The translations under genes and the position numbers were made by a program. Positions 1-64,000 of a DNA stretch of 64,000 nucleotides are shown here, piece by piece. The DNA is taken from assembly GCA_937867335.1 (NCBI GenBank), contig CALMKX010000238.1, forward strand, positions 1-64,000. The letters run 5' to 3'. The stretch comes from an uncultured Acidobacteriota bacterium. Lineage in GTDB: Bacteria; Acidobacteriota; Thermoanaerobaculia; Multivoradales; SZUA-115. The notes below the pieces were generated by a model, which made no database searches, was not told where the DNA came from, and was given only the letters and a program-made list of their open reading frames with translations. Each line of letters begins with the position of its first letter. The first letter of the stretch is position 1.

Positions 1-202
1 CATCGTGCAGCTCGATGTCGACGCCGAGGTCGTAGGAGTTCAGGCGCAGCTGGTAGTCGGGGCGCAGGCCACCGTCGGGGTCGACCCGCATGGTCACGGT
101 GGCGACGGCGCCGTCGATGTCCACCGACCAGTGGCGCCAGGAGGACGGCTCCCGATCGAAGCTGATCGGGCCGGGCGGTACGACGGTGTGCGACGTGCTC
201 AC
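1..202 (-). CDS. boxC: Benzoyl-CoA-dihydrodiol lyase BoxC (5' part only)
   Basis: Only the first 67 codons are present; the gene continues past the left edge. The frame opens with GTG at 202, with an AAAGGGG ribosome-binding sequence about 10 nt upstream. The translation contains SFDREPSSWRHW and LRPDYQLRLNSYDLGVDIE, which match the N-terminus of BoxC, a crotonase-superfamily enzyme. By family knowledge BoxC cleaves 2,3-epoxybenzoyl-CoA hydrolytically to a ring-opened semialdehyde plus formate in the aerobic box pathway of benzoate degradation. It acts in the cytoplasm. Other box genes (boxA, boxB) would be expected just outside the window. The catalytic part is not visible, so the assignment rests on the N-terminal signature alone. 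Confidence 0.8.
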   Translation of the reverse strand, partial: MSTSHTVVPPGPISFDREPSSWRHWSVDIDGAVATVTMRVDPDGGLRPDYQLRLNSYDLGVDIELHD

Positions 203-361
203 GAGCGTTGGACCCCTTTGCCGGCGGGTGCAGCGACCCCTGGCCGGGACCACCCCCGAGACACCCGTCGGAAGTGACCTTCATTCTACAACGACCTATG
301 CATGCGTCAAGAGAATGTGGAACGTTGATCGCGGTGGGGTGGCCTGGCAAGCTTCCGCTCC

Positions 362-721
362 GTGATCGCCGAGCGGATCGGTTGGACCCGTTCGATCCGG
401 GTGCTCTCGGGTCGGGTGGTGAACGAGTCTGGAGAACCTCTCCCTGGCGCCACGGTTCACATCGCCGGTACCAGCCTGGTCCGCATCACCGACGAAGAGG
501 GCAAGTTCCGCTGGGACATCGCCCGGTCGAACTCTCCCCGCGGCGACCTGATTCTGGAAGCCCGCCTCTCGGGATTCGAACAGACCTCGACCGTCGTGAC
601 CGAGGGCGACGAGCAACCTAGGCAATTGGTTCTGTTGGTGGATCTGGGAGCTCTCCCGGTGACCGGCGGAGCCATCGTGGTGGGTGTGGACTCCAGCGAG
701 AGACCCCCGGGGAGGCGCTAG
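362..721 (+). CDS. Small carboxypeptidase-regulatory-like domain protein
   Basis: This 119-residue protein is almost entirely one beta-sandwich of the carboxypeptidase D regulatory-like type. The diagnostic stretch is VLSGRVVNESGEPLPGATV (residues about 15-33), followed by ITDEEGKFRWDI, the usual 'G.V.D..G.P..GA.V....T...G.F' pattern. I see no signal peptide or membrane segment, which is unusual because these domains are normally extracytoplasmic. The start is GTG at 362; no other in-frame start lies close upstream. It is divergent from boxC and has no obvious partner downstream. Function unknown; it may be a binding or scaffolding domain. Confidence 0.65.
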   Translation: MIAERIGWTRSIRVLSGRVVNESGEPLPGATVHIAGTSLVRITDEEGKFRWDIARSNSPRGDLILEARLSGFEQTSTVVTEGDEQPRQLVLLVDLGALPVTGGAIVVGVDSSERPPGRR

Positions 722-1060
722 GCGGGCAGGAGGGGGGCTCCAGGGCCGGGGAGCGACCCTGGAGCCGGGGGAAGGGGGATCCTGCAGACACCCTCGATTG
801 GGGCTCGAACCGGCTCCGTCGTTACCACCTCTTTGTGGCTCGAGGCTGTGGGCGGCATCCCTTTGCCGGAGGAAGCTGCCCCGGGGCTGCGGTCGTCCCT
901 CGTTATCGCGAGTGGCTGATATGGTCTTATACCATATTTGCCCCGGAGAGAGGAAGCGCTCCCTCTGCTCGCAACAGGGGCGCGGGAGTCCCCTCGCGAG
1001 GGACTCGCCCGGGCCGGCGGTAGGCCAGCCGGACCCGGGTTGGAGCAACGGTGCGCGGAA
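722..1060. other. Non-coding gap of about 340 nt
   Basis: No convincing gene is seen on either strand: the open frames here have no family resemblance and no clear ribosome-binding site. The stretch holds one AT-rich perfect inverted repeat (919-937) in otherwise GC-rich DNA. It separates a rightward gene from a leftward one, so it should carry the 3' ends of both transcripts. Confidence 0.5.
919..937. repeat. AT-rich perfect inverted repeat
   Basis: The arms ATATGGT and ACCATAT (7 bp each) are separated by CTTAT. The repeat sits between convergent genes and has no T-run, so it does not look like a standard intrinsic terminator. Its low GC content stands out from its surroundings. It could be a protein-binding site or part of an unannotated small transcript; there is no direct evidence for either. 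Confidence 0.4.
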
Positions 1061-1792
1061 TCAGTTCTTGGGAGCGGGCGGCGGGGCGGGGGCTTCGGTC
1101 TTGTTCTCGGCGATCGAGATCAGCTCGACTTCGAACACCAGGGCCGCGCCCGGCGGGATGGTGCCGCCCGCGCCGCGGTCGCCGTAGGCGATCGCCGCAG
1201 GGCAGACCAGGCGGGCCTTGCCTCCCACCTTCATCTTCTGCACGCCTTCGGTCCAGCACTTGATCACACCATCGAGCCGGAAGCTCGCCGGCTCGCCGCG
1301 GTCGTAGGAGCTGTCGAACACCGTTCCGTCGCGCAGCGTGCCCTTGTAGTTCACCGTCACCGAATCGGTCGCCTTCGGGCTCGCGCCGGTGCCGGGAGCA
1401 ACCTCGGTGTAGATCAGTCCGGAATCCGACTTGACGGCACCGGGCTTGGCGGCCTCTTTGGCCAGGAAGTCGGTCGAGGCCGTCTTCTCCTTCTCGGCGG
1501 CGACGGCGATCCGGGCCTGGGCGAATGCCTGGATCTTGGGGCCGTACTCTTCGAGCTTCACCTGGGCAGGGTGCTTGAGCACGCCGTCGACCAGGCCGGC
1601 AGAGAGGACTTTCACCTCATCCTCACTAAAGCTGAATTGGCCGAGGTTCTGGGCGATCGCGAGACCGATGGCGTAGATGGTCTTCGAGTCTTCGGTGGCC
1701 AAAGCGGGCGCCTGGGCCTCGGCGGGCAGATGCGACGCAGCCAGGCCCAGGGTGAGGCCGAGAAGGGTTGCGCAGCGAAGGAAACGGTTCAT
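1061..1792 (-). CDS. Secreted FKBP-type peptidyl-prolyl isomerase (FkpA/Mip-like)
   Basis: This 243-residue protein begins with a signal peptide (MNRFLRC, a hydrophobic stretch, then AEAQA as cleavage site). A helical region of about 90 residues follows, like the FkpA_N dimerisation domain. The C-terminal FKBP domain (about residues 125-228) contains VTVNYKGTLRDGTVFDSSYD, GVIKCWTEGVQKMKVGGKA and AYGDRGAGGTIPPGAALVFE, with the expected Tyr, Asp and Trp pocket residues. It should catalyse proline isomerisation and assist folding in the periplasm. ATG at 1792 has AAGGAG 8 nt upstream; longer in-frame starts exist but lack such a site. A short Pro/Ala-rich tail ends the protein. It lies 68 nt downstream of the M28 peptidase gene and could be cotranscribed with it. 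Confidence 0.92.
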   Translation of the reverse strand: MNRFLRCATLLGLTLGLAASHLPAEAQAPALATEDSKTIYAIGLAIAQNLGQFSFSEDEVKVLSAGLVDGVLKHPAQVKLEEYGPKIQAFAQARIAVAAEKEKTASTDFLAKEAAKPGAVKSDSGLIYTEVAPGTGASPKATDSVTVNYKGTLRDGTVFDSSYDRGEPASFRLDGVIKCWTEGVQKMKVGGKARLVCPAAIAYGDRGAGGTIPPGAALVFEVELISIAENKTEAPAPPPAPKN

Positions 1793-1860
1793 GGAATGGA
1801 CTCCTTGGTTGGAATGATGACGAGAGACCATAGCACAACGTCCCGGGCGAGCCGGGGCCG

Positions 1861-4203
1861 CTAGAGGCTGGCCCGGGCGGCCGGAGGCGGCTGGCTCTCG
1901 GCTGGTTCTCGGCGCCAATTTTCGGGGGCGAAATCGAAGCGAGAAAGGGCCAGGGTCGAGTCTCCGGCCCAGCCGAAGCCGGGCATCGTCGCCGGGGGTC
2001 TTGGCGGAATCGAAACCGCTGGCAGGCCGTTGCCCACCCGGACCACCTCCACTTTGAGGGGCACGGGCCGGGCGAGCTCGAGGTCCAGCGTGGCTCCAGT
2101 GCCAGGAGGATTCCAGTAGACCAGCCGTCGCGGTCCCGCGGGCCCACCCGGCGGCAACTCCACCCTCGCTCCGTCGGCGACGAGGGCCAGGAGCGCATCG
2201 CCGGCGTCGAGCTTGAGCAGCACGCGAGCTGGAGGACTGGGCCAGCCCAGTCGCAGGCGGGCGCCGCGGTCGGTCTTCTCGATGGCGAGGCTCGTCTTGC
2301 CCAGATCGACCGCCGGAGCCGGGGCCGAGAGGGCCTGAACCCTCCAGGGGAAGGCATCCGGAAGCGGCGCCTCTTGGGCTCCCGGCCCGAGCACGCTCTT
2401 GAGCCAGGCACCGGGGCGGCGGCTGGAGCTCCACCAGCGCGCGTCACCTGTGTTCTCGTCCACCGCATACCAGAGGCTCGCCGGCTCGCGGTTGATCGCC
2501 GAGAACCGGGAGAACGAATGCACGGCAAGGACCAGCACGAAGCCGGCCGCCACCAACCCGAGCGGCAGGCGGTAGGCGCGAGCGAGCGGCTTGCCACGGA
2601 CCACCAGGGGAGCGAGCAGGCCGACCAGCAACAGGAAAAGCACTGCGGCCAACACCGGAGCTGCGCCACTTCCCAGCGCAGACCCGAGAAGGAGCAGAGG
2701 AGGAACCCAAAGCAGAGCGGCCATGGCCCCGGTCGTTGCCAGAAGCAGTGGGTAAGTCCAACCCTGGGCTCCCGCGTCTTGAGAGCTCAGGCGCAGCCAG
2801 GCTGCCACCAGTCCGGGAATCAGAGGAAATACCAGAAGGTACCCGGCGCCAGGAGCGAGCCAGCTCACGAGCGCCCCGCTCACCAGCCAGACCAGGAGGC
2901 CGCCCAGGTAGATACCCTCGCGACGAACCTCGCCCGCCACCACCGAAAGCAGCGCCAGGGCCAACGCCGCCGAGAGGAAGGCGATCGCCACCAGGGACAC
3001 CGCCACACTCGAGAGGCCGGCCGGGAGCTCGAAGTTGTACGGTGAGCCGAAGATCCAGCCACCGAGCAGCTGAGCCGCTCCCGCCACCAGGGCCATCCCC
3101 AGTACCAGCCGGAGGACCCCAACCGCCAGGCTCCCGACCGTAATGCGGCCGAGTCGGAAGGCGCGCCCCAGAACCAGGCCGGTACCGACCGCAGCCAGCA
3201 GCCACAGCGGCAGAACCCAGGAAGTCGGGAACCGCGCGAGCCAAGAACCGGGCAAAGGGAAATAGACCGACTCGCCCGCCGGCCGGAGCTGACCGAGATC
3301 CGTCGTAGCCAGCGCCCGGGCCAGAGAAAGGGCATAGCTGCCATGGTGTTGGAGGCTCCGCAGATCGAGGCGAGAGAGGTCGTCCTGGGCGGAATGGTAG
3401 GCGCTGGTGTTGCCGATGTAGGCGAAGTTGAGCCCGGCGAGGCCGGCGCGCTTGAACACGGAAAAGTCCGTGTCGTTGGGCATGCGCTTGTAGACCTCGT
3501 AGGCGAAGGAGAAGGCCACTGGATGGGGAGCTCGGCGCGCCAACAGGGACACCAACGGGCCTGCGCCGGGGCTGGTCTCGAACATCACCACCGGGCCCTC
3601 GTTGCCCCGCGCCTCGAAGTTGAGCACTACGGCCACCCGCTTCATCCAGGGATGGCTGGCTGCGAAGGCTCGCGCGCCCAGCAGGCCGGCCTCCTCGCCG
3701 TCCGAGAGCAGGAACAGCACGTCGTTGACGGCTCGAGGCGAGGCGGCGAGCGCCCGGGCGGTCTCGAGCAGCGTCGCCACGCCCGCGCCGTCGTCGCTCG
3801 CTCCGGGCCCTGCTGGAACCGAGTCGTAGTGGGCCACCAGGAGCAGCGCCTTGTCCGAGTTCGCTGTTCCCGGCAGCCGAGCCAGCAGGTTGGTGACCCT
3901 CGCCACGCTGAGGGTGCCGGAGCGATCCGTCGCAACCGCTGTTGCCGGCTCCTCGCTCGCTTCGAGCCCCAGCCGCCGCAGCTGCCCGGCCAGCCACGCT
4001 CGGGCCTGCTCGTTCTCGGGCGAACCCAGCGGCCGGGGCGCCCGGGTGAGTTCGCGCAAGGTCTCGAGCGCCCGCTCCGCGGAGAACTCGGTGAGAGCCG
4101 CACTGGCCGGCACCACGGCCGGAGGCTGAACGCTCTGCCAGCCGAGCACCGCTGCCAGCAAGGTGACCACGAGGGCTAGAGCGGCGCGAGCGTTTGCGGG
4201 CAC
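1861..4203 (-). CDS. M28-family zinc metallopeptidase with multi-pass membrane domain
   Basis: The 780-residue protein starts with a hydrophobic anchor/signal (about residues 7-25). An M28 aminopeptidase domain follows with the metal-ligand motifs AHYDSVPAGP (His), GASDDGAG (Asp), DGEEAGLLGA (Glu), a further acidic region NFEARGN and YHSAQDD (His). The C-terminal half has about nine hydrophobic segments and then a soluble beta-rich tail. This matches the family of membrane M28 peptidases related to ER aminopeptidase/vacuolar membrane protease. It probably removes N-terminal residues from peptides on the periplasmic face. The GTG start at 4203 has a TGGAGG site 5-6 nt upstream. Confidence 0.9.
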   Translation of the reverse strand: MPANARAALALVVTLLAAVLGWQSVQPPAVVPASAALTEFSAERALETLRELTRAPRPLGSPENEQARAWLAGQLRRLGLEASEEPATAVATDRSGTLSVARVTNLLARLPGTANSDKALLLVAHYDSVPAGPGASDDGAGVATLLETARALAASPRAVNDVLFLLSDGEEAGLLGARAFAASHPWMKRVAVVLNFEARGNEGPVVMFETSPGAGPLVSLLARRAPHPVAFSFAYEVYKRMPNDTDFSVFKRAGLAGLNFAYIGNTSAYHSAQDDLSRLDLRSLQHHGSYALSLARALATTDLGQLRPAGESVYFPLPGSWLARFPTSWVLPLWLLAAVGTGLVLGRAFRLGRITVGSLAVGVLRLVLGMALVAGAAQLLGGWIFGSPYNFELPAGLSSVAVSLVAIAFLSAALALALLSVVAGEVRREGIYLGGLLVWLVSGALVSWLAPGAGYLLVFPLIPGLVAAWLRLSSQDAGAQGWTYPLLLATTGAMAALLWVPPLLLLGSALGSGAAPVLAAVLFLLLVGLLAPLVVRGKPLARAYRLPLGLVAAGFVLVLAVHSFSRFSAINREPASLWYAVDENTGDARWWSSSRRPGAWLKSVLGPGAQEAPLPDAFPWRVQALSAPAPAVDLGKTSLAIEKTDRGARLRLGWPSPPARVLLKLDAGDALLALVADGARVELPPGGPAGPRRLVYWNPPGTGATLDLELARPVPLKVEVVRVGNGLPAVSIPPRPPATMPGFGWAGDSTLALSRFDFAPENWRREPAESQPPPAARASL

Positions 4204-4321
4204 GGGAGCCTCCAGGCGAGGGGTGGACGTTTGCAGGAGGCGATTGTACCGCCCTCACCGCCGCAGAGCGCCGAGGGCGCGAGCTTCGGGCTCTGCGGTG
4301 GGAGCGGCCGAGGGAGAGGGC

Positions 4322-4555
4322 TCAGGGCCGCCCGCGCTGGGAGCCCGGGGCCCGTTCTGAGAGGCGCCGGGACCGCAGGTGGAGTTTCCAGGCCTTGAGC
4401 AGCAGATCCACCTGATGATCTTCGGCGAGTGCTCTTGCGTTCTCCTCGGCGCGGCGGTCGAGGGGGTGCCCCGAATTCCCCTCAGCCACCCAGGCTTGCT
4501 CCGTGAGCGGGCTCTCCGAATCGAACCTCGAACCGAGAAGCGGCTGGCGCGACAT
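4322..4555 (-). CDS. Small hypothetical protein downstream of a sigma-like gene
   Basis: A 77-residue hydrophilic protein that I cannot assign to a family. The case for it being real is its start: ATG at 4555 is preceded by AAAAGGAGG with 6 nt spacing, one of the strongest ribosome-binding sites in the window. The protein is rich in Arg, Glu and Ser; its C-terminal third is very basic (LRSRRLSERAPGSQRGRP) and there is no membrane segment. It lies 150 nt downstream of the sigma-like gene on the same strand. A 17-bp element shared with the promoter region of that gene lies 42 nt upstream of its start, which suggests common regulation. Confidence 0.6.
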   Translation of the reverse strand: MSRQPLLGSRFDSESPLTEQAWVAEGNSGHPLDRRAEENARALAEDHQVDLLLKAWKLHLRSRRLSERAPGSQRGRP

Positions 4556-4596
4556 GAATTCCTCCTTTTCTTGACCCTGAACAGGTAAGAGAGCTG

Positions 4597-4613
4597 TCTA
4601 CCAAAACAGGACA
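4597..4613 (-). promoter_or_regulatory. Shared element TGTCCTG-N5-GTAGA, copy 1
   Basis: On the minus strand this reads TGTCCTGTTTTGGTAGA, ending 42 nt before the start codon of the 77-residue gene. A second copy (TGTCCTGGAAGTGTAGA) lies 36 nt before the 44-codon gene at 5605, with 12 of 17 positions identical. Copy 1 is also flanked by CTGTC/GACAG arms. Two similar sequences at the same distance from two start codons suggest a promoter element or operator; the factor is unknown. Confidence 0.45.
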
Positions 4614-4705
4614 GTTGTTCCCCGAAGTGGACACGGAGCGTTATCGATCACTTTTCGAGCAAGTAGTTGAGCGCCGGTTCTTCAAGCCGAAGACCTCCTC
4701 GAAGC

Positions 4706-5467
4706 TCAGCTGGCTGCGACCGGGGTCGGGCGGCCCGCCCACTCGTTCTTCATCCGCAAGAGCTGCTCGAAGCCCGAAGAGCGCACCAGCTGGAGGGCCA
4801 TCTGGAGCGCGTTCGCCTCGGCCTCTCGGGCGGAGGCCAGCTCGAACTCGAGCAGCTTCTCCACCGCCTGGCGGAACCGCCGCCGAGCGCGATAGCAAGC
4901 CTTGGCGTAGGCCTCCGCCGAGGTGAAACCGAGCGGCGAAGGGCAGCGGAAGGCAAAGCCCTCCTCGCGCAGGTCGAGCAGCTCCACCAGAAGGTCGTGG
5001 TCCTTGTCGCGCAGCGTCGGCAGGGCTTCGGCGAACAACCGGAAGCAGGTGGCCAGCACATCCTCGGCCTGAGCCAGAGCCAGCAGCCGCTCCGCCTCGC
5101 CGTAGCTCGAGGGATGCGCCTCCGGGCCGCGCAGGCCGGCCGGGTGCAAGGCGGGGTCGAACGGCACCAGGCGCTGATGCTCGCGTACCAGGCGCTTCTT
5201 GTCGCGCTCGAGCAGGCGAAGAAGCGTCTCGGCCTTGATTTCGGCTGGAATGGCTGCGTCGAAGAAAAACGAGAAGTTCGGGTGCAGCGTGGCGGCCACG
5301 ATGTCCTCGCAGTCGTCGTGGCCAAGGCCCTGTCGATGCCAATTCTTGATGTACTGGAGGCACCAACGGAAGAGGCGATCGTAGGCGATCGGAACCGCAA
5401 GGCCGGGCAGGCTTCGGAACAGCTCGGTGAGCCTCTTTTGAGTCCGACGGCCAGTCGGGTCGTTCAC
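4706..5467 (-). CDS. Divergent sigma-70-family-like protein
   Basis: This 253-residue protein resembles ECF-type sigma factors only distantly. Residues about 27-62 (YDRLFRWCLQYI, then DDCEDIVAATLHP) look like region 2, where DAEDLVQE is usual. Residues about 140-205 (LPTLRDKDHDLLVELLDLRE, then ACYRARRRFRQAVEKLL) resemble region 4 with the 'RAR.R.R..L' ending. The middle and the C-terminus are unlike canonical ECF factors. The GTG at 5467 has AAGGGGG about 8 nt upstream, inside the end of the preceding 44-codon gene, so translation is probably coupled. Likely role: a specialised sigma or sigma-like regulator, possibly acting on the repeated 17-bp element next to it. The assignment to the superfamily is an inference. 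Confidence 0.6.
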   Translation of the reverse strand: MNDPTGRRTQKRLTELFRSLPGLAVPIAYDRLFRWCLQYIKNWHRQGLGHDDCEDIVAATLHPNFSFFFDAAIPAEIKAETLLRLLERDKKRLVREHQRLVPFDPALHPAGLRGPEAHPSSYGEAERLLALAQAEDVLATCFRLFAEALPTLRDKDHDLLVELLDLREEGFAFRCPSPLGFTSAEAYAKACYRARRRFRQAVEKLLEFELASAREAEANALQMALQLVRSSGFEQLLRMKNEWAGRPTPVAAS

Positions 5468-5470
5468 GTT

Positions 5471-5605
5471 CTATCCCCCTTTGGGGTCCAGTGGGAAGGT
5501 GGCGCGGCGGCGGTTCTCCGGGTGGAAGTCGACGCTATCTCGCGGCAGAGCGGTCGGCCCCTCGGGCCAATCGGGACGATCACCGAGAGGTTCTGCTGGC
5601 GTCAT
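5471..5605 (-). CDS. 44-codon leader gene coupled to the sigma-like gene
   Basis: ATG at 5605 follows AAAGGGGG with 5 nt spacing, a strong ribosome-binding site. The 44-residue product starts MTPAEPLGDRPDWPEG and ends TFPLDPKGG. Its TAG stop lies 3 nt before the GTG of the sigma-like gene, and its last codons (AAA GGG GGA) are the Shine-Dalgarno sequence of that gene. It is rich in Pro and charged residues, with no Cys pair and no membrane segment. It could be a leader peptide, a small anti-sigma partner, or simply a translational coupler. No family is recognised. Confidence 0.5.
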   Translation of the reverse strand: MTPAEPLGDRPDWPEGPTALPRDSVDFHPENRRRATFPLDPKGG

Positions 5606-5640
5606 GGGGTCCCCCTTTCGTACCGATTCACGGCTTTCCC

Positions 5641-5657
5641 TCTACACTTCCAGGACA
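5641..5657 (-). promoter_or_regulatory. Shared element TGTCCTG-N5-GTAGA, copy 2
   Basis: On the minus strand this reads TGTCCTGGAAGTGTAGA, 36 nt upstream of the ATG at 5605, and it is preceded by a run of six T residues. It matches copy 1 at 4597-4613 in the first seven and last five positions. Its position fits a promoter or operator for the leader/sigma-like pair. Confidence 0.45.
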
Positions 5658-5816
5658 AAAAACCTTTCGCTCGGACAGCTGCCCGCCGCGAGCCCGTCGA
5701 CTTCCTCGAACCCTTGGGCAAGGTGGATGCCAACCAGAGAAGAGCGCCTCCCAGCCAGGCGCTCCCGCGTTAGCATCGAGCGGCGCTCGGTCTCGTTCCG
5801 GGCTGCCCGACTCGCC

Positions 5817-8144
5817 ATGGCGCTCCCGCTCCGCGGTTTCATCCTGCAGCCGACCTACCGCATCGAGCGGGGGCGCACCGTGGTGCACCTCTACGGCAAG
5901 CTCGAGAGCGGTGAGCCTTTCCTGGTGCGGGACCACCGGGAGAAGCCTCATTTCTATGTAGCAGCCCGCCACACCGAGCGGGCTCGAGAGCTGGGGGCGA
6001 CGCCGCTTGCGCCCACCGCGCTGCGCTCCCTCGCCGGCGAGCCCGTGGTGCGGATCGAAGTGCCCACGCCGCCCGATACTCCACCGCTCCGGGATCGACT
6101 GTTCGCAGCCGGCATCCCCTGCCTCGAGGCGGACGTTCGCTTCGCCATGCGCTACCTGATGGACCGCGGCATCCAGGGCTCGCTCGCGATCCGTGGCGAA
6201 GGCAAGCAGCTGCCCGGCGTGGGTTGGGTGTTCGAGGACCCGGAGCTTGCGCCCGCCGACTACGCGCCGCGGCTGTCGGTGCTCTCCCTCGACATCGAGA
6301 CCGACCCTCAGGGGCGCCGACTGCTCTCGGTGGCCTTCCACGGCCCCGAGGTGCGAGAGGTGCTGATGATCGCCTCCCCCTCGGGCCAGGTGCCACCGGC
6401 AGCGACCCTCCTGCCCGGAGAGCGAGAGCTGCTGCGGGCTACCGTCCGCCGCATCGTGGAGCTCGACCCGGACGTCCTCACCGGCTGGAACGTGGTGGGC
6501 TTCGATCTCGCCGTGCTCGCCCGCCGGGCGGCGGATCTCCAGGTGCCGTTCGCCATCGGTCGAGGAGCGGGGACGCTGCGATTCCAGAGCGACCGCGGCC
6601 CGCGGGGTGGCCAGCGGGCGGTGCTCCCGGGCCGCATGGTGCTCGACGGCATCGACCTCCTGCGTGGCGCCTTCGTGCGCATGGAGGAGTTCTCGCTCGA
6701 CTTCGTGGCTCGCGAGGTGCTCGGTGAGGGCAAGCTGATTTCTGGCCACGACCGCGGCGAGGAGATCCTGCGGCTATGGCGAGAGGACCCGGCCCACCTC
6801 GCCGAATACAACCTGAAGGACGCGCGGCTGGTCTCCCAGATCCTCGAGCGGCTGCAGTTGGTAGAACTCGCCGTGGCCCGGAGCCTGCTCACCGGGCTAC
6901 CACTCGACCGCGTTTCCGGCTCGATCGCCGCCTTCGACTTCCTCTACCTCTCGCGGCTGGGCAAGCGCGGCTACGTGGCCCCCTCGGTGGCGGCCGAAGC
7001 CCCGGAGGACCTCTCGACCGCCGGGGGCCACGTGCTCGAGCCGCTCCCGGGGCTGTACCGGAACGCCCTGGTGTTCGACTTCAAGAGCCTGTACCCCAGC
7101 CTGATTCGCACTTTCGGGATCGATCCCCTCGGCCTGGTGCGCCGCGGCCAGACGGACCCGGATCCGGTCGTCGCGCCCAACGGCGCGGCCTTCCGCCGGG
7201 AGCCGGGGATCCTGCCGCAGCTGCTGGAGGAGCTCTTCCCTCGGCGGGAGGAGGCGCGGCGAGCCGGCGACAAGATCAAGAGCCAGGCGATCAAGATCCT
7301 GATGAACTCGTTCTACGGCGTGCTCGCCACACCGGCCTGCCGCTTCGCCGACCCGCTCCTGGGCAACGCCATCACCAGCTTCGGCAAGGAGGTGTTGCTG
7401 TGGTCCAAGCGACGCCTCGAGAGCTGGGGCTACCAGGTGCTCTACGGCGACACCGACAGCCTCTTCGTGGCTTCCGGCCAGGAAGACTCTCAAGCCGCAC
7501 AGGCCCTGGGCGAGGAGCTGGTGGAGCGGCTGAATCGAGAGCTGGCGACTTACATCGAGGGCAAGTGGCGGGTGCCCAGCAAACTCGAGCTCGAGTTCGA
7601 GCGGCTCTATCTGGCGCTCCACCTGCTCAGCGTTCGGCACGGCAGCGGCGGTGCTCGCAAGCGCTACGCCGGCTGGGTGGAAGAGGACGGCGAGCGCCAG
7701 GTGGTGTTCACCGGCCTCGAGTCCGTGCGACGGGACGCCACCGAGCTCGCCAAGAGGGTGCAGAAGGGGCTCTACGAGCGCCTCTTCACGGGCCAGCCGG
7801 TGGAGCCCTTCCTCCGCGAGACGGTGGCGGACTTGCGCGCCGGGCGGCTCGACGAACAGCTGGTTTACCGCAAGGCCCTCAGAAAGCCCGCGGAGGCCTA
7901 CACCGCCACTACTCCTCCCCACGTGGCCGCCGCCCGCAAGGCCGAGCACTCGCGCAAGCGCGGCCTGATCTCCTACGTGATGACCACCGCCGGCGCCGAG
8001 CCGGCCAGCGAACGCCATCACCCCTTCGACTACGACCACTACGTGGACAAGCAGATCCAGCCCGTGGCCGAACCCGTGCTCGCCCTGCTGGGCCTCGAGT
8101 TCCGCAAGGCCACCGGCGAGGACCGCCAGCTGGCGTTGTTCTGA
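5817..8144 (+). CDS. polB: DNA polymerase II (family B)
   Basis: The 775-residue protein has the length and order of E. coli Pol II (783 residues). The 3'-5' exonuclease motifs are LSLDIETDP (Exo I, about residues 156-164) and GWNVVGFDLAVL (Exo II). The polymerase motifs are DFKSLYPSLIRTFGIDP (motif A, about 421), KSQAIKILMNSFYGVLAT (motif B, about 486-503) and LYGDTDSLFV (motif C, Asp about 545). All catalytic acids are present, so it should be an active proofreading polymerase used in damage tolerance and replication restart. ATG at 5817 is chosen because family similarity (RGFILQPTYRIERG) begins right after it; the frame stays open about 110 codons upstream without homology. It is divergent from the sigma-like group. 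Confidence 0.95.
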   Translation: MALPLRGFILQPTYRIERGRTVVHLYGKLESGEPFLVRDHREKPHFYVAARHTERARELGATPLAPTALRSLAGEPVVRIEVPTPPDTPPLRDRLFAAGIPCLEADVRFAMRYLMDRGIQGSLAIRGEGKQLPGVGWVFEDPELAPADYAPRLSVLSLDIETDPQGRRLLSVAFHGPEVREVLMIASPSGQVPPAATLLPGERELLRATVRRIVELDPDVLTGWNVVGFDLAVLARRAADLQVPFAIGRGAGTLRFQSDRGPRGGQRAVLPGRMVLDGIDLLRGAFVRMEEFSLDFVAREVLGEGKLISGHDRGEEILRLWREDPAHLAEYNLKDARLVSQILERLQLVELAVARSLLTGLPLDRVSGSIAAFDFLYLSRLGKRGYVAPSVAAEAPEDLSTAGGHVLEPLPGLYRNALVFDFKSLYPSLIRTFGIDPLGLVRRGQTDPDPVVAPNGAAFRREPGILPQLLEELFPRREEARRAGDKIKSQAIKILMNSFYGVLATPACRFADPLLGNAITSFGKEVLLWSKRRLESWGYQVLYGDTDSLFVASGQEDSQAAQALGEELVERLNRELATYIEGKWRVPSKLELEFERLYLALHLLSVRHGSGGARKRYAGWVEEDGERQVVFTGLESVRRDATELAKRVQKGLYERLFTGQPVEPFLRETVADLRAGRLDEQLVYRKALRKPAEAYTATTPPHVAAARKAEHSRKRGLISYVMTTAGAEPASERHHPFDYDHYVDKQIQPVAEPVLALLGLEFRKATGEDRQLALF

Positions 8145-8174
8145 AAACCGCTCCAGCCCCCTCGTGGAACAACC

Positions 8175-8204
8175 TTGACAAACAGGACTGACGCGGTCCA
8201 GAAT
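8175..8204 (+). promoter_or_regulatory. Sigma-70 promoter for the apbE operon
   Basis: TTGACA at 8175-8180 is a perfect -35 hexamer. CAGAAT at 8199-8204 (4/6 to TATAAT) follows with an 18-nt spacer. Transcription would begin near 8211, just ahead of the palindrome at 8217-8231 and close to the candidate TTG start at 8216. Confidence 0.6.
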
Positions 8205-8215
8205 CTTGGACGCTG

Positions 8216-9355
8216 TTGAGACTAAATCTCAATAAGAATCCAGAGCCCGCATCCAGCAGAGTCGCTCCCGTGCTGCCGACCGCTCTTCTCCTGCTCGCTT
8301 CGATCCCGGCCTCCGCTGTCGGGGATCCGGCCGAGCCTCCTGTGCGGGTGACACGCCAAGTGCCGATGATGGGCACAGTGCTCGTTCTGACCGTGGAGGG
8401 AGCGGACTACGCACAGGCCCTGGCCGCGAGCGAGGCCGCCGTGCGGGCGCTCGAGGCCGCTGAAGCCCGGCTCTCCACCTGGCGGCCGGAAAGCGAGCTC
8501 TCCCGGCTGAACCGGGCTCCGGTGGGCGAGAGCGTGGCCCTTTCCCCCGAACTCGCCGCGGAACTCGCCGCGGCGCGCCGCTGCTACGAGCTCACCGGCG
8601 GCGCTTTCGACCCGGGAATCGGCCCGGTGCTGGACGCCTGGGGCCTGCGCACCGGCGGGCGGGTACCCGGGGCCGCAGAGCTCGCTGCGGCTCGGGCGGC
8701 CTCCGGCCTGGATGGGCTCGAGCTGCTGCCGGGAGGTCGGGCGGTACGCCGGCGCGAAGGGCTCCGGCTCGAGGAAGGCGCCTTCGGCAAAGGAGCCGGC
8801 CTCGACCGCGCGCTCGAAGCTCTTCGCACCCTGCAACCCCCGGTACGGGCCCTGCTCGACCTCGGCGGCCAGGTGGCGCTGCTACGCCCCCGGGCGGACT
8901 GGCGAATCGCCCTGGCAGACCCCGCGGATCGCGGCCGGCCGGTGGTGGAGCTCTCGGGGATCGAGGGATCGGTCTCCACTTCCGGCAACGGTGAGCGTTC
9001 CTTCGAGGTGGCGGGGCATCGACTCGGCCACCTCTTCGACCCACGCACCGGCCGCCCCGCGGAGGACTTCGGCTCGCTCACCGTGGTGGCGAACTCGGGT
9101 CTCCTCGCGGATTGCCTGTCCACCGGGCTCTATGTGCTGGGCCCGGCTCGGGCCTTTGCCTGGGCCGAGCGGCATCCGGAGGTGGAGGTGCTCGTGCTCG
9201 AGCGGCGAAACGCCAGGCTCCGTGCTCGTGCTACTCGGGGACTCACCGGAAGGCTCCGGAGCCTCGATCGGCAGCTGGAACTGGAGGTCGTCGCGGGCGG
9301 AAAAACAACGACGGCGGATTCGCCCAAGAGCGAAGGTCCGCCGTCTGATTCGTGA
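8216..9355 (+). CDS. apbE: FAD:protein FMN transferase (ApbE)
   Basis: ApbE moves FMN from FAD onto a Thr of exported flavoproteins. Visible features are an N-terminal hydrophobic segment ending ASIPASA (signal peptide without a lipobox Cys), TRQVPMMGTVLVLTVEG, ELTGGAFDPGIGPVLDAWG, EEGAFGKGAGLDRAL, LLDLGGQVALL, HRLGHLFDPRTGRPAED and a C-terminal LADCLSTGLYVLG. Together these cover the family core, including the Mg-binding region. The protein should be periplasmic. The start is uncertain: TTG at 8216 lies inside the palindrome and almost at the predicted transcription start, while GTG at 8270 gives a shorter signal peptide. It is first in an operon whose third gene encodes an FMN-acceptor domain, its likely substrate. 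Confidence 0.92.
   Translation: MRLNLNKNPEPASSRVAPVLPTALLLLASIPASAVGDPAEPPVRVTRQVPMMGTVLVLTVEGADYAQALAASEAAVRALEAAEARLSTWRPESELSRLNRAPVGESVALSPELAAELAAARRCYELTGGAFDPGIGPVLDAWGLRTGGRVPGAAELAAARAASGLDGLELLPGGRAVRRREGLRLEEGAFGKGAGLDRALEALRTLQPPVRALLDLGGQVALLRPRADWRIALADPADRGRPVVELSGIEGSVSTSGNGERSFEVAGHRLGHLFDPRTGRPAEDFGSLTVVANSGLLADCLSTGLYVLGPARAFAWAERHPEVEVLVLERRNARLRARATRGLTGRLRSLDRQLELEVVAGGKTTTADSPKSEGPPSDS
8217..8231. promoter_or_regulatory. Fur-box-like palindrome
   Basis: TGAGACT-A-AATCTCA has the 7-1-7 geometry of Fur sites (compare TGATAAT-N-ATTATCA and the TGAGAAT variant known from pseudomonads). With its flanks it forms TTGAGA-CTAAA-TCTCAA. It lies at about +6 to +20 of the predicted transcript, where a bound repressor would block initiation. 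Fur control is inferred from motif shape only. Confidence 0.5.
9310..9345 (+). repeat. Strong hairpin at the 3' end of apbE
   Basis: The arms GACGGCGGA and TCCGCCGTC (9 bp) enclose an inner TTCGC/GCGAA stem. The hairpin falls within the last codons of apbE, before the porin gene. No T-run follows on the plus strand, but the minus strand would read GTTGTTTTT after it. Within this operon it may be an mRNA stability or processing element, or a partial terminator that sets the apbE:porin ratio. Confidence 0.5.
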
Positions 9356-9415
9356 ACTCGCCGTGCGGCTCACCGCCAAGAGAGGACGCGCGGCTTTTCC
9401 ACAGGAGGATTGTAC

Positions 9416-10792
9416 GTGTTGACGAAGAATAAGGGAACGAAGAACTGGATCGGCCGAAGCGCTCTGGTTCTGCTGTTGCTGGCTCTGCCGGCAAGCGGAG
9501 CCGAGGACCGCGTGGGCGAGCTCGAGAAGGAGATCGCCCAGCTGAAGGCGGAGGTTGCCGCTCTGAAGGAAGCGGGCTCTTCCCCGGCCACGGCCGAGCT
9601 CGAACGGAAGATCGAAGTGCTCGCCCAGGAAATCGAACAGCTCAAGCTCGGCGAAGCAGCTCCCCAGGCGAGCGAGAGCGTGAACGGGCTGGGGCCCGCG
9701 GCGTCGAAGGTTTACCACTCGCGCTCGGGTGTTTCGATCGGCGGCTACGGCGAGATGGTCTACCAGGCCCCGGACTCGAGCCGGGACGACGGCTCGGCCT
9801 CTGGCGAGAAGAAAGAGCTCGACTTCCTCCGTGGCGTGTTCTACATCGGCTACAAGTTCAGCCCGAAGTGGGTGTTCAACTCGGAAATCGAGTTCGAACA
9901 CGCCAAGGCCGGGGAGGAGTCCGAAGGGGAGGCGGCCGTGGAGTTCGCCTACCTCGAGTACTTCTGGCGGCCGGAGCTCGGCTTCCGTGCCGGCTTGCTG
10001 CTCTTGCCGGTGGGGCTGATCAACGAGCTCCACGAACCGCCGGTGTACCTGGGAGCGCGCCGGCCGGACGTCGAGCGCGTGATCCTGCCCACCACCTGGA
10101 GGGAGAACGGTGCCGGCGTCTTCGGTTCCGCCGGAGGCTTCGACTATCGCGCCTACGTGGTGGCCGGCTTGAAGGCCGAGGGCTTTTCCGCCGAGGGGTT
10201 GCGCGAGGGCCGACAGGAGGGTTCGGAGAGCCTGGCGGAGGACCTGGCCTTCGTGGGCCGGTTGGACTATCGCGGCCTGCCAGGGCTCCTGGCCGGGGGC
10301 TCGCTCTATCTGGGCAAGTCCGGCCAAGGCCTCGAGGCGGCTTCCGGCGGCAAGATCGGTGCGCGAACGCAGATCTTCGAGGGGCACCTCGAGTGGAAGT
10401 ACCGTGGCCTTCAGCTGAGGGCCCTGGCCGCACGAGCCGAACTCGGCGACGTGGCGCGGCTCAACCAGGCTCTCGAACTCGAGGGGCCGGATTCGATCGG
10501 CAAGCGGCTCGAGGGCTACTACCTCGAGGCCGGGTACGACGTGCTCTCGAGGCTCGGCCGCGGCGGTGAGCAGCAGCTGATTCCTTTCGTGCGCTACGAA
10601 GCCGTGGACACGCAAGCGGCGGTACCGAGCGGCTTTGCCCGTAACCCCGAGAACGATGTCGAGAGCTTGACGCTCGGCCTCTCCTACAAGCCCTTCGAGC
10701 GGGTGGTGATCAAGGCCGACTACCAGAACTACGACAACGGCGCGGGCTCTGGCCTGGACCGGTTCAATGTGGCCCTGGGCTACACGTTCTAG
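9416..10792 (+). CDS. Outer-membrane porin with N-terminal coiled coil
   Basis: The 458-residue protein has a signal peptide (hydrophobic stretch ending LALPASGAE). A heptad coiled coil follows (VGELEKEIAQLKAEVAALKE, then ELERKIEVLAQEIEQLKLG). The rest is a long beta-barrel of alternating strands that ends LGYTF, with the C-terminal Phe expected for BAM-dependent assembly. It resembles phosphate-selective porins (OprO/OprP class). GTG at 9416 is preferred because AGGAGG lies 7 nt upstream; the in-frame TTG at 9410 is too close to that site. It is the second gene of the apbE operon, and the next gene starts 26 nt before its stop. The substrate is unknown; operon context suggests iron or another redox-active solute. 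Confidence 0.85.
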   Translation: MLTKNKGTKNWIGRSALVLLLLALPASGAEDRVGELEKEIAQLKAEVAALKEAGSSPATAELERKIEVLAQEIEQLKLGEAAPQASESVNGLGPAASKVYHSRSGVSIGGYGEMVYQAPDSSRDDGSASGEKKELDFLRGVFYIGYKFSPKWVFNSEIEFEHAKAGEESEGEAAVEFAYLEYFWRPELGFRAGLLLLPVGLINELHEPPVYLGARRPDVERVILPTTWRENGAGVFGSAGGFDYRAYVVAGLKAEGFSAEGLREGRQEGSESLAEDLAFVGRLDYRGLPGLLAGGSLYLGKSGQGLEAASGGKIGARTQIFEGHLEWKYRGLQLRALAARAELGDVARLNQALELEGPDSIGKRLEGYYLEAGYDVLSRLGRGGEQQLIPFVRYEAVDTQAAVPSGFARNPENDVESLTLGLSYKPFERVVIKADYQNYDNGAGSGLDRFNVALGYTF

Positions 10793-11324
10793 CAAGCCGC
10801 TCGTTGCCGGCTTGCTGCTGCTCGGCCTGGCGGCCGGGGCGCAAGGAGCGCCACTGCTTTCGGTGGAAGAGGCCCTGAAGCTCGCCTACCCGGGCTGCCA
10901 GATGGAGCGTCGCACCGTGTTCTTGACCGACGCTCAGCTCGCCCGCGCGCGGGTCACCGCCGGAGTGGCGGTCGAGAGCGCTTTGGTCTATCCCTATCGG
11001 GCGAGCTGCGACGGCAAGCCAGGAGGCACGGCCTACTTCGACAGCCACCGGGTGCGAACGGAGAACGAAACGCTGATGGTGGCCCTCGATGCCGAGGGCC
11101 GCGTGCTACGCCTCGAAGTGGTGGCCTTCGCCGAGCCGCCGGATTACCTGCCCCGCCCGCCGTGGTACCAGCAGTTCCAGGGCCAACGGCTGGGGCCGGA
11201 GCTCGACCTGGGCCGCGGGATTCGCGCCGTCACCGGCGCCACCCTCACGGCCCGGGCCACCACCGAGGCCGTGCGCCGAACGCTGGCTCTCGACCAGGTG
11301 CTGCGCGAGGTCGCCGCGCCATGA
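10767..11324 (+). CDS. FMN-binding domain protein, predicted ApbE substrate
   Basis: This 185-residue exported protein has a hydrophobic signal segment (PLVAGLLLLGLAAGAQGAP). Its C-terminal FMN-binding domain contains RAVTGATLTARATTEAVRR. This fits the acceptor consensus [S/T]GA[S/T]x[T], in which the last Thr (about residue 161) receives FMN covalently. Cys44 and Cys81 may form a disulfide. ATG at 10767 overlaps the porin gene by 26 nt and its stop overlaps the next ATG (ATGA), so expression is coupled. It probably acts as a one-flavin electron carrier in the periplasm between the membrane protein encoded next and an unknown acceptor. Confidence 0.85.
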   Translation: MWPWATRSSKPLVAGLLLLGLAAGAQGAPLLSVEEALKLAYPGCQMERRTVFLTDAQLARARVTAGVAVESALVYPYRASCDGKPGGTAYFDSHRVRTENETLMVALDAEGRVLRLEVVAFAEPPDYLPRPPWYQQFQGQRLGPELDLGRGIRAVTGATLTARATTEAVRRTLALDQVLREVAAP

Positions 11325-11749
11325 ACCGTTTCGAAGCCTGGGCGGTCCATCTTGGCAACTTGTTGGTGGGCCTCACTGGCCTGGTCTACGCCTGGATGCG
11401 CTACCTGCTGAGCCCGGCGGACCCCTACGCCGTGGTCAACCACCCGTGGCAGCCCGCTGTCCAGCATGCCCATGTGCTGGCGGCGCCGCTCCTGGTGTTC
11501 GCCTGCGGGTTGATCTGGCGGCACCACGCGTGGAAGCAGCTGGCGACCGGCGTACCCGTGCGCCGCCGGAGCGGCCTTGCCCTGCTGCTCACCTTGGCTC
11601 CGATGGTCGCCTCCGCTTACCTCCTGCAGACGGCGGTCGATCCCGCCTGGCATCGTGCGTGGGTGTGGCTGCACCTTGCCAGCTCGGGCCTGTGGCTGGT
11701 GGGATCCCTAGCCCACCTGCTCGCTCCCTCACGACCTCGCTCCCGGTAG
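11321..11749 (+). CDS. Four-helix membrane protein, possible b-type cytochrome
   Basis: The 142-residue protein has four predicted transmembrane helices (about residues 10-30, 48-67, 84-105 and 111-133). Nine histidines occur, several at or within helices (His10, 49, 51, 68, 69, 111, 118, 132), a pattern suited to bis-His heme ligation. I recognise no named family. It begins within the stop of the FMN-binding gene (ATGA) and ends the operon. In this setting it is a plausible quinol- or heme-linked membrane electron donor for the flavoprotein. Heme binding is an inference; a structural role cannot be excluded. Confidence 0.75.
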   Translation: MNRFEAWAVHLGNLLVGLTGLVYAWMRYLLSPADPYAVVNHPWQPAVQHAHVLAAPLLVFACGLIWRHHAWKQLATGVPVRRRSGLALLLTLAPMVASAYLLQTAVDPAWHRAWVWLHLASSGLWLVGSLAHLLAPSRPRSR

Positions 11750-11750
11750 G

Positions 11751-11789
11751 ACCACCCGCCCTGCCACTGTCCCGCTCCTGGCAGGTGGT
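11751..11789 (+). terminator. Bulged hairpin after the apbE operon
   Basis: CTGCCA/TGGCAG arms (11761-11766 and 11779-11784) are extended by ACCAC/GTGGT with a 5-nt bulge. It begins 2 nt after the last stop codon of the operon. No T-run follows, so termination may need Rho or be partial. Confidence 0.35.
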
Positions 11790-11874
11790 TACATCTTGGG
11801 TGTGGGAGCGCCCCGAGAGGCGAGAGCGCGTGCTATCCTGGCCGAGGACCGCCTCCGTTTAGGCGCATAACGGT

Positions 11875-14448
11875 ATGAGCTCGGTGATCCGCTCGACGTT
11901 CCGCTACGTTGGTCTCCTCTCCCTTGGCTCTGGCCTCGCTCTGTTCGTAAGCGCCTGCGGCGAGCGCACCGACGCTGCCAGCGGCGTGGCCGCGCCGTCG
12001 GCCGTGGCCCACGTCTTCGACGATGTGGCTCAGGCGGCCGGGATCGATTTCACCCACCACCGGCCGATCCTGGATCACAAGCTCGACCGCATCATGCCCT
12101 GGGTCTCGAGCGTGGGCGCCTCGGTAGCCGCCGGCGACTACGATCGCGACGGTTTCATGGACCTCTACGTCTCGGATTCGAACCTCGGCCAGCCCAACCG
12201 GCTCTACCACAACAACGGCGACGGCACCTTCACCGACGTCGCCCAGAAGGCCGGCGTGGCCTTCGTGAACAACCAGGACGGCGCCACCATGGATGCCCTC
12301 TGGGGCGACGTGGACAACGACGGCTGGGAGGACCTCTACGTCGTGCGCTGGGGCCGTAACTTGCTATTCCACAACAACGGCAACGGCACCTTCACCGACG
12401 TCACCGCCCGCCGCTTCCGGCGCACCGACGGCAAGCCCGGGACCGATTGGAAGAACGGCAACGCCGCCGTGTTCCTCGACTACGACCACGACGGCCGGCT
12501 CGACCTCTACGTGGGGAACTACTTCAAGGACCACGATCTCTGGCATCTGACCACCACGAAGATCATGCACGACAGCTTCGAGACCGCCCGCAACGCCGGT
12601 ACCAACGAGCTTTTCCACCAGGAGCCCGACGGCAGCTTCCGCGAGATGGGCGCCAAAGCCGGAGTGGCCGACGTAGGCTGGACGCTGGCCGTGGGCGAGG
12701 GGGACCTCAACAACGACGGTTGGACGGACCTCTACTCCGCGAACGATTTCGGCCCGGACCAGATGTTCCTCAACCGGGGCGACGGCACCTTCGAGAACAT
12801 CACCCAGACCGCCATCGGCTTCGACACCCGCAAAGGCATGAACGCCGAGATCGCGGACTTCAACAACGATGGCTGGCTGGACGTCTACGTCACCAACATC
12901 ACCACCGCCGAGTACCTGCAGGAAGGCAACATGCTCCTGCTCAACAACGGCCTGGATGCCACCGGCAAGCCCACTTTCACCGACATTGCGCTCGAGGCCG
13001 GGGTGTACGACGGCGGCTGGGGCTGGGGCGCCAAGTTCCTCGACTACGACAACGACGGCGATCTCGACTTGATCTCCGGCAATGGCTTCATCAGCGCCGG
13101 CGAGGGCAACTTCTGGTACGACCTCGCCACCTTCACGGTGACCGGCAAAGACTCTTCGGACGCCGCCAACTGGCCGCCGATCGGCGACCGCTCCTTCTCC
13201 GGCTACGAGCAGGTGCGGTTCTTCGTCAACGACGGCCAGAGCGCCTTCACCGAACGGGCGACCGACGTCGGCCTGGACACCACCCGCGACGAACGCGGCG
13301 TGGCCTATGTGGACTTCGACAACGACGGTGACCTCGACCTCTACCTCGCCAACCAGCACCAGAAGCCGGAGCTCTATCGCAACTCCGGAACTCCCGGGCA
13401 GCACTGGCTGGCCGTTCGGCTGGAGGGAGACCCGACCCGAGAGACCAGTCGCGACGCGATCGGCGCACGGGTCACCATCCTAGCCGGCGGCAAGCCCCAG
13501 ATGCGCGAGCGCGACGGCGGGAACGGCTTCTCCGGCCAGAGCGATCCGCGGCTCTATTTCGGCCTCGCAACCGCCACCCAGGTGGAGCGAGTGGAGATCC
13601 GCTGGCCCGACGGCGGCATCCAGGCTCTGACCGACGTGCCGGCGGATCAGCTGCTCGCGGTGCGTCAGGATCCGAGCCACTACACTGGCGAAAGCGCCAT
13701 CCACTTCGGAGCGGCCGAGAAGCGAACCACCAGTCACGAGGCAGCGCCGCAGCCGAAGATCGATCCGAAGGAGCTCGACCGCCAGCTCGGCCTGATGGAG
13801 CAGGAGCTCGAGCAGAAGGGCCTCGGCTTCTCCCAGGCCAGCCGCTATCGCGCTCGTGCGGTGGACGGCAGCCAGCATGATCGCTCCATCCGCTTCTTCG
13901 AGCGCTTGGTCGCCAAGGACCCGAAGGACCCCGCTGCACACCTCCAGCTCGCCTGCGCCTACGTGGACAAGATCCCCACCTGCGGCGGTCTGGCTGCCGT
14001 GGTGTGCAAGGGCCGGCTGGCGCGCCGCTCCCTCGACCAGCTCGACGTCGTGCTCGAAGCCGATCCAGACAACTGGGCCGCGCGCTACTGCCGGGGCATC
14101 AACCACCTGCACTGGCCCCGCGCCCTGCTGCACAACGACGCCGCGGCCGAGGACCTCGCCTACTGCACCAAGCTCCAGGCCCGGCGTGGCGACGCCCAGC
14201 CCTACTACCTGAGGATCTACGTGGCCCTGGGCGACGCCTACACCAAGGCCGGCGAGGTGGCCAAAGCCCGCGAAGCGTGGCAACAAGGCCTTGCACTCTT
14301 CCCGACCGCTTCGGAGCTGAAGGAGCGCCTGGCGATCGCCGACGAGGACGCCCTGCTCAAGTTCGTCGAGAAGCACTGCAGCCTCGAGCAGCCGATCGAC
14401 ACCGACCTCTCCTTCCTCGATCGGCAGACGGGCGTGCCGGTCGAGTGA
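11875..14448 (+). CDS. FG-GAP/ASPIC-UnbV repeat lipoprotein with C-terminal TPR
   Basis: The 857-residue protein has a lipoprotein signal (hydrophobic stretch then LFVSACGE, lipobox Cys about 25). About seven FG-GAP/VCBS repeats follow, each with a calcium-loop motif of the type DYDRDGFMDLYV, DVDNDGWEDLYV or DFDNDGDLDLYL, forming a beta-propeller. Next is an ASPIC/UnbV domain (GQHWLAVRLEGD, GARVTILAGG, VERVEIRWPDGG). The last 220 residues are helical and TPR-like (DPKDPAAHLQLACAYVD, YYLRIYVALGDAYTKAGEVA). It should sit in the envelope and bind ligands or proteins. The family is common in Acidobacteriota and Planctomycetes; its function is not established. It is monocistronic and ends just before a tRNA cluster. 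Confidence 0.88.
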   Translation: MSSVIRSTFRYVGLLSLGSGLALFVSACGERTDAASGVAAPSAVAHVFDDVAQAAGIDFTHHRPILDHKLDRIMPWVSSVGASVAAGDYDRDGFMDLYVSDSNLGQPNRLYHNNGDGTFTDVAQKAGVAFVNNQDGATMDALWGDVDNDGWEDLYVVRWGRNLLFHNNGNGTFTDVTARRFRRTDGKPGTDWKNGNAAVFLDYDHDGRLDLYVGNYFKDHDLWHLTTTKIMHDSFETARNAGTNELFHQEPDGSFREMGAKAGVADVGWTLAVGEGDLNNDGWTDLYSANDFGPDQMFLNRGDGTFENITQTAIGFDTRKGMNAEIADFNNDGWLDVYVTNITTAEYLQEGNMLLLNNGLDATGKPTFTDIALEAGVYDGGWGWGAKFLDYDNDGDLDLISGNGFISAGEGNFWYDLATFTVTGKDSSDAANWPPIGDRSFSGYEQVRFFVNDGQSAFTERATDVGLDTTRDERGVAYVDFDNDGDLDLYLANQHQKPELYRNSGTPGQHWLAVRLEGDPTRETSRDAIGARVTILAGGKPQMRERDGGNGFSGQSDPRLYFGLATATQVERVEIRWPDGGIQALTDVPADQLLAVRQDPSHYTGESAIHFGAAEKRTTSHEAAPQPKIDPKELDRQLGLMEQELEQKGLGFSQASRYRARAVDGSQHDRSIRFFERLVAKDPKDPAAHLQLACAYVDKIPTCGGLAAVVCKGRLARRSLDQLDVVLEADPDNWAARYCRGINHLHWPRALLHNDAAAEDLAYCTKLQARRGDAQPYYLRIYVALGDAYTKAGEVAKAREAWQQGLALFPTASELKERLAIADEDALLKFVEKHCSLEQPIDTDLSFLDRQTGVPVE

Positions 14449-14463
14449 GGGGCGGGGCCCGCG

Positions 14464-14493
14464 TTGACACCCTTCCGAGCCCTGCCGTACACT
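14464..14493 (+). promoter_or_regulatory. Promoter of the tRNA cluster
   Basis: A perfect TTGACA (14464-14469) and TACACT (14488-14493) are separated by 18 nt. The -10 ends 17 nt before the tRNA-Pro gene, as expected for a stable-RNA promoter. Confidence 0.6.
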
Positions 14494-14510
14494 CCGGGAG
14501 CGTCTTCCGA

Positions 14511-14584
14511 CGGGGCGTGGCGCAGCCTGGTAGCGCACCTGCCTTGGGCGCAGGGGGTCCTCAGTTCAAATCTGGGCGCCCCGA
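14511..14584 (+). tRNA. tRNA-Pro(TGG)
   Basis: A full cloverleaf can be drawn: acceptor CGGGGCG/CGCCCCG, D-arm GCGC/GCGC, anticodon stem CCTGC/GCAGG around loop CTTGGGC (anticodon TGG), T-arm CTCAG/CTGGG. The discriminator is A. CCA is not encoded. Confidence 0.95.
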
Positions 14585-14603
14585 TTTTGGAACCGCGATC
14601 TGG

Positions 14604-14677
14604 CTGCCTGTAGCTCAGATGGATAGAGCGGCGGCCTTCTAAGCCGCGGGTCGGGGGTTCGAATCCCTCCAGGCAGG
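14604..14677 (+). tRNA. tRNA-Arg(TCT)
   Basis: Acceptor CTGCCTG/CAGGCAG, D-arm GCTC/GAGC, anticodon stem GCGGC/GCCGC with loop CTTCTAA (anticodon TCT), and a T-loop TTCGAAT. The discriminator is G and the CCA end is encoded at 14678-14680. It lies 19 nt after tRNA-Pro. Confidence 0.95.
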
Positions 14678-14717
14678 CCACCGGTTCCTGCCCGCCCGCG
14701 CAGCAGCAGGCGATCGT

Positions 14718-14791
14718 GCAGCCTTAGCTCAGCTGGATAGAGCGACAGCCTCCGGAGCTGTAGGTCAGAGGTTCGAATCCTCTAGGCTGCA
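14718..14791 (+). tRNA. tRNA-Arg(CCG)
   Basis: Acceptor GCAGCCT/AGGCTGC, D-arm GCTC/GAGC, anticodon stem ACAGC/GCTGT with loop CTCCGGA (anticodon CCG), T-arm AGAGG/CCTCT. The discriminator is A and CCA is encoded at 14792-14794. Third gene of the cluster. Confidence 0.95.
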
Positions 14792-14905
14792 CCACCTTCC
14801 GTTCTCCCGAAGCAACCGCCTCCCCTGCGCCGGGCCTCTCGCGGTTCGAGGTCTCCCTCGAGGCGGCTTCTTCGCGCCGCCTTCCGTGCTAACTTCTAAG
14901 GCACT

Positions 14906-15871
14906 TTGACGAGCCCTGAAGTCGCCGACGCTGTCCCACGGCTGGTCGAGGCCGGAGAGATCCAGCCCGGCCAGGCGGAGCTTCTTCTACGCGATGCGCG
15001 CGCTGAGGTGATCTCGGTTCGCGGCGAGCTGCGGGCGCTTCTCTACCTGGGCGTGCTGCTGGTCACCGCTGGCGTGGGCTGGTTGGTGAAGGAGAACCTG
15101 GACCGCATCGGGCCGCTGGGAATCGCCCTGGGAATCGGCCTGGGGGCTGGGTTCTGCCTGGGCTGGGTGTTGCGAAGGGCGGAGCCGTTCAGCTGGGGCC
15201 CGGTAGGCCCACCCCACCTGGCGCTCGATTACCTGCTCTTGCTGGGTGTCTTGCTCGCGGCGGCGGATCTCGGCTACATCGAGTGGAAGTTCACCACCCT
15301 CGGCGAGGCTTGGCCCTGGCATCTGCTGATCGTGGCCCTCGGAGCGGGCTTTGCCGCGTTCCGCTTCGACTCCAAGATGGTCTTCTCGCTGGCGCTTTCG
15401 AGCTTCGCTGCCTGGAGGGGAGTCTCGGTCTCGGTGATCGGCAGCCAGCTCTTCGCCCGCAACACGCCGCTGCTGCGCTGGAACAGCGTGGCCTGTGGCC
15501 TCCTCTTCGTGGGCCTGGGGGCCTGGCTGGTGCGCAGCGGCAGGAAACCCCACTTCGAGCCGGTCGCGGTGCACCTGGGCTGGCTGCTCATCTTGGTAGC
15601 AATCGCCACGGGGCTCGGAGCTGACGGCTCCCTCGGCCAGTGGTACGGCCTCCTGCTCCTCACCGTGGGCTCGGCCCTCGCCTTCTTCGCCTTTCGGCGG
15701 CAGCGGTTCCCGCTCTTCGCCTTCGGCGTGCTCGGGGCCTACGCGGGCCTTTCTCGGCTGGCGATCGAGCTCTTCCGGGAGGGCCTCGGCTGCTTCTGGT
15801 TCGCGGCCACCTCGATCGCCCTCATCGTGCTGCTGATCGTCGCCCAGCGGCAGCTGAAGAAGGCGCCGTGA
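14906..15871 (+). CDS. DUF2157-type multi-pass membrane protein
   Basis: This 321-residue protein has a short soluble N-terminus (VPRLVEAGEIQPGQAELLL) of the kind that opens DUF2157 proteins. About nine transmembrane helices follow, the first pair bracketing GWLVKENLDRIGPLG. The start is TTG at 14906 with AAGG upstream; it is a weak site. The stop overlaps the GTG of the next gene (GTGA), and both genes share the same architecture, so they probably form a heteromeric inner-membrane complex. No enzymatic motif is visible and the function of the family is unknown. Confidence 0.8.
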   Translation: MTSPEVADAVPRLVEAGEIQPGQAELLLRDARAEVISVRGELRALLYLGVLLVTAGVGWLVKENLDRIGPLGIALGIGLGAGFCLGWVLRRAEPFSWGPVGPPHLALDYLLLLGVLLAAADLGYIEWKFTTLGEAWPWHLLIVALGAGFAAFRFDSKMVFSLALSSFAAWRGVSVSVIGSQLFARNTPLLRWNSVACGLLFVGLGAWLVRSGRKPHFEPVAVHLGWLLILVAIATGLGADGSLGQWYGLLLLTVGSALAFFAFRRQRFPLFAFGVLGAYAGLSRLAIELFREGLGCFWFAATSIALIVLLIVAQRQLKKAP

Positions 15872-17070
15872 ATCCGCAACTGGTGGCGGCCGAGCGTCGC
15901 TTCGAAGTGCGCCGGGCCGCCGAGCGCTGGCACGAGGCCGGAGCGATCCCTCCGGAAGTGCGGGATCGCATCAACGCGGCCTATGCAGACGATCGCTTCC
16001 GGGTGGGACCGGTGTTCCGCACGCTGCTCTTTTTCTTCACCCTGATCGCGAGCTGGGCTCTGTTCGGCTTCTTCCTCACCGTAACGAACTTCGCCTTCGA
16101 GAACGCGCAGGAGATCGGCACTGTTTGCCTGCTCCTGGGTGGGCTGCTTCTAGGCCTCGGCGAGTTGCTCCGCAGCCAGCGCTTCCGCTTCGCCCGGGCC
16201 GGAGTCGAGGAAGCCGGCACCCTGCTGGGATTCGCCTGGCTCGTGGCGGCGGTGTGCTACTGGATCAGCGCGAACGCCCCGGACGGCTCCCGCTCGTTTC
16301 CCGTATGGACCTTCCTGGTGCTGCTCACGGCGGGCTCTGGTTTCCTGATTTGGCGCACGGGCCTACCGGTGCTGGGCGCGCTCGGGGCCTGCGGCGCCCT
16401 GGGGCTCCTCGCGCGGCTGCCGGCCGGCCGAGCCCTGTGGGTTCTCGCCGGCTTTGCCCTGGGGGCCTGGCTGCTCCGGCTCGCGGCGTCTCCGCAGCTT
16501 GCGCCTTCCCAACGCCGAGCTGGCTTGTTTGCCGTGGCGACTCTCCTCACGGGAGCCTATGTTGCGATCCATCTGGGCTCCTTGGACGTCGGGCTGGTCG
16601 AGATCCTCGGCGGCCGAGCGACCCTCGGGACGCAGCGGACGGTCTCCCCTCTCGGGCGCCAGGTCTCGATCGTGGCAATGGCGCTCTACCCCTTGGCGAT
16701 CTTGGCGTGGGCCTTCGGCCGCCGCCACCGCCTGCTGCTCTGGCTTGGCCTCGGTTCGGCGATCGCTTCGCTGGTGACGCTGCGGGTGTACGTGCAGCTG
16801 GCGCCGCTCTGGGTGGTGTTGACGGTTTCCGGAGCCCTGCTCATCGCTCTGGCTCTCGCTGCCCGTCGGTACCTGCACCACGGCCTGGACCACGAGCGTC
16901 GGGGCTGGACGGCGGAGCCTCTCTTCGAGAGCGAGCAGGCCCGGGCGCTGCTCGAAGCGGCCCTCAGCGTGACCACCCTGGCACCGGAGGCTCGGCCCCC
17001 CGACGCGCCCAAGCCCTTCGAGGGGCAGGGCGGCGACTTCGGCGGCGGCGGGGCCTCGGGCACTTTCTGA
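15868..17070 (+). CDS. Second DUF2157-like membrane protein
   Basis: The 400-residue partner begins with a soluble helix ([20 protein letters not shown]) of the DUF2157 N-terminal type, then about ten to eleven transmembrane helices. It ends in a soluble tail closing with a glycine-rich [16 protein letters not shown] at 15868 overlaps the preceding stop by 4 nt. The paired arrangement suggests a complex with the upstream protein. Function unknown. Confidence 0.8.
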
Positions 17071-17091
17071 GGCGCTTGGCCGAAAACATGA

Positions 17092-17115
17092 ACGGGCGGG
17101 GTTTCCCCCGCCCGT
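17092..17115. terminator. Bidirectional terminator between convergent genes
   Basis: A 10-bp stem, ACGGGCGGGG/CCCCGCCCGT, has a 4-nt loop. On the minus strand it is followed by TCATGTTTTC and so can end the rpoD transcript; on the plus strand it lies 22 nt after the DUF2157 gene stop. Confidence 0.7.
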
Positions 17116-17142
17116 CGGCCCTTCTCGAAGCGCTCCGCGCGC

Positions 17143-18864
<1,722 letters not shown>

Positions 18865-18900
18865 CTCCTGGTGACACGGTCCATCCGGCCAGGCCAGAGA

Positions 18901-20712
18901 CTAAGAAAGTGTTGCCCGCCCCGCGGTTCCGGGGCGGCCACGGCCAGCATGATGTCTCTTGCTCAGGTTCGTCTTTTCCTGGAGAAGCTGCGCGAGATGC
19001 TCCCCATCTCCACGCCGCTCGGCCGCTGCGATCTCCCGGGAGAGGTCCTCGATCCGCTTCTGCCGCCAGCGATGGCTCAAATGGTCGAGAAGGTCGGAGA
19101 GGTCCTCCGATCCCGGGGTAACTGGGCTTTCTAGCACAATCCGCCCCAAGCGGGCAAGCTCTGCATCTCCTTCTACGGCTTGAGCGAGGTCTCGGCCGGA
19201 GACGACCCCGCCCTGGTTCTCCCTATATAGAGTGCAGAAAGCGAGAAAAATATTCCGGCAATCTTCCTCCCAGAACACTTCTGCGGGTGGGAGCACTTCG
19301 AGCGGCGGAACCGCCGCTTGCCCCGAGAGAAGGAGCTGCAGTACTCGCTCCTCGGCGCTCGGCACCAAGCGAGCTTCCGAGGCGATCGCCGGCTTGGCTG
19401 CCTCAGGAGCACGGGGAGGCTCCTCGCGCCTCACTCCGGAAGTCATCCGCTGGCGCAAGAGCGACAGCGGTACGCCCAACCGGGCCGCAGCCATCCGGCC
19501 GTACCCGAGCCGAACGATCGAATCCGGTATCGCAGCAAGCAGCTCGGCGACGGCCGAGGCGGCCCGGGCCTGGGTGTGGGGCGAGGCGGCCCCTTCGCTC
19601 GCCAGCCTCTCGATCTCGCTTTCCACCAGGTCCTGGGCTTGAGCCACGGCCAAGGCCACCGCCTCTGGCCCCGCGGACAGGCGCAGGGAGTCCGGGTCCT
19701 CGCCTTCGCCGAAGCGCGCCCGGCGTACCGAGAGCTTGGCGACGGTGAGGATTGGCAGGGCCCTCCGTGCCGCTGTTTCCCCGGCCGAATCGCCGTCGTA
19801 GCCCACGATCACCTCGTCGCAGTAGCGGGCAAGCAGCTGGCTCTGCTCCTGGGTCAAGGCCGTGCCCATGCTGGCCACCGTGGCTTCCACTCCTGCCGCC
19901 ACTGCTGCCACCACATCGAAGTAGCCCTCCACCAGGAGCAGCCGCCCACTCTCGCGGGCCGCGCGCTTGGCCAGGTGCAGGCCGTAGAGCAGTCGGCTCT
20001 TGTGGAACTCGGCGGTTTCCGCGGTGTTGATGTACTTGGCGCGGTCGTCCCCCAGCGTGCGCCCACCGAAACCCACCAACCGGCCGGTGGGCCCGTGGAT
20101 CGGGAACATCAGCCGGTGGCGGAAGCGGTCGTAGGGGCGCTCGGCCCGCTCGCCGCGCGTTGCCAGGCCAGCAGCCTCGAGGTCGGCCAGCGGCACCTTG
20201 CCCTCGAGAGCCGTGAGCAACTCCCGCCACCCTTCGGGGGCGTAGCCGAGGCCGAAGCGCTCCACCAGCTCGGGGGGCACCCGCCTGCCCTCGAGGTAGC
20301 CCTGGGCCACCGCCGAGCGCTCCAGGCTCTTGCGGAAGAACTCCTGCGCCGCCGCCAGCGCCCGCTCGCGCCCCCGCTCGGCGTTCGAGCTCCCACGCTC
20401 GGCCGTGGCCGCGGCTGGCAGGGAAACGCCAAACTTGAACGCCAGCGCTTCGATCGCGGCGGGAAAGTCGTCGCCGGTGGTGAGCATGTGGAGCTTGATG
20501 GCATCGCCGCCGGCACCGCAGCCGAAGCAGTAGAACAGGCCCTGATCGGCGTCGACCGAGAAGGACGGCGTCTTCTCTTTGTGGATGGGGCAGATCCCCA
20601 CCCACCGCCCGCCCCGCCGTGCCAGACGGGTGTGTTCAGAGGCCACCGAGACGATGTCAGTGGCTTCGCGCACCGCCTGGACCAGCTGGGGAGTGAGGTG
20701 GATGTTGCGCAC
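18901..20712 (-). CDS. dnaG: DNA primase DnaG
   Basis: The 603-residue protein has the CHC2 zinc finger (CPIHKEKTPSF then LFYCFGCGAGGDA, about residues 41-70). The catalytic core contains GFGGRTLGDDRAKYINT and TOPRIM motifs (LLLVEGYFDVVA and VGYDGDSAG). A C-terminal helicase-binding region contains VLQLLLSG and a helical tail ending KTNLSKRHHAG. It makes RNA primers at the replication fork and binds DnaB. It starts 13 nt after the mutS2 stop, so the two are cotranscribed. Confidence 0.98.
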   Translation of the reverse strand: MRNIHLTPQLVQAVREATDIVSVASEHTRLARRGGRWVGICPIHKEKTPSFSVDADQGLFYCFGCGAGGDAIKLHMLTTGDDFPAAIEALAFKFGVSLPAAATAERGSSNAERGRERALAAAQEFFRKSLERSAVAQGYLEGRRVPPELVERFGLGYAPEGWRELLTALEGKVPLADLEAAGLATRGERAERPYDRFRHRLMFPIHGPTGRLVGFGGRTLGDDRAKYINTAETAEFHKSRLLYGLHLAKRAARESGRLLLVEGYFDVVAAVAAGVEATVASMGTALTQEQSQLLARYCDEVIVGYDGDSAGETAARRALPILTVAKLSVRRARFGEGEDPDSLRLSAGPEAVALAVAQAQDLVESEIERLASEGAASPHTQARAASAVAELLAAIPDSIVRLGYGRMAAARLGVPLSLLRQRMTSGVRREEPPRAPEAAKPAIASEARLVPSAEERVLQLLLSGQAAVPPLEVLPPAEVFWEEDCRNIFLAFCTLYRENQGGVVSGRDLAQAVEGDAELARLGRIVLESPVTPGSEDLSDLLDHLSHRWRQKRIEDLSREIAAAERRGDGEHLAQLLQEKTNLSKRHHAGRGRPGTAGRATLS

Positions 20713-20725
20713 GCCCGAGTGGCCC

Positions 20726-23167
20726 CTAGCTCGCTCGCAGACTCACGACCGTGGCTCCGTTGCCGCCCTCGTTGGCTTCGCCGGGCCGGATCGACGCCAC
20801 GCCTGGATGGCGCCGCAGCACATCGCGCACGGCGTCGCGCAGCCGGCCGGTGCCGTGGCCGTGGATCACCCGCAGCTCGTTGCGACCGGCAAGAAGCGCC
20901 GTGTCCAGGTAGCTGTCGAGCTCGAGCAGGGCTTCTTCCACCCGACGGCCGATCAGGTTGAGCTCGCTCGAGCCGCCGAGCTCGGCCACCGCCGGCCGCG
21001 AAATACCCGCGCGGCGCTCGGCCCGGTCCTCTCTAGAGCCGGCGCCTTCGAGGTCGGCAAGCTCGCACTGGAACCGCTTGCCGCGCACCACCACGTGCGC
21101 TCGCTCGCCGCTCAGCTTCTCGAGCACCCCCTGCCAGCCGAGGGTGCGGTGGCGCACCTGCCCTCCCAGAACAACCGGCCGGGGAGCTTCAGGCTCCGCT
21201 TCCGAGGCTACCGGGGCAGCGGCGAAGAGACGCGTCTCGGCCTCGCCCAGCAGGCCGCGGCGCCGCCCCTTATCGAGCTCCGCCTTGAGCCGCTCGAGCT
21301 CGTCCCGCAGCTTCTTGCGGGTTTCCGCGCGGAAGGTCTCGAGCTCGGTCTTCATCCGCTGCGAAGTCACCTTGCGCTCCGCCTCGAGCGCCGCCTTCTC
21401 CCGCTCCAGCCGCGCCCGAGCGAGCTCGGCAGCGGCGGTTTCGGCACTCAGGCGCTGCCTCTCCGCGGCAAGCTCCACCCGCGTCCGCTCGAGCTCGCTC
21501 ACCAGACGGCGTAGGTTGCGATGCTCGCCGGAAAGCCGGGCTTCGGCGCGGTCCAGCCACTCGGAAGGGAGCCCCAAGCGGCGGGCGAGAGCGATCGCTT
21601 CGCTGCCGCCGGGTGGGCCCGGGAGAAGCCGGTAAGTGGCCCGGCCGCTGTCCGGATCGAACTCCATGGCGGCGCAGGCGGCGCCTTCGAGCTCGAGGGC
21701 CGCCGCTGCCAGTGGAGTGAGGTGGGTGGTGATGAGGGCCAGCGTCTGCTTCTCGAGCAGGCCCTCGAGCAGAGCAGTCGAAAGCGCCGCTCCTTCCTCG
21801 GGGTCGGTCCCCGAGCCGAGCTCGTCGAGGAGCACCAGGCTCCCGGGCCCGCTGCCCTCCCAGGCTTCCTTGAGCCGCAACAGCCGCCCGCTGAAGGTGG
21901 AGCGATCGGCCAGCAGGTCCTGCTCGTCGCCCACGGTCGCCACGACGTAGGCAAGATGAGGTAGCCGACTGCCCGGGCCGGCAGGCACCGGCAGCCCGCA
22001 AAGATGCAGCAGCGCCAGAAGACCGACCGTCTTCAGCACCACCGTCTTGCCTCCGGCGTTCGGCCCGGTCACCACCAGGATGCGCCGTTCGGCTTCGAGC
22101 TCGAGGTCGAGAGGGATGATCGGCTTCTCGTGCCCCGGTGAGCCGAGAGCCTGCCGGCGCAGGTCGGCGAGCCGCGGGTCGAGCAAGGGATGGCGCGCCC
22201 CTTTGAGTTCCAGCGCCTGCGCCGGTGCGAGCTCGGCCAGACGCGCGTCCGCCTGCTGGGCGAAGCGGCCCATGGCCTGGAGCAGATCCATCTCGCCCAG
22301 GAAGGCCGCGTGGGCCGCGAGCGCCTCGAGCTCCTCTCGGGCCCGGCCCAGAAGCTCGGCGAGGATGCGCTGGCGCTCGGCCTCCTCGTCCTCGGCGGCC
22401 TGCTGCAGGTCGTTGTTGCTCTCCACTACCTCGATCGGCTCGAAGTAGAAGCTCTTGCCGGTGGCCGAGCGGCCGTGGACCAGCCCCGGCACACGCCCCC
22501 GCGCGCCAGCGGCCAACACCAACACCAGTCGGCCCCCGCGCATCGGGATCGTTTCTTCGGAGAAGCTGTCGCGCTCGGCGTCGACATGCCGGCGCAACTG
22601 GCTGTAGAGACCGTCGCGGAGCGAGCGGATCCGGCCGCGCAGCTGGGCCAGCTTGGGGCTCGCGTCCTCGCGTACCTCGCCCCGGCGGTCGAGCGCCTTG
22701 GCGATCGCTCGCGCCAGCTCCTTCAAGTCCGGCAGCTCGGCCGCCAGCAGGGCGAGGCTCGGGCTCGCAGGCTCGGGCTCGCGGCAACGCTCGGCGATCT
22801 CGGCGGTGGCGCCGAGCAAGTCCGCCAACCGAACCAGCGAGAGCCCGGCGTTGGTAGGCCACCCGGAGGCGACCTCGTCCAGAGTGGCGGCCACGGAAAA
22901 CTCGAAGCCCCCCACCAGCCTGCGGGTGGCGAGCAGCACTCTTGCCTCCTCGAAGCGCCGCCGGCGCTCCTCGAAGGCTTCGAGGTCCACGAGGGGCGAA
23001 AGGCTGCGGCAGCGCTCGCGGCCGAGATCCGTGGCGGCGAGCTCCGACAGCACGGCGAGAAAGCTCGGCAGCTCCAAAGCCGCCGCCGTGGCTTCGGAGG
23101 CGACGGCTTCGAACGGGCCGGAGCGGGCTCCGAACGTGGTGGGAAAAGCTCGAATCGCAGTCGACAT
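20726..23167 (-). CDS. mutS2: Endonuclease MutS2 (MutS2 ATPase with Smr domain)
   Basis: The 813-residue protein has the clamp/lever helices, an ABC-type ATPase with Walker A VTGPNAGGKTVVLKTVGLLA (about 330-350) and Walker B GSLVLLDELGSGTDPEEGAA. A long coiled coil follows (about 520-620), then a linker barrel and a C-terminal Smr nuclease domain (LNLIGRRVEEALLELDSYLD and LRVIHGHGTGRLRDAV). MutS2 does not do mismatch repair; family work links it to suppression of recombination and to rescue of collided ribosomes. It sits between rpsU and dnaG, an unusual position for this gene. Confidence 0.97.
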   Translation of the reverse strand: MSTAIRAFPTTFGARSGPFEAVASEATAAALELPSFLAVLSELAATDLGRERCRSLSPLVDLEAFEERRRRFEEARVLLATRRLVGGFEFSVAATLDEVASGWPTNAGLSLVRLADLLGATAEIAERCREPEPASPSLALLAAELPDLKELARAIAKALDRRGEVREDASPKLAQLRGRIRSLRDGLYSQLRRHVDAERDSFSEETIPMRGGRLVLVLAAGARGRVPGLVHGRSATGKSFYFEPIEVVESNNDLQQAAEDEEAERQRILAELLGRAREELEALAAHAAFLGEMDLLQAMGRFAQQADARLAELAPAQALELKGARHPLLDPRLADLRRQALGSPGHEKPIIPLDLELEAERRILVVTGPNAGGKTVVLKTVGLLALLHLCGLPVPAGPGSRLPHLAYVVATVGDEQDLLADRSTFSGRLLRLKEAWEGSGPGSLVLLDELGSGTDPEEGAALSTALLEGLLEKQTLALITTHLTPLAAAALELEGAACAAMEFDPDSGRATYRLLPGPPGGSEAIALARRLGLPSEWLDRAEARLSGEHRNLRRLVSELERTRVELAAERQRLSAETAAAELARARLEREKAALEAERKVTSQRMKTELETFRAETRKKLRDELERLKAELDKGRRRGLLGEAETRLFAAAPVASEAEPEAPRPVVLGGQVRHRTLGWQGVLEKLSGERAHVVVRGKRFQCELADLEGAGSREDRAERRAGISRPAVAELGGSSELNLIGRRVEEALLELDSYLDTALLAGRNELRVIHGHGTGRLRDAVRDVLRRHPGVASIRPGEANEGGNGATVVSLRAS

Positions 23168-23220
23168 GGTGCGCTGACTCGGAGTGTAGTGCTAGTTGAG
23201 ACGAGACGCCCAAACGCAGA

Positions 23221-23246
23221 AAGGGCGGAGCTTACGCCCCGCCCTT
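23221..23246 (-). terminator. Hairpin after rpsU, probable internal attenuator
   Basis: The arms AAGGGCGG and CCGCCCTT (8 bp) are followed on the minus strand by TCTGCGTTTGG. The hairpin lies 28 nt past the rpsU stop and before mutS2-dnaG-rpoD. The classic macromolecular synthesis operon has a partial terminator at the same place, allowing more S21 than primase. Confidence 0.65.
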
Positions 23247-23274
23247 AGCTTCAGACGTCGGCCGGCTACGCCTG

Positions 23275-23484
23275 CTACTGAAGTCCGGCCTTTCTCTCTT
23301 CGGCAACCTTGCGCGCCATCTTCTTGCGCGCCTGGATGGCTTTCCGCTTGCGTTTGACCGACGGCTTCTCGAAGTGCTGGCGCTTGCGCAGCTCCGTCAA
23401 GATCCCCGCCTTCTCCACTTTCCGTTTGAATCGCCGCAGCGCATTTTCGAAGCTCTCGTCCTCTCTGACATGGACGACCGGCAT
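23275..23484 (-). CDS. rpsU: Ribosomal protein bS21
   Basis: The 69-residue basic protein reads [20 protein letters not shown] and continues with the [16 protein letters not shown] core typical of bS21, a small-subunit protein near the anti-Shine-Dalgarno site. ATG at 23484 has GAGAGGTG upstream. It is the first gene of the rpsU-mutS2-dnaG-rpoD operon and has its own promoter upstream and a hairpin downstream. Confidence 0.97.
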
Positions 23485-23600
23485 CGGTGAATCACCTCTC
23501 TTCGGACCTGGCTGGTCTGTCGACCTCTGGCCTACGATCTCGCCTGGGCTCCTGTCTAGACACTCTCTCCAAGCGACCTCGTCGAGGCCGGGCCCTGTGA

Positions 23601-23628
23601 ATTGTCGCTACAGCGACGAAAAAGTCAA
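23601..23628 (-). promoter_or_regulatory. rpsU operon promoter with overlapping palindrome
   Basis: On the minus strand TTGACT (23628-23623) and GACAAT (23606-23601) are 16 nt apart. The perfect palindrome GTCGCTACAGCGAC (23604-23617) overlaps the -10 and spacer, an operator-like position. In E. coli the equivalent operon is LexA-controlled; whether this palindrome is an SOS box here is unknown. Confidence 0.5.
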
Positions 23629-23728
23629 GAGGGTCCACTCGCCACTCTCGCGCAGCCGGCTGATCGCCGAATACCCTTACAGCGGTCCTAAATGCCCTTC
23701 TTCAAAGGCTTTTCGGCCGCAGGTTTGC

Positions 23729-23757
23729 TTGACACGGCGGAACCAGGCGAGAATAAT
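23729..23757 (+). promoter_or_regulatory. Near-consensus sigma-70 promoter for the GAF gene
   Basis: TTGACA (23729-23734), a 17-nt spacer and AATAAT (23752-23757, 5/6 to TATAAT). It is the best match to the sigma-70 consensus in the window and lies about 50 nt before the ATG at 23807. Confidence 0.7.
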
Positions 23758-23806
23758 CGAATTTCTTAAGGAAGACCCCCTTCGAGGCCGGCGTGGAGGT
23801 TCCCGG

Positions 23807-25864
23807 ATGGCACTAGGCGACTTGGCCGCTTTCGCCGAACGAGTTCAGCAGCTCGACCGTCAAATCGCGGACTCGGTGCGAACCGCCCTGTCTGGGTTGC
23901 GCTCCGATTTGCAGTCCCGGCTGCGCGAGAGCACCTCTGCGCTCGAGGAGCGGCTCGCGGCGCTCGAGTCTGCGCTGCCGGCCTCGCTGGTCACCGAGCA
24001 CGACCTCGCGGCGATCGCTGATACCGCAGCCAGCTCGGCCCGCGGCGAGACTCGACAGGCGGTGCTCGCTGACTTGAGAGCCCTGGACCGAGCGAGCTCC
24101 CAGCAGGAAATCCTCACCTCTCTGCTCGAGCGCGGCCAGGCCTACGCCTCCCGGGTCGCCCTCTTCCTCACCCGACCGGAAGAAGTCGTCGGCTGGCAGG
24201 GCCGCGGCTTCGAGGAGGGCTCGGCCGAGCTCTCCAATCTCCGGCTCGAGAACCAGGAAGGCTCTGCCTGGCAGCGGCTGGCTCGGGGCGAGGGGGCTGT
24301 GCGGCTCGGCAGCGCTGAATTCGCCCGCCTGGCAAGCCAGCTCGAGGCGGCGATTCCCGCCGAGGCCGTGCTGGTGCCCCTGGTGATCAACGACAGCCTC
24401 GCTGCTGCCCTCTACGCCGACCGCATCGGCTCTCACCCTCTCGACCTCGCCTCTCTCCAGCTACTGGCCTTCGCTGCCGGCCAGGCGATCGAGCTCCTGC
24501 CGTTGCGGAGCCGGGCGGCGACACCCACTCTCTACCTCGAAGGCGAGCAGCCGTCTCCGGAGGCAGCGCCGCTTTCGCTCTGGGCGCCCGCCGCGGGGCC
24601 CGCGGGCGAAGCGGCACCGTCTGGCCCCGAGCCAGCCGTCGTCGAGCCGCCCGCAGCCGAAGCAGTGGTCAGCCACCCGGAGGCCGACTTCGAGCCGGCA
24701 GCGGCCGACGCCTGGGCTCGCCCCTCGATCGCCCACGAAGTAACCGGTGGCTTGGCCTGGGGAGAGGCCGAGGAAGTCGAGGAGCCGCCTGTCGAGCCCG
24801 CCCCCTGGGTAAGCCCGCCCGAGCCGGAGCCTGCTCCGTGGACCGCCGAACCGGAGCCCATGCCCTGGACGAGCGCTCCCGAGCCCGCTCCGGAGGCCCT
24901 GGCCCCGGAGCCCGAGGCGCCCGCGGCCTCAGAACCCGAACCCTGGGCCCCCGTGGAGCTCGAAGCCGAGCCGGCGGTGGTCGAACCGGAGCCGGCTCCG
25001 CAGCCCGAGCCGATGGCCGAGTGGCAAAGCCCGACCCGCCCGGTCGAGGCCCTACCCTTCGAGCAGATGGTAGAGGCCCGGGTAGAGCAGGCCCTGAGCT
25101 TCGAGCCCAGGCCGGACCTCGACGAAACCAGCGCAAGGCCTCCGGCTCTCACGGGCCCGTCCTCCCTCGGCGACGTCGAGCTGCTTTCCTCTCTGCCGAA
25201 CCTCGACGTAGAGCCCTTCGCTCCGCCCAGCTTCGAGCCCGAGCCGCCGCCGGTCGAGCTCGAAGAGGAACCTCCGTTCACTCCGCCGCCCAGCCCGGCC
25301 ACCACAGCGATGGGCTTCGAGCCCCCTCTGCCCGGCCCGCTGGCGACCGCCGGATTCGAAGCGCCTAGCATCGACGTCACCGCCGACGAGACCGTGCTGC
25401 TCCGCCGGCCGGCCGAGCCGGATGTGATGAGCGACGAAACGGTGCTGCTGCGCCGCAGCCCGGGCGAGGCCGGCTCTGAGCCGTCGCCCGCGAGTGCCGC
25501 AACGCGCATGATGCCGCGCGTCAGCGACAGCATGGAGGTCCAGGCACCCAGCGATTTCCAGGGCCGTGGCACGGCCTTTCTGCGGTCGGCTGCCGCCCAG
25601 CCCCAGGGGGATCCCACGCTCCACGAGGAGGGCCGGCGACTCGCCCGGTTGTTGGTGAGCGAAATCCGCCTCTACAACGAGGAGGAGGTCGAGGAGGGTC
25701 GGCGCAACCACGACATCCTGGCCCGGCTGCGCGAGGAGATCGAACGCTCCCGCAAGATGTACGAGGAGCGCATCCACGCCGACGTACGCGCGCAGCGCGA
25801 CTATTTCCAGGAAGAGCTGGTGCGAATCCTGGCCGATGGCGACACCGCCCTCCTGGGATCCTGA
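23807..25864 (+). CDS. GAF-like domain protein with long Pro/Glu-rich linker
   Basis: The 685-residue protein has three parts. Residues about 1-85 are helical/coiled coil (FAERVQQLDRQIADSVRTAL). Residues about 100-230 look like a GAF sensor domain (YASRVALFLTRPEEVVGWQG, AVLVPLVINDSLAAALYADR). A disordered region of about 330 residues follows, packed with Pro, Glu and Trp repeats of the type PEPAPW, plus two copies of DETVLLRR. The C-terminal 90 residues are charged helices (EEGRRLARLLVSEIRLYNEE). ATG at 23807 has GGAGG 7 nt upstream. No catalytic motif is present, so a sensory scaffold is likely. The DETVLLRR repeats may be docking or phosphorylation sites; that is a guess. Confidence 0.8.
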   Translation: MALGDLAAFAERVQQLDRQIADSVRTALSGLRSDLQSRLRESTSALEERLAALESALPASLVTEHDLAAIADTAASSARGETRQAVLADLRALDRASSQQEILTSLLERGQAYASRVALFLTRPEEVVGWQGRGFEEGSAELSNLRLENQEGSAWQRLARGEGAVRLGSAEFARLASQLEAAIPAEAVLVPLVINDSLAAALYADRIGSHPLDLASLQLLAFAAGQAIELLPLRSRAATPTLYLEGEQPSPEAAPLSLWAPAAGPAGEAAPSGPEPAVVEPPAAEAVVSHPEADFEPAAADAWARPSIAHEVTGGLAWGEAEEVEEPPVEPAPWVSPPEPEPAPWTAEPEPMPWTSAPEPAPEALAPEPEAPAASEPEPWAPVELEAEPAVVEPEPAPQPEPMAEWQSPTRPVEALPFEQMVEARVEQALSFEPRPDLDETSARPPALTGPSSLGDVELLSSLPNLDVEPFAPPSFEPEPPPVELEEEPPFTPPPSPATTAMGFEPPLPGPLATAGFEAPSIDVTADETVLLRRPAEPDVMSDETVLLRRSPGEAGSEPSPASAATRMMPRVSDSMEVQAPSDFQGRGTAFLRSAAAQPQGDPTLHEEGRRLARLLVSEIRLYNEEEVEEGRRNHDILARLREEIERSRKMYEERIHADVRAQRDYFQEELVRILADGDTALLGS

Positions 25865-25882
25865 GCCGGCTCGGACCTTCGG

Positions 25883-25914
25883 GGCGAGCCCTTCTTGGCA
25901 GGGTTCGGCTCGCC
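25883..25914. repeat. Inverted repeat after the GAF gene
   Basis: Perfect 8-bp arms GGCGAGCC/GGCTCGCC with a 16-nt loop begin 18 nt after the stop codon. There is no T-run; it is a possible weak terminator or mRNA 3' end. Confidence 0.4.
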
Positions 25915-25925
25915 TCACGACCTGA

Positions 25926-27356
25926 TTGCTGACCGTGCGTCGCCGCTTCGGGTTCAAGGCTTCCTTCCTCACGGCCCTCGCCGTCATCGCCCTCGCTCTG
26001 GGCGCCGGGCCTCGCGGCGGGGAGCGACCCGTCGAGCACCCGATCGTGCTTTTCACCCTCGAGGGTCTGAGGCCGGATGTGGTGGCGGGGCTGGGAGGCG
26101 AACCGGGCTGGACTCCCAACTTCGATCGCTTTCTGCGCTCGGCAGATTGGGCCGGTCGGGCCGTGGCGCCCTCGAGCGCTCTGATCCCTTCGACCGTCTC
26201 TCTCCTGACCGGCTTGCGACCCTGGCAGCACCAGGTGATCGCCCCGGGCGAGAAGGTGCTCGACCTCAGCCTGTTCACCCTGGGCGAGCGCCTCTCAGAC
26301 CTCGGCTACCAGGCTCGCGGCTACACCGACAGCACCGATCTGGCAGCCGGCTTCGGCTTCTCTCGGGGCCTCCGCTCCTTTACGGCCCTTCGCCGCGGGG
26401 CACGGGCCGCTTCGGACCTGGCCTCGCTCGGTTCCCGCAAGCAGTTCGTCTGGATCCACCTGCCGGCTCCCGCGCCGCCCTATCTGCGCAAGCCCTGGAT
26501 GGTGAAGCGTCTCGGCACGAGCGGGCCCGAGCTCCCCCAGCGAGTGGACGCCGGCGACTTCGAGCCCTACCTCGATCCGGCCGTGCCGCTGCCGGCAGCC
26601 CGCCGCGAGGAGCTGTGGGCCATGTACCGCCTCAACGTGGTGAACGCCGACACGCTGCTCGGGCGCCTCCTCTCGGCCCTCGACAGCCGTCCGGACGGCC
26701 AGCAGGCGATCGTCGCGGTCACCTCGCTCTATGGACAAGAGTTCCGTGAGCAGGGCCAGATCGGCGCCGGCCTGGGGCTGGGGCGTAGCGAGATCGAGGT
26801 GCCGCTCGCGATCCGCTTGCCCCGGGGCTTCTCTCGCAAGCTGGCTCCGCCGCCGACCGAGCGGGTGGAACTCTTGCGGCTTTCCTCGACGCTGCTCGAG
26901 GCCGCCGGGGGCGAGGCCCCGCCGGCTCTGCCGCCGAGCCTTTTCCACCGCAGCTCCACACCGCTTCTTTCCGAGCTGTACCAGGTGGCGGGAGCCAACG
27001 AGTTCTCGCTCGTCGAGGGGGATCTGCAGCTACGCTGGCGGGCCCGCTTCGCGGATGCCGAGAGCCTGTACTTCAAGCTCAGGCGGGAGAGCCTCGGCCA
27101 GGAGCGGGAGTCTCCCGCTCGGCAATCGCTGCGGGCCCTGGTCGGCCGGCTGAACAGCCTGTTCCGCCGCTCACTGCCTCTTTCGGGCGCGATCGGCCCG
27201 CCCCAGCTCAGCCTCGAGCGCTGGCTCGCCCAGGGCACCGAACGGGTGGAGGATCCGGACCAGGCCCGAGCGATGGCCGAGCGGCTGCGCCTTGCCTGGG
27301 GGCGCTCGGTGGGCGCCGAGCGGCCGCGGGAGCAGGAAGAGCGGGAGCGGCGCTAG
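25926..27356 (+). CDS. Sulfatase/alkaline-phosphatase-fold protein
   Basis: The 476-residue exported or anchored protein has a hydrophobic segment (about residues 13-27). It then shows sulfatase-like landmarks: VLFTLEGLRPDVV where 'DtLRaD' is usual, GWTPNFDRFLRSAD, and ALIPSTVSLLTGLRPWQHQV at the catalytic-residue region. The usual C/S-x-P-x-R formylglycine motif is absent and the first metal Asp appears to be replaced (TLEGLRPD), so activity is doubtful or altered. It may be a lipid-headgroup transferase-like or degenerate enzyme. TTG at 25926 is the start used; GTG at 25935 is an alternative. Confidence 0.7.
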   Translation: MLTVRRRFGFKASFLTALAVIALALGAGPRGGERPVEHPIVLFTLEGLRPDVVAGLGGEPGWTPNFDRFLRSADWAGRAVAPSSALIPSTVSLLTGLRPWQHQVIAPGEKVLDLSLFTLGERLSDLGYQARGYTDSTDLAAGFGFSRGLRSFTALRRGARAASDLASLGSRKQFVWIHLPAPAPPYLRKPWMVKRLGTSGPELPQRVDAGDFEPYLDPAVPLPAARREELWAMYRLNVVNADTLLGRLLSALDSRPDGQQAIVAVTSLYGQEFREQGQIGAGLGLGRSEIEVPLAIRLPRGFSRKLAPPPTERVELLRLSSTLLEAAGGEAPPALPPSLFHRSSTPLLSELYQVAGANEFSLVEGDLQLRWRARFADAESLYFKLRRESLGQERESPARQSLRALVGRLNSLFRRSLPLSGAIGPPQLSLERWLAQGTERVEDPDQARAMAERLRLAWGRSVGAERPREQEERERR

Positions 27357-27369
27357 CGCCGACTACGCG

Positions 27370-27397
27370 AGCTGGCCGGCACTGGCCTTGGCCAGCT
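27370..27397. repeat. Inverted repeat between sulfatase gene and tRNA-Met
   Basis: Perfect arms AGCTGGCC/GGCCAGCT (8 bp) with a 12-nt loop, 14 nt past the sulfatase-fold gene. There is no T-run; possible transcript end. Confidence 0.4.
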
Positions 27398-27454
27398 GCG
27401 AACGGGCCGCCGAGAGGTTCCGCGGGTGGCCCTGTCCGGGGCCCTGCGTCGATA

Positions 27455-27460
27455 TATACT
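27455..27460 (+). promoter_or_regulatory. Candidate -10 box for tRNA-Met
   Basis: TATACT (5/6 to TATAAT) stands out in GC-rich DNA, about 33 nt before the tRNA. The -35 is poor (TGTCCG at 16-nt spacing). Confidence 0.4.
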
Positions 27461-27492
27461 CGCCGTTCGCGACCTCCCGAGGCCGCATAGCC

Positions 27493-27565
27493 GGGTCCAT
27501 AGCTCAGCGGTGAGAGCAACCGGCTCATAACCGGCAGGTCCCTGGTTCGAATCCAGGTGGACCCA
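27493..27565 (+). tRNA. tRNA-Met(CAT)
   Basis: Acceptor GGGTCCA/TGGACCC, D-arm GCTC/GAGC, anticodon loop CTCATAA (anticodon CAT), T-arm CCTGG/CCAGG, discriminator A, no encoded CCA. The acceptor starts with a paired G:C, unlike initiator tRNA, so it is an elongator; a lysidine-modified tRNA-Ile2 cannot be excluded from the sequence alone. It lies only 19 nt before the next ATG. Confidence 0.92.
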
Positions 27566-27584
27566 CTCCGCCGAAGGAAGTTGG

Positions 27585-28328
27585 ATGACCAGCCACCTCG
27601 AAGACATTGTGAAGCTGGAGGCAGCACTGACCGAGCTCGCCTCTCGAGAGAGTCAACTGAACGAGATCCCGGACTGGATGCGCGAGCTCCACACCGAGCA
27701 CGCCGCGAGACTGGCCGAGATCAAGGCCCTTGAAGACGCCGCCGAGGCCGCCCGCGAAGAGCGCCGTACCGCCGAAGCGGCGATCGCCGAGGCCCAGGAG
27801 CGGCTCAAGAAGTACCAGCAGCAAATCCACCAAGTCACCAACCAGCGCGAGTACGGGGCCCTGCTCCAAGAGATCGACTCCGCCAAGACCAAGATCAGCG
27901 AAGCCGAGACCGTGGCCGTGGGCGCCCTCGAACGGCGGGAGATGGCGGAAACGCGGCTCGCCGAGGAGCGCGCGGCCTTTGCCGCCCTGGACACCCGCTA
28001 CGCCGTAGAGCTTTCGCGCTGGGAAGGCGAGAAGCCCGGCATCTCGGAGCGGATCGGCGAGCTGCGGGAGCTGATCGGCACCCTCCGCGACCGGCTGCCG
28101 AAGGGCTCGGTGTCCCTGTTCGATCGCGTCCGCCAGCGCTATAACGGCACCGGGATCGCTCAGATCCTGGAGGTCGAACGCGGCGGCCGTGGCCCCAAGG
28201 TGTGGCATTGCGGCGCCTGCAACTACAGCGTGCGACCGCAGGTGGTGGTGCAGGTCCGAACTACCGGCGCGTTGCTCCAGTGCGATGGCTGCAAGCGCAT
28301 CCTCTACGTCACGGTCGAGAGCGCATGA
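27585..28328 (+). CDS. C4 zinc-ribbon, coiled-coil protein (DUF164/zf-RING_7 family)
   Basis: The 247-residue protein has a long antiparallel coiled coil (about residues 1-170), typical of this family, containing QVTNQREYGALLQEIDSAK. A C-terminal zinc ribbon follows with the pairs HCGAC (about 207) and CDGC (about 233). The family is widespread and thought to bind nucleic acid or ribosome-related partners; its exact role is not settled. It opens an operon in which each following gene overlaps the one before. Its stop overlaps the RNase H-like ATG (ATGA). Confidence 0.88.
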   Translation: MTSHLEDIVKLEAALTELASRESQLNEIPDWMRELHTEHAARLAEIKALEDAAEAAREERRTAEAAIAEAQERLKKYQQQIHQVTNQREYGALLQEIDSAKTKISEAETVAVGALERREMAETRLAEERAAFAALDTRYAVELSRWEGEKPGISERIGELRELIGTLRDRLPKGSVSLFDRVRQRYNGTGIAQILEVERGGRGPKVWHCGACNYSVRPQVVVQVRTTGALLQCDGCKRILYVTVESA

Positions 28329-28762
28329 GCCGCAGCGGGCGGGCGTGGATCGATGGCGGCTCGCGGGGCAATCCCGGGCCGGCCGGGTTCGGAGTCTTGC
28401 TGGAGACGGAAGAGGGACGGGAGGAGATTCTCGGCTACCTCGGCAAGACCACCAACAACGTGGCGGAGTACACCGGCCTCCTCGCCGCCCTGACACGCGC
28501 CACCCAGATGGGGCTCGAGGAGCTCCAGATCTCGAGCGACAGTGAGCTCCTGGTGCGCCAGATGAGCGGCCGCTACCAGGTCAAGGCTCTTCACCTGGTG
28601 CCGTTCTACCGGCGAGCGCTCGAGCTCAAGCGGAGTCTCAAGCGGCTCACCTTGAGGCATGTGCCGCGGAGCGAGAACTCCGAAGCCGACGGCCTTGCCA
28701 ACCAGGCGATCGACACCCGGGCTCGGGTGCCGGAGTGGCTGGTGCTGCCGGGCCATGGCTGA
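28325..28762 (+). CDS. RNase HI-family protein
   Basis: The 145-residue protein is one RNase H domain. It has AWIDGGSRGNPGPAGFGVLL (first Asp), NNVAEYTGLLAAL (Glu), ISSDSELLVRQMSG (Asp) and NSEADGLANQAI (last Asp), so all four metal ligands are present. It resembles the compact archaeal/actinobacterial RNase HI type without the basic handle. It should cleave the RNA strand of RNA-DNA hybrids. Its start overlaps the preceding stop by 4 nt and its end overlaps the YggS gene by 8 nt. Confidence 0.9.
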   Translation: MSRSGRAWIDGGSRGNPGPAGFGVLLETEEGREEILGYLGKTTNNVAEYTGLLAALTRATQMGLEELQISSDSELLVRQMSGRYQVKALHLVPFYRRALELKRSLKRLTLRHVPRSENSEADGLANQAIDTRARVPEWLVLPGHG

Positions 28763-29468
28763 GACCGGAATCGCCGACAGGCTGGCCCGCATCGAGGAAC
28801 GGATCGCTCGGGCCTGTGCTCGGGTAGGCCGCCATCCCGCCGAGGTGACGTTGGTGGGCGCGAGCAAGCAGCAGAGCCTCGAGACCCTGGCCGCGGCGCA
28901 CCAAGCCGGGCTCAAGATCTTCGGCGAGAACCGCGTTCAGGAAGCCATCACCAAGGCCCGAAGCCTGCCTTCGTCGATCGAATGGCATCTGATCGGCCCG
29001 CTCCAGACCAACAAGGCCCGAGTGGCCGCCGAGCTCTTCCACACCGTGCATTCGGTGGATCGGCTGCGCGTGGCCGAGGCCCTGGCCGCGGAGATCGGCC
29101 GGCTGGGCAAGCGGTTGCCTTGCTTCCTAGAGATCAACCTGGGCGAAGAGGAGTCCAAGCACGGCTTCTCGCCGGTCGACCTGCCGGCCCAGCTCGAGCC
29201 CATCGCTCGCCTCGAGGCCCTGCGAGTGGTCGGTCTGATGGCCATCCCTCCCTTCGGCGACACCCCGGAAGACTCCCGCCCCTGGTTTCGGCGCCTGCGC
29301 AAGCTCGCCGACGAGGTCGCCGCGACGGGTCTCTTCGACTCCTTCGAGAGTCGCCTGTCCATGGGCATGAGCGACGATTTCGAGGTGGCGATCGAAGAAG
29401 GAGCCACCCACGTGCGCGTGGGGACGGCCTTGTTCGGCGCTCGTACGCCCCGCCCCGAGCAGGCATGA
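28755..29468 (+). CDS. yggS: PLP homeostasis protein (YggS/PLPBP family)
   Basis: The 237-residue protein is a single alanine-racemase-like TIM barrel. The PLP lysine is in TLVGASKQQS (Lys38). FGENRVQEA, EWHLIGPLQTNKAR, HTVHSVDRL, LEINLGEEESKHGF and a phosphate-binding end LSMGMSDDFEVAIEEGATHVRVGTALFG segment follow (residues about 202-229). It has no catalytic activity in studied members and buffers free PLP. ATG at 28755 is favoured by overlap with the RNase H gene and by the family start. Confidence 0.95.
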   Translation: MAETGIADRLARIEERIARACARVGRHPAEVTLVGASKQQSLETLAAAHQAGLKIFGENRVQEAITKARSLPSSIEWHLIGPLQTNKARVAAELFHTVHSVDRLRVAEALAAEIGRLGKRLPCFLEINLGEEESKHGFSPVDLPAQLEPIARLEALRVVGLMAIPPFGDTPEDSRPWFRRLRKLADEVAATGLFDSFESRLSMGMSDDFEVAIEEGATHVRVGTALFGARTPRPEQA

Positions 29469-29758
29469 GCGGCATCGCCTTCGAGCTGCCGGCCGGCCCG
29501 GCTCGACTGCTGGCCCACGATTCCCTGCCCCTGCCTGCCGACGCCACACCCTGGCTGATCGCGCGCCTGCTCGAGGACGGCGACCGCGTGGACCTCGCCT
29601 GGCTGTTCTCCACGGTGGGTCGGCGGGATATCTGCGCCTGGTTTCGCCTGCATGGCGGCCGCCGGCTGTCTCGCCGGAGCGCGGCCTATTGGGCCGCGGT
29701 ACTGGGCGAGCCGCCGGTGGACCCTCATCCTCTGGCCGAAGAACTGTGGTCGCTCTGA
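29465..29758 (+). CDS. DUF6922-like small protein, partner of AbiEii-like gene
   Basis: The 97-residue protein has the pattern I associate with DUF6922: PWLIARLLEDGDRVDLAWLF, then RRDICAWFRLHGGRRLSRRS and AAYWAAVLGEP. Such proteins commonly precede AbiEii nucleotidyltransferases. It overlaps yggS by 4 nt (ATGA) and the AbiEii-like gene by 13 nt. By position it is the likely antitoxin or regulatory partner; no DNA-binding helix-turn-helix is obvious. Confidence 0.7.
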   Translation: MSGIAFELPAGPARLLAHDSLPLPADATPWLIARLLEDGDRVDLAWLFSTVGRRDICAWFRLHGGRRLSRRSAAYWAAVLGEPPVDPHPLAEELWSL

Positions 29759-30417
29759 GCCCGGCCCATCCTCAGAGCCTCACGGCCGAATCTCACCGGG
29801 TCCTCGCCCGGCTCGCGGGCGCGAGCTTCGCCCCGGAGGTCTACCTGGCCGGCTCCGCCGCGCTCGCCCTCTACCTCGGCCACCGCCCGGTCCGCGAACT
29901 CGACCTGATGAGCGCCACCAACCGGCTGGCCCCCGCGGATCGTCGGGATCTGCTCGCCGAGGTGCTGGCACTGTTTGCCGGCACCCAGGTCGAAACCGCC
30001 CGTGACGGCTACTTCTTCGCCTCGCTCGAGGGCGTCGGCCTGCGCATCCACTACTACCCCTATCCGCTGGTCGAGCCGCCGGCCGAAGTCGATGGCCTTG
30101 CCGTGGCCTCCGCGGTCGATCTTGGTTTGATGAAGCTCGGTGCGATCATCAGCCGAGGCACGAGGCGGGATTTCCTCGACCTCTACCTGCTCTGCCGGCA
30201 GCTGCCGCTGGCCACTCTGCTCGACGCGGCGTCGGGGAAGTTCGGCCATGTGCGGGATTTCACCCTCCAGGCGCTCAAGGGGCTTGTCGATTTCTCCCAG
30301 GTGGCCGGCGAGCCCATGCCCCGGCTGGCGCGGCCGGTGACCTGGGAAGAGGTCGAGAGCTGGGCGCTGGCCGAGGTCCGCAGCCTCTCGGAAGCCTTCA
30401 CCGGAGCGGCCCCATGA
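29746..30417 (+). CDS. AbiEii-like nucleotidyltransferase (toxin-family)
   Basis: The 223-residue protein matches the AbiEii/AbiGii family. The nucleotidyltransferase motif is VYLAGSAALALYLGHRPVRE followed by LDLM. The downstream signature is DLGLMKLGAIISRGTRRDFL, then DLYLLCRQLPL. In most relatives the metal motif is D-x-D; here it reads E-L-D, and the usual GG is AGS. AbiEii toxins transfer nucleotides, in studied cases to tRNA. The start is GTG at 29746, inside the DUF6922 gene; its stop overlaps hutI (ATGA). It may be a toxin, or a domesticated enzyme given its place inside a metabolic operon. Confidence 0.75.
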   Translation: MVALSPAHPQSLTAESHRVLARLAGASFAPEVYLAGSAALALYLGHRPVRELDLMSATNRLAPADRRDLLAEVLALFAGTQVETARDGYFFASLEGVGLRIHYYPYPLVEPPAEVDGLAVASAVDLGLMKLGAIISRGTRRDFLDLYLLCRQLPLATLLDAASGKFGHVRDFTLQALKGLVDFSQVAGEPMPRLARPVTWEEVESWALAEVRSLSEAFTGAAP

Positions 30418-31661
30418 GCGACTTGCTGATCGTCAACCTGGCCGAGGTGGCCACCCCCGAGGGCAAGACCCCGGCCCACGGCCACGCCCAGGGGCGGCTA
30501 CGGCGGTACTCAGGGGCCGAAGTCCTGTGCCGGGAAGGGCGCATCGCTTTCGTCGGCTCCCCCGCGGAGCGCGAGGCCCGCTTCGGCGAGCTTGGGGGGC
30601 TGCCACGGCTGGACGGCGCCGGTGGCACGCTGGTCCCGGGCTTCGTGGACGCGCACACCCACCTGCCCTGGGCCGGTAGCCGCGAGCACGAGCTGGCGGC
30701 ACGGCTGGCCGGCAAGAGCTACCTGGAGATCGCCGCGGCGGGAGGCGGCATCCTCTCGACGGTCGCCGCCACCCGTGCGGCCAGCGAAGACGAGCTCGCT
30801 CTGGCCACCCTCGGCCGCCTCGACCGCATGCTCGCCTGGGGCACCACCACGGCCGAGGCCAAGAGCGGCTACGGGCTCTCGCTGGAGGACGAGCTCAAGC
30901 AGCTGCGGGCGATCCGCCGCGCTGGGGCCGCGCATGTGGTGGAGGTGGTTCCGACGCTGATGGCCGCCCATGAAGTACCGGCCGAGTACCGGGACCGGCG
31001 AGAGGAGTACCTGGATCTGGTCTGCCACGAGATCACCCCTGCGGCCGCCGAAGAGGGCCTCGCCCACTTCTGCGACGTCTTCTGCGAACGGGGTGTGTTC
31101 AGCGTGGAGGAATCCCGCCGGGTGCTCGAGGCGGGGCGCCGGTGCGGGCTCATCCCCCGTCTCCACGCCGACGAATTCGCCGACTCCGGCGCTGCCGAGC
31201 TCGCGGCCGAGCTGGGTGCAGCTTCGGCGGATCACCTGATCGCGGTCTCCGAGCCCGGCATCGAGGCCCTGGCTCGCGCCGGGGTGACCGCCGTGCTGCT
31301 ACCGACGGTGAGCTTCTTCCTGCGCCAGGACGCCTACGCCCCGGCGCGCCGGCTGGTGGCGAGCGGCGCCCCGGTGGCCCTGGCGACCGACTGCAACCCC
31401 GGCTCCTCGCACACCGAGAACCTGCTCTTCTCCTTCTGGCTCGGGGTGTTCAAGCTCCACCTGACGATCGGCGAATGCCTCACGGCCATCACCCTCAACC
31501 CCGCCTGCGTGCTTGGCCGCGGCGGCGAGATCGGTACGATCGAGGAAGGGAAGAAGGCAGATCTCGTGCTGCTCGACGCCCCCAACCTCGACCACCTGGC
31601 CTACCACTTCGGGATCAACCCGATCGCAGCCGTGGTCAAGGGCGGGCAGCGGGTGGTGTGA
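30414..31661 (+). CDS. hutI: Imidazolonepropionase HutI
   Basis: The 415-residue amidohydrolase has the first metal motif FVDAHTHLPWAGSREHE, then GGGILSTVAATR, AKSGYGLSLEDELKQL, LHADEFADSG (metal His) and LATDCNPGSSHTE (Asp). These match HutI, which hydrolyses imidazolonepropionate to formiminoglutamate in histidine degradation. The full length is present. No other hut gene is in the window; it ends an operon of unrelated genes, with ATG overlapping the preceding stop. Confidence 0.96.
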   Translation: MSDLLIVNLAEVATPEGKTPAHGHAQGRLRRYSGAEVLCREGRIAFVGSPAEREARFGELGGLPRLDGAGGTLVPGFVDAHTHLPWAGSREHELAARLAGKSYLEIAAAGGGILSTVAATRAASEDELALATLGRLDRMLAWGTTTAEAKSGYGLSLEDELKQLRAIRRAGAAHVVEVVPTLMAAHEVPAEYRDRREEYLDLVCHEITPAAAEEGLAHFCDVFCERGVFSVEESRRVLEAGRRCGLIPRLHADEFADSGAAELAAELGAASADHLIAVSEPGIEALARAGVTAVLLPTVSFFLRQDAYAPARRLVASGAPVALATDCNPGSSHTENLLFSFWLGVFKLHLTIGECLTAITLNPACVLGRGGEIGTIEEGKKADLVLLDAPNLDHLAYHFGINPIAAVVKGGQRVV

Positions 31662-31682
31662 GGCGCCGCGACGGCGGCCGCT

Positions 31683-31970
31683 TCAGGACGCTTCTTCGCG
31701 GTGGCCGACGCGCCGCTCGAGCTCCAGCACGCTCTCCTCGAGAGCCTCGAACCGCCGGCCGAGCTCTTGGTGGCCCAGGCGAACCAGCGACCGCACTTCC
31801 GTGAACTCGGCCAGCGTGCCGCTCGCAAGGCTACCGAGCTCCTCGCGAGTCGCCGAAACCCCCTCGGCCACCAGACGGAGGTCCCCACGCAAGCCTTCCG
31901 CCACCACGTCGAAGTGGCGCCGCGTGGCGGCAAGCTCACTCAGCAGGCGCTCGAAGGCATGGGCATCCAT
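31683..31970 (-). CDS. Small coiled-coil protein
   Basis: A 95-residue, almost wholly helical protein (LLSELAATRRHFDVVAEGLR, then RRFEALEESVLELERRVGHR) with heptad spacing. The ATG at 31970 has GAGGAG 8 nt upstream, which supports it as a gene. It is convergent with hutI, with a 21-nt gap. No family is recognised; similar short coiled-coil proteins are frequent in Acidobacteriota and Myxococcota. Confidence 0.65.
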   Translation of the reverse strand: MDAHAFERLLSELAATRRHFDVVAEGLRGDLRLVAEGVSATREELGSLASGTLAEFTEVRSLVRLGHQELGRRFEALEESVLELERRVGHREEAS

Positions 31971-32079
31971 CGTGGGCTCCTCTTCCAGGGTGTCGGCGCG
32001 CTGACTGGATTCTGCCCCACCTCGCAGGACTACTTCAAGGCCGTGGCGGGTAGGTTGTTCGCCGGTCTTGGCTAGCGGC

Positions 32080-32787
32080 TCAGGCGCCCACGAGTTCGTT
32101 CAGCCGGGTGCCGGAGACCACCTCCAGGGGCTCCTGGCCGCGGCGGAAGAGGCGGGCTCCCTGGGTGCCTCGGAGCCAGATCTCCTCGCCGCGGATCGAC
32201 AGCATCGCTCCCTCGCGCAGGCCCACCACGGGCGGCTCGTTCTCTTCGTGGAACTGGCGAATGCGCTCTTCCCGCGTCTCGCCCATGTGGGTGGAGCTCG
32301 GGTCGGGGTCCAGGTAGTGCGGGTTGAGATTGAACTTCACCAGCCCGAGAGCCTCGAAGCTGGGCGGCTCGAGGATCGGCATATCGTTGGTGGTCTTGAT
32401 CGAAATCGTCGCCACGTTCGAGCCGGCGCTCGAGCCGAGGTAGGGCATGCCGGCTGCGACCCGCTGGCGGATGGGCTCGAGCAGGCCCAGCGCGTAGAGC
32501 TTGTCGAGCAATCGGAAGGTGTTGCCGCCACCGATGAACAGGCTCTCGGCCTCGCGGATCGCCGCCGCCGGGTCCGAGGCCTCGTGGATCCCGGCAACTC
32601 TCACCTCGCGCAGGGGGAAGTGGCGGGCCACGTTCTCGGTGTAGGCGGCCCAATCGGCCAGGGCGTAGGGCACGAAGAGCAGGCTGCGCGCCCCGCCCAG
32701 GGTGGCGCGGATCTCCTCCGCAGCGTGCTCGAGGTAGCCGCTGCCCCAGACCCTGGAGCTCGAGACGAGCAGGATTCGCCGCTCCAC
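32080..32787 (-). CDS. pepE: Peptidase E (alpha-aspartyl dipeptidase, S51)
   Basis: The 235-residue enzyme has the S51 landmarks in E. coli numbering: Ser120 in LGSSAGSN, Asp135 in TTNDMPIL and His157 in LNPHYLD. It also has FIGGGNTFRLLDKLY and THMGETREERIRQF. It cleaves Asp-X dipeptides in the cytoplasm. The GTG start at 32787 lies 2 nt after the stop of the M49-like gene, so the two are translationally coupled. Both neighbours act on short peptides, which suggests a peptide-utilisation unit. Confidence 0.95.
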   Translation of the reverse strand: MERRILLVSSSRVWGSGYLEHAAEEIRATLGGARSLLFVPYALADWAAYTENVARHFPLREVRVAGIHEASDPAAAIREAESLFIGGGNTFRLLDKLYALGLLEPIRQRVAAGMPYLGSSAGSNVATISIKTTNDMPILEPPSFEALGLVKFNLNPHYLDPDPSSTHMGETREERIRQFHEENEPPVVGLREGAMLSIRGEEIWLRGTQGARLFRRGQEPLEVVSGTRLNELVGA

Positions 32788-32789
32788 GA

Positions 32790-34463
32790 TCAGCCCTGGC
32801 GGCTCCGGTAGCGGGCGCGGATGTCCACGGGAACGTCTTCCAGCCGGGCCAGCGCCTTCTCGAGTTCGGGGCCGGGCTTGCCCCAGCGGTCGAGGAACTT
32901 CTGCGTACCGGCATAGTCGCCGTGAGCCTGGAGCAGCAGCATCTCGCCGAGCAGAGAGCGAATGGCGCCGGGGAACTTCTCCGGCACGGCGCGGAAGCGG
33001 CCGTCCGGATCCACCTTCAAGGCTCCCTGGGCGAGCAGATAGTTGAACTGGGTCACCACGCCCTTGCCATGAGCCTCGTGCACCCCGAAACGGGCCGCGC
33101 GGAAGAGCCCGGCCACGTAGGTGGGCTCGAGCTCCGCCTGCAGGCTCTTCGCCACCACGCCCTTGTCCATCAGGGCGAGCAGGTTGTACACCCCCATCAC
33201 GTCCGCCTTGGCCTCTTCGAGGGGCGAGAACAGCTCCTTCAACTCCTTCCTCACCTCGGTCTTCTGGCCGTCTTTGGTGATGGTGCCGGGGCCGAGTCCG
33301 TGGGAGAGCTCGTGGTGCAGCACTTCTTCGAGGAAGGCGTCGAAGGAAACCCGGGGCAGCTCCTCGCTCGCCAGGACCCGCTGGGCGATCGGCTGTAGGA
33401 TCTTCTCGAACTTGGCCCGCATTACGTTGCGCATCAGCACCTTCTTCGATCCCTTGGCGTCGCGCACCCGCTCGTCGTTGGGCAGGTTGTAGGCCACCGC
33501 GGGGATGCCGGCACGGGCGTCGCCGGCGGCCAGAGCGAGGTCCACCACGCGGATCGGGCTGTCGGTACCGCGGCTCAGGTTCTTGAAGCGGTCGTCGATC
33601 GGCAGGTTCCGCTCGAGCCACGGTAGCTCGCTCTTGTAGCGGGCCAGCTTGGCCGACTCCTGGGGCAGGTTCACTGTCAGGTAGGCCTCGAAGGCCGCCT
33701 TGTAGCCGAACAGTCCATCCTCGTAGGTTTCGTAGGGGCCGATGGTGATCTCCACCGGTGCGTCGAGGTCCATCCAGGCGACCTCGCTCGCGAAGTAGTC
33801 GTCCGAGAGGAAGGCCTGGGCGCGCTTGGCGAGGAAGTCCTTGAGGCTGGCGTTGTCGGTAGCCTTGGCGGCCTCGATCAGCAGGTGGCTCGCCGGCGCC
33901 AGCCACTGCCGGTAGGCCTTCGAGTAGGGCACCGCTTCGAAGCCGCTGCCCTGACGCTCGACCACGGTGTAGAGCGAGGTGAGCGCCTCCTTCTGGTCCG
34001 GATGATGGGCGATCCAGCTCTCGAGCTCCTCGCGGCTCATGTCCTCGGGGTAGTAGCCCGCCCCCGGAGGGTGAGCGAGCTCGCCCAGGAAGGGCTCCAT
34101 ACCGGAGAGGCGATCCCAGGGGCCGAGGTTGAAGTCCAGGTAGTAGGCGCGGGCGGCGTCGGCGAGCGGCCCGCTGAGCGTGTCGAGACGGGCGATCACG
34201 CCGGCGTTGTTGCGCCACACCTGCTGCTGAAAGACGCGATCGATCAGCCCGGACGCCTCGCCGAGGAGCGAGAGGACCTTGAGGTCCTGCGGCGAAAGGG
34301 CGCTCTCGTCGGCCGCGATTTCCACCGGAACCAGCCGGCCGAGCCGCTTTTCGATGTCTGGGGCGATCTTCATGGTGGGTACTCCAGCCAGGGGAGCGGT
34401 GTTCTGAGCGATGGCCAGGGCAGGGAAGAGAACTGCGAGGGCAAGAGCGAGTCGGGAACGCAT
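32790..34463 (-). CDS. Dipeptidyl-peptidase III-like (M49-type) zinc peptidase
   Basis: The 557-residue protein has a signal peptide (MRSRLALALAVLFPALAIAQ). The metal site is seen in EVLHHELSHGLGPGTI and in LFSPLEEAKADVMGVYNLL, where the Glu is the third ligand. YETYEDGLFGYKAAFEAY and a substrate cleft region precede them. Classic DPP III has HExxxH; here the spacing is HExxH, as in a divergent bacterial branch. It should release dipeptides from short peptides in the periplasm. ATG at 34463 has AGGAGG 8 nt upstream. It is first in an operon with pepE. Confidence 0.87.
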   Translation of the reverse strand: MRSRLALALAVLFPALAIAQNTAPLAGVPTMKIAPDIEKRLGRLVPVEIAADESALSPQDLKVLSLLGEASGLIDRVFQQQVWRNNAGVIARLDTLSGPLADAARAYYLDFNLGPWDRLSGMEPFLGELAHPPGAGYYPEDMSREELESWIAHHPDQKEALTSLYTVVERQGSGFEAVPYSKAYRQWLAPASHLLIEAAKATDNASLKDFLAKRAQAFLSDDYFASEVAWMDLDAPVEITIGPYETYEDGLFGYKAAFEAYLTVNLPQESAKLARYKSELPWLERNLPIDDRFKNLSRGTDSPIRVVDLALAAGDARAGIPAVAYNLPNDERVRDAKGSKKVLMRNVMRAKFEKILQPIAQRVLASEELPRVSFDAFLEEVLHHELSHGLGPGTITKDGQKTEVRKELKELFSPLEEAKADVMGVYNLLALMDKGVVAKSLQAELEPTYVAGLFRAARFGVHEAHGKGVVTQFNYLLAQGALKVDPDGRFRAVPEKFPGAIRSLLGEMLLLQAHGDYAGTQKFLDRWGKPGPELEKALARLEDVPVDIRARYRSRQG

Positions 34464-34509
34464 CCGGCGGGCCTCCTGTTGTTATCCTACCGCGGCGAGG
34501 GGCCCGACC

Positions 34510-34917
34510 ATGAGCTGCTGGCTGCTCAAGACCGAACCGGAAGACTACTCCTTCACTGACCTCGAGCGGGACGGCCGCACGGTATGGGACGGCGTGGCTA
34601 ACAACCAGGCCTTGATCCACCTGCGCAACGCTCGGCCCGGCGACGAAGCGCTCATCTACCACACCGGCGACGAGCGCTCGGCGGTGGGCCTGGCGCGAGT
34701 GGTCTCCGAGCCCTACCCGGACCCGCGGAGCGACGACCCTCGTCTGGCAGTGTTCGATGTCGAGGTCGGGCGCCGGCTACCGCGCCCCGTCACCCTTGCC
34801 GAGATCAAAGCCGACCCGGCCTTCGCCGGTTTCGACCTGGTGCGCAACTCGCGCCTGTCGGCGATGCCGGTGCCGCCCGAGCTCTGGCGGCTGCTCCTGG
34901 CCCGCGCAGGGCTCTGA
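34510..34917 (+). CDS. EVE domain protein
   Basis: The 135-residue protein is one EVE (PUA-like) domain: CWLLKTEPEDYSFTDLERDG, TVWDGVANNQALIHLRNARP, GDEALIYHTGDERSAVGLAR and a C-terminal FDLVRNSRLSAMPVPPELW. EVE domains bind modified bases in DNA or RNA, and relatives are used in anti-phage and modification-dependent systems. Here it is alone and divergent from the M49-like gene. ATG at 34510 has GAGGGG upstream. Confidence 0.92.
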   Translation: MSCWLLKTEPEDYSFTDLERDGRTVWDGVANNQALIHLRNARPGDEALIYHTGDERSAVGLARVVSEPYPDPRSDDPRLAVFDVEVGRRLPRPVTLAEIKADPAFAGFDLVRNSRLSAMPVPPELWRLLLARAGL

Positions 34918-34918
34918 G

Positions 34919-35575
34919 CTAGTTCGGCTGGCGGGCCGCCTTGCGCATCAACTCGAGGTAGCCCTCGCCGTTGGTGAGGTAGGTCCGCCGGCCCTCGGTG
35001 GCGAACACCAGCTCGATGCCGCCCTCCTGCTCTTCGGGCTCGAGCAGGGGTCGCAGAGCCGCGGGGAGATCCTCCGGCGCATAGCCCCAGACTTCTTCGC
35101 TGATCAGCCCGGTCCGCCCTCCCGGGTGGGCAGCTCCGTCCGGTGCGGCGAGAGCTGGCACCGTGCGCTGGCGGTAGCGCAGCACCCGGGGCGGGCCCAG
35201 CAGTACCAGGGCCCGGCCTCGATCGCTCAGGCTGCCCCGGCGGTTGCCTTCGGCATAGAGGCGATCCGCGGCGATGGCCCGCTCCTGGAAGGTGGTGCGG
35301 AAGGGGTTTTCCTGATCCTCGGGGGTGGGGTCTCGCCGGCGCCAGAAGGCTTCGATCTCCGCCACCGCCTGCACGTTGTCGCGCACCCGCCGGAAGCCAC
35401 GCACTTCCTCGGGAGTCATCAGCCAGCGCACCGGCCCCTCCAGCCAGACGTCGAGCCCGGGGGTGAGGCTGCGGGTGGCCGCCGAGCTACAGGCCAGGAC
35501 CAGCAACGCCGACAACAGGGCGGCGGCCAGAACCCCCTGGCGCGAGCAGGGGCCAGCCAGCGGAGTGGACCGCAC
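34919..35575 (-). CDS. GWxTD-domain lipoprotein
   Basis: The 218-residue protein has a lipoprotein signal with lipobox LVLACSS (Cys about 29). A GWxTD-type domain follows: RWLMTPEEVRGFRRV, AEIEAFWRRRDPTPEDQENP, ERAIAADRLYAEG and GRALVLLGPP. These match the family even though the naming motif reads RWLMT here. The family is typical of Acidobacteriota and related phyla; function unknown. GTG at 35575 is used as start. It lies downstream of the ABC exporter genes on the same strand after a 93-nt gap, and its end nearly touches the EVE gene end. Confidence 0.85.
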   Translation of the reverse strand: MRSTPLAGPCSRQGVLAAALLSALLVLACSSAATRSLTPGLDVWLEGPVRWLMTPEEVRGFRRVRDNVQAVAEIEAFWRRRDPTPEDQENPFRTTFQERAIAADRLYAEGNRRGSLSDRGRALVLLGPPRVLRYRQRTVPALAAPDGAAHPGGRTGLISEEVWGYAPEDLPAALRPLLEPEEQEGGIELVFATEGRRTYLTNGEGYLELMRKAARQPN

Positions 35576-35668
35576 GCGACCTCGAATCGGGCGGATGATG
35601 GGCTCCTTGCGAGGAAGAGAGCTCCAGTGTATCCCAAAGCCCGCGGCTCTTCGGATCTGCGAGAAGCC

Positions 35669-36913
35669 TCAAGCAGACGGCTTGCGCCAGCGCACTCCAC
35701 CGTCGGCGCCCCAGGCGTGCTCGGGGAAGTAGAGGCCCACACCGCGGTCCTGGGCGGTCACCGAGAAACGGATCACCCCCTTGCGGTAGTCGTAGGGGGC
35801 GCCCTCCCGGGAGTGCACCGCGGCATCCACCAGATACTCGCCGGGGGCCAGCCTCAGCGAGGGGCAGCTCAGACGAATCCGCGCCGAGCCCTCGAGCCGC
35901 TCCGGCACGAAGCCGGCGAGGTCCGTGTTGGTGCCCCAACACTCGACGCCCCGCGGCGTGTGGAGAGCGATGCCGAAAACGAAATCCGCGAGCGCCTCGT
36001 GGGCGCGCACTTCGAGCTCGAAGGTCACGGGCTCGCCGCTTGCCAGGTAGTAGCGCTCTTCGCCGCCCACCTGGAGGCGTACTGCTTCGATCTCGGCCAC
36101 CTGGCTGCCCCAACGTGTCGCCTCGGCCAGCGGCTCTTCTTGCTGCTGGCGGTGCGCTTCGCCTTCCGCTTCGGCCACGGCCTGGCGGTAGGCGTCGGTG
36201 ACCCGGCGTGGGGGGCCGATCAGCCGGGCCCGGCCGCGGTCCAGCCAGAGCACCCGGTCGCAGTACTGTTCCACCAGGGCCAGGGAATGGCTCACCAGGA
36301 GCAGCGTTCGCCCGGCGGCGAGAAACTCCTCGATGCGCGCCAGGCAGCGGTGGGCGAAAGCTTCGTCCCCCACGGCCAGCACCTCATCCACCAGCAGGAT
36401 GTCCGGGTCGGTGTGGATGGCGACTGCGAAGCCCAATCGCACGTACATGCCCGAGGAGTAATTCTTGACCGGCTCCTCCATGAAATCGGCCAGCCCGGAA
36501 AACTCGACGATCCGCTCGTAGCGCTCGGCGATCTCCTTGCGTGAGAGGCCCAGGATCGCGCCGTTGATGAAGACGTTCTCGCGGCCGGAGATCTCGGGAT
36601 GGAAGCCCGCTCCGAGCTCGATCAACGCGGCCACCCGCCCCGCCACCTCGAGGCTCCCCGAGGTGGGGCTCAGAATCCCCGCCACCACCTTGAGCAGGGT
36701 CGACTTGCCCGAGCCATTGCCGCCGATGACCCCGAAGGCCTCGCCCTTCGCGACCGAGAAGCTCACGTCTTCGAGGGCGGCGATCGCCTCGCCTTCGCGG
36801 GGCCGAGCCCGGCGCCGCTCGAGCAGAGCGCTTTTCAGCGTGCGCAGCCGCTCGCCGGGAGAGACCCGCCGGAAGAACTTGCCGAGGTGTTCGGCGCGGA
36901 TGGCGTCGCTCAT
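35669..36913 (-). CDS. Polysaccharide ABC exporter ATPase (Wzt-like) with C-terminal recognition domain
   Basis: The 414-residue protein has an ABC ATPase (about residues 1-245): Walker A GVIGGNGSGKSTLLKVVAGI, signature VKNYSSGMYVRLGFAVAIH, Walker B ILLVDEVLAVGDEAF and switch His in LLLVSHS. Residues about 250-414 form a beta-sandwich extension like Wzt-C, which in O-antigen systems recognises the capped glycan end. It powers export of O-antigen or teichoic-like polymer with the permease encoded just upstream (3-nt gap). No glycosyltransferases are adjacent. Confidence 0.92.
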   Translation of the reverse strand: MSDAIRAEHLGKFFRRVSPGERLRTLKSALLERRRARPREGEAIAALEDVSFSVAKGEAFGVIGGNGSGKSTLLKVVAGILSPTSGSLEVAGRVAALIELGAGFHPEISGRENVFINGAILGLSRKEIAERYERIVEFSGLADFMEEPVKNYSSGMYVRLGFAVAIHTDPDILLVDEVLAVGDEAFAHRCLARIEEFLAAGRTLLLVSHSLALVEQYCDRVLWLDRGRARLIGPPRRVTDAYRQAVAEAEGEAHRQQQEEPLAEATRWGSQVAEIEAVRLQVGGEERYYLASGEPVTFELEVRAHEALADFVFGIALHTPRGVECWGTNTDLAGFVPERLEGSARIRLSCPSLRLAPGEYLVDAAVHSREGAPYDYRKGVIRFSVTAQDRGVGLYFPEHAWGADGGVRWRKPSA

Positions 36914-36916
36914 CGC

Positions 36917-37720
36917 CTACACCGCCTCCACCAAGGTGTCGCGCAGGCGGTGGAACACCCAGCCTCCCAGCGCACAGGCGGCGAGGGCCGCCCCGAGCAT
37001 CTGCAGCCACACGGTGACGCCGGGCAGCTGGCCATAGAAGAGCAGCTGCTGGTAGGCCAGGATGAAGGGTGTGACCGGGTTCACCCGCACCACCAGCGAG
37101 AGCGCGCGAACGGGGATCGCCTCGAGCGAGTAGAGGATGGGGGTGAGGAAGAAGAACAGGGTGAGCAGGTTGGCGACGATGTCCTTCAGGTCCTTGAAAT
37201 GGACGTACAGCGCCGCGAGCCCCAGCGCCAGGCCGGAGAGGAGTGCCAGCTCGAGCAGCACCACTACCGGCAGCAGCAGGCAGCTGAGGCCCCCCACGGC
37301 GTAGCCCAGCGCCCGGCCCACGGCGAGGGCGGCGCCCAGGATCGGCAGGGCGAGAAGGAAATGGGCGCCGTTGCCGAGAACCGCCACCAGCGGTAGCAGC
37401 TCGGCCGGGAAAGCGGCCTTGCGAATCAGCCCGGAGTGCGTGGCGAGCGAGACGACGCCTTCGTTCAAAGAGCTCGCCACCCAGATCCAGGGGAAGAGCC
37501 CGCAGATGAGGAAGAGGGCATAGGGCTCCGCCGCGGAGCCGCGGGCCGGCCGGAAAGCCATACCGAAGACGAAGCTATACACCCCGAGCAACAAGAGCGG
37601 GTTCACCAGGGACCAGAAGAACCCCAGCACCGAGCCCCGATAGCGCGCCTTGAGTTCGCGCACGGTAAGCGTGGCGAGCAGGCTGCGGGATCGCAGGATG
37701 TGGCGAAAGGTTGTCAGCAT
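36917..37720 (-). CDS. Polysaccharide ABC exporter permease (Wzm/TagG-like)
   Basis: The 267-residue membrane protein has six transmembrane helices and the ABC-2 family motifs: LTVRELKARYRGSVLGFFWS near the N-terminus, NPLLLLGVYSFVFGMAF, and YVHFKDLKDIVANLLTLFFF (the cytoplasmic coupling region) before the last helices. It forms the channel of a Wzm-Wzt exporter. ATG at 37720; the ATPase follows at 3 nt. It is divergent from the YfhO gene. Confidence 0.92.
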   Translation of the reverse strand: MLTTFRHILRSRSLLATLTVRELKARYRGSVLGFFWSLVNPLLLLGVYSFVFGMAFRPARGSAAEPYALFLICGLFPWIWVASSLNEGVVSLATHSGLIRKAAFPAELLPLVAVLGNGAHFLLALPILGAALAVGRALGYAVGGLSCLLLPVVVLLELALLSGLALGLAALYVHFKDLKDIVANLLTLFFFLTPILYSLEAIPVRALSLVVRVNPVTPFILAYQQLLFYGQLPGVTVWLQMLGAALAACALGGWVFHRLRDTLVEAV

Positions 37721-37849
37721 GGGGGATCGGCCTGCGCCGCTCGCGTTTGTAGCGCGGGAGGGGGGGGAGGGTCAAGGTCGGGGCAGGGGCCGTGATGCCC
37801 GCGATTGGATCCATCCGGCAAGGGGGCGGCGGGCTGCTAGAGTTCGCCG

Positions 37850-40150
37850 GTGCCTTCTTGGAGCGTCGCGGATCTCGTTCCGGGCCTGGTCTTCCTGGTG
37901 GGAGCCGGCGGCCTGAGCTGGGTGCTGCGCCGATTCTACGACCCGCTCCCCCGCCTCCTCCTCGCCTTGTTCGCCCTCTCGGTGCTGGTGGCTTTCCGGT
38001 CCGTGCTCTTGGGTGGCCAGATCCTCCTGCCCCTCGACCTTCTTCGCGCCCAGGTGCCGTTCCAGGGGGTGACGCCGGTCGAGCCCCATGCCAACTACCT
38101 CCAGGGGGACCTGCTCCAGCTCACCGCCGCGACCGCGGCGGAGGTGCATCGCGCCGTGGCCGCCGGCCATTGGCCGCTGATCTCGGACCGCGCCGGCGGC
38201 GGTATGCCGCTGCTGGGCGACCCGCACTCTCAAGCGCTCCAGCCCCTGGCCCTCGCCGACTGGCTTCTGCCGGCGGAGCAGGCCGCGGGCGTGATCGCGG
38301 CGCTTCGGATCTTCGCCTGCCTGGCGTTCACCCTGGCGTTTCTTCGCCGGCAGGGGCTCGAGCTCGGGGCCGCCCTCGTGGGGGCCGTCGCCTGGAGCTT
38401 CGGCGGCTTCCTGATGCTCTGGCTCGGCTGGCCCCACGCCAACTCCGCGGTGCTCCTGCCGGCCTCGCTCTACGCCCTGGTGCTGGTGGACGAACGCGGC
38501 TCGAGGGCCGACTTCTGCTTGCTCACCGGTGTGCTGGCGGCGCTTGCGCTCGCGGGTCATCCGGAAACGATCCTCTACATCACCCTGCTACTGCTGGCCT
38601 TTCTCCTCGCCCGGCTGCGTCGCGCACGGAAGGCCGGCGAGCCGGCGGCCGGAAGGGCTGCGGCTTCCGTGGCCGTCGCGGCGGGGCTGGCCTTCGCCCT
38701 GGCGGCTCCAGCGCTGCTACCGGCGGCCGCCGCGCTGCCGGAGTCGCTGCGTTCCCGCAACGTTCGAGAAGGGGCCCCTCCCTCGGCACCGAGCCCCGAG
38801 TCTCCTTCGCCGACGGCGGCCAAGCGCCTGCTGCCCTTGCTCGCCCCGAACGCCTTCGGCAACAACCTCCACGGCCCGTACTGGGGGGCATCGAACGTCA
38901 ACGAGGACGCCTCCGGCTTCCTCGGCACCGGGGCGGTCTTGCTGGTGCTCCTGGCTCTCGCCCGGCGCCGCGGCTCGCGCCGGCCCCAAGAGCTCTTCTT
39001 CGCGTCGATCGCAGCCCTCACTCTTCTGGTGGTCGCCCTGCCCGTCTGGCTTGGCGGCGCTCTCGACGCCTCCCCCTGGACGCGAATCTCGGACCATCAC
39101 CATCGGCTGATCCTCCTGGCCGGTTGGAGCCTCGCCTACCTCGCCGCCTGCGAGGTGGACCGCTGGCAGCGAGTCGGCGCGGCCCGCTGGCGCGCGATCG
39201 CAGCGGCGGCGCTGGTGGCGCTCGGCCTCCTCTGGGCCTACGGCCGGGCGAGCGCGGACGGAGCGGCTGCCGAACTCGAGATCTTCCGCCACGGCATGAT
39301 GCTCTGGCAGCTGCGCTTCCTCGCCCTGGCCCTGCTCCTGCTTCTGGCTCTGGCACGGCGGCGACTGCTGGGCCCCGCCCTCGCGGCCTGCCTGGCGGGC
39401 GAGTTGCTCCTCACCCACCTGCCGGCCTACCCGCCGGCCCCCGACCGGCTCTCTCCCGGTCGCATCGCCTCCCCCGCCCTGGCTTTCCTGCGGGCGAACG
39501 CCGGGGGCGATCGCGTGGTGGCCCAAGACCTCGCCCTCCTGCCCAACCTCGGCATGCTCTTCGGCCTGGCCGATCTGCGGGTCTACAACCCCATGGCCCC
39601 GGCGGCGTACTTCGACACCCTCCGACCGCTTCTCACCGGCTGGTCGGTGGAGGTGCCGATCCTCGGCCGCTTCGACCACCCTCTCTACGACCGCCTGGGC
39701 GTTGGCTGGGTGCTCGTCCCTCACGGCACGGCGCCGCCACCTGGGCTGGCCATCGCCTTCGAGGACCCTTCCGGGGACGTCTGGCGACGCCCCTTCGCTC
39801 GGCCACGGCTCTTCCTGGAGGGGCTCGAGGGCGCCGCCGCGGCAGACTCCTTGGCCCTCGAGAGCCTGGAGCCCGCCCACCTGCGGGCACGAGTCGAGGT
39901 GAGCCAGGACCGTCTGCTGGCGACGAGCCTCTACCAGGACGGCGGCTGGCGAGTGCTCCGCAACGGCGCACGCCTGCCCGGAGACCGCTCGGGCGGTGTC
40001 TTCCTCGGCGCGCGGCTCGCTTCCGGCGAAGGGAGGCTCGACGTTCTCTATCGCCCGCCCGGCTTCGCCCTCGGGCTTGCCCTGGCGGCGCTCGGCCTGA
40101 CGACCTTGACAGCCTTCTGCCTGCCTAGGCCGGAGCCGCCACCCCTCTGA
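37850..40150 (+). CDS. YfhO-family multi-pass membrane protein
   Basis: The 766-residue protein has about 12-13 transmembrane helices and a soluble C-terminal domain. YfhO landmarks are DLLRAQVPFQGVTPVEPHAN, YLQGDLLQLTAATAAEVHRA, GGMPLLGDPHSQALQPL and SAYLPASLYALVLV-like helices, plus the short C-terminal YQDGGWRVLRNGARLP. The family is linked to envelope glycosylation as a possible lipid-linked sugar transferase. It sits divergent from the polysaccharide exporter, which fits an envelope glycan role. GTG at 37850. Its 3' end overlaps the convergent HD gene by 26 nt. Confidence 0.85.
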   Translation: MPSWSVADLVPGLVFLVGAGGLSWVLRRFYDPLPRLLLALFALSVLVAFRSVLLGGQILLPLDLLRAQVPFQGVTPVEPHANYLQGDLLQLTAATAAEVHRAVAAGHWPLISDRAGGGMPLLGDPHSQALQPLALADWLLPAEQAAGVIAALRIFACLAFTLAFLRRQGLELGAALVGAVAWSFGGFLMLWLGWPHANSAVLLPASLYALVLVDERGSRADFCLLTGVLAALALAGHPETILYITLLLLAFLLARLRRARKAGEPAAGRAAASVAVAAGLAFALAAPALLPAAAALPESLRSRNVREGAPPSAPSPESPSPTAAKRLLPLLAPNAFGNNLHGPYWGASNVNEDASGFLGTGAVLLVLLALARRRGSRRPQELFFASIAALTLLVVALPVWLGGALDASPWTRISDHHHRLILLAGWSLAYLAACEVDRWQRVGAARWRAIAAAALVALGLLWAYGRASADGAAAELEIFRHGMMLWQLRFLALALLLLLALARRRLLGPALAACLAGELLLTHLPAYPPAPDRLSPGRIASPALAFLRANAGGDRVVAQDLALLPNLGMLFGLADLRVYNPMAPAAYFDTLRPLLTGWSVEVPILGRFDHPLYDRLGVGWVLVPHGTAPPPGLAIAFEDPSGDVWRRPFARPRLFLEGLEGAAAADSLALESLEPAHLRARVEVSQDRLLATSLYQDGGWRVLRNGARLPGDRSGGVFLGARLASGEGRLDVLYRPPGFALGLALAALGLTTLTAFCLPRPEPPPL

Positions 40151-40706
40151 GCCCCAGGGCGTCTACCTCGGCCTGAAGGGCTGCGATGACCGTGGCGATG
40201 TGCTCGTCGAGATCGACACCGAACTGCTCGGCGCCCTGGTAGACATCCTCCCGGCTCACGCCCCGGGCGAAGGCCTTCTCTTTGAGGCGCTTCTTGACGC
40301 CGGTCACGTCCACATCGAACAGCGACTTGCTGGGCTTGATCAGCGCCACAGCAGTGACGAAGCCCGCAAGCTCGTCGCAGGCGAAGAGAGCCTTGGCGAG
40401 GAGGCTCTCCCGCGCCACGCCGGTGTAGGGGGCATGGCCGAGGATGGCGGTGCGCATCTCTTCCGGGTAGCCTCGCTCGGCGAGAATGGCCACTCCGCGG
40501 TAGGGGTGATTCTCGGCGTCCGGCCAGCGCTCGTAGTCGAAGTCGTGCATCAGGCCGGTCAAAGCCCACAGCTCTTCGTCCTGCCCGAGCTTGCGGGCAT
40601 AGCCGCGCATCGCGGCCTCGACCGCCAGGGCGTGCTTGCGCAGCCCGTCCTTCTGGGTGTACTCGCAGAGAAGCTCCCACGCGTCTTGCCGGTTCCATTG
40701 GCTCAT
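40125..40706 (-). CDS. HD-domain hydrolase
   Basis: The 193-residue protein is a compact HD domain: KHALAVEAAMRGYARKLGQD (first His), WALTGLMHDFDYERWPD (HD pair, His54-Asp55), HPYRGVAILAERGYPEEM, and LAKALFACDELAGFVTAVAL with the last Asp. This subfamily often carries the YfbR/HDIG-like label and is poorly characterised; a nucleotide phosphohydrolase activity is likely. ATG at 40706 is chosen from the family start. It converges on the YfhO gene with a 26-nt overlap. Confidence 0.9.
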   Translation of the reverse strand: MSQWNRQDAWELLCEYTQKDGLRKHALAVEAAMRGYARKLGQDEELWALTGLMHDFDYERWPDAENHPYRGVAILAERGYPEEMRTAILGHAPYTGVARESLLAKALFACDELAGFVTAVALIKPSKSLFDVDVTGVKKRLKEKAFARGVSREDVYQGAEQFGVDLDEHIATVIAALQAEVDALGLRGVAAPA

Positions 40707-40757
40707 GGCGGGCAACCTTAGCAGGGAGGTCGAGGGGCGGGCTAGAATGTCCGGGTC

Positions 40758-41066
40758 ATGAGCGAAGCCCGCAAGCTCACGGTGCGCTGCCCGGACTGCG
40801 GCAGCGATCTCACCGTGGACGCCGTCACCGGGGAAGTGCTGTTTCACAAGAAACCCAAGGGCGCTCCCGCCGGAGGCAAGGACTTCGACAGCCTGCTCAA
40901 GGGCATCGACGACGACAAGGCCCGCGCCTCCGAAGTCTTCGACCGCGAGTTCGCCGCCTTCCAGGATCGTGATCGGCTGCTCGAAGAGAAGTTCCGGGAG
41001 GCCCTGAAGCGCGCCGAAGAAGAGCCCGACGAAGGCCCCCCGCAACGCCCGTTCGACCTCGATTAG
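40758..41066 (+). CDS. Small single zinc-knuckle protein
   Basis: This 102-residue protein has one Cys pair, VRCPDCGSDLTVDAVTGEVL, followed by a charged helical tail ending PPQRPFDLD. The CPxCG pair suggests half of a zinc ribbon, possibly completed by dimerisation. A TAGAAT -10-like box at about 40742 lies close to the ATG. Similar small proteins are found in Acidobacteriota beside unrelated genes. Function unknown. Confidence 0.7.
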   Translation: MSEARKLTVRCPDCGSDLTVDAVTGEVLFHKKPKGAPAGGKDFDSLLKGIDDDKARASEVFDREFAAFQDRDRLLEEKFREALKRAEEEPDEGPPQRPFDLD

Positions 41067-41091
41067 AAGCGCCGGCCCGTCCTGGCCGGGT

Positions 41092-41391
41092 TCAGTCTGC
41101 TTCGTCTGGGAGGCTGGAAGCCGGCACTCGGCAAACGCTAACCAGCTCGACCGTCTCTGTGTCGTAGGTGAACACGACCAAGAACGAACCGTGGGGAGTG
41201 TGGATGGGGCGAGCGGCGCCCGGTCGGTTCCTTAAGGCCGTGCTGCTTTCGGGGTTGCGAGCGATGATTTTCTCGAAGGCCCTGAGCGCTTCTTCCCACT
41301 CTGGAACGCCCTCGCGGCAGTTCGCTGCAGCCCGAGCGAAGGCCGGGCTACGCAGTACCTTACGCGGACCGCTTCTCCTCGAGGTAGGCAT
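41092..41391 (-). CDS. RelE/ParE-like toxin, partner of Panacea antitoxin
   Basis: The 99-residue basic protein ends in a strand-rich part, HGSFLVVFTYDTETVELVSV, typical of the RelE/ParE fold (compare '..RVIYRIDGDTVEILRV'). The N-terminal helices (SPAFARAAANCREG, LRAFEKIIARNPES) fit too. The start codon overlaps the antitoxin gene by 32 nt, so it is translated after it. Family assignment is weak by sequence; it rests mainly on fold pattern and the antitoxin neighbour. An mRNA-interferase or other translation-blocking role is inferred. Confidence 0.55.
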   Translation of the reverse strand: MPTSRRSGPRKVLRSPAFARAAANCREGVPEWEEALRAFEKIIARNPESSTALRNRPGAARPIHTPHGSFLVVFTYDTETVELVSVCRVPASSLPDEAD

Positions 41392-41917
41392 CCCAGGCCC
41401 CTTCCGCCCAGGCTTGCTCGTCGGCGGTAAGAGCTCGCGGTTCGCCCACGAAGACCGTCGAGTAGGGGATCTCCTCCCCCATCTCGGCGGCCAACCAGCC
41501 GGAGAAACGATGGGAGAGGTCGCTCACTTCACGGGCGGTCATAGACCAGAGGTCTTGTACGGTGCGGGCGAGGAGGTCGATCTCCTCTCCTGAGAAGAGG
41601 TCGAGATTCGGTTCGCGCAGGGCCAGGAGTTTCTTCTGCCGATAGCCGAAGCAATCCCGCTCGGCCCAAGCGCAGAGCCCCTCCGCCACTATCTCTTCGA
41701 TGGCAGCGCTCGCCTGGTCCGGCACAGGGCCGAAGTCGGCCTTGCGATAGGTCCAGCCGGTGATGGCTTTCCTTCGTCGACGGTAGGCGGCGAAGTCGGC
41801 GTAGAAGAGGATCTTGAAGAGCTTGGTCTTGCCACAGCGGGGGTCTTTCTCGCTCTCCCGCGCCACGTAGAGCACCGCTTCTCGGAACTTTCTCTGAGCC
41901 GTGGCGCTATACCTCAT
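41360..41917 (-). CDS. Panacea-domain (SocA/DUF4065) antitoxin
   Basis: The 185-residue protein carries the Panacea signature: KTKLFKILFYADFAAYRRRR, KAITGWTYRKADFGPVPDQA and then a helical C-terminal half (SDLSHRFSGWLAAEMGEE). Panacea domains neutralise many unrelated toxins. ATG at 41917 has GGAGG 4 nt upstream; an in-frame start 14 codons earlier lacks such a site. The order here is antitoxin then toxin with a 32-nt overlap. An alternative role is as a ClpXP adaptor, as for SocA. Confidence 0.8.
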   Translation of the reverse strand: MRYSATAQRKFREAVLYVARESEKDPRCGKTKLFKILFYADFAAYRRRRKAITGWTYRKADFGPVPDQASAAIEEIVAEGLCAWAERDCFGYRQKKLLALREPNLDLFSGEEIDLLARTVQDLWSMTAREVSDLSHRFSGWLAAEMGEEIPYSTVFVGEPRALTADEQAWAEGAWDAYLEEKRSA

Positions 41918-41998
41918 GGACCCTCCACAATGGTCGAATTCTAGGGCGGTGTGTAGCAAAAATCCAGCGTAAGAGAGCCCCGGGGCATCGGCTCCGCC

Positions 41999-44170
41999 TC
42001 AGCTCTCCAGCCGGAACCAGCGCGGCGCCGGCAGCGCTTCCACGCTCTCTCCCTGCGGCCCGAGGGCTGCCCCCTCGAGCTCGAAGGCCGCTTGGGCGGG
42101 CCGTGGGAGGGTGAGCTTCTGGGGCCCCGGGCCGGTGGACCAGGCGACGGCTAGCTCGTGGCCGTCGGCGAGCCGGAACCGGTAGAGCCGGGTGCCGGTG
42201 GGTGAGGGGAGAGGGCCTAAGCTGGTGGCGCCGGGGAGGCGCCGGGCAAGCTCGGCGAGCGCCCGAAAGGCGGCCCGCCGGCGGAGCTGCCCGTTCTCTT
42301 CCGGGCAGATCAGCCCATAGCCGCGAGCCACCAGCTGCCACCAGTAGATGCGTTCCACCTGGCCGGTGGCGAGGAGCTCGAGGTAGTAGCGGGCCAGGTA
42401 GCTCGCTTGTTCTTGCTCGCTCACGGCCACGCTCTTGCCGGCCGGAGAGTGAGGGCCCTCCCAGAGCGGCCAGTTCACCTCGGTCACCCACAGCCTGCCA
42501 CGAGCGTTTCGTGCGGTGTCCGCGATGGCCTTCATCAGGAGTGCCTTGCCCACGGCGTCGAAGCCCAGCTGGCGGTTTTCCGGCGCGCCCCGGCGGTCCA
42601 CGTAGAGCAGGCTCGCCACACCATCCAAGGCGAAGTCGCGGCGGCGCAGATTGAGCAGGCCGGCCAGGGCCTGAGGCTCGAAATCGATCACGGCCGGCCC
42701 GAAGGCCTCGAGCCCCGGCCGGGAGCGCAGAACCTCGAGCGCCGCGCGGGCGAGCTCGATGTACTCGTCCGGACGCCAGACGCCCCATTTGCTGCGGTTG
42801 ATCGCCTGGCCGATCTGGAACTGCCGACCGAACGGCGAGAAGCGCTCCACCAGCTCGGCCACCGCAGAGCGCCAGCGGGGGAGATTCTTCACCAGCTCGC
42901 GGTTCTGGGGCAGGGCGAAGGCGAGCTCATAGCCGCGGGCGTGGAGCTCTCGGGCCAGGGCTTCCTCCTCGCCATGCTCCAGCTGCCAGGGGTGGAGCCG
43001 CAGCAGCAGCTTGCGGACGCCCAGGTCCTCGACGGCGTCGAGGAGGGCCTGGGGATCTTCCGGGTAGGGCCGCAGCGCCAAGCCCACGCCCTCGAAGGGA
43101 ACCTCCTCGCGGTAGAGCTCTGCCTTCAGCCTGCGGTAGCGGGCCCGGATGCGCGGAGCCGCCGCCGCGATGGCCAGCAGCTGTTCGAGGTGGCTGGGTG
43201 CATCCGCCAGCCGAACCAGGAGCTTCTCGAGGCGCCCGGCGTGCTGGTGGGGCTGGTCGGAAAGGCGATCCCAGACCACTTTGTCGCGCCGGCCGGCACC
43301 GCTCGGGGCCTCGGGGATGTGGGCATGGGCGCGGCGAGGTGCGAGACTCTTCAGGGCGACCGCCAGGCTCTTGCCAGGCTTCTTCCAGCGGTTCTTGGCC
43401 TCGAAGGCTCCCTGATAGAAGTCGAAGAGCCGGCGATGGGCCGGACTGAGCTGCGCTCCGAAGTAGCCGGCGAGCAGGGCTTCGCGCAGCTCGGGGCGGT
43501 CGAGGGCCAGGCGAGAGAGATCCCGGAACCGCTCTGCTCGGCTGAGCGGCCGGCCGAGCCGGGCCCGGGAGAGGTCGACCAGGGTGAGCTCGAAGTGGGG
43601 CGGCCTCTCTTGCGGCACGATCAGGAAGTTCCCCACCGAGGCATCCCGATGCCAGACGCCGGCCTCGTGGAGCCTCCGGAGCAGCCGGCCGAGCTCGGTG
43701 AGGACCTCCTCGGCGCGCCATCGCGGGTAGTCCTTCTCGCCCGTGCCGGCCCGGGCCGAGCGCAGCAAGTAGCGCAGCTCGGTAGCGTTCTCGACATGGC
43801 GGCAGACGTAGAAGGACGGCCCACCCGGCCGCGCGCTCTCGGCGAAGAGCACCGGCTCGGGCGTGGGCAGACCGGCGGCCAAGAGAGCTCGAGCAGCGTT
43901 CCAGGCCCGGCGAGCCTTGCTGCCCTTGAGCCGGCGCGAGAGCCGTCCCCGCCAGGAATCCTCGCGGAATTGTTTGACCACGACCGGCAGCTCCTGCTCG
44001 GCAAGGGCGAGCACCGCACGGTAGAGGTAGTTGCGCCCCCAGTGAATGCTGGCGACGGCGGCACCCGGGTCGGTCAGCCGGGCGAGCTCGGCTTCGAGGT
44101 GGGCCGGCCGGAACCGGCTTTCGATCTCCCCGCGCAGCCCCTCGATCCGGAAGGGCTCAAACGGACTCAA
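41999..44170 (-). CDS. LPS-kinase-like domain fused to clan-A glycosidase-like barrel
   Basis: The 723-residue protein joins two domains. Residues about 40-290 resemble LPS heptose/Kdo kinases (RIO/InaA type): YLYRAVLALAEQELPVVVKQ, LGRLLRRLHEAGVWHRDASV (catalytic HxD) then GNFLI, and LVDLSRARLGR (metal DLS for DFG). Residues about 350-640 look like a TIM-barrel glycosidase of the GH39/GH5 kind, with ARGRLWVTEVNWPLWEG at the nucleophile strand. The acid/base strand reads FQIGQAINRSKWG, where N-E is expected, so the acid/base Glu seems absent. A beta-domain closes the protein. The TTG at 44170 overlaps the rng stop by 14 nt. It may modify envelope glycans; activity of the barrel is uncertain. 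Confidence 0.72.
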   Translation of the reverse strand: MSPFEPFRIEGLRGEIESRFRPAHLEAELARLTDPGAAVASIHWGRNYLYRAVLALAEQELPVVVKQFREDSWRGRLSRRLKGSKARRAWNAARALLAAGLPTPEPVLFAESARPGGPSFYVCRHVENATELRYLLRSARAGTGEKDYPRWRAEEVLTELGRLLRRLHEAGVWHRDASVGNFLIVPQERPPHFELTLVDLSRARLGRPLSRAERFRDLSRLALDRPELREALLAGYFGAQLSPAHRRLFDFYQGAFEAKNRWKKPGKSLAVALKSLAPRRAHAHIPEAPSGAGRRDKVVWDRLSDQPHQHAGRLEKLLVRLADAPSHLEQLLAIAAAAPRIRARYRRLKAELYREEVPFEGVGLALRPYPEDPQALLDAVEDLGVRKLLLRLHPWQLEHGEEEALARELHARGYELAFALPQNRELVKNLPRWRSAVAELVERFSPFGRQFQIGQAINRSKWGVWRPDEYIELARAALEVLRSRPGLEAFGPAVIDFEPQALAGLLNLRRRDFALDGVASLLYVDRRGAPENRQLGFDAVGKALLMKAIADTARNARGRLWVTEVNWPLWEGPHSPAGKSVAVSEQEQASYLARYYLELLATGQVERIYWWQLVARGYGLICPEENGQLRRRAAFRALAELARRLPGATSLGPLPSPTGTRLYRFRLADGHELAVAWSTGPGPQKLTLPRPAQAAFELEGAALGPQGESVEALPAPRWFRLES

Positions 44171-45680
44171 TGTGGAAGCGCTCCTGATGCAGCTCCGGGT
44201 CGCTGCGCAACAACAGGCCCAGGCCGAGCTCTCGCTCGATCTCTTCCAGGATGTCGCGCTCCTCCTGCTGGAGCGCTCGGGCCACTTCAGGGTGGACCCG
44301 CAGCAGGATTTCCCGGCCGTGGGTTTCTCCCTTGGTGCGCAGCAGCTCGTGGCGAATCGCCAGGCAGATGGTGGCGATCGACTTGATACGCCCGGTGCCA
44401 CCGCAGTAGGGGCAGGCCTGGGTGAGCAGCCGCTCGAGGTTGGTGCGGCTGCGCTTGCGGGTGATCTCCACCAGCCCGAATTCCGAGATCGAGAGCACCT
44501 TGGTGCGGGCGCGGTCTTTGTGGAGCTCCGCTTCGAGGGCGCGGAACACCTGCTGGCGGTGCTCTTCCTCGTTCATGTCGATGAAGTCGACCACGATGAT
44601 CCCGCCCAGATCTCGAAGGCGCACCTGGCGCACCACCTCGGAGACCGCCTCGAGGTTGGTCTTGAGAACCGTCTCCTCGAGGTTGCGCTCGCCCGTGTAG
44701 CGGCCGGTGTTGATGTCGATCGCCACCAGGGCCTCGGTCTGGTTGATCACGATGTAGCCGCCGGACTTGAGCCAGACCTTGCTCTTGAGCGCCGCTTCGA
44801 TTTCGGCATGGATGCCGAAGCGGTCGAACAGCGAGCCTTCGTTGTTGTAGAGCTTGAGCCGCGGCACCAGAGCCGGTTGGACCTGGTCGAGGAATTCGAC
44901 GATCCGGGTGTAGGTCTCTTCGCCCTCGACCAGGAGGTTCGAGAACTCGGCGCTGAAGACGTCGCGCACCACGCGCAGGGCGAGGTCGTGGTCGCGGTGG
45001 ACGAGAGTCGGTGCCGAGACCCGGTTCGCCCGTTCGCGGATCTGCTGCCAGAGCCGAGAGAGGTAGGCGAGATCGGTCTCGAACTCGGCAGCACCTCGCC
45101 CTTCTCCCACGGTGCGCACGATCAAGCCGCAACTCGGCGGCGCGATTCGCGACAGGAGCTCGAGCAGCCGGGCCCGTTCGGCCTCGCTTTCGATCCGCCG
45201 GGAAACGCCCAGATGGTGCACCGTGGGCAGCAGCACGAGGTAGCGCCCCGGTAGGGTGACCTGGCTGGTGATGCGCGCCCCTTTGTTGGGCAGGGGAGAC
45301 TTGATCACCTGCACCAGGAGCTCCTGCCCCTGCTTGAGCAGCTCGTCGATCGACGGCAAGGTGGCGAGCGGCGTGCCGCCGCCGGGGCCGCGGGTCTCTT
45401 CGAGGTCGTAGTTGGATTCCTCGCGCGGGCCGCTCGCGAACTCGTCCACCACGTCGCTGACGTAGAGAAAGGCGTCGCGCTCGAGGCCGATGTCCACGAA
45501 GGCGGCCTGCATTCCGGGCAGCACGCGGGTGACCCGGCCTTTGTAGAGGTTGCCGACGATCGAGCGGTGGCGATGCCGCTCGATGTAGATCTCGGTCAGG
45601 CGGTCGTCCTCCAAGACCGCGATCGCGGTCTGGTGCGGGTCGCTCTCGACCAGCATCTTGGCGCGAGGAGCGACGCTCAT
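44157..45680 (-). CDS. rng: Ribonuclease G (RNase E/G family)
   Basis: The 507-residue protein has an S1-like N-terminus (SIVGNLYKGRVTRVLPGMQA then AFVDIGLERDAFLYVSDV), a 5' sensor/RNase H-like region, the catalytic DNase I-like subdomain (VAIDINTGRYTGERNLEETV and GGIIVVDFIDMNEEEHRQQV, with the two Mg-binding Asp) and the zinc link CPYCGGTG. The length and lack of a long C-terminal scaffold point to RNase G. It processes 16S rRNA and mRNA 5' ends. ATG at 45680 overlaps the rodA stop (ATGA), placing it in the cell-shape operon. Confidence 0.95.
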   Translation of the reverse strand: MSVAPRAKMLVESDPHQTAIAVLEDDRLTEIYIERHRHRSIVGNLYKGRVTRVLPGMQAAFVDIGLERDAFLYVSDVVDEFASGPREESNYDLEETRGPGGGTPLATLPSIDELLKQGQELLVQVIKSPLPNKGARITSQVTLPGRYLVLLPTVHHLGVSRRIESEAERARLLELLSRIAPPSCGLIVRTVGEGRGAAEFETDLAYLSRLWQQIRERANRVSAPTLVHRDHDLALRVVRDVFSAEFSNLLVEGEETYTRIVEFLDQVQPALVPRLKLYNNEGSLFDRFGIHAEIEAALKSKVWLKSGGYIVINQTEALVAIDINTGRYTGERNLEETVLKTNLEAVSEVVRQVRLRDLGGIIVVDFIDMNEEEHRQQVFRALEAELHKDRARTKVLSISEFGLVEITRKRSRTNLERLLTQACPYCGGTGRIKSIATICLAIRHELLRTKGETHGREILLRVHPEVARALQQEERDILEEIERELGLGLLLRSDPELHQERFHIESV

Positions 45681-46819
45681 CGGTTGACGTGCCGGCGCAG
45701 GTCGACCGAGAGGATCATGCCCGCCCCGACGAAGTTGAGCAGCGCGAAGGAGCCCCCGTAGGCGAGGAAGGGCAACGGGATGCCGGTATTCGGCATCAGG
45801 CCGATCACCATGGCCGTGTTGTAGAGGACGTGAGCGGCGAAGCCCGAGAGCAGGCCTGCCACCAGGAGGATGCCCGCGCGGTCCCGGGCGCGGGCGGCGA
45901 TGGCGGCGGCGTTGGCCATGTAGAGGGCGTAAAGCCCCAGAACCGTGATCACTCCCAGGAAGCCCCACTCCTCGGCCAGCACCGAGAAGATGAAGTCCGT
46001 GTGGCGCGCGGGCAGGAAGCGCAGCTGGCTCTGGGTGCCCTGCATATAGCCCCGGCCGGCGAGCTGGCCGGAGCCCACGGCGATCTTGCTCTGGTGCACC
46101 TGGTAGCCGGCGCCGAGGATGTCCGTTTGCGGAGAGAAGTAGGTGAGGATGCGCTGGCGCTGGTAGTCCTTGAGGCCGCCGTAGAAGAGGCCCAGGCCGC
46201 CAAGGGCACCAACCAGGAGCAACACCACCAGGGTGCGAGCGCGGACTCCCGCCACCAGGATCATGCCGCCCACGATGGGCAGGAACATCAACGCTCCGCC
46301 CAGGTCCGGCTCGATCGCGGTGAGCACCATCGGGAGGCCGACGACCGCCGCACCCACGGCGATTTCCGGCAGGGTCAAGTACTTCTGATGGGTGCGGGAG
46401 AAGTAGCGGGCCAGCACCAGCAGGGTGGCGAGCTTCATGAACTCCGAGGGCTGCCCGCCGAGCGAGCCGATCCCCAACCAGCTGCGCGCTCCGCCCCGGA
46501 CCTGGCCGACGATCAAGACCAGGATCAACGCCAGGATGCCGATGGCGTAGAGCACCAGGGAGATATCCATCAGCACCCGGTAGTCGAGGTAGACGAAGAT
46601 CGCCAGGAAGACGAGCCCGAGGGCGATCCAGAAACCCTGCCTCGCGGCGAAGCCTCCGCCCAGCTCCGAGGTGGCGCTGTGGATGGTGGCGAGCCCGATG
46701 GCGGCGAGCAGCACCACCGCGACCAGGAGCGCCCAGCGAACGTTGGCGAGCTGCTTGCTCGCGGTTCTAGCCGCTCGTGACGGGCTGATCGGTAGCGTTG
46801 CTCTGGAAGTGGTACTCAT
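45677..46819 (-). CDS. rodA: Rod-shape SEDS glycosyltransferase RodA
   Basis: The 380-residue protein has ten transmembrane helices and the SEDS motifs: GGARSWLGIGSLGGQPSEFM, LPMVLTAIEPDLGGALMFLP (with the essential Asp), a large loop (QSQLRFLPARHTDFIFSVLA, then EEWGF) and GLMPNTGIPLPFLAYGGS. It polymerises peptidoglycan glycan strands together with PBP2. ATG at 46819 is the only standard nearby start and overlaps the mrdA end by 53 nt; a start closer to the stop would need a non-standard codon. Confidence 0.95.
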   Translation of the reverse strand: MSTTSRATLPISPSRAARTASKQLANVRWALLVAVVLLAAIGLATIHSATSELGGGFAARQGFWIALGLVFLAIFVYLDYRVLMDISLVLYAIGILALILVLIVGQVRGGARSWLGIGSLGGQPSEFMKLATLLVLARYFSRTHQKYLTLPEIAVGAAVVGLPMVLTAIEPDLGGALMFLPIVGGMILVAGVRARTLVVLLLVGALGGLGLFYGGLKDYQRQRILTYFSPQTDILGAGYQVHQSKIAVGSGQLAGRGYMQGTQSQLRFLPARHTDFIFSVLAEEWGFLGVITVLGLYALYMANAAAIAARARDRAGILLVAGLLSGFAAHVLYNTAMVIGLMPNTGIPLPFLAYGGSFALLNFVGAGMILSVDLRRHVNR

Positions 46820-48563
46820 AGAGGGCTTTGGCCACGGGAACGGCTGCTTCCGAGCCCTTCCCGCCATGCTCGAGGAAGACCACCACCACCAAAGATGGGT
46901 CTTCGAAGGGCGCAAAGGAAGCGAACCAGGCGTGATCGCGCTGTTCGAAGGGGAGCGTGTCGCTGTCGGTCCAGGTTTCTTGCGAGATCACCTGCACCGT
47001 GCCCGTCTTGCCGGCGATCTCGAGGCGCGGCAAGCGGGCCGAGCGAGCCGTGCCGTCGCCCTCGTTGACCACGCCCCACAAGCCCCGCCTCACCAGGCTC
47101 AGGGCTTGGGGGTTGATGCGCAAGCTGCCCGGCGGCGGCAGGGGCTCGTCGCGCACCAGATGGGGCGTGATCAGCCTGCCGCCGTTGGCGATCGCAGCGA
47201 CCATGCGGGCCACCTGAAGCGGCGTCACCAGAAGAGGCCCCTGGCCGATCGCGGTCGAAATGGTCTCGCCGGCGTACCAGGGGTGCTTGCGGACTCGCTC
47301 GCTCCACTCCTCGTCCGGCACCAGACCGGCCTTGTCGCCCAACAGGTCGAGCCCGGTCGCGCTACCGAAACCGAAGAGCCGGGCGTAACGGGCCATGCGG
47401 TTGATGCCCAGCCGCTGGCCGAGCCGATAGAAGTAGGAGTCGCAGGAGTACTTGATGGCCTCGTGCAGGTCCACCGTGCCGTGTCCGCCCCTCTTCCAGC
47501 AGCGGAAGCGCCGGCCGTAGAACTCGGTCGCCCCGGTGCACACCACCGTATCGCTCGGGCTGACCACTCCTTCTGAGAGCCCGGCCGCGGCCATGACGAT
47601 CTTGAACACCGAGCCGGGCGAGTAGGTGCTCTGAATCGCCCGGTTCTGGAGCGGGTGGTAGGGAGCCTCGATCAGCTGCTGCCAGTCTTCCAGGTCGAGG
47701 CGGCGAGCGAAGAGGTTGGGGTCGTAGCTCGGCGAGGAGACCAGCGCGAGGATCTCCCCGTCCTTGGGGTTGAGGGCCACCACCGCGCCCACCTTGTCCT
47801 CGAGCAAGCGGGCGGCCTCCTGCTGGAGGTCGAGGTCGAGCGTGAGTCGGAGCGTCGCGCCGGGCTCGGCGTTTTTCCGCCCGGCCTCCGACAGCAGCTT
47901 GCCCCGGCTGTCCACCACCACCACCCGCTCACCATCCCGGCCTCGGAGGGCGGCGTCGTAGGCGCCCTCGAGCCCCTTGCGGCCCACCAGATCCCCGGGC
48001 GCGAAGCGCTCCGGATGCTCCGCGAGCTCGCTCTCGTTGACCTCCCCGAGGTAACCCAGCACGTGGGCCGTTTGCGGCCCCTGGCGGTAGATGCGCTGGT
48101 GCGAAACCTCGATGTCGAACTCGGGATGCTCTCTGCCGGCCACACCGAAGCGCGAGACCTGAGCGAGAGAGAGGTTCTCGGCCACCAGGGCGGGCCGGTA
48201 GCCAGCGGTGCGACGGATCCGGGGGAGCGAAGCCAGCATCTGTTCGGCCGGCCGGCCCAGCACCTCGGCCGCGAAGCGCAGGGCGGAGGCGAGGTCCTTG
48301 GTCTGGGCGGCGTCGATCAACAGATTGTAGGAGGGGACGTTCTCGGCCAGCACCTTGCCGTTGCGATCCTCGACCAGGCCACGGGGGGCTTCGATGGGCA
48401 GGCGGCGGAGCCGGTTGTTCTCGGCCAGCTCGCGGTAGTGGGCGCCGTTGACGATCTGCACCACCCAGAAGGCCCCGGCGATGCCGAGCAGCACCAGGTT
48501 CAGCACCGCGGTCAGGCGCTCTACTCGGGCTCGTAGCTCGTCGCGATACTCTCGGGCGATCAT
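46767..48563 (-). CDS. mrdA: Penicillin-binding protein 2 (transpeptidase MrdA)
   Basis: The 598-residue class B PBP has an N-terminal anchor helix (VLNLVLLGIAGAFWVVQIVN), a pedestal domain (LPIEAPRGLVEDRNGKVLAE), and the transpeptidase motifs STYSPGSVFKI (SxxK), YSCDSYFYRLG (SxN position as SCD) and IAGKTGTVQV (KTG). With RodA it makes the side-wall peptidoglycan. The start overlaps the mreD stop (ATGA), and the 3' end overlaps rodA. Confidence 0.96.
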   Translation of the reverse strand: MIAREYRDELRARVERLTAVLNLVLLGIAGAFWVVQIVNGAHYRELAENNRLRRLPIEAPRGLVEDRNGKVLAENVPSYNLLIDAAQTKDLASALRFAAEVLGRPAEQMLASLPRIRRTAGYRPALVAENLSLAQVSRFGVAGREHPEFDIEVSHQRIYRQGPQTAHVLGYLGEVNESELAEHPERFAPGDLVGRKGLEGAYDAALRGRDGERVVVVDSRGKLLSEAGRKNAEPGATLRLTLDLDLQQEAARLLEDKVGAVVALNPKDGEILALVSSPSYDPNLFARRLDLEDWQQLIEAPYHPLQNRAIQSTYSPGSVFKIVMAAAGLSEGVVSPSDTVVCTGATEFYGRRFRCWKRGGHGTVDLHEAIKYSCDSYFYRLGQRLGINRMARYARLFGFGSATGLDLLGDKAGLVPDEEWSERVRKHPWYAGETISTAIGQGPLLVTPLQVARMVAAIANGGRLITPHLVRDEPLPPPGSLRINPQALSLVRRGLWGVVNEGDGTARSARLPRLEIAGKTGTVQVISQETWTDSDTLPFEQRDHAWFASFAPFEDPSLVVVVFLEHGGKGSEAAVPVAKALYEYHFQSNATDQPVTSG

Positions 48564-49078
48564 GCTTTGCCGATCTTCAGCTTCTCGATGCGTTCATGTC
48601 GGCGATCCCGCGTTTTCTTGGCCGCTCCGCTCGCCACATAGATCAGGCTCCCCAGGAGCCCTCCGGCCAGGGCCTTGAAGGTCCACCACAGCGGCTCCGG
48701 CGGCGCCGCCGTGCCCAGCAATCCATAGTCGAGCAGGAAGAGAATCCCTTGTTGGGCGAACGTGGCCACCGCGATGGTCAACAGCACGACCGCCGCGCGA
48801 TCCACAATCAGGCGCTGAGCCACGCGCGCCGTCACGTAACCTACGATGGTATCAGCGAAACCGAGCCTTCCGTACAGTCCTCCGCTCAAGGCGTCGGCCA
48901 CCCATCCCGCGGTGAGCCCGCCCATCATCCCGGCCATCGAGCTGCCACCCGCCCCCGTGAGCACGGTGAGCACTAGGAAGAGGTCGATCGCGCGCGGGAA
49001 GTCCGCCGAGAAACGCGCTCCGGCGAAGTGGGCCAGAGCCACCAAGAGCAATGCTGCCAAGTACTTAGCGACCCGCAC
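48560..49078 (-). CDS. mreD: Rod-shape protein MreD
   Basis: The 172-residue membrane protein has five to six helices and the MreD pattern DLFLVLTVLTGAGGSSMAGM, then GLTAGWVADALSGGLYGRLG. It bridges MreC to the elongasome in the inner membrane. GTG at 49078 overlaps the mreC end by 14 nt and its stop overlaps mrdA. Confidence 0.92.
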   Translation of the reverse strand: MRVAKYLAALLLVALAHFAGARFSADFPRAIDLFLVLTVLTGAGGSSMAGMMGGLTAGWVADALSGGLYGRLGFADTIVGYVTARVAQRLIVDRAAVVLLTIAVATFAQQGILFLLDYGLLGTAAPPEPLWWTFKALAGGLLGSLIYVASGAAKKTRDRRHERIEKLKIGKA

Positions 49079-49895
49079 CGGTGAGATCCTCGGGTAGGTT
49101 CTCGCGCGAGAGGAGAAACACTTGCGAAAGGGCGGCGAAGTCCACGGTGGGCTCGACGTCGATGGCGTAGAAGAGCTCGCTTCCCGGGCTCACCCCGGCC
49201 ACCGTACCGATCAGAATGCCCGGTGGATAGACGCCGTCGATACCGGCGGTGAGCACTCGCTCCCCCAAGGTGACCTCCGTTTGCCGGGGCACGTACTCGA
49301 GCAAGAGCCTTCCGCCGCCGGCTCCGCGCAGCACGCCTTGCCGGCGGCTGCCTTCGAGCAAGGCGCCGACGCCTGCTTCAGGGTCCGAGAGCATCTGCAC
49401 TTTGGCATAGGAGCCGGCCACCTTGACCACCCTCCCCACCAGGCCGCTCGAGGCCAGAACCGGCTGGTTCACCTCGGCCGAGGCTCCGGTGTAGAGCACC
49501 AGCGTGCGCAGCCAGGACTTCTGGTCGAGATAGACGACGGTGGCGGGGCGCAGCTTGCTCGGCTCCCGCCGCACCTGGCTGAGGGCGTCCGCCAGCTGCT
49601 CGGCCTCGCGCTCCAGGCCCTGGAGCCGAGTGCTTTCCAGGCGCAGCCTCTCGACCTCCTCCCGCAGCGCCCGGTTCTCGGCCAGCAGGGCACGGCGCGC
49701 CTTGAGGCCCTCACCCACTCCCGAGAAGGCGTCCGCCGCCGCCGCGGTCAGCCGCCCGAGGGGTGCCACGGCCCTCAAGCCGGTGGTGGCGAGCAGGCTG
49801 CGATCGCTGCCATCGACCGGCGCCCGAGAGGCCAGCATCACCAACTGGGCGCAAAGCAGGACGACGAAGATCCAGCCGATCCGCCGTTCGCTCAC
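49065..49895 (-). CDS. mreC: Rod-shape protein MreC
   Basis: The 276-residue protein has one N-terminal membrane helix (WIFVVLLCAQLVMLASRAP), a coiled coil (LREEVERLRLESTRLQGLER) and the paired beta-barrel periplasmic domain (NQPVLASSGLVGRVVKVAGS, GERVLTAGIDGVYPPGILIG). It organises the elongasome by contacting PBP2. It begins 38 nt after the mreB stop. Confidence 0.95.
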   Translation of the reverse strand: MSERRIGWIFVVLLCAQLVMLASRAPVDGSDRSLLATTGLRAVAPLGRLTAAAADAFSGVGEGLKARRALLAENRALREEVERLRLESTRLQGLEREAEQLADALSQVRREPSKLRPATVVYLDQKSWLRTLVLYTGASAEVNQPVLASSGLVGRVVKVAGSYAKVQMLSDPEAGVGALLEGSRRQGVLRGAGGGRLLLEYVPRQTEVTLGERVLTAGIDGVYPPGILIGTVAGVSPGSELFYAIDVEPTVDFAALSQVFLLSRENLPEDLTGAGR

Positions 49896-49933
49896 AGGGC
49901 GCCTTTCCCACTCAGAGGGCCCGCCATGGGACC

Positions 49934-50968
<1,035 letters not shown>

Positions 50969-50998
50969 CTATTCGTTCGATTCTCTTCCCGAGAGAGG

Positions 50999-52429
50999 CT
51001 AGTACAGCTCCACGAAGACACGCTGGCGGCGCTCGGTCTCGTTGCCCGAGGCGTCGCGCGCCCGGATCGACACCACGTTCCATCCTTCCTGAGTGAGCTG
51101 GATGGTCTTGCGGAAGGCACCGTCTGAAGCGACGGCCACCGGCTCCCCGTTGACTTCCACCTGGGCACCCGGCTCCGTCGCACCGCCGAGGATGAAGATA
51201 GTGCCATACGATTCGGGATTCTGCAGCGCCAGGTGCGGCGGTTCCTTGTCGCCGGCATCACCGACTCCGAAAGACGCGACGCGAAACCGGCGCGGCTCGC
51301 TCCACGCCCCCGCCACCCCGGCTCGGTTCACGGCCGCCACTCGCCAGAAGAACGTGCCCTCGCCGCGCAGCCCCAGGGTCGCGCCGGGCCGGGTGCGGTC
51401 CGAGCGGTCGATGATGGTGTCCACGAAGAGGTGGTCCCTCGCCACCTGCAGCGCGTAGCGAGTGGCCCCCGCCACGGGCTCCCAGGCAAAGGCCAGGCGA
51501 TCGGTGTTGGCCAGATTGAGCTGCAGGTTCTCCGGCGGCTGGCTGGGCACGGGCGCGGGTGGCACCTCCTGGGCCTGGGACAGCCCTTTCTGAGCCTGAA
51601 CCACCTGCTCGCGCTGGCCGAGCTGGCGCTGGGTGCCGTCGCTCGCCGCCACGCTGACCTTGCCTTCGAAGGAGACGAAGCGCGCCTCCTTCGAATCGCG
51701 ATCGTAGGAGACCGACGCGAAAGAGTCGCGGTCCACCACGGCTTCGGCGTCCGGGGTGGAAACCCCGCTTTCTTGCCGGCTGGTGTTCAGGTTCACCCAG
51801 CCGTAGTCCATTCGGATGGCCTGCTCTTGTTTTCCCGAGGAGCTCTTGGTCTGGGAAAGGCGGAACAGGGTGTTGGCGCGGATGGTGTACAGAGTGCCGT
51901 TGGCGAACATGATCTCGGCTGAGCCCCGTTCACCGGTGCGCACGTAATCCCCCACGGCCAGCACCAGCCGGCTGCGCGCCGGCTGCCATTCGCCGGTCTC
52001 GCCGCGCCGGAAGCTGACCTCCCCAGCCGCCGAGAGGAACTGGGCCTCGCCCACTTCATCGCCCTTGGCCAGTGCTTCGGTGATCCAGGCGAGAAGGCTG
52101 GTGGCGCTCTGGGCGTCGTCGAGGGCTTGCTGGTGGTTGACCGCCTCGAACTCGCGGCGCGCGTCGTGGAGCTCGCGCCGCGCCTTCTCGAGCTCGTTGG
52201 CGAAGGGTGTCGTCCCCTGGCGGCCGGTGAGCTCCTCCACCTGCGCTTCGCCCTCGAGGATCAGTCGCTCCGCTTCCCGCTGGACGAAGTCACGCTTCCA
52301 GGCGCGGAAAGCGAAGTAGCCCACCACCCCCAGCACGACCAACACCAGGAAGGTGAGGAGTGTGCGAAGGGAGTCGACAGAGATGCTGTACCAGCCGGTA
52401 CGGTTTGGATTGCGCTTAACGCCAGCCAC
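50999..52429 (-). CDS. Membrane-anchored FecR-domain protein
   Basis: The 476-residue protein has one membrane helix (LLTFLVLVVLGVVGYFAF), then a helical stalk (about residues 60-120). A FecR domain follows (VGDYVRTGERGSAEIMFANG, LYTIRANTLFRLSQ), then a fibronectin-type-III-like module (FAWEPVAGATRYALQVARD) and a C-terminal Ig-like module (TEPGAQVEVNGEPVAVASDG). Such multi-domain proteins with outward domains probably bind cell-wall or surface polymer; it is not a TonB signal transducer here. GTG at 52429 has GGAAGG upstream. Its place ahead of mreB hints at a cell-wall role. Confidence 0.85.
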   Translation of the reverse strand: MAGVKRNPNRTGWYSISVDSLRTLLTFLVLVVLGVVGYFAFRAWKRDFVQREAERLILEGEAQVEELTGRQGTTPFANELEKARRELHDARREFEAVNHQQALDDAQSATSLLAWITEALAKGDEVGEAQFLSAAGEVSFRRGETGEWQPARSRLVLAVGDYVRTGERGSAEIMFANGTLYTIRANTLFRLSQTKSSSGKQEQAIRMDYGWVNLNTSRQESGVSTPDAEAVVDRDSFASVSYDRDSKEARFVSFEGKVSVAASDGTQRQLGQREQVVQAQKGLSQAQEVPPAPVPSQPPENLQLNLANTDRLAFAWEPVAGATRYALQVARDHLFVDTIIDRSDRTRPGATLGLRGEGTFFWRVAAVNRAGVAGAWSEPRRFRVASFGVGDAGDKEPPHLALQNPESYGTIFILGGATEPGAQVEVNGEPVAVASDGAFRKTIQLTQEGWNVVSIRARDASGNETERRQRVFVELY

Positions 52430-52544
52430 GGCCCTTCCCCGAGCCGGAGAACGATACCACAAATGCCTGGAATGGAAAGAGTTAGGCGCGTGAGCCGCGC
52501 CCTTGCCGCGGGGCCCCCGCCGAGCCTCCGAGTTGGTTCGCCTC

Positions 52545-52574
52545 TTGTCGGCTTTCTCCTGGTCTTGGTAGAGT
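52545..52574 (+). promoter_or_regulatory. Candidate promoter for ppiD
   Basis: TTGTCG (52545-52550) and TAGAGT (52569-52574) are 18 nt apart, each 4/6 to consensus, 34 nt before the ATG at 52608. Confidence 0.35.
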
Positions 52575-52607
52575 TGCCGGTCCTCGTCGAAAGAGAGAGA
52601 TCATTCC

Positions 52608-54560
52608 ATGCTCCAGCAACTGCGCGATAACTTCCGTCACCTCAAATGGACCCTCTGGTTGGTGGTGGCAGCCTTCCTCATCGGCCTGTGGATTCTGCCC
52701 GATAGCTGCAGTCGCTTGTCGGCTCGCGACGGCGCGGTGGCGCACGTGGGTAGCGACTCTGTCAGCCTGGAAGAGTTCCAGCGGATCTACCGCAACCTGG
52801 TGGAGTCGGCCCGAGCCTCCTTCGGCGAGCGGCTCACTCCCGAGCTCGAAAAGCAGCTCGGGCTCCCGCGGCAGGCCCTCCAGCAACTGATCAACCACAA
52901 GATGCTCGCCCAGGAGGCCCGCCGCATGGGTCTCTCGGTCTCGGACGAGGAGTTGCGCAGGGCGATCCTCGCGATCCCGGCCTTCAAGGACGAGTCCGGC
53001 GCCTTCATCGGCGAGCAGGCCTACCAGGCCACGCTGCGCCGGGCCCAGTTCCCCTCGATCACGGCCTTCGAGAACTCCATGCGCGAGGACTTGCTGGTGG
53101 CCAAGCTGCGCTCGGCGCTCGCGGCCAACGTCTTCGTCTCGGATCAACAGGTGGAAGAGCGCTATCGCCACCAGGTCGAGCGGGCGAAGATCCGCTACGT
53201 CGAGCTGCCCGCCGCGAACTTCGCGAGCGAAATCACGGTCGCCGACGCCGAGCTCGCCCCCTACTTCGAAACCCACAAGGAGGAGTACCGCCGCCCTGAG
53301 CAGCGGCTGGTCTCCTACCTCCTGGTCGACCAGAACAAGCTCCGGGCTTCGCTCGAGGTGCCGGACTCGGATCTCACCGCCTACTACGGGGCCCACAAGG
53401 ACGAATTCACCCAGCAGGAGCAAGTGCGCGCCCGCCACATCCTGCTCAAGGTGGACGACAACCGCACAGATGCCGCTGCGCAGCAGCAGATGGCCGCCCT
53501 GCGCAAGCGCATCGAAGGCGGAGAGGACTTTGCGGCCGTGGCCAAAGAGGCCTCCGAGGACCCCGGCTCCAAGGACCGGGGCGGTGATCTCGGCTTCTTC
53601 GGCCGTGGCCAGATGGTGCCCGAGTTCGAGCAGGCGGCCTTCGGCGGCCAGCCCGGCAAGTTGATCGGCCCGGTGAAGACTTCTTTCGGGTATCACCTGA
53701 TCGAAGTGCTCGGCCGCCGCGAAGGGGGCCTCCGGCCGTTCGAAGAGGTGAAGAACCTGATCCGCGCCCGGGTGCAGAGCGACCGCGCCCAGGGCGACGC
53801 CGAACGCAAGGCGAACGAGCTCGCGGCGAAGATCAAGAAGGATGGCCTGAAGACCGACGATCAGCTCAAGGGCCTGACCACTGGCTCGACCTACCTCTCC
53901 GTGGAAAAGACCAACCCGTTCGGAGCCCAGGATCCGGTGCAGAACGTGGGCCGCATTCCCGAGTTCTCGAAGGCAGCCTTCGCGCTCAAGGCGGGCCAGC
54001 TCTCGGACCCGGTGAAGATCCCTCGCGGCTGGGCCATCCTCCGCCTCGACGAAGTGAAGGCTCCGCGCATTCCCGACCTCGCCGAGGTGAACGTTCAGGT
54101 TCGCCAGGCGTTGCTTCGCCAGAAGCAGGACGAGCGCGTGATGGCCCGGCTCGCCGCCGCACGCCAGGAGTTGGCCAGCGGCAAGAGCTTCGATCAGGTC
54201 GCCGCGGACCTCAAGGTGGAGGCCAAGCAGAGCGAGGAGTTCGGCCACGACCAGCCGATCGGCGCCTTGGGCGTTCTGCCTTCGGTTTCGGAGGCCGCCC
54301 TCAAGATGAACGTCGGCGAGATCGGCCAGCCCGTGGCGGCCCGCACCGGCGGAGTGCTGTTCCAGGTTGCGGATCGCAAGTTCTGGAGCGCGGCAGACTT
54401 CGCCCAGAACAAGGAGGCCACCCGGGAGAGCCTGGAGAACGAGGAAGTGGGCCGGTTGCTTTCCGCCTTGCTCGCCAACCGGCAGCGAGAGCTCGCGCCT
54501 ACCCGAGACCCCGAGTTCGCCAAGCGCTACGGCCTGGCCGAGGCCGAGACTCAGGGCTAG
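52608..54560 (+). CDS. ppiD: Periplasmic chaperone/isomerase PpiD
   Basis: The 650-residue protein has an N-terminal membrane anchor (WTLWLVVAAFLIGLWILP), a SurA-N-like helical chaperone domain (about 40-190), and a parvulin domain (about 265-365: VRARHILLKVDDNRTDAAAQ, ASEDPGSKDRGGDLGFFGRG, GPVKTSFGYHLIEVLGRR). A second, degenerate parvulin-like region follows (about 440-600). It assists folding of outer-membrane and secreted proteins at the Sec exit. ATG at 52608 is the family start. Confidence 0.94.
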   Translation: MLQQLRDNFRHLKWTLWLVVAAFLIGLWILPDSCSRLSARDGAVAHVGSDSVSLEEFQRIYRNLVESARASFGERLTPELEKQLGLPRQALQQLINHKMLAQEARRMGLSVSDEELRRAILAIPAFKDESGAFIGEQAYQATLRRAQFPSITAFENSMREDLLVAKLRSALAANVFVSDQQVEERYRHQVERAKIRYVELPAANFASEITVADAELAPYFETHKEEYRRPEQRLVSYLLVDQNKLRASLEVPDSDLTAYYGAHKDEFTQQEQVRARHILLKVDDNRTDAAAQQQMAALRKRIEGGEDFAAVAKEASEDPGSKDRGGDLGFFGRGQMVPEFEQAAFGGQPGKLIGPVKTSFGYHLIEVLGRREGGLRPFEEVKNLIRARVQSDRAQGDAERKANELAAKIKKDGLKTDDQLKGLTTGSTYLSVEKTNPFGAQDPVQNVGRIPEFSKAAFALKAGQLSDPVKIPRGWAILRLDEVKAPRIPDLAEVNVQVRQALLRQKQDERVMARLAAARQELASGKSFDQVAADLKVEAKQSEEFGHDQPIGALGVLPSVSEAALKMNVGEIGQPVAARTGGVLFQVADRKFWSAADFAQNKEATRESLENEEVGRLLSALLANRQRELAPTRDPEFAKRYGLAEAETQG

Positions 54561-54596
54561 GCCTGAGCCAACCGGCTCGGCCTTGAGCGTGGTTCG

Positions 54597-55187
54597 ATGA
54601 TCGGCTACCTCAAGGGCACCCCTCTCAGCCTACGCCCCGACGGCGTGCTGCTCGACGTCGGCGGCGTGGGCTACACGGTGGCCATTCCCCTCTCCACCTA
54701 CTACGAGATCGAACGCAGCGGCCAGCGCGCGCCGATCGGGCTCTTTGTCCATACCCATCTGCGCGAGGACGAGCTCTCCCTCTACGGTTTCTGGACCGAG
54801 CGGGAGAAATTGTTGTTCGAGAAGCTGATCACCGTTTCGGGAATCGGCCCCCGACTCGCGAGGGTGATTCTCTCGGGCATGGCCCCCGAGGAGCTGGCGG
54901 CGGCGATCCAGTCCGGCGAGGCCGGCCGCCTCACCCGGATCCCCGGCGTGGGCAAGCGGACGGCCGAGCGGCTCGTGGTCGAGCTCCGCGAGCGGCTTGA
55001 CGAGCTTGGCGCGGCTTCGGCGCCTCGTAGCACGGAGGCCGACCGGGATGTGGTATCGGCACTGGTCAATCTGGGATACAAAGCTCCCCTCGCCGAGGCC
55101 GCCGTGGGTGAAGCCCGGCGCGCTTCGCCGGAGGCGGAGTTCCACGAACTCCTGCGCGCGAGCCTGGCTCGCCTCGCTCGGGCGTAG
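54597..55187 (+). CDS. ruvA: Holliday junction DNA helicase subunit RuvA
   Basis: The 196-residue protein begins MIGYLKGTPLSLRPDGVLLD and has the OB fold (GVGYTVAIPLSTYYEI), the HhH repeats (FEKLITVSGIGPRLARVILS and LTRIPGVGKRTAERLVVELR) and the small C-terminal domain III. It binds four-way junctions and loads RuvB. It lies 36 nt after ppiD. ruvC is not in the window. Confidence 0.97.
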   Translation: MIGYLKGTPLSLRPDGVLLDVGGVGYTVAIPLSTYYEIERSGQRAPIGLFVHTHLREDELSLYGFWTEREKLLFEKLITVSGIGPRLARVILSGMAPEELAAAIQSGEAGRLTRIPGVGKRTAERLVVELRERLDELGAASAPRSTEADRDVVSALVNLGYKAPLAEAAVGEARRASPEAEFHELLRASLARLARA

Positions 55188-55307
55188 GAAAAGGGCGACG
55201 AGGCTCCATTCCCGTTCGGGCCTGAACTGCCACCTCGACGCTGGCCTTACCGTCTGCGCTAAGATTGTGGATCTGCTAGTCCCAACACGGGCCGGCTCTC
55301 TTCGACG

Positions 55308-55568
55308 ATGACCACGAGCAAGACGTCCGGTCGGCTCGCTGAGTTCCTCGACTCGGTGCGCCCGCAGATCGAGGAGATCTTCGTGCGCCACAGCGTGCTG
55401 CCCGAGCGCGCTTCGGAGATCCTCTCGGACACTCTGGCGATCCTGGTCTGGCGCTGGGAAGCGATCCGTAACCGCGAGGCCTGGCTGCTGGCGATGATCG
55501 AGCGCAAGGCGCGAGCCTCGGCGACCGACCGACCGGCCCAGCCCTGGGAGGACGACATCGCCACCTGA
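55308..55568 (+). CDS. Orphan sigma-region-2-like small protein
   Basis: The 86-residue protein reads like region 2 of an ECF sigma factor and then stops. [40 protein letters not shown] and [14 protein letters not shown] parallel 'L...I...L...GV...DAEDLLQ...L...W...I..PEAWLL..IRN'. Region 4 is absent, so it cannot be a normal sigma factor; it may bind the polymerase beta' clamp helices as a decoy or be a remnant. It sits between ruvA and ruvB, with 120 and 32 nt gaps. Similar fragments may be conserved in the phylum. Confidence 0.65.
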
Positions 55569-55600
55569 TTCGCCGCGCGCTGGTAGACTCCGCTCTCGCC

Positions 55601-56626
55601 ATGCCGTCCGAGCACCGTATCCTGTCCTCGCAGCCGCTCGCCGAGGACGTCGGGCTCGAGCAGTCCCTGCGCCCACGCCAGCTCGCCGAGTACGTGGGGC
55701 AAGAGAAGCTGGTGGAGAACCTCAAGGTCTTCATCCAGGCCGCCCGAGCCCGCCAGGAGGTGCTGGACCACGTGCTGCTCTTCGGTCCGCCCGGCCTGGG
55801 CAAGACCACTCTCGCCCACATCATCGCCCGCTCCATGGAGGTGCCGCTCAAGACCACCTCCGGCCCGGTGCTGGAGAAGGCCGGCGACCTGGCGGCGATC
55901 CTCACCAACCTCGCTCCGGGCGAAGTGCTGTTCATCGACGAGATCCACCGCCTGGGCCCGACCGTGGAAGAAGTGCTCTACCCGGCCCTCGAGGACTTCC
56001 ACATCGACCTGATCATCGGTCAGGGGCCGGCGGCCCGCACTCTCCGGCACCCGCTGCCGCGCTTCACCCTGGTGGGCGCTACCACCCGCGCCGGCCTGAT
56101 CACCGCACCGCTGCGGGCCCGCTTCGGCATCGTGCATCGCCTGGACTTTTACCGGCCGGAAGAGCTGCTCAAAATCATCGTGCGCTCGGCCGGCCTCCTG
56201 GGAATCCCGATCGACTCGGCCGGGGCCGCCGAGATCGCCCGGCGCAGCCGCGGCACCCCGCGCATCGCCAACCGCCTGCTGCGTCGGGTTCGGGACTTCG
56301 CGGAAGTGGCCGGCGAGGGCAAGATCGACCTTGGCATGGCGCGCAAAGCCCTTGCTTTGCTCGAGGTGGATGAGCACGGCTTCGACGAACTCGACCGCAA
56401 GATCCTCTCCACGCTGATCGAGCACTACGGCGGCGGGCCGGCCGGCATCCAGGCCCTGGCCGCCACGGTGGGCGAGGATCGCGGCACTCTCGAGGACCTC
56501 TACGAGCCCTTCCTCATCCAGGAAGGCTTTCTCCAGCGCACACCGCGGGGCCGCGTAGCCACCCGGCGCGCCTACGCGCATCTCGGGTACGCGCCGCCGG
56601 CCGGTAGCACAGGGAGCCTTTTTTGA
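55601..56626 (+). CDS. ruvB: Holliday junction helicase motor RuvB
   Basis: The 341-residue AAA+ ATPase has Walker [16 protein letters not shown], Walker [21 protein letters not shown], the sensor region [20 protein letters not shown] with the Arg finger, and the winged helix ([20 protein letters not shown], then [12 protein letters not shown]). It drives branch migration with RuvA. The stop overlaps the next gene start (TTGA). Confidence 0.98.
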
Positions 56627-58713
56627 GCGGTCCGGATCTCTCCGCCCTCTTCTCGCCGCGCTCGGTGGCGGTGATCGGCGCCTCGCGCCGGCGCGACTCG
56701 ATCGGCTTCGCGCTGGTGCGCAACCTGCTCGACGCCGAGTTCTCGGGCACCATCTTCCCGGTGAACCCCCATGCGCAGGTGATCCTCTGCCTCAAATGCT
56801 ACCCGTCGATCTCGGCCGTACCGGACCCGGTGGACCTCGCCGTGGTGGCGGTGCCCAAGGCTTCCGTCCAGGAAGCCGTGGAGGAATGCTTGACCCGGGG
56901 CGTCAAAGGCCTGGTGGTGATCACCGCCGGCTTCGCCGAGACCGGCGAGGAGGGTGCCGAGCGGGAGAATTTGCTGCGCGACACCGTTCGCCAAGCCGGG
57001 GCGCGCATGGTGGGCCCGAACTGCATGGGCATCATCAACACCCACGCCGGCGTGCAGCTCAACGCCACCTTCGCCCCCAACCACGCCCTGCCCGGCGCGC
57101 TGGGCTTCGTGAGCCAGAGCGGCGCCCTCGGCGTGGCGATCCTGAACCTCGCCTCGGACCTCGGCGTGGGGCTCACGCACTTCGTCTCGATGGGCAACAA
57201 GGCGGACGTCTCCGGCAACGACCTCCTCGAGTTCTGGGAGCACGATCCGGAAACCCGCATCATCGGCATGTACCTCGAGTCCTTCGGCAACCCGCGGCGG
57301 TTCATCGAGATCGCCGAGCGGGTCTCCGAGAAGAAGCCGATCCTGCTGGTCAAGTCCGGCCGCACCGCAGAGGGTGCCCGGGCTGCTTCCAGCCACACAG
57401 GAGCTCTCGCCGGGCCCGACGTCACCATCTCGGCTCTGCTCGACCAATGCGGCGTGCTGCGGGCGGACACCATCGACGACCTCTTCGACGCCGCCCGCGC
57501 CTTCGACCGCTGTCCCATGCCGGAAGGGGATCGGGTGGCCATCGTCACCAACGCCGGAGGCCCGGCGATCATGGCCACGGACGCCTGCGTCAACCTCGGG
57601 CTCAAGATGGCCCAGCTCGCACCGGCCACTCGCACAGCCCTCGCCGCCTTCCTGCCGCCCGAGGCGAGCCTCGCCAACCCGGTGGACATGATCGCCTCGG
57701 CCAACGAGGAGAGCTACCGCAAGAGCCTCGAGCTGGTGCTGGCGGATCCCGGCGTAGACATGGTGATGGTGGTGAACGTCACCCCTCTGCTCTCGAACCC
57801 GATGGCCATCTACGACGCCATCGCCGCCGTGGCCACGGCGAGCGCGAAGCCCGTCTTGGCCGTGATCATGGCCACCGATGAGTTCTACGAGGAGATCCAG
57901 CGGCGGCCCGGCCAGCCGCCGGTGTACCGCTTCCCGGAGTCCGCCGCTCGGGCCATGGCCAAGGTGGTGCGCTACGCCGCCTGGCGCCGCCGTCCGCACC
58001 TGCCGCCCCCGGAGCTCGCCCTCGACCACGCGGGGATCCGCGCCATCCTGGATGCGGCGCCGACTGGCTATTTGCCAGGGGTTGAAGCGTTCCGCCTGCT
58101 CGCCTGTGCGGGAATCCCCTGCGTGGGCCTCGAGGCGGCGGCGAGCCCGGAAGAGGCCGTTGCCGTGGCTGCGCGACTGGGCTTCCCCGCGGTGGTCAAG
58201 GCCGAAACGCCCGGCCTGGTCCACAAGACCGAGTTCGGTGCCGTGGCCCTGGACCTCGAGGACGAGGCCGCGGTGCTCGCCGCCTGCCAGAGTATGTCCC
58301 GGCGAGTGACCGAGGCCGGCCTTCCCGAGCCGAGCTACCTGGTGCAGCGCTTCGCCCGCGGCGGCCATGAGGTGATCTTCGGCCTGGCGAGCGACCCTCG
58401 CTTCGGCCCCACGCTGATGTTCGGACTGGGTGGCAAGTACGTCGAGGTGTTCCGGGACGTCCGCTTCGGAGTGCCGCCGCTCTCCGCCTACGACGCCGGC
58501 GAGATGGTGCGAGGCATCCGCGGCATCCGGCTCCTGACCGGCGTCCGCGGCGAGCCCGCAGCCGACCTCGAGCTCCTGCAGGAGATTCTCCTGCGCCTCG
58601 CGACTCTCGCCGACCACTACCCCGAGATCGCCGAACTCGACATCAACCCTTTCCTCACCAGCCCCCCAGGCCAACCCTCCCTCGCCCTCGACGTGCGAGT
58701 GCGCAAGAGCTGA
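56623..58713 (+). CDS. ADP-forming acyl-CoA synthetase (fused alpha/beta)
   Basis: The 696-residue enzyme fuses the CoA-binding/ligase alpha part (about 1-460) and the ATP-grasp beta part (about 470-696). The CoA-binding Rossmann region has [20 protein letters not shown]. The phosphohistidine is His258 in [12 protein letters not shown]. The ATP-grasp part has [20 protein letters not shown]. It interconverts acyl-CoA, ADP and phosphate with acid, CoA and ATP; the acyl specificity (acetate or others) cannot be read from sequence. TTG at 56623 overlaps the ruvB stop; there is no strong ribosome-binding site, so translation is likely coupled. Confidence 0.9.
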
Positions 58714-58748
58714 GCCCGATCTCGGCAGGCCGGGTCAGGGTTGCGTCT

Positions 58749-61427
58749 TCAGTTGGCTTTGGCTCGAATCATGGGCCCTTCTTGACCTGGGCCCTCGCCA
58801 GGCCAGCTTGTCGCCTCAACCTCACCCCTGAGCCTCCTCAGTTCTCCAGTCCAGCGACCGAGGCGGATATCGTTGTGAATCTTCTGAGCCGCGGTGAGTG
58901 CTTCGGCTGCCGCTTCTCGATCCCGTCTTTGAAGCGAGAGGCGGCACAATCCCAGGTGCGCCTCGCAGCTAGCCGGCAACATGCCGATCCTCGACGAGAC
59001 TGAGAGGGAACGGTGGAAGTCGCTTTCGGCTGAGTCGAGCTCCCCCAGGAGTGTCAGGAGCCGCGCACGAAGGATCAAGGCTCGGGTTTCCAGCTCCGGC
59101 CTACTCCGCGCCGAAAAGGCAGCGGCCGCCGAGTCGAGACCGGCGAGAGCTTCGCTCAGAAGAGGCCGATACTCGGTTGGGCTCACAGGGGAACCAAGGG
59201 CGAGCCCTAGCCGAGCCCGAGCCCGCACCAGGAGGTGGAGCTCTCCATCCAGCGGCGCCCCGGGGGGCTTGGAGTGCTCCTCCCCCAGTCGGCCCTGCGA
59301 CTCGCTGAGCTCCCGAAGGATGTCCAGGCTGCGCTCTCTTAGCCGGGAGAGAGCGTGGGAAGGCAGCGGAGCGCGCCCGAGCAGTTCGCAGGCCACCTCC
59401 AGCCCTCGGTCCAGTGATACGAGCTCTACCTTCCTTGCGCGAGAAAAGAGCTCCTGTTGATGGCCGAGCGGCAACACGTCGGCCCGGGCGAGCGCCTCGA
59501 CGGCGGGCTCGAGCTCGCCCGCTTGGAGCAAGGCGGCCGCCTCCAGGGAGCGGGCGGTGGCGAGCAGGTTAGGGTCCCCGAGCTCCAGCATCAGCTCGAC
59601 CGCCTCGCGCGCTTCCCCAACCGCTTCCGCTCTGCCCACGAGCAGGCTCGTCTCTGCGAGCCGCAGCGCCGTGTCGATGCTCCTGGTGTCTGGGGCTCCT
59701 CCGACTGCCTTGGCAGGAGCTTTCGCTTTGGCCGCGGCCCACACTTTGTAGGCCGCTTCGAGCCTTCCGGCCCGGCCCAAGAACTCCGCGGTGCTCACCA
59801 AGAGCTGATGCCCTTGAGCTGGCGACAGGCCCGCGTTGGGAGTCTCCCAGGGCCGGTCGAAGAAGCTCGCCAATACCTCGGCCTCCAACTCCAACGAGTG
59901 GTCGAGAGGGAGGTCGCCGCTCGCCAAATAGGGCTTGAGCTTCTTGATGTAGAGCTCGTCGATGGCCCAGTGCACCAAGTGGGCAGCGCGTGCGTGTTTG
60001 GCGGCAGCGCAGACTGTTTCCGCGTCGAGTTCTGTTCGGGCCGGGCCAGGTACTAGAGCTGAGATGTGCTTGAGGACCTTCTCGCAGGCTCCGCGCGAGT
60101 CGGCGGGGCTCTCTTCGGCGAATGCTGCGAGGACGTGTTCTTGGAGCAGCCTCGGGAGGGTAAGTCGGTACGTTGTCAGGCCCACCTGGGAGATGACCTT
60201 CCGGCGGCAGAGCTTCGAGATGGTGAGGTTCCATTGGTCTTGGCTCATCTCGATGACGGCTTCGTTCAGGCCTTTGATTCGCTCGCGACGCCGGATGTCC
60301 TCGATAGACCGCTCCGTAGCGAAGGGGTCGAGCATCGAGGTGATTCGCAACGCCTGGTGCTCAGCCGGTGTCAATCCCTGCGTTGCGGCCAGGCAAAGCT
60401 CCCTCGCCCGCAGGCTCTCCTCGAGATTCTCGGCAATCTCGCGGATCGAGGTCTCGCTCCACCACCTCCAGTCTCTTCCTCTGGCCTCTGCCAGGTAACG
60501 GCCCATAAGACTCAGAGAGTAGGGGTGTCCACCCAGGTGCTTGGCGATGCGATGCGCCGTCGCTTCTGGCACCTCAAGGTTGTAGCGTCGTAGCAGCTCG
60601 GCGGCCTCCCTTGTCCCGAGTTCGGGCAGGGCCAAGACACTCGTCTTGGACGTGCCGAGTTCTTCGAACTCTTGTGTTGGTGACCGAGTGGTGAGCACGA
60701 CCATCGCCTGGCTCTCGCGGGCGACTCTGGAGAGAAAGGTCCTCAGCAGTGGCTGGTCTCGGCTCCGGCTGCCCGCAACGGCTGCTGGCGACTGCAAGGG
60801 CTCGACGGCATCCAGTACTAGCACCGCCTTTCGCCCCTGGAGTACGTCCAAGACCTCTCGGACGAGTTCGCTTCCGCTCAGGCCCTCGAGCGCTGTTTCG
60901 CCCGCCAGTTCCAGCACACTGCGCAAGCAAGCCTGTAGCTCGCCCTCCGGTGACGCATCGCGCGCCCTGCGGAACGTCCAGCCGAGGACCAGCTCTGCTC
61001 CCTTCCAGTCCTCTGCGCCGAGCTCGGCGAGCCACTGGTCAACAAGAGCTGTCTTGCCTATGCCACCGATGCCCGTGACGGCGACGATCCTGACTGCCCC
61101 CTCCTGTAGAGCGCTGTCGAGGTTGCGGAGTTCGCTCAGCCGCCCGACGAGGGGTCTCCCTGGGGCCTCGAGCTCGCCTAGATCCACCTTGGGCCGGGTC
61201 GAGGACTCGCTGACCAGCGAGGCTTGGACTTCGCTATCCGGAATGCCAAGAGCCCGACCCAGGCGAGACAGCGTCGCCGGCTGGAGTCGGTCCAACGTGC
61301 CCGACAGCAGCTTCGAGATCGTCGACTGGGACACGCCCGTCTGGCGTGCGAGCTCGGATTGCGAGAGCTCGTTGTTGATCAGGTGACTCGCTACTGCCTT
61401 GGCCAGGCTGTCGAGAGTGCTCTTCAC
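58749..61427 (-). CDS. XRE-STAND NTPase with TPR-like sensor (NB-ARC-type)
   Basis: The 892-residue protein begins with an XRE helix-turn-helix (ELSQSELARQTGVSQSTISK, about residues 20-40). An NB-ARC-like STAND ATPase follows: Walker A AVTGIGGIGKTALVDQW (about 119-126), Walker B KAVLVLDAVEP (about 200-209), sensor MVVLTTRSP and GGHPYSLSLMG as the GxP motif. A winged-helix region and about 450 residues of TPR-like helices complete it. STAND proteins oligomerise on ligand binding; with an N-terminal DNA-binding domain the output may be transcription, though relatives serve in anti-phage defence. GTG at 61427 lies 2 nt after the stop of the upstream membrane-protein gene, so translation is coupled. 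Confidence 0.85.
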   Translation of the reverse strand: MKSTLDSLAKAVASHLINNELSQSELARQTGVSQSTISKLLSGTLDRLQPATLSRLGRALGIPDSEVQASLVSESSTRPKVDLGELEAPGRPLVGRLSELRNLDSALQEGAVRIVAVTGIGGIGKTALVDQWLAELGAEDWKGAELVLGWTFRRARDASPEGELQACLRSVLELAGETALEGLSGSELVREVLDVLQGRKAVLVLDAVEPLQSPAAVAGSRSRDQPLLRTFLSRVARESQAMVVLTTRSPTQEFEELGTSKTSVLALPELGTREAAELLRRYNLEVPEATAHRIAKHLGGHPYSLSLMGRYLAEARGRDWRWWSETSIREIAENLEESLRARELCLAATQGLTPAEHQALRITSMLDPFATERSIEDIRRRERIKGLNEAVIEMSQDQWNLTISKLCRRKVISQVGLTTYRLTLPRLLQEHVLAAFAEESPADSRGACEKVLKHISALVPGPARTELDAETVCAAAKHARAAHLVHWAIDELYIKKLKPYLASGDLPLDHSLELEAEVLASFFDRPWETPNAGLSPAQGHQLLVSTAEFLGRAGRLEAAYKVWAAAKAKAPAKAVGGAPDTRSIDTALRLAETSLLVGRAEAVGEAREAVELMLELGDPNLLATARSLEAAALLQAGELEPAVEALARADVLPLGHQQELFSRARKVELVSLDRGLEVACELLGRAPLPSHALSRLRERSLDILRELSESQGRLGEEHSKPPGAPLDGELHLLVRARARLGLALGSPVSPTEYRPLLSEALAGLDSAAAAFSARSRPELETRALILRARLLTLLGELDSAESDFHRSLSVSSRIGMLPASCEAHLGLCRLSLQRRDREAAAEALTAAQKIHNDIRLGRWTGELRRLRGEVEATSWPGEGPGQEGPMIRAKAN

Positions 61428-61429
61428 GG

Positions 61430-61765
61430 TCAACGCCGAATGTAGACCTTCTGAACGCCTTCCTTGGGTCGCTCGACTGTGAAAGAGCCGATCTCGACCC
61501 ACTCGCCGGAGCGAATCGAGATCTGCTCTCCCACCAGGCGCCCGGGAAGTTGAGCTATCCCTCTCAGGTCCGGCTTGCAATCGGAGCCGTCTGGGGCGAG
61601 CAGGACCACGTCTGACACGGGCTTACCGGCTCGGTCCAGAAGGCACACACTTACAGGCGATGGCTCGAGCCATTTCTTTGGGACGACTCCTAGAGCTGCG
61701 AGCCCGGCAAACAAAGCGCCGATAGCGCCTATTGCCACCCAGTTGAGACGGAAGCGCCTTTCCAT
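61430..61765 (-). CDS. Small membrane-anchored protein, partner of XRE-STAND
   Basis: The 111-residue protein has one N-terminal helix (LNWVAIGAIGALFAGLAALG) and a small domain with SPVSVCLLDRAGKPVSDVVL, DLRGIAQLPGRLVG and RPKEGVQKVYIRR. This resembles a carboxypeptidase-regulatory-like sandwich, but weakly. Two Cys (in VSVCLL and GSDCKP) could pair. ATG at 61765 has GAGGTG 8 nt upstream and a good promoter lies 70-100 nt upstream. It is the first gene of a two-gene operon with the STAND regulator, so it is a candidate sensor or effector partner. Confidence 0.75.
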   Translation of the reverse strand: MERRFRLNWVAIGAIGALFAGLAALGVVPKKWLEPSPVSVCLLDRAGKPVSDVVLLAPDGSDCKPDLRGIAQLPGRLVGEQISIRSGEWVEIGSFTVERPKEGVQKVYIRR

Positions 61766-61838
61766 CTTTCGGCACCTCTTGGTGTCAGAGTGAACTGCCT
61801 TTCTTGGCCATCAATATCGTCGAGGAATAAGTGGAATG

Positions 61839-61867
61839 ATAGTAATTGAGGCGAGCAGTCTCGTCAA
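61839..61867 (-). promoter_or_regulatory. Promoter of the membrane-protein/STAND operon
   Basis: On the minus strand TTGACG (61867-61862, 5/6) and TACTAT (61844-61839, 4/6) are 17 nt apart. The region is AT-rich relative to the rest of the window. Transcription would start about 65 nt before the ATG at 61765. Confidence 0.55.
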
Positions 61868-62415
61868 GGCCTGATTGAGACCATCTGCGCTTTGGCTTGT
61901 GCGATAGCCCTGGTCGCGGCGCCCGCGGCCCGCTTCCCAGCTACGCGCCCGCGCTCGATCCAGAGGCTCTCAGCTTGCTCGAACTCCCGCGGACTTTCAG
62001 TCCTGTAGGAGCTGTCTTGATAACAACGCTCAGCCGGCGGGTAATCGGTTGTGCGAAAAGGCGTGGCGCCAGGCTGCTTCAGCGCCGCGCCAAGGCTAAC
62101 CTTGACTGGGTCTATCACTCGAGATGGGGCCCTGAATCCGGCTCAGCCGGCTCTTCCGGGTAGGGGAAATCAGGGGCGGACCCAGCCAGGCTCAAATGTT
62201 CCTTGCTCCAGCCGTGACGAGCTTCCGGGTTCTCCCCATGGCCTTGACGCGAGTCTGCGACTTCATCGGCCCCTTCGAGCCGGTTGGTTCGCGGGGGCTT
62301 CACGGGCCGGCTGCCTCTGCTGGCGACGGGCTTGGTACTCACCGATGTGTCTTCCCCCAACCTCTGGGCTAATTGCCAGTTTTCTCCGGTCAGGAAGGGC
62401 ACCTCAGGAAGGCCC

Positions 62416-62449
62416 GAGCCCCCGGGAGCTGGAACTCTCCCGAGGGCTC
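62416..62449 (-). terminator. Strong hairpin after the BNR-propeller gene
   Basis: A 13-bp stem (GAGCCCCCGGGAG/CTCCCGAGGGCTC, one G-T wobble) with an 8-nt loop begins 11 nt beyond the stop codon on the minus strand. It lacks a T-run but is stable enough to act with Rho or as an mRNA 3' end. Confidence 0.5.
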
Positions 62450-62460
62450 GATGGGGTGGC

Positions 62461-64000
62461 CTAGGGCAGGCCGCCGGTGCTGGGTAGGCGGATGGCGTAG
62501 ACGCCGCGGCCGAAGGTGAAGGCCGCGAGGGTGGTGCCGCGGTAGGGGTTGGTGGCCGGACCTCGGTCCACCGTGAGGTAGCGCATCAGCACATTGGGCA
62601 GGCCGTGCTGGTAGCGCACCCAAGTGACGGTCGAGGCATCGATGTCGTTGGTGTAGTAGAAGCCGAAGTAGGTACCCACGAAGACTTGCTTGCGGTTTCG
62701 CGGGTTGACCGCCACCGAGTTGGCCGGTACATCCGGCAGGTTGCCGGTCTTGTTGGTGGCGGTCCAGCTGGAGCCGTTCCACTTGAACGAGAACAGGTGG
62801 CCCGGAGTGCTGGGGGTGTTGGGGTTGAAGCCGCCCACCGCCGCGTAGATCCGCGTGTGGTCGCTGGGGTCTGCCACCACGCCGAGTACCGCCCGGTTGG
62901 GCAGTACGGTGTTGGTGGGGTCCACGTCTCGCCACACGGCACCGGGGTTCGGGGTGCAGCTGAAGCCGGCCTTGTTGGCCTTGAACTGGGTGCACTGGCT
63001 ACCCGTGTAGACGTCTTCCGACCACCAGAGCTTGCCGTCGCTGGTGCCCGCGACCGCCGCCGTGGGCTTGCTGGGCGCCCAGCCGAGGGAGACGACCGAC
63101 GCCGAGCCGCCACCCTTGGTGAGCAGGGGCGAGATCTGCACCCAGTTCGGCGCCGTGGCGCCGTAAGAGCCCGAGGCGTGGACGTAGTCCTCGCCGAAGA
63201 TCAGGTTCGAGCACTGGGTGTTGGTGCAATGCAGGGTGTCCAGCAAGAAGGGTGCGCTGAAGTCCGCGGTGCCGGTCATCACCGGTTCGCAGGGAGTGAA
63301 GGGACCGTTTGCGCCGCTGTTGACCGAACAGACGATCGAGCCGAAGGTGTATTCGGTGAGCCACCAGCCAGTGGTTTCGCTGCCGGCCAGCGGATCGAAC
63401 GCGACGAAGAAGCCATCGCCGCCGATGCCACGGGCCGTGCCAGTGAGGCTGGGTCGGGTGGAATCCCAGCTGCTGTTGCCGTTGTCCTGCATCCCGCCGA
63501 GGACCCACTGCACTCCATTCATGCCGTTGCCAGCGAAGTCGGTTCCGATCTGGCCGGCGTAGAACAGGAAGGTGTTGAAGCTGTTGTTGAGCTGCTTCCA
63601 GGCCTCGAAATCACCGGCTTTGTCGTTCAGGTAGATGCCGCCGTCGTTGCCCAGAAGAAAGGCCGTGCCCTTGGATCCCGGCACGAAAGCGAAGGCGTGC
63701 TGGTCCGGGTGGACCTTGCCGTAGCTCGGGCAATCCGTGTCGTAGGCGTTGGTGAGGTCGTCGAGCTTGATCGAGGTGTAGGTGGGATCGACCTCGGCCC
63801 GAAAAGCGTCGATGTGGCCGATGTAGAGGTCCTTGTCGTTACTGGGGTTGACCGCCAGGAAGAGGTCGAAGAAGTCCTGCGTGGTGGGGTTTGGGTTGCC
63901 GTTGCAGGCCAGGTAGTCCAGGGCGCTGCTGCCGGCCAGGCGAGTCCAGGTGGTTGCGCCGCTGTCCGGCCGTAGCACGTAGGTTCCTTCCGCTCCCTGG
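62461..64000 (-). CDS. BNR/sortilin-like beta-propeller protein (C-terminal part)
   Basis: At least 513 codons are present; the frame runs off the right edge, so the N-terminus is missing. It contains propeller-type motifs such as FLLGNDGGIYLND, VLGGMQDNGNSSW, IGGDGFFVAFDPL, AGTSDGKLWWSEDV and IYAAVGGFNPNTP. This is the pattern of VPS10/sortilin-like or GH74-like BNR-repeat proteins. At least six Cys suggest disulfides, hence export. It ends TFGRGVYAIRLPSTGGLP without a sorting domain. Such proteins in Acidobacteriota are large secreted or surface proteins; enzymatic activity cannot be inferred. Confidence 0.75.
   Translation of the reverse strand, partial: QGAEGTYVLRPDSGATTWTRLAGSSALDYLACNGNPNPTTQDFFDLFLAVNPSNDKDLYIGHIDAFRAEVDPTYTSIKLDDLTNAYDTDCPSYGKVHPDQHAFAFVPGSKGTAFLLGNDGGIYLNDKAGDFEAWKQLNNSFNTFLFYAGQIGTDFAGNGMNGVQWVLGGMQDNGNSSWDSTRPSLTGTARGIGGDGFFVAFDPLAGSETTGWWLTEYTFGSIVCSVNSGANGPFTPCEPVMTGTADFSAPFLLDTLHCTNTQCSNLIFGEDYVHASGSYGATAPNWVQISPLLTKGGGSASVVSLGWAPSKPTAAVAGTSDGKLWWSEDVYTGSQCTQFKANKAGFSCTPNPGAVWRDVDPTNTVLPNRAVLGVVADPSDHTRIYAAVGGFNPNTPSTPGHLFSFKWNGSSWTATNKTGNLPDVPANSVAVNPRNRKQVFVGTYFGFYYTNDIDASTVTWVRYQHGLPNVLMRYLTVDRGPATNPYRGTTLAAFTFGRGVYAIRLPSTGGLP

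Follow-up and report, generated by a model that had tools for sequence, protein, structure and literature searches.

Flavinylation systems have precedent in iron reduction, and PepSY-like clusters have been reported to be under Fur control and to have iron-transporter neighbours (Meheust et al., 2021, PMC8238504). VIT1 and TonB receptors are named there as partners, and FeoB is not mentioned (PMC8238504). Heme b has been shown in DUF4405 and FezC, small membrane proteins with central His residues (Huang et al., 2024, PMC10979944), and these cytochromes occur beside apbE or in ferrosomes (PMC10979944). In Geobacter and Desulfuromonas, Fur-regulated porins have been described, one of which weakly matches Porin_O_P and one of which lies beside feoAB (PMC545781).

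The operon analysed here lies in a window of 64,000 nucleotides, the whole stretch of DNA examined, from an uncultured Acidobacteriota bacterium of the class Thermoanaerobaculia. As in the PepSY-like and MsrQ-like iron reductase systems, ApbE is encoded together with a predicted acceptor of covalent flavin and a membrane protein predicted to bind heme. Unlike in those systems, FMN_bind is the acceptor, whereas PepSY is usually paired with DUF2271; the membrane protein, of 142 residues and four helices, falls in a family that Pfam does not cover; a 16-stranded porin is part of the set; and the partner transporter is FeoB. The best reading of the operon is flavinylation-based iron reduction with a so far undescribed class of minimal cytochrome. 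No description of the gene set was found in the open-access literature, which the search covered.

The four genes follow each other tightly on the forward strand, on which all features given below are located, in the order apbE, porin, FMN_bind protein and four-helix protein. The porin gene (9410-10792) overlaps the FMN_bind gene (10767-11324) by 26 nt (10767-10792), and the latter overlaps the gene of the four-helix protein (11321-11749) by 4 nt (ATGA, 11321-11324). A sigma-70-like promoter, TTGACA-N18-CAGAAT (8175-8204), is the single promoter-like site in 8050-11900, where 0.1 would be expected in shuffled sequence. A preliminary description had listed these four genes, the two overlaps and a single promoter, all of which are present, and had suggested the conservation of the gene order across Acidobacteriota as a check; the order is in fact kept well beyond that phylum. 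Since the order, including the ATGA overlap, recurs class-wide, and the order also recurs across phyla, the gene set is far beyond chance.

Pfam matches above cut-off were obtained for ApbE (PF02424, 1.7e-62) and the FMN_bind protein (PF04205, 1.4e-6), and none for the porin or the four-helix protein; PepSY_TM, MsrQ, NapH, DsbD and NqrB-RnfD domains were found by Pfam in none of the four. Both ApbE, a secreted FAD:protein FMN transferase, and the FMN_bind protein carry signal-peptide-like N termini, so that, as in known flavinylation systems, a secreted ApbE is encoded with an extracytosolic FMN_bind substrate. The apbE gene extends from 8216 or a later start to 9355. Its true start is uncertain because the TTG at 8216 coincides with the first three bases of the operator described below and lies only about 12 nt past the -10 box; the next in-frame candidate is a GTG at 8270. 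The acceptor threonine placed earlier at about residue 161 proved to be conserved: the aligned column of Thr161 (TGATLT, codon 11247-11249) contains Thr in 20 of 21 close homologues and Ser in the remaining one. The motif is conserved as [T/S/A]GATLT, and the flavinylation signature [S/T]GATxT was recognised in 69 of 77 wider homologues; the strict pattern used did not match in 8. The nearest solved relative of the protein is RnfG (E 6e-4). The FMN_bind protein is a predicted ApbE substrate, with Thr161 as the predicted site of covalent FMN attachment. With NqrC and RnfG it shares the FMN_bind domain and, as predicted from its motif, an ApbE-dependent Thr-FMN; unlike them, it is a soluble periplasmic protein with no membrane anchor helix, and the cassette comes without Nqr or Rnf subunits.

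The fourth protein is modelled by AlphaFold with high confidence (pLDDT 91.7) as four helices (residues 3-29, 44-76, 83-104 and 108-134), and positive-inside loop charges give an inner-membrane topology with both termini in the cytoplasm. Exactly four His residues are invariant: all 81 homologues compared keep them, as do distant relatives from Pseudomonadota, and this invariance holds down to about 20% identity. His51 (11471-11473) in helix 2 and His118 (11672-11674) in helix 4 are predicted heme ligands on the periplasmic side, and His69 (11525-11527) in helix 2 and His132 (11714-11716) in helix 4 on the cytoplasmic side. Paired conserved His residues in membrane helices, of the PepSY, MsrQ and DUF4405 type, are therefore present, with a spacing of H-x13-H (14 residues) in helix 4 and, as a point against the preferred reading, a longer one of 18 residues in helix 2. 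The best Foldseek matches were hydrogenase-1 cytochrome b (probabilities 0.99 and 0.97) and cytochrome b6 (0.80), with modest E-values (0.25-1.5) despite the high probabilities. With the core of these proteins the model shares a four-helix bundle of the bis-His heme b kind; in contrast, there is no detectable sequence homology, and the cassette contains no hydrogenase or bc/b6f partner. Searches of PDB sequences with the protein and its profile yielded noise only. The proposal of the preliminary description that these histidines can ligate heme is upheld by their invariance, the predicted four-helix fold and the structural match to cytochrome b, and the His layout is predicted to be that of a membrane-spanning di-heme b cytochrome.

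Assignment to DUF4405, cytochrome b561 or any other Pfam or NCBIfam family was tried and rejected, as no match exceeded the cut-off. The four-helix protein did not reach the gathering score of DUF4405 (PF14358), for which it gave no match; weak matches appeared in 6 of 21 homologues (best E 0.0043), and one Ideonella relative scored 17.4 bits against a cut-off of 26.7. In an hhalign comparison with DUF4405, helices 3-4 only were aligned, with both His matched (E 1.3e-4 in one comparison, at a probability of just 54%); unlike the four helices in one chain found here, DUF4405 has six. Cytochrome b561 matches were likewise sub-threshold. The failure to reach a Pfam cytochrome family would fit a structural anchor or quinone-binding partner without hemes, as would the finding that a different membrane protein replaces the four-helix protein in four related genomes. 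Nevertheless, such a role is quite unlikely, given the exact conservation of four His, two each in helices 2 and 4 in the manner of b cytochromes, the sub-threshold DUF4405 and cytochrome b561 matches, and the structural resemblance to cytochrome b.

The porin consists of a signal peptide, a periplasmic coiled coil (residues about 28-83) and a 16-stranded barrel (AlphaFold, pLDDT 83) that is matched in Foldseek by OmpC/OmpF-type porins (E about 1e-12). Porin_O_P (PF07396) matches 6 of 21 homologues (best 4.2e-7) and not this porin itself, and some homologues match BBP2 weakly. According to its predicted fold, the protein is an ordinary 16-stranded OmpC/OmpF-type barrel and not a wide conduit of the MtrB type enclosing an electron carrier; its role may be no more than that of a general pore for chelates. 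A function as electron conduit around the FMN protein was considered and rejected on account of this predicted fold. As in MtrCAB and porin-cytochrome conduits, an outer-membrane barrel is encoded with a redox protein, and the fact that the two are nearly always encoded together would suit dissimilatory or extracellular electron transfer, with the porin holding the flavoprotein and electrons leaving the cell as through MtrCAB. This is very improbable, however: the narrow 16-stranded barrel leaves too little room for a protein domain, flavin takes the place of the multiheme cytochrome, which the cassette lacks, and regulation by an iron operator common to feoAB points to assimilation.

The Fur-like site noticed earlier is real and corresponds to a 17-bp palindrome, TTGAGACTAAATCTCAA (8216-8232), of the form TTGAGA-N5-TCTCAA. 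Its layout is that of the 17-bp Fur palindrome of Geobacter and Desulfuromonas, WTGAAAATNATTTTCAW (PMC545781); in contrast to the operon studied here, no ApbE, FMN_bind or four-helix protein is described at the porin loci of those bacteria (PMC545781). The full palindrome occurs twice in the 5.56-Mb genome, once at this operon and once 12 bp upstream of feoA, and no third full site was found there. The shorter probe TGAGA-N5-TCTCA was dropped as a regulon-wide probe, since its 4 genome sites, two of which lack the flanking TT..AA, compare with 3 when the control is reversed; the longer TT..AA form alone is therefore informative. Between 600 bp upstream and 300 bp into the cassette, the operator with at most 2 mismatches was present in 39 of 68 named loci compared with 17 of 1029 control segments, and was not seen in the other 29 loci. 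It precedes the cassette in other phyla as well. Because known iron genes in this genome carry the palindrome too, the operon is best read as a predicted member of the Fur regulon.

Isolates carrying the cassette belong to Planctomycetota and Pseudomonadota, and the metagenome bins in which it occurs are labelled Acidobacteriota, Gemmatimonadota, Latescibacterota, Verrucomicrobiota and Myxococcota; it so spans at least four bacterial phyla, probably seven. Among its cultured carriers are the Planctomycetes isolates Pla86 and Pla163, Ideonella dechloratans and Sphingomonas parapaucimobilis. Where it lacks apbE, the gene is found elsewhere in the genome (10 of 10 such genomes). Neighbours were clustered by all-against-all comparison of ORFs in a reduced set, and several of the resulting "conserved neighbours" were set aside as antisense frames or as specific to a lineage. 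The cassette's own gene run includes fur, feoA and feoB in several lineages, and five Thermoanaerobaculia genomes show fur-feoA-feoB-apbE-porin-FMN_bind-4TM, all in one direction. A DtxR-type regulator and feoAB flank the cassette in Latescibacterota- and Gemmatimonadota-labelled bins, feoA-feoB lies upstream of it in Verrucomicrobia-labelled bins, and feoAB is divergent from it in a Kiritimatiellia bin. Together with the operator common to feoAB, this adjacency supports the iron regulation proposed in the preliminary description, and the iron link of the operon is strong.

Some relatives have no visible feo neighbour, including those in Methylocystis, where the cassette adjoins multicopper oxidases, and Ideonella, where it adjoins a cytochrome c peroxidase, so the acceptor may differ there. 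These neighbours and the modularity of FMN_bind systems (PMC8238504) agree with a route under iron control that, in times of scarcity, would lead electrons to a different substrate in the periplasm (oxidised thiols, peroxide or copper). Such a route is unlikely, as feoAB is the only non-cassette transporter repeated in the gene run across phyla. A distant paralogue module adjoins a TonB receptor gene. In a search of plasmids, P0004 found no match, and a distant paralogue used as query did. A possible variant of the preferred iron-reduction reading, tentatively held and not exclusive of it, is an iron-starvation reductase for a specific ferric siderophore or other chelate, with a chelate-selective porin. 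The highly conserved porin loop region 200-239 (H208, E209, P210, R218, E222, P227, T229, W230) and the receptor beside the paralogue favour it, whereas genes for siderophore biosynthesis or TonB receptors do not turn up repeatedly next to the main cassette.

From the conservation of the operon and of its ligand and acceptor residues, from the predicted folds, and from the operator in common with feoAB and the neighbouring fur and feoAB genes, we infer that the operon probably encodes a periplasmic ferric reductase that is induced by iron starvation and acts in concert with the ferrous-iron transporter FeoAB. When iron is limiting, Fur would release its operator at 8216, and transcription of the operon would accompany that of feoAB, located elsewhere in the genome. 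ApbE would load the periplasmic FMN_bind protein with FMN at Thr161, and the four-helix protein would hold two b hemes, one near the inner face of the membrane (H69/H132) and the other near the outer face (H51/H118). Drawn from membrane quinones or from a donor in the cytoplasm, electrons may then pass through the di-heme b cytochrome to the covalent FMN; the gene neighbourhood leaves the direction of electron flow unfixed. Fe(III) or a ferric chelate would enter through the co-encoded porin and be reduced by the flavoprotein, and FeoB would take in the resulting Fe(II). Every inference of the preliminary description that was open to testing came out favourably. A wider proposal, which we hold at about even chances, makes the four-helix protein the founding member of an additional class of transmembrane electron carriers linked to flavinylation and places it among the smallest di-heme b cytochromes built from one chain; together with ApbE, FMN_bind and a dedicated porin, it would form a so far undescribed TonB-independent route of reductive iron uptake (from porin through periplasmic Fe(III) reduction to FeoB) conserved in several diderm phyla.

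FeoB imports Fe(II), whereas the iron of aerobic soils and seawater is Fe(III), and we know of no periplasmic Fe(III)-reducing enzyme for most diderm phyla. The operon provides a concrete candidate for Acidobacteriota, Planctomycetota and others, linked to Feo by gene order and a shared operator. It also suggests a likely role for a family of "hypothetical proteins" that occurs in 82 of 297 sampled Acidobacteriota genomes, roughly a quarter, and, if the reading holds, would add a minimal model cytochrome to the known flavinylation-linked membrane carriers.

The four genes were found where and as the preliminary description had them: apbE, ending at 9355 (Pfam ApbE, 1.7e-62), the porin gene (9410-10792), the FMN_bind gene (10767-11324; Pfam FMN_bind, 1.4e-6) and a gene for a 142-residue four-helix membrane protein (11321-11749). 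Both Pfam matches exceeded the cut-off, and neither the porin nor the four-helix protein had a Pfam match above it. A single sigma-70-like promoter (8175-8204) is followed by the palindrome TTGAGACTAAATCTCAA (8216-8232). The true start of apbE is uncertain, because the called TTG, the first codon of the palindrome at 8216, lies inside this element and only about 12 nt past the -10 box; GTG at 8270 is the next candidate. Start-codon calls close to such operators may be subject to systematic error. The next gene (11875-14448), outside the cassette, encodes an 857-residue FG-GAP/ASPIC-UnbV/TPR protein (CRTAC1-like).

The four-gene order proved to be conserved across Acidobacteriota and was also found in other phyla. 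Homologues of the FMN_bind and four-helix proteins, nearly always encoded by adjoining genes, were detected in 47 and 42, respectively, of the 99 relatives searched, and the four-helix protein was present in 82 of 297 genomes sampled evenly from the phylum. All four genes were adjacent in the order apbE-porin-FMN_bind-four-helix in 16 of the 20 larger loci, most of which again showed ATGA shared between the end of the FMN_bind gene and the start of the four-helix gene. Among the others, one had an apbE match at the same place with no start assigned automatically, one carried an inverted four-helix gene beside the other three, and two, from one genus, had no apbE nearby; this genus encodes apbE elsewhere in 10/10 genomes. 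A scan of bacteria and archaea, with one genome per species, yielded 90 four-helix relatives. The best 80 comprised 41 loci with the complete order and 23 with porin-FMN_bind-four-helix, and in 8 loci apbE lay elsewhere within the same gene run. Phylum labels include Acidobacteriota, Planctomycetota, Gemmatimonadota, Latescibacterota, Verrucomicrobiota and Myxococcota, although individual labels may be wrong because most loci come from metagenome bins; the isolates, including the Planctomycetota carriers (the complete genomes of Pla86 and Pla163), and the Pseudomonadota plasmids are not bins. In several relatives, a second, diverged ApbE-like gene lies directly 3' of the cassette on the opposite, minus strand (loci L085 3427-4401, L086 8438-9463, L090 8448-9473 and L091 8443-9534).

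The Fur-like site noted previously is indeed present and is common to feoAB of the same genome. With one mismatch allowed, the pattern occurs twice in the 5.56-Mb genome, in the window and at C209:23038, immediately before feoA-feoB (L206 1539-3878, corresponding to C209:23038-25377). Both sites match TTGAGA-N5-TCTCAA exactly, with identical half-sites, and the feoA box stops 12 bp ahead of the feoA ATG; a shorter form of the operator has two additional genomic sites, both without the flanking TT..AA. In 80 named loci (1.08 Mb), 22 exact sites were found versus 0.01 expected from base composition, and two scrambled control patterns gave zero sites in the same loci. Operators with at most two mismatches were located around the cassette start in 39/68 loci, compared with 17/1029 control stretches. 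The cross-locus consensus, TTGAGACTGAGTCTCAA, shares its 17-bp palindromic layout with the FUR box of delta-proteobacteria, WTGAAAATNATTTTCAW (PMC545781).

Gene neighbourhood points in the same direction. Five Thermoanaerobaculia genomes (L066, L068, L069, L071, L072) have fur, feoA and feoB ahead of the complete cassette, all in one orientation, and fur adjoins apbE in further genomes. In L094, L120 and L123 the cassette is preceded by a DtxR-type regulator and followed by feoA, in some cases PepSY_TM, and finally feoB; feoA-feoB lie ahead of the cassette in L133 and L134 and are divergent from it in L136. In these arrangements, the same components have been joined on several separate occasions. 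The PepSY_TM protein encoded between feoA and feoB beside the cassette (L094 8902-10137; L120 5719-6954) belongs to another known flavinylation-linked iron reductase class (PMC8238504); thus, in these two loci, it and the four-helix carrier may serve a single Feo system.

The preliminary description had proposed that histidines of the membrane protein could ligate heme, and the alignment and predicted fold agree with this. H41, H51, H69, H118 and H132 are invariant in 81 homologues, an invariance not built into the sample, since the scan pattern that gathered them spans residues 95-103 only. When Pseudomonadota members were added, four histidines and three glycines remained invariant (G20, H51, G63, H69, G85, H118, H132). 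Four long helices are predicted by AlphaFold (pLDDT 91.7); helix 2 carries H51 and H69, and helix 4 carries H118 and H132 in an H-x13-H arrangement. The charges of the loops obey the positive-inside rule with both termini cytoplasmic, which would put H51 and H118 on the periplasmic side of the membrane and H69 and H132 on the cytoplasmic side. Ranked by probability, the top fold matches in the PDB were hydrogenase-1 cytochrome b and cytochrome b6, though their E-values were weak. In hhalign, helices 3-4 aligned to DUF4405, including its two histidines, and DUF4405 is an experimentally shown heme b cytochrome (PMC10979944). The four-helix protein did not reach the DUF4405 cut-off in the Pfam search and is not classed as a member, but probably shares deep ancestry with it. 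From sequence and predicted structure, we conclude that it would work like the PepSY/MsrQ/DUF4405 carriers.

The FMN_bind protein, whose nearest solved relatives are RnfG subunits, is predicted to be soluble and secreted, with no lipobox. Its putative acceptor, earlier placed at about Thr161, falls in TGATLT at a conserved position (Thr in 20/21 homologues, Ser in 1/21). The porin is predicted to combine a periplasmic coiled coil with a 16-stranded barrel of OmpC/OmpF type, making it a probable pore for small solutes rather than an electron conduit; strong conservation of its loop region 200-239 hints at a particular solute.

Parts of the system appear to be exchanged in the wider family. One relative (G023; L217, C35:276000-287000) carries a second, divergent DUF6662-FMN_bind-four-helix module close to a TonB receptor gene, in which DUF6662 is an outer-membrane protein and the four-helix protein keeps the same histidines. 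Searching with this four-helix protein retrieved plasmids of cultured Sphingomonas, Ideonella and Methylocystis with a matching four-part set: an outer-membrane protein, an FMN-binding protein, a FAD:protein FMN transferase and a 'hypothetical protein' corresponding to the four-helix protein. The outer-membrane protein is DUF6662 in Sphingomonas, whereas those of Ideonella (33% identity) and Methylocystis (25%) are homologous to the window porin; the four parts thus keep together, although one barrel can be exchanged for another. The reverse is seen in four relatives (L213-L216; G080, G089, G092, G095), where apbE-porin-FMN_bind is kept and a different membrane protein with conserved histidines (VTHxH...LTH) stands in for the four-helix protein, possibly a non-orthologous replacement of the electron donor. 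On the Methylocystis heyeri plasmid (L221 1-7079), the module is flanked by genes for multicopper oxidase and ferritin-like proteins, so it may act on a metal other than iron, or in iron oxidation, in that lineage.

From the observed gene set, residues, predicted folds, operator and neighbourhood, we infer the cofactors, direction of flow, electron acceptor and porin cargo of a periplasmic route. Electrons would be drawn from the quinone pool or from a donor in the cytoplasm and pass through the inner (H69/H132) and outer (H51/H118) hemes of the four-helix protein to covalent FMN on Thr161, and from there to Fe(III) or a ferric chelate admitted by the porin; FeoB would take in the resulting Fe(II), with Fur turning on the cassette and feoAB jointly. 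Meheust et al. (PMC8238504) describe five membrane carrier classes and several iron links (VIT1, TonB receptors and P19) that do not include FeoB, and their text does not contain the word 'porin'; Huang et al. (PMC10979944) add DUF4405 and FezC as carriers. A search of the open-access literature found no description of this gene set, which may sit unclassified among the clusters of these two studies. Flavinylation-based assimilatory iron reduction is already known as a principle, but what appears to be new is the class of carrier, the porin and the pairing with Feo.
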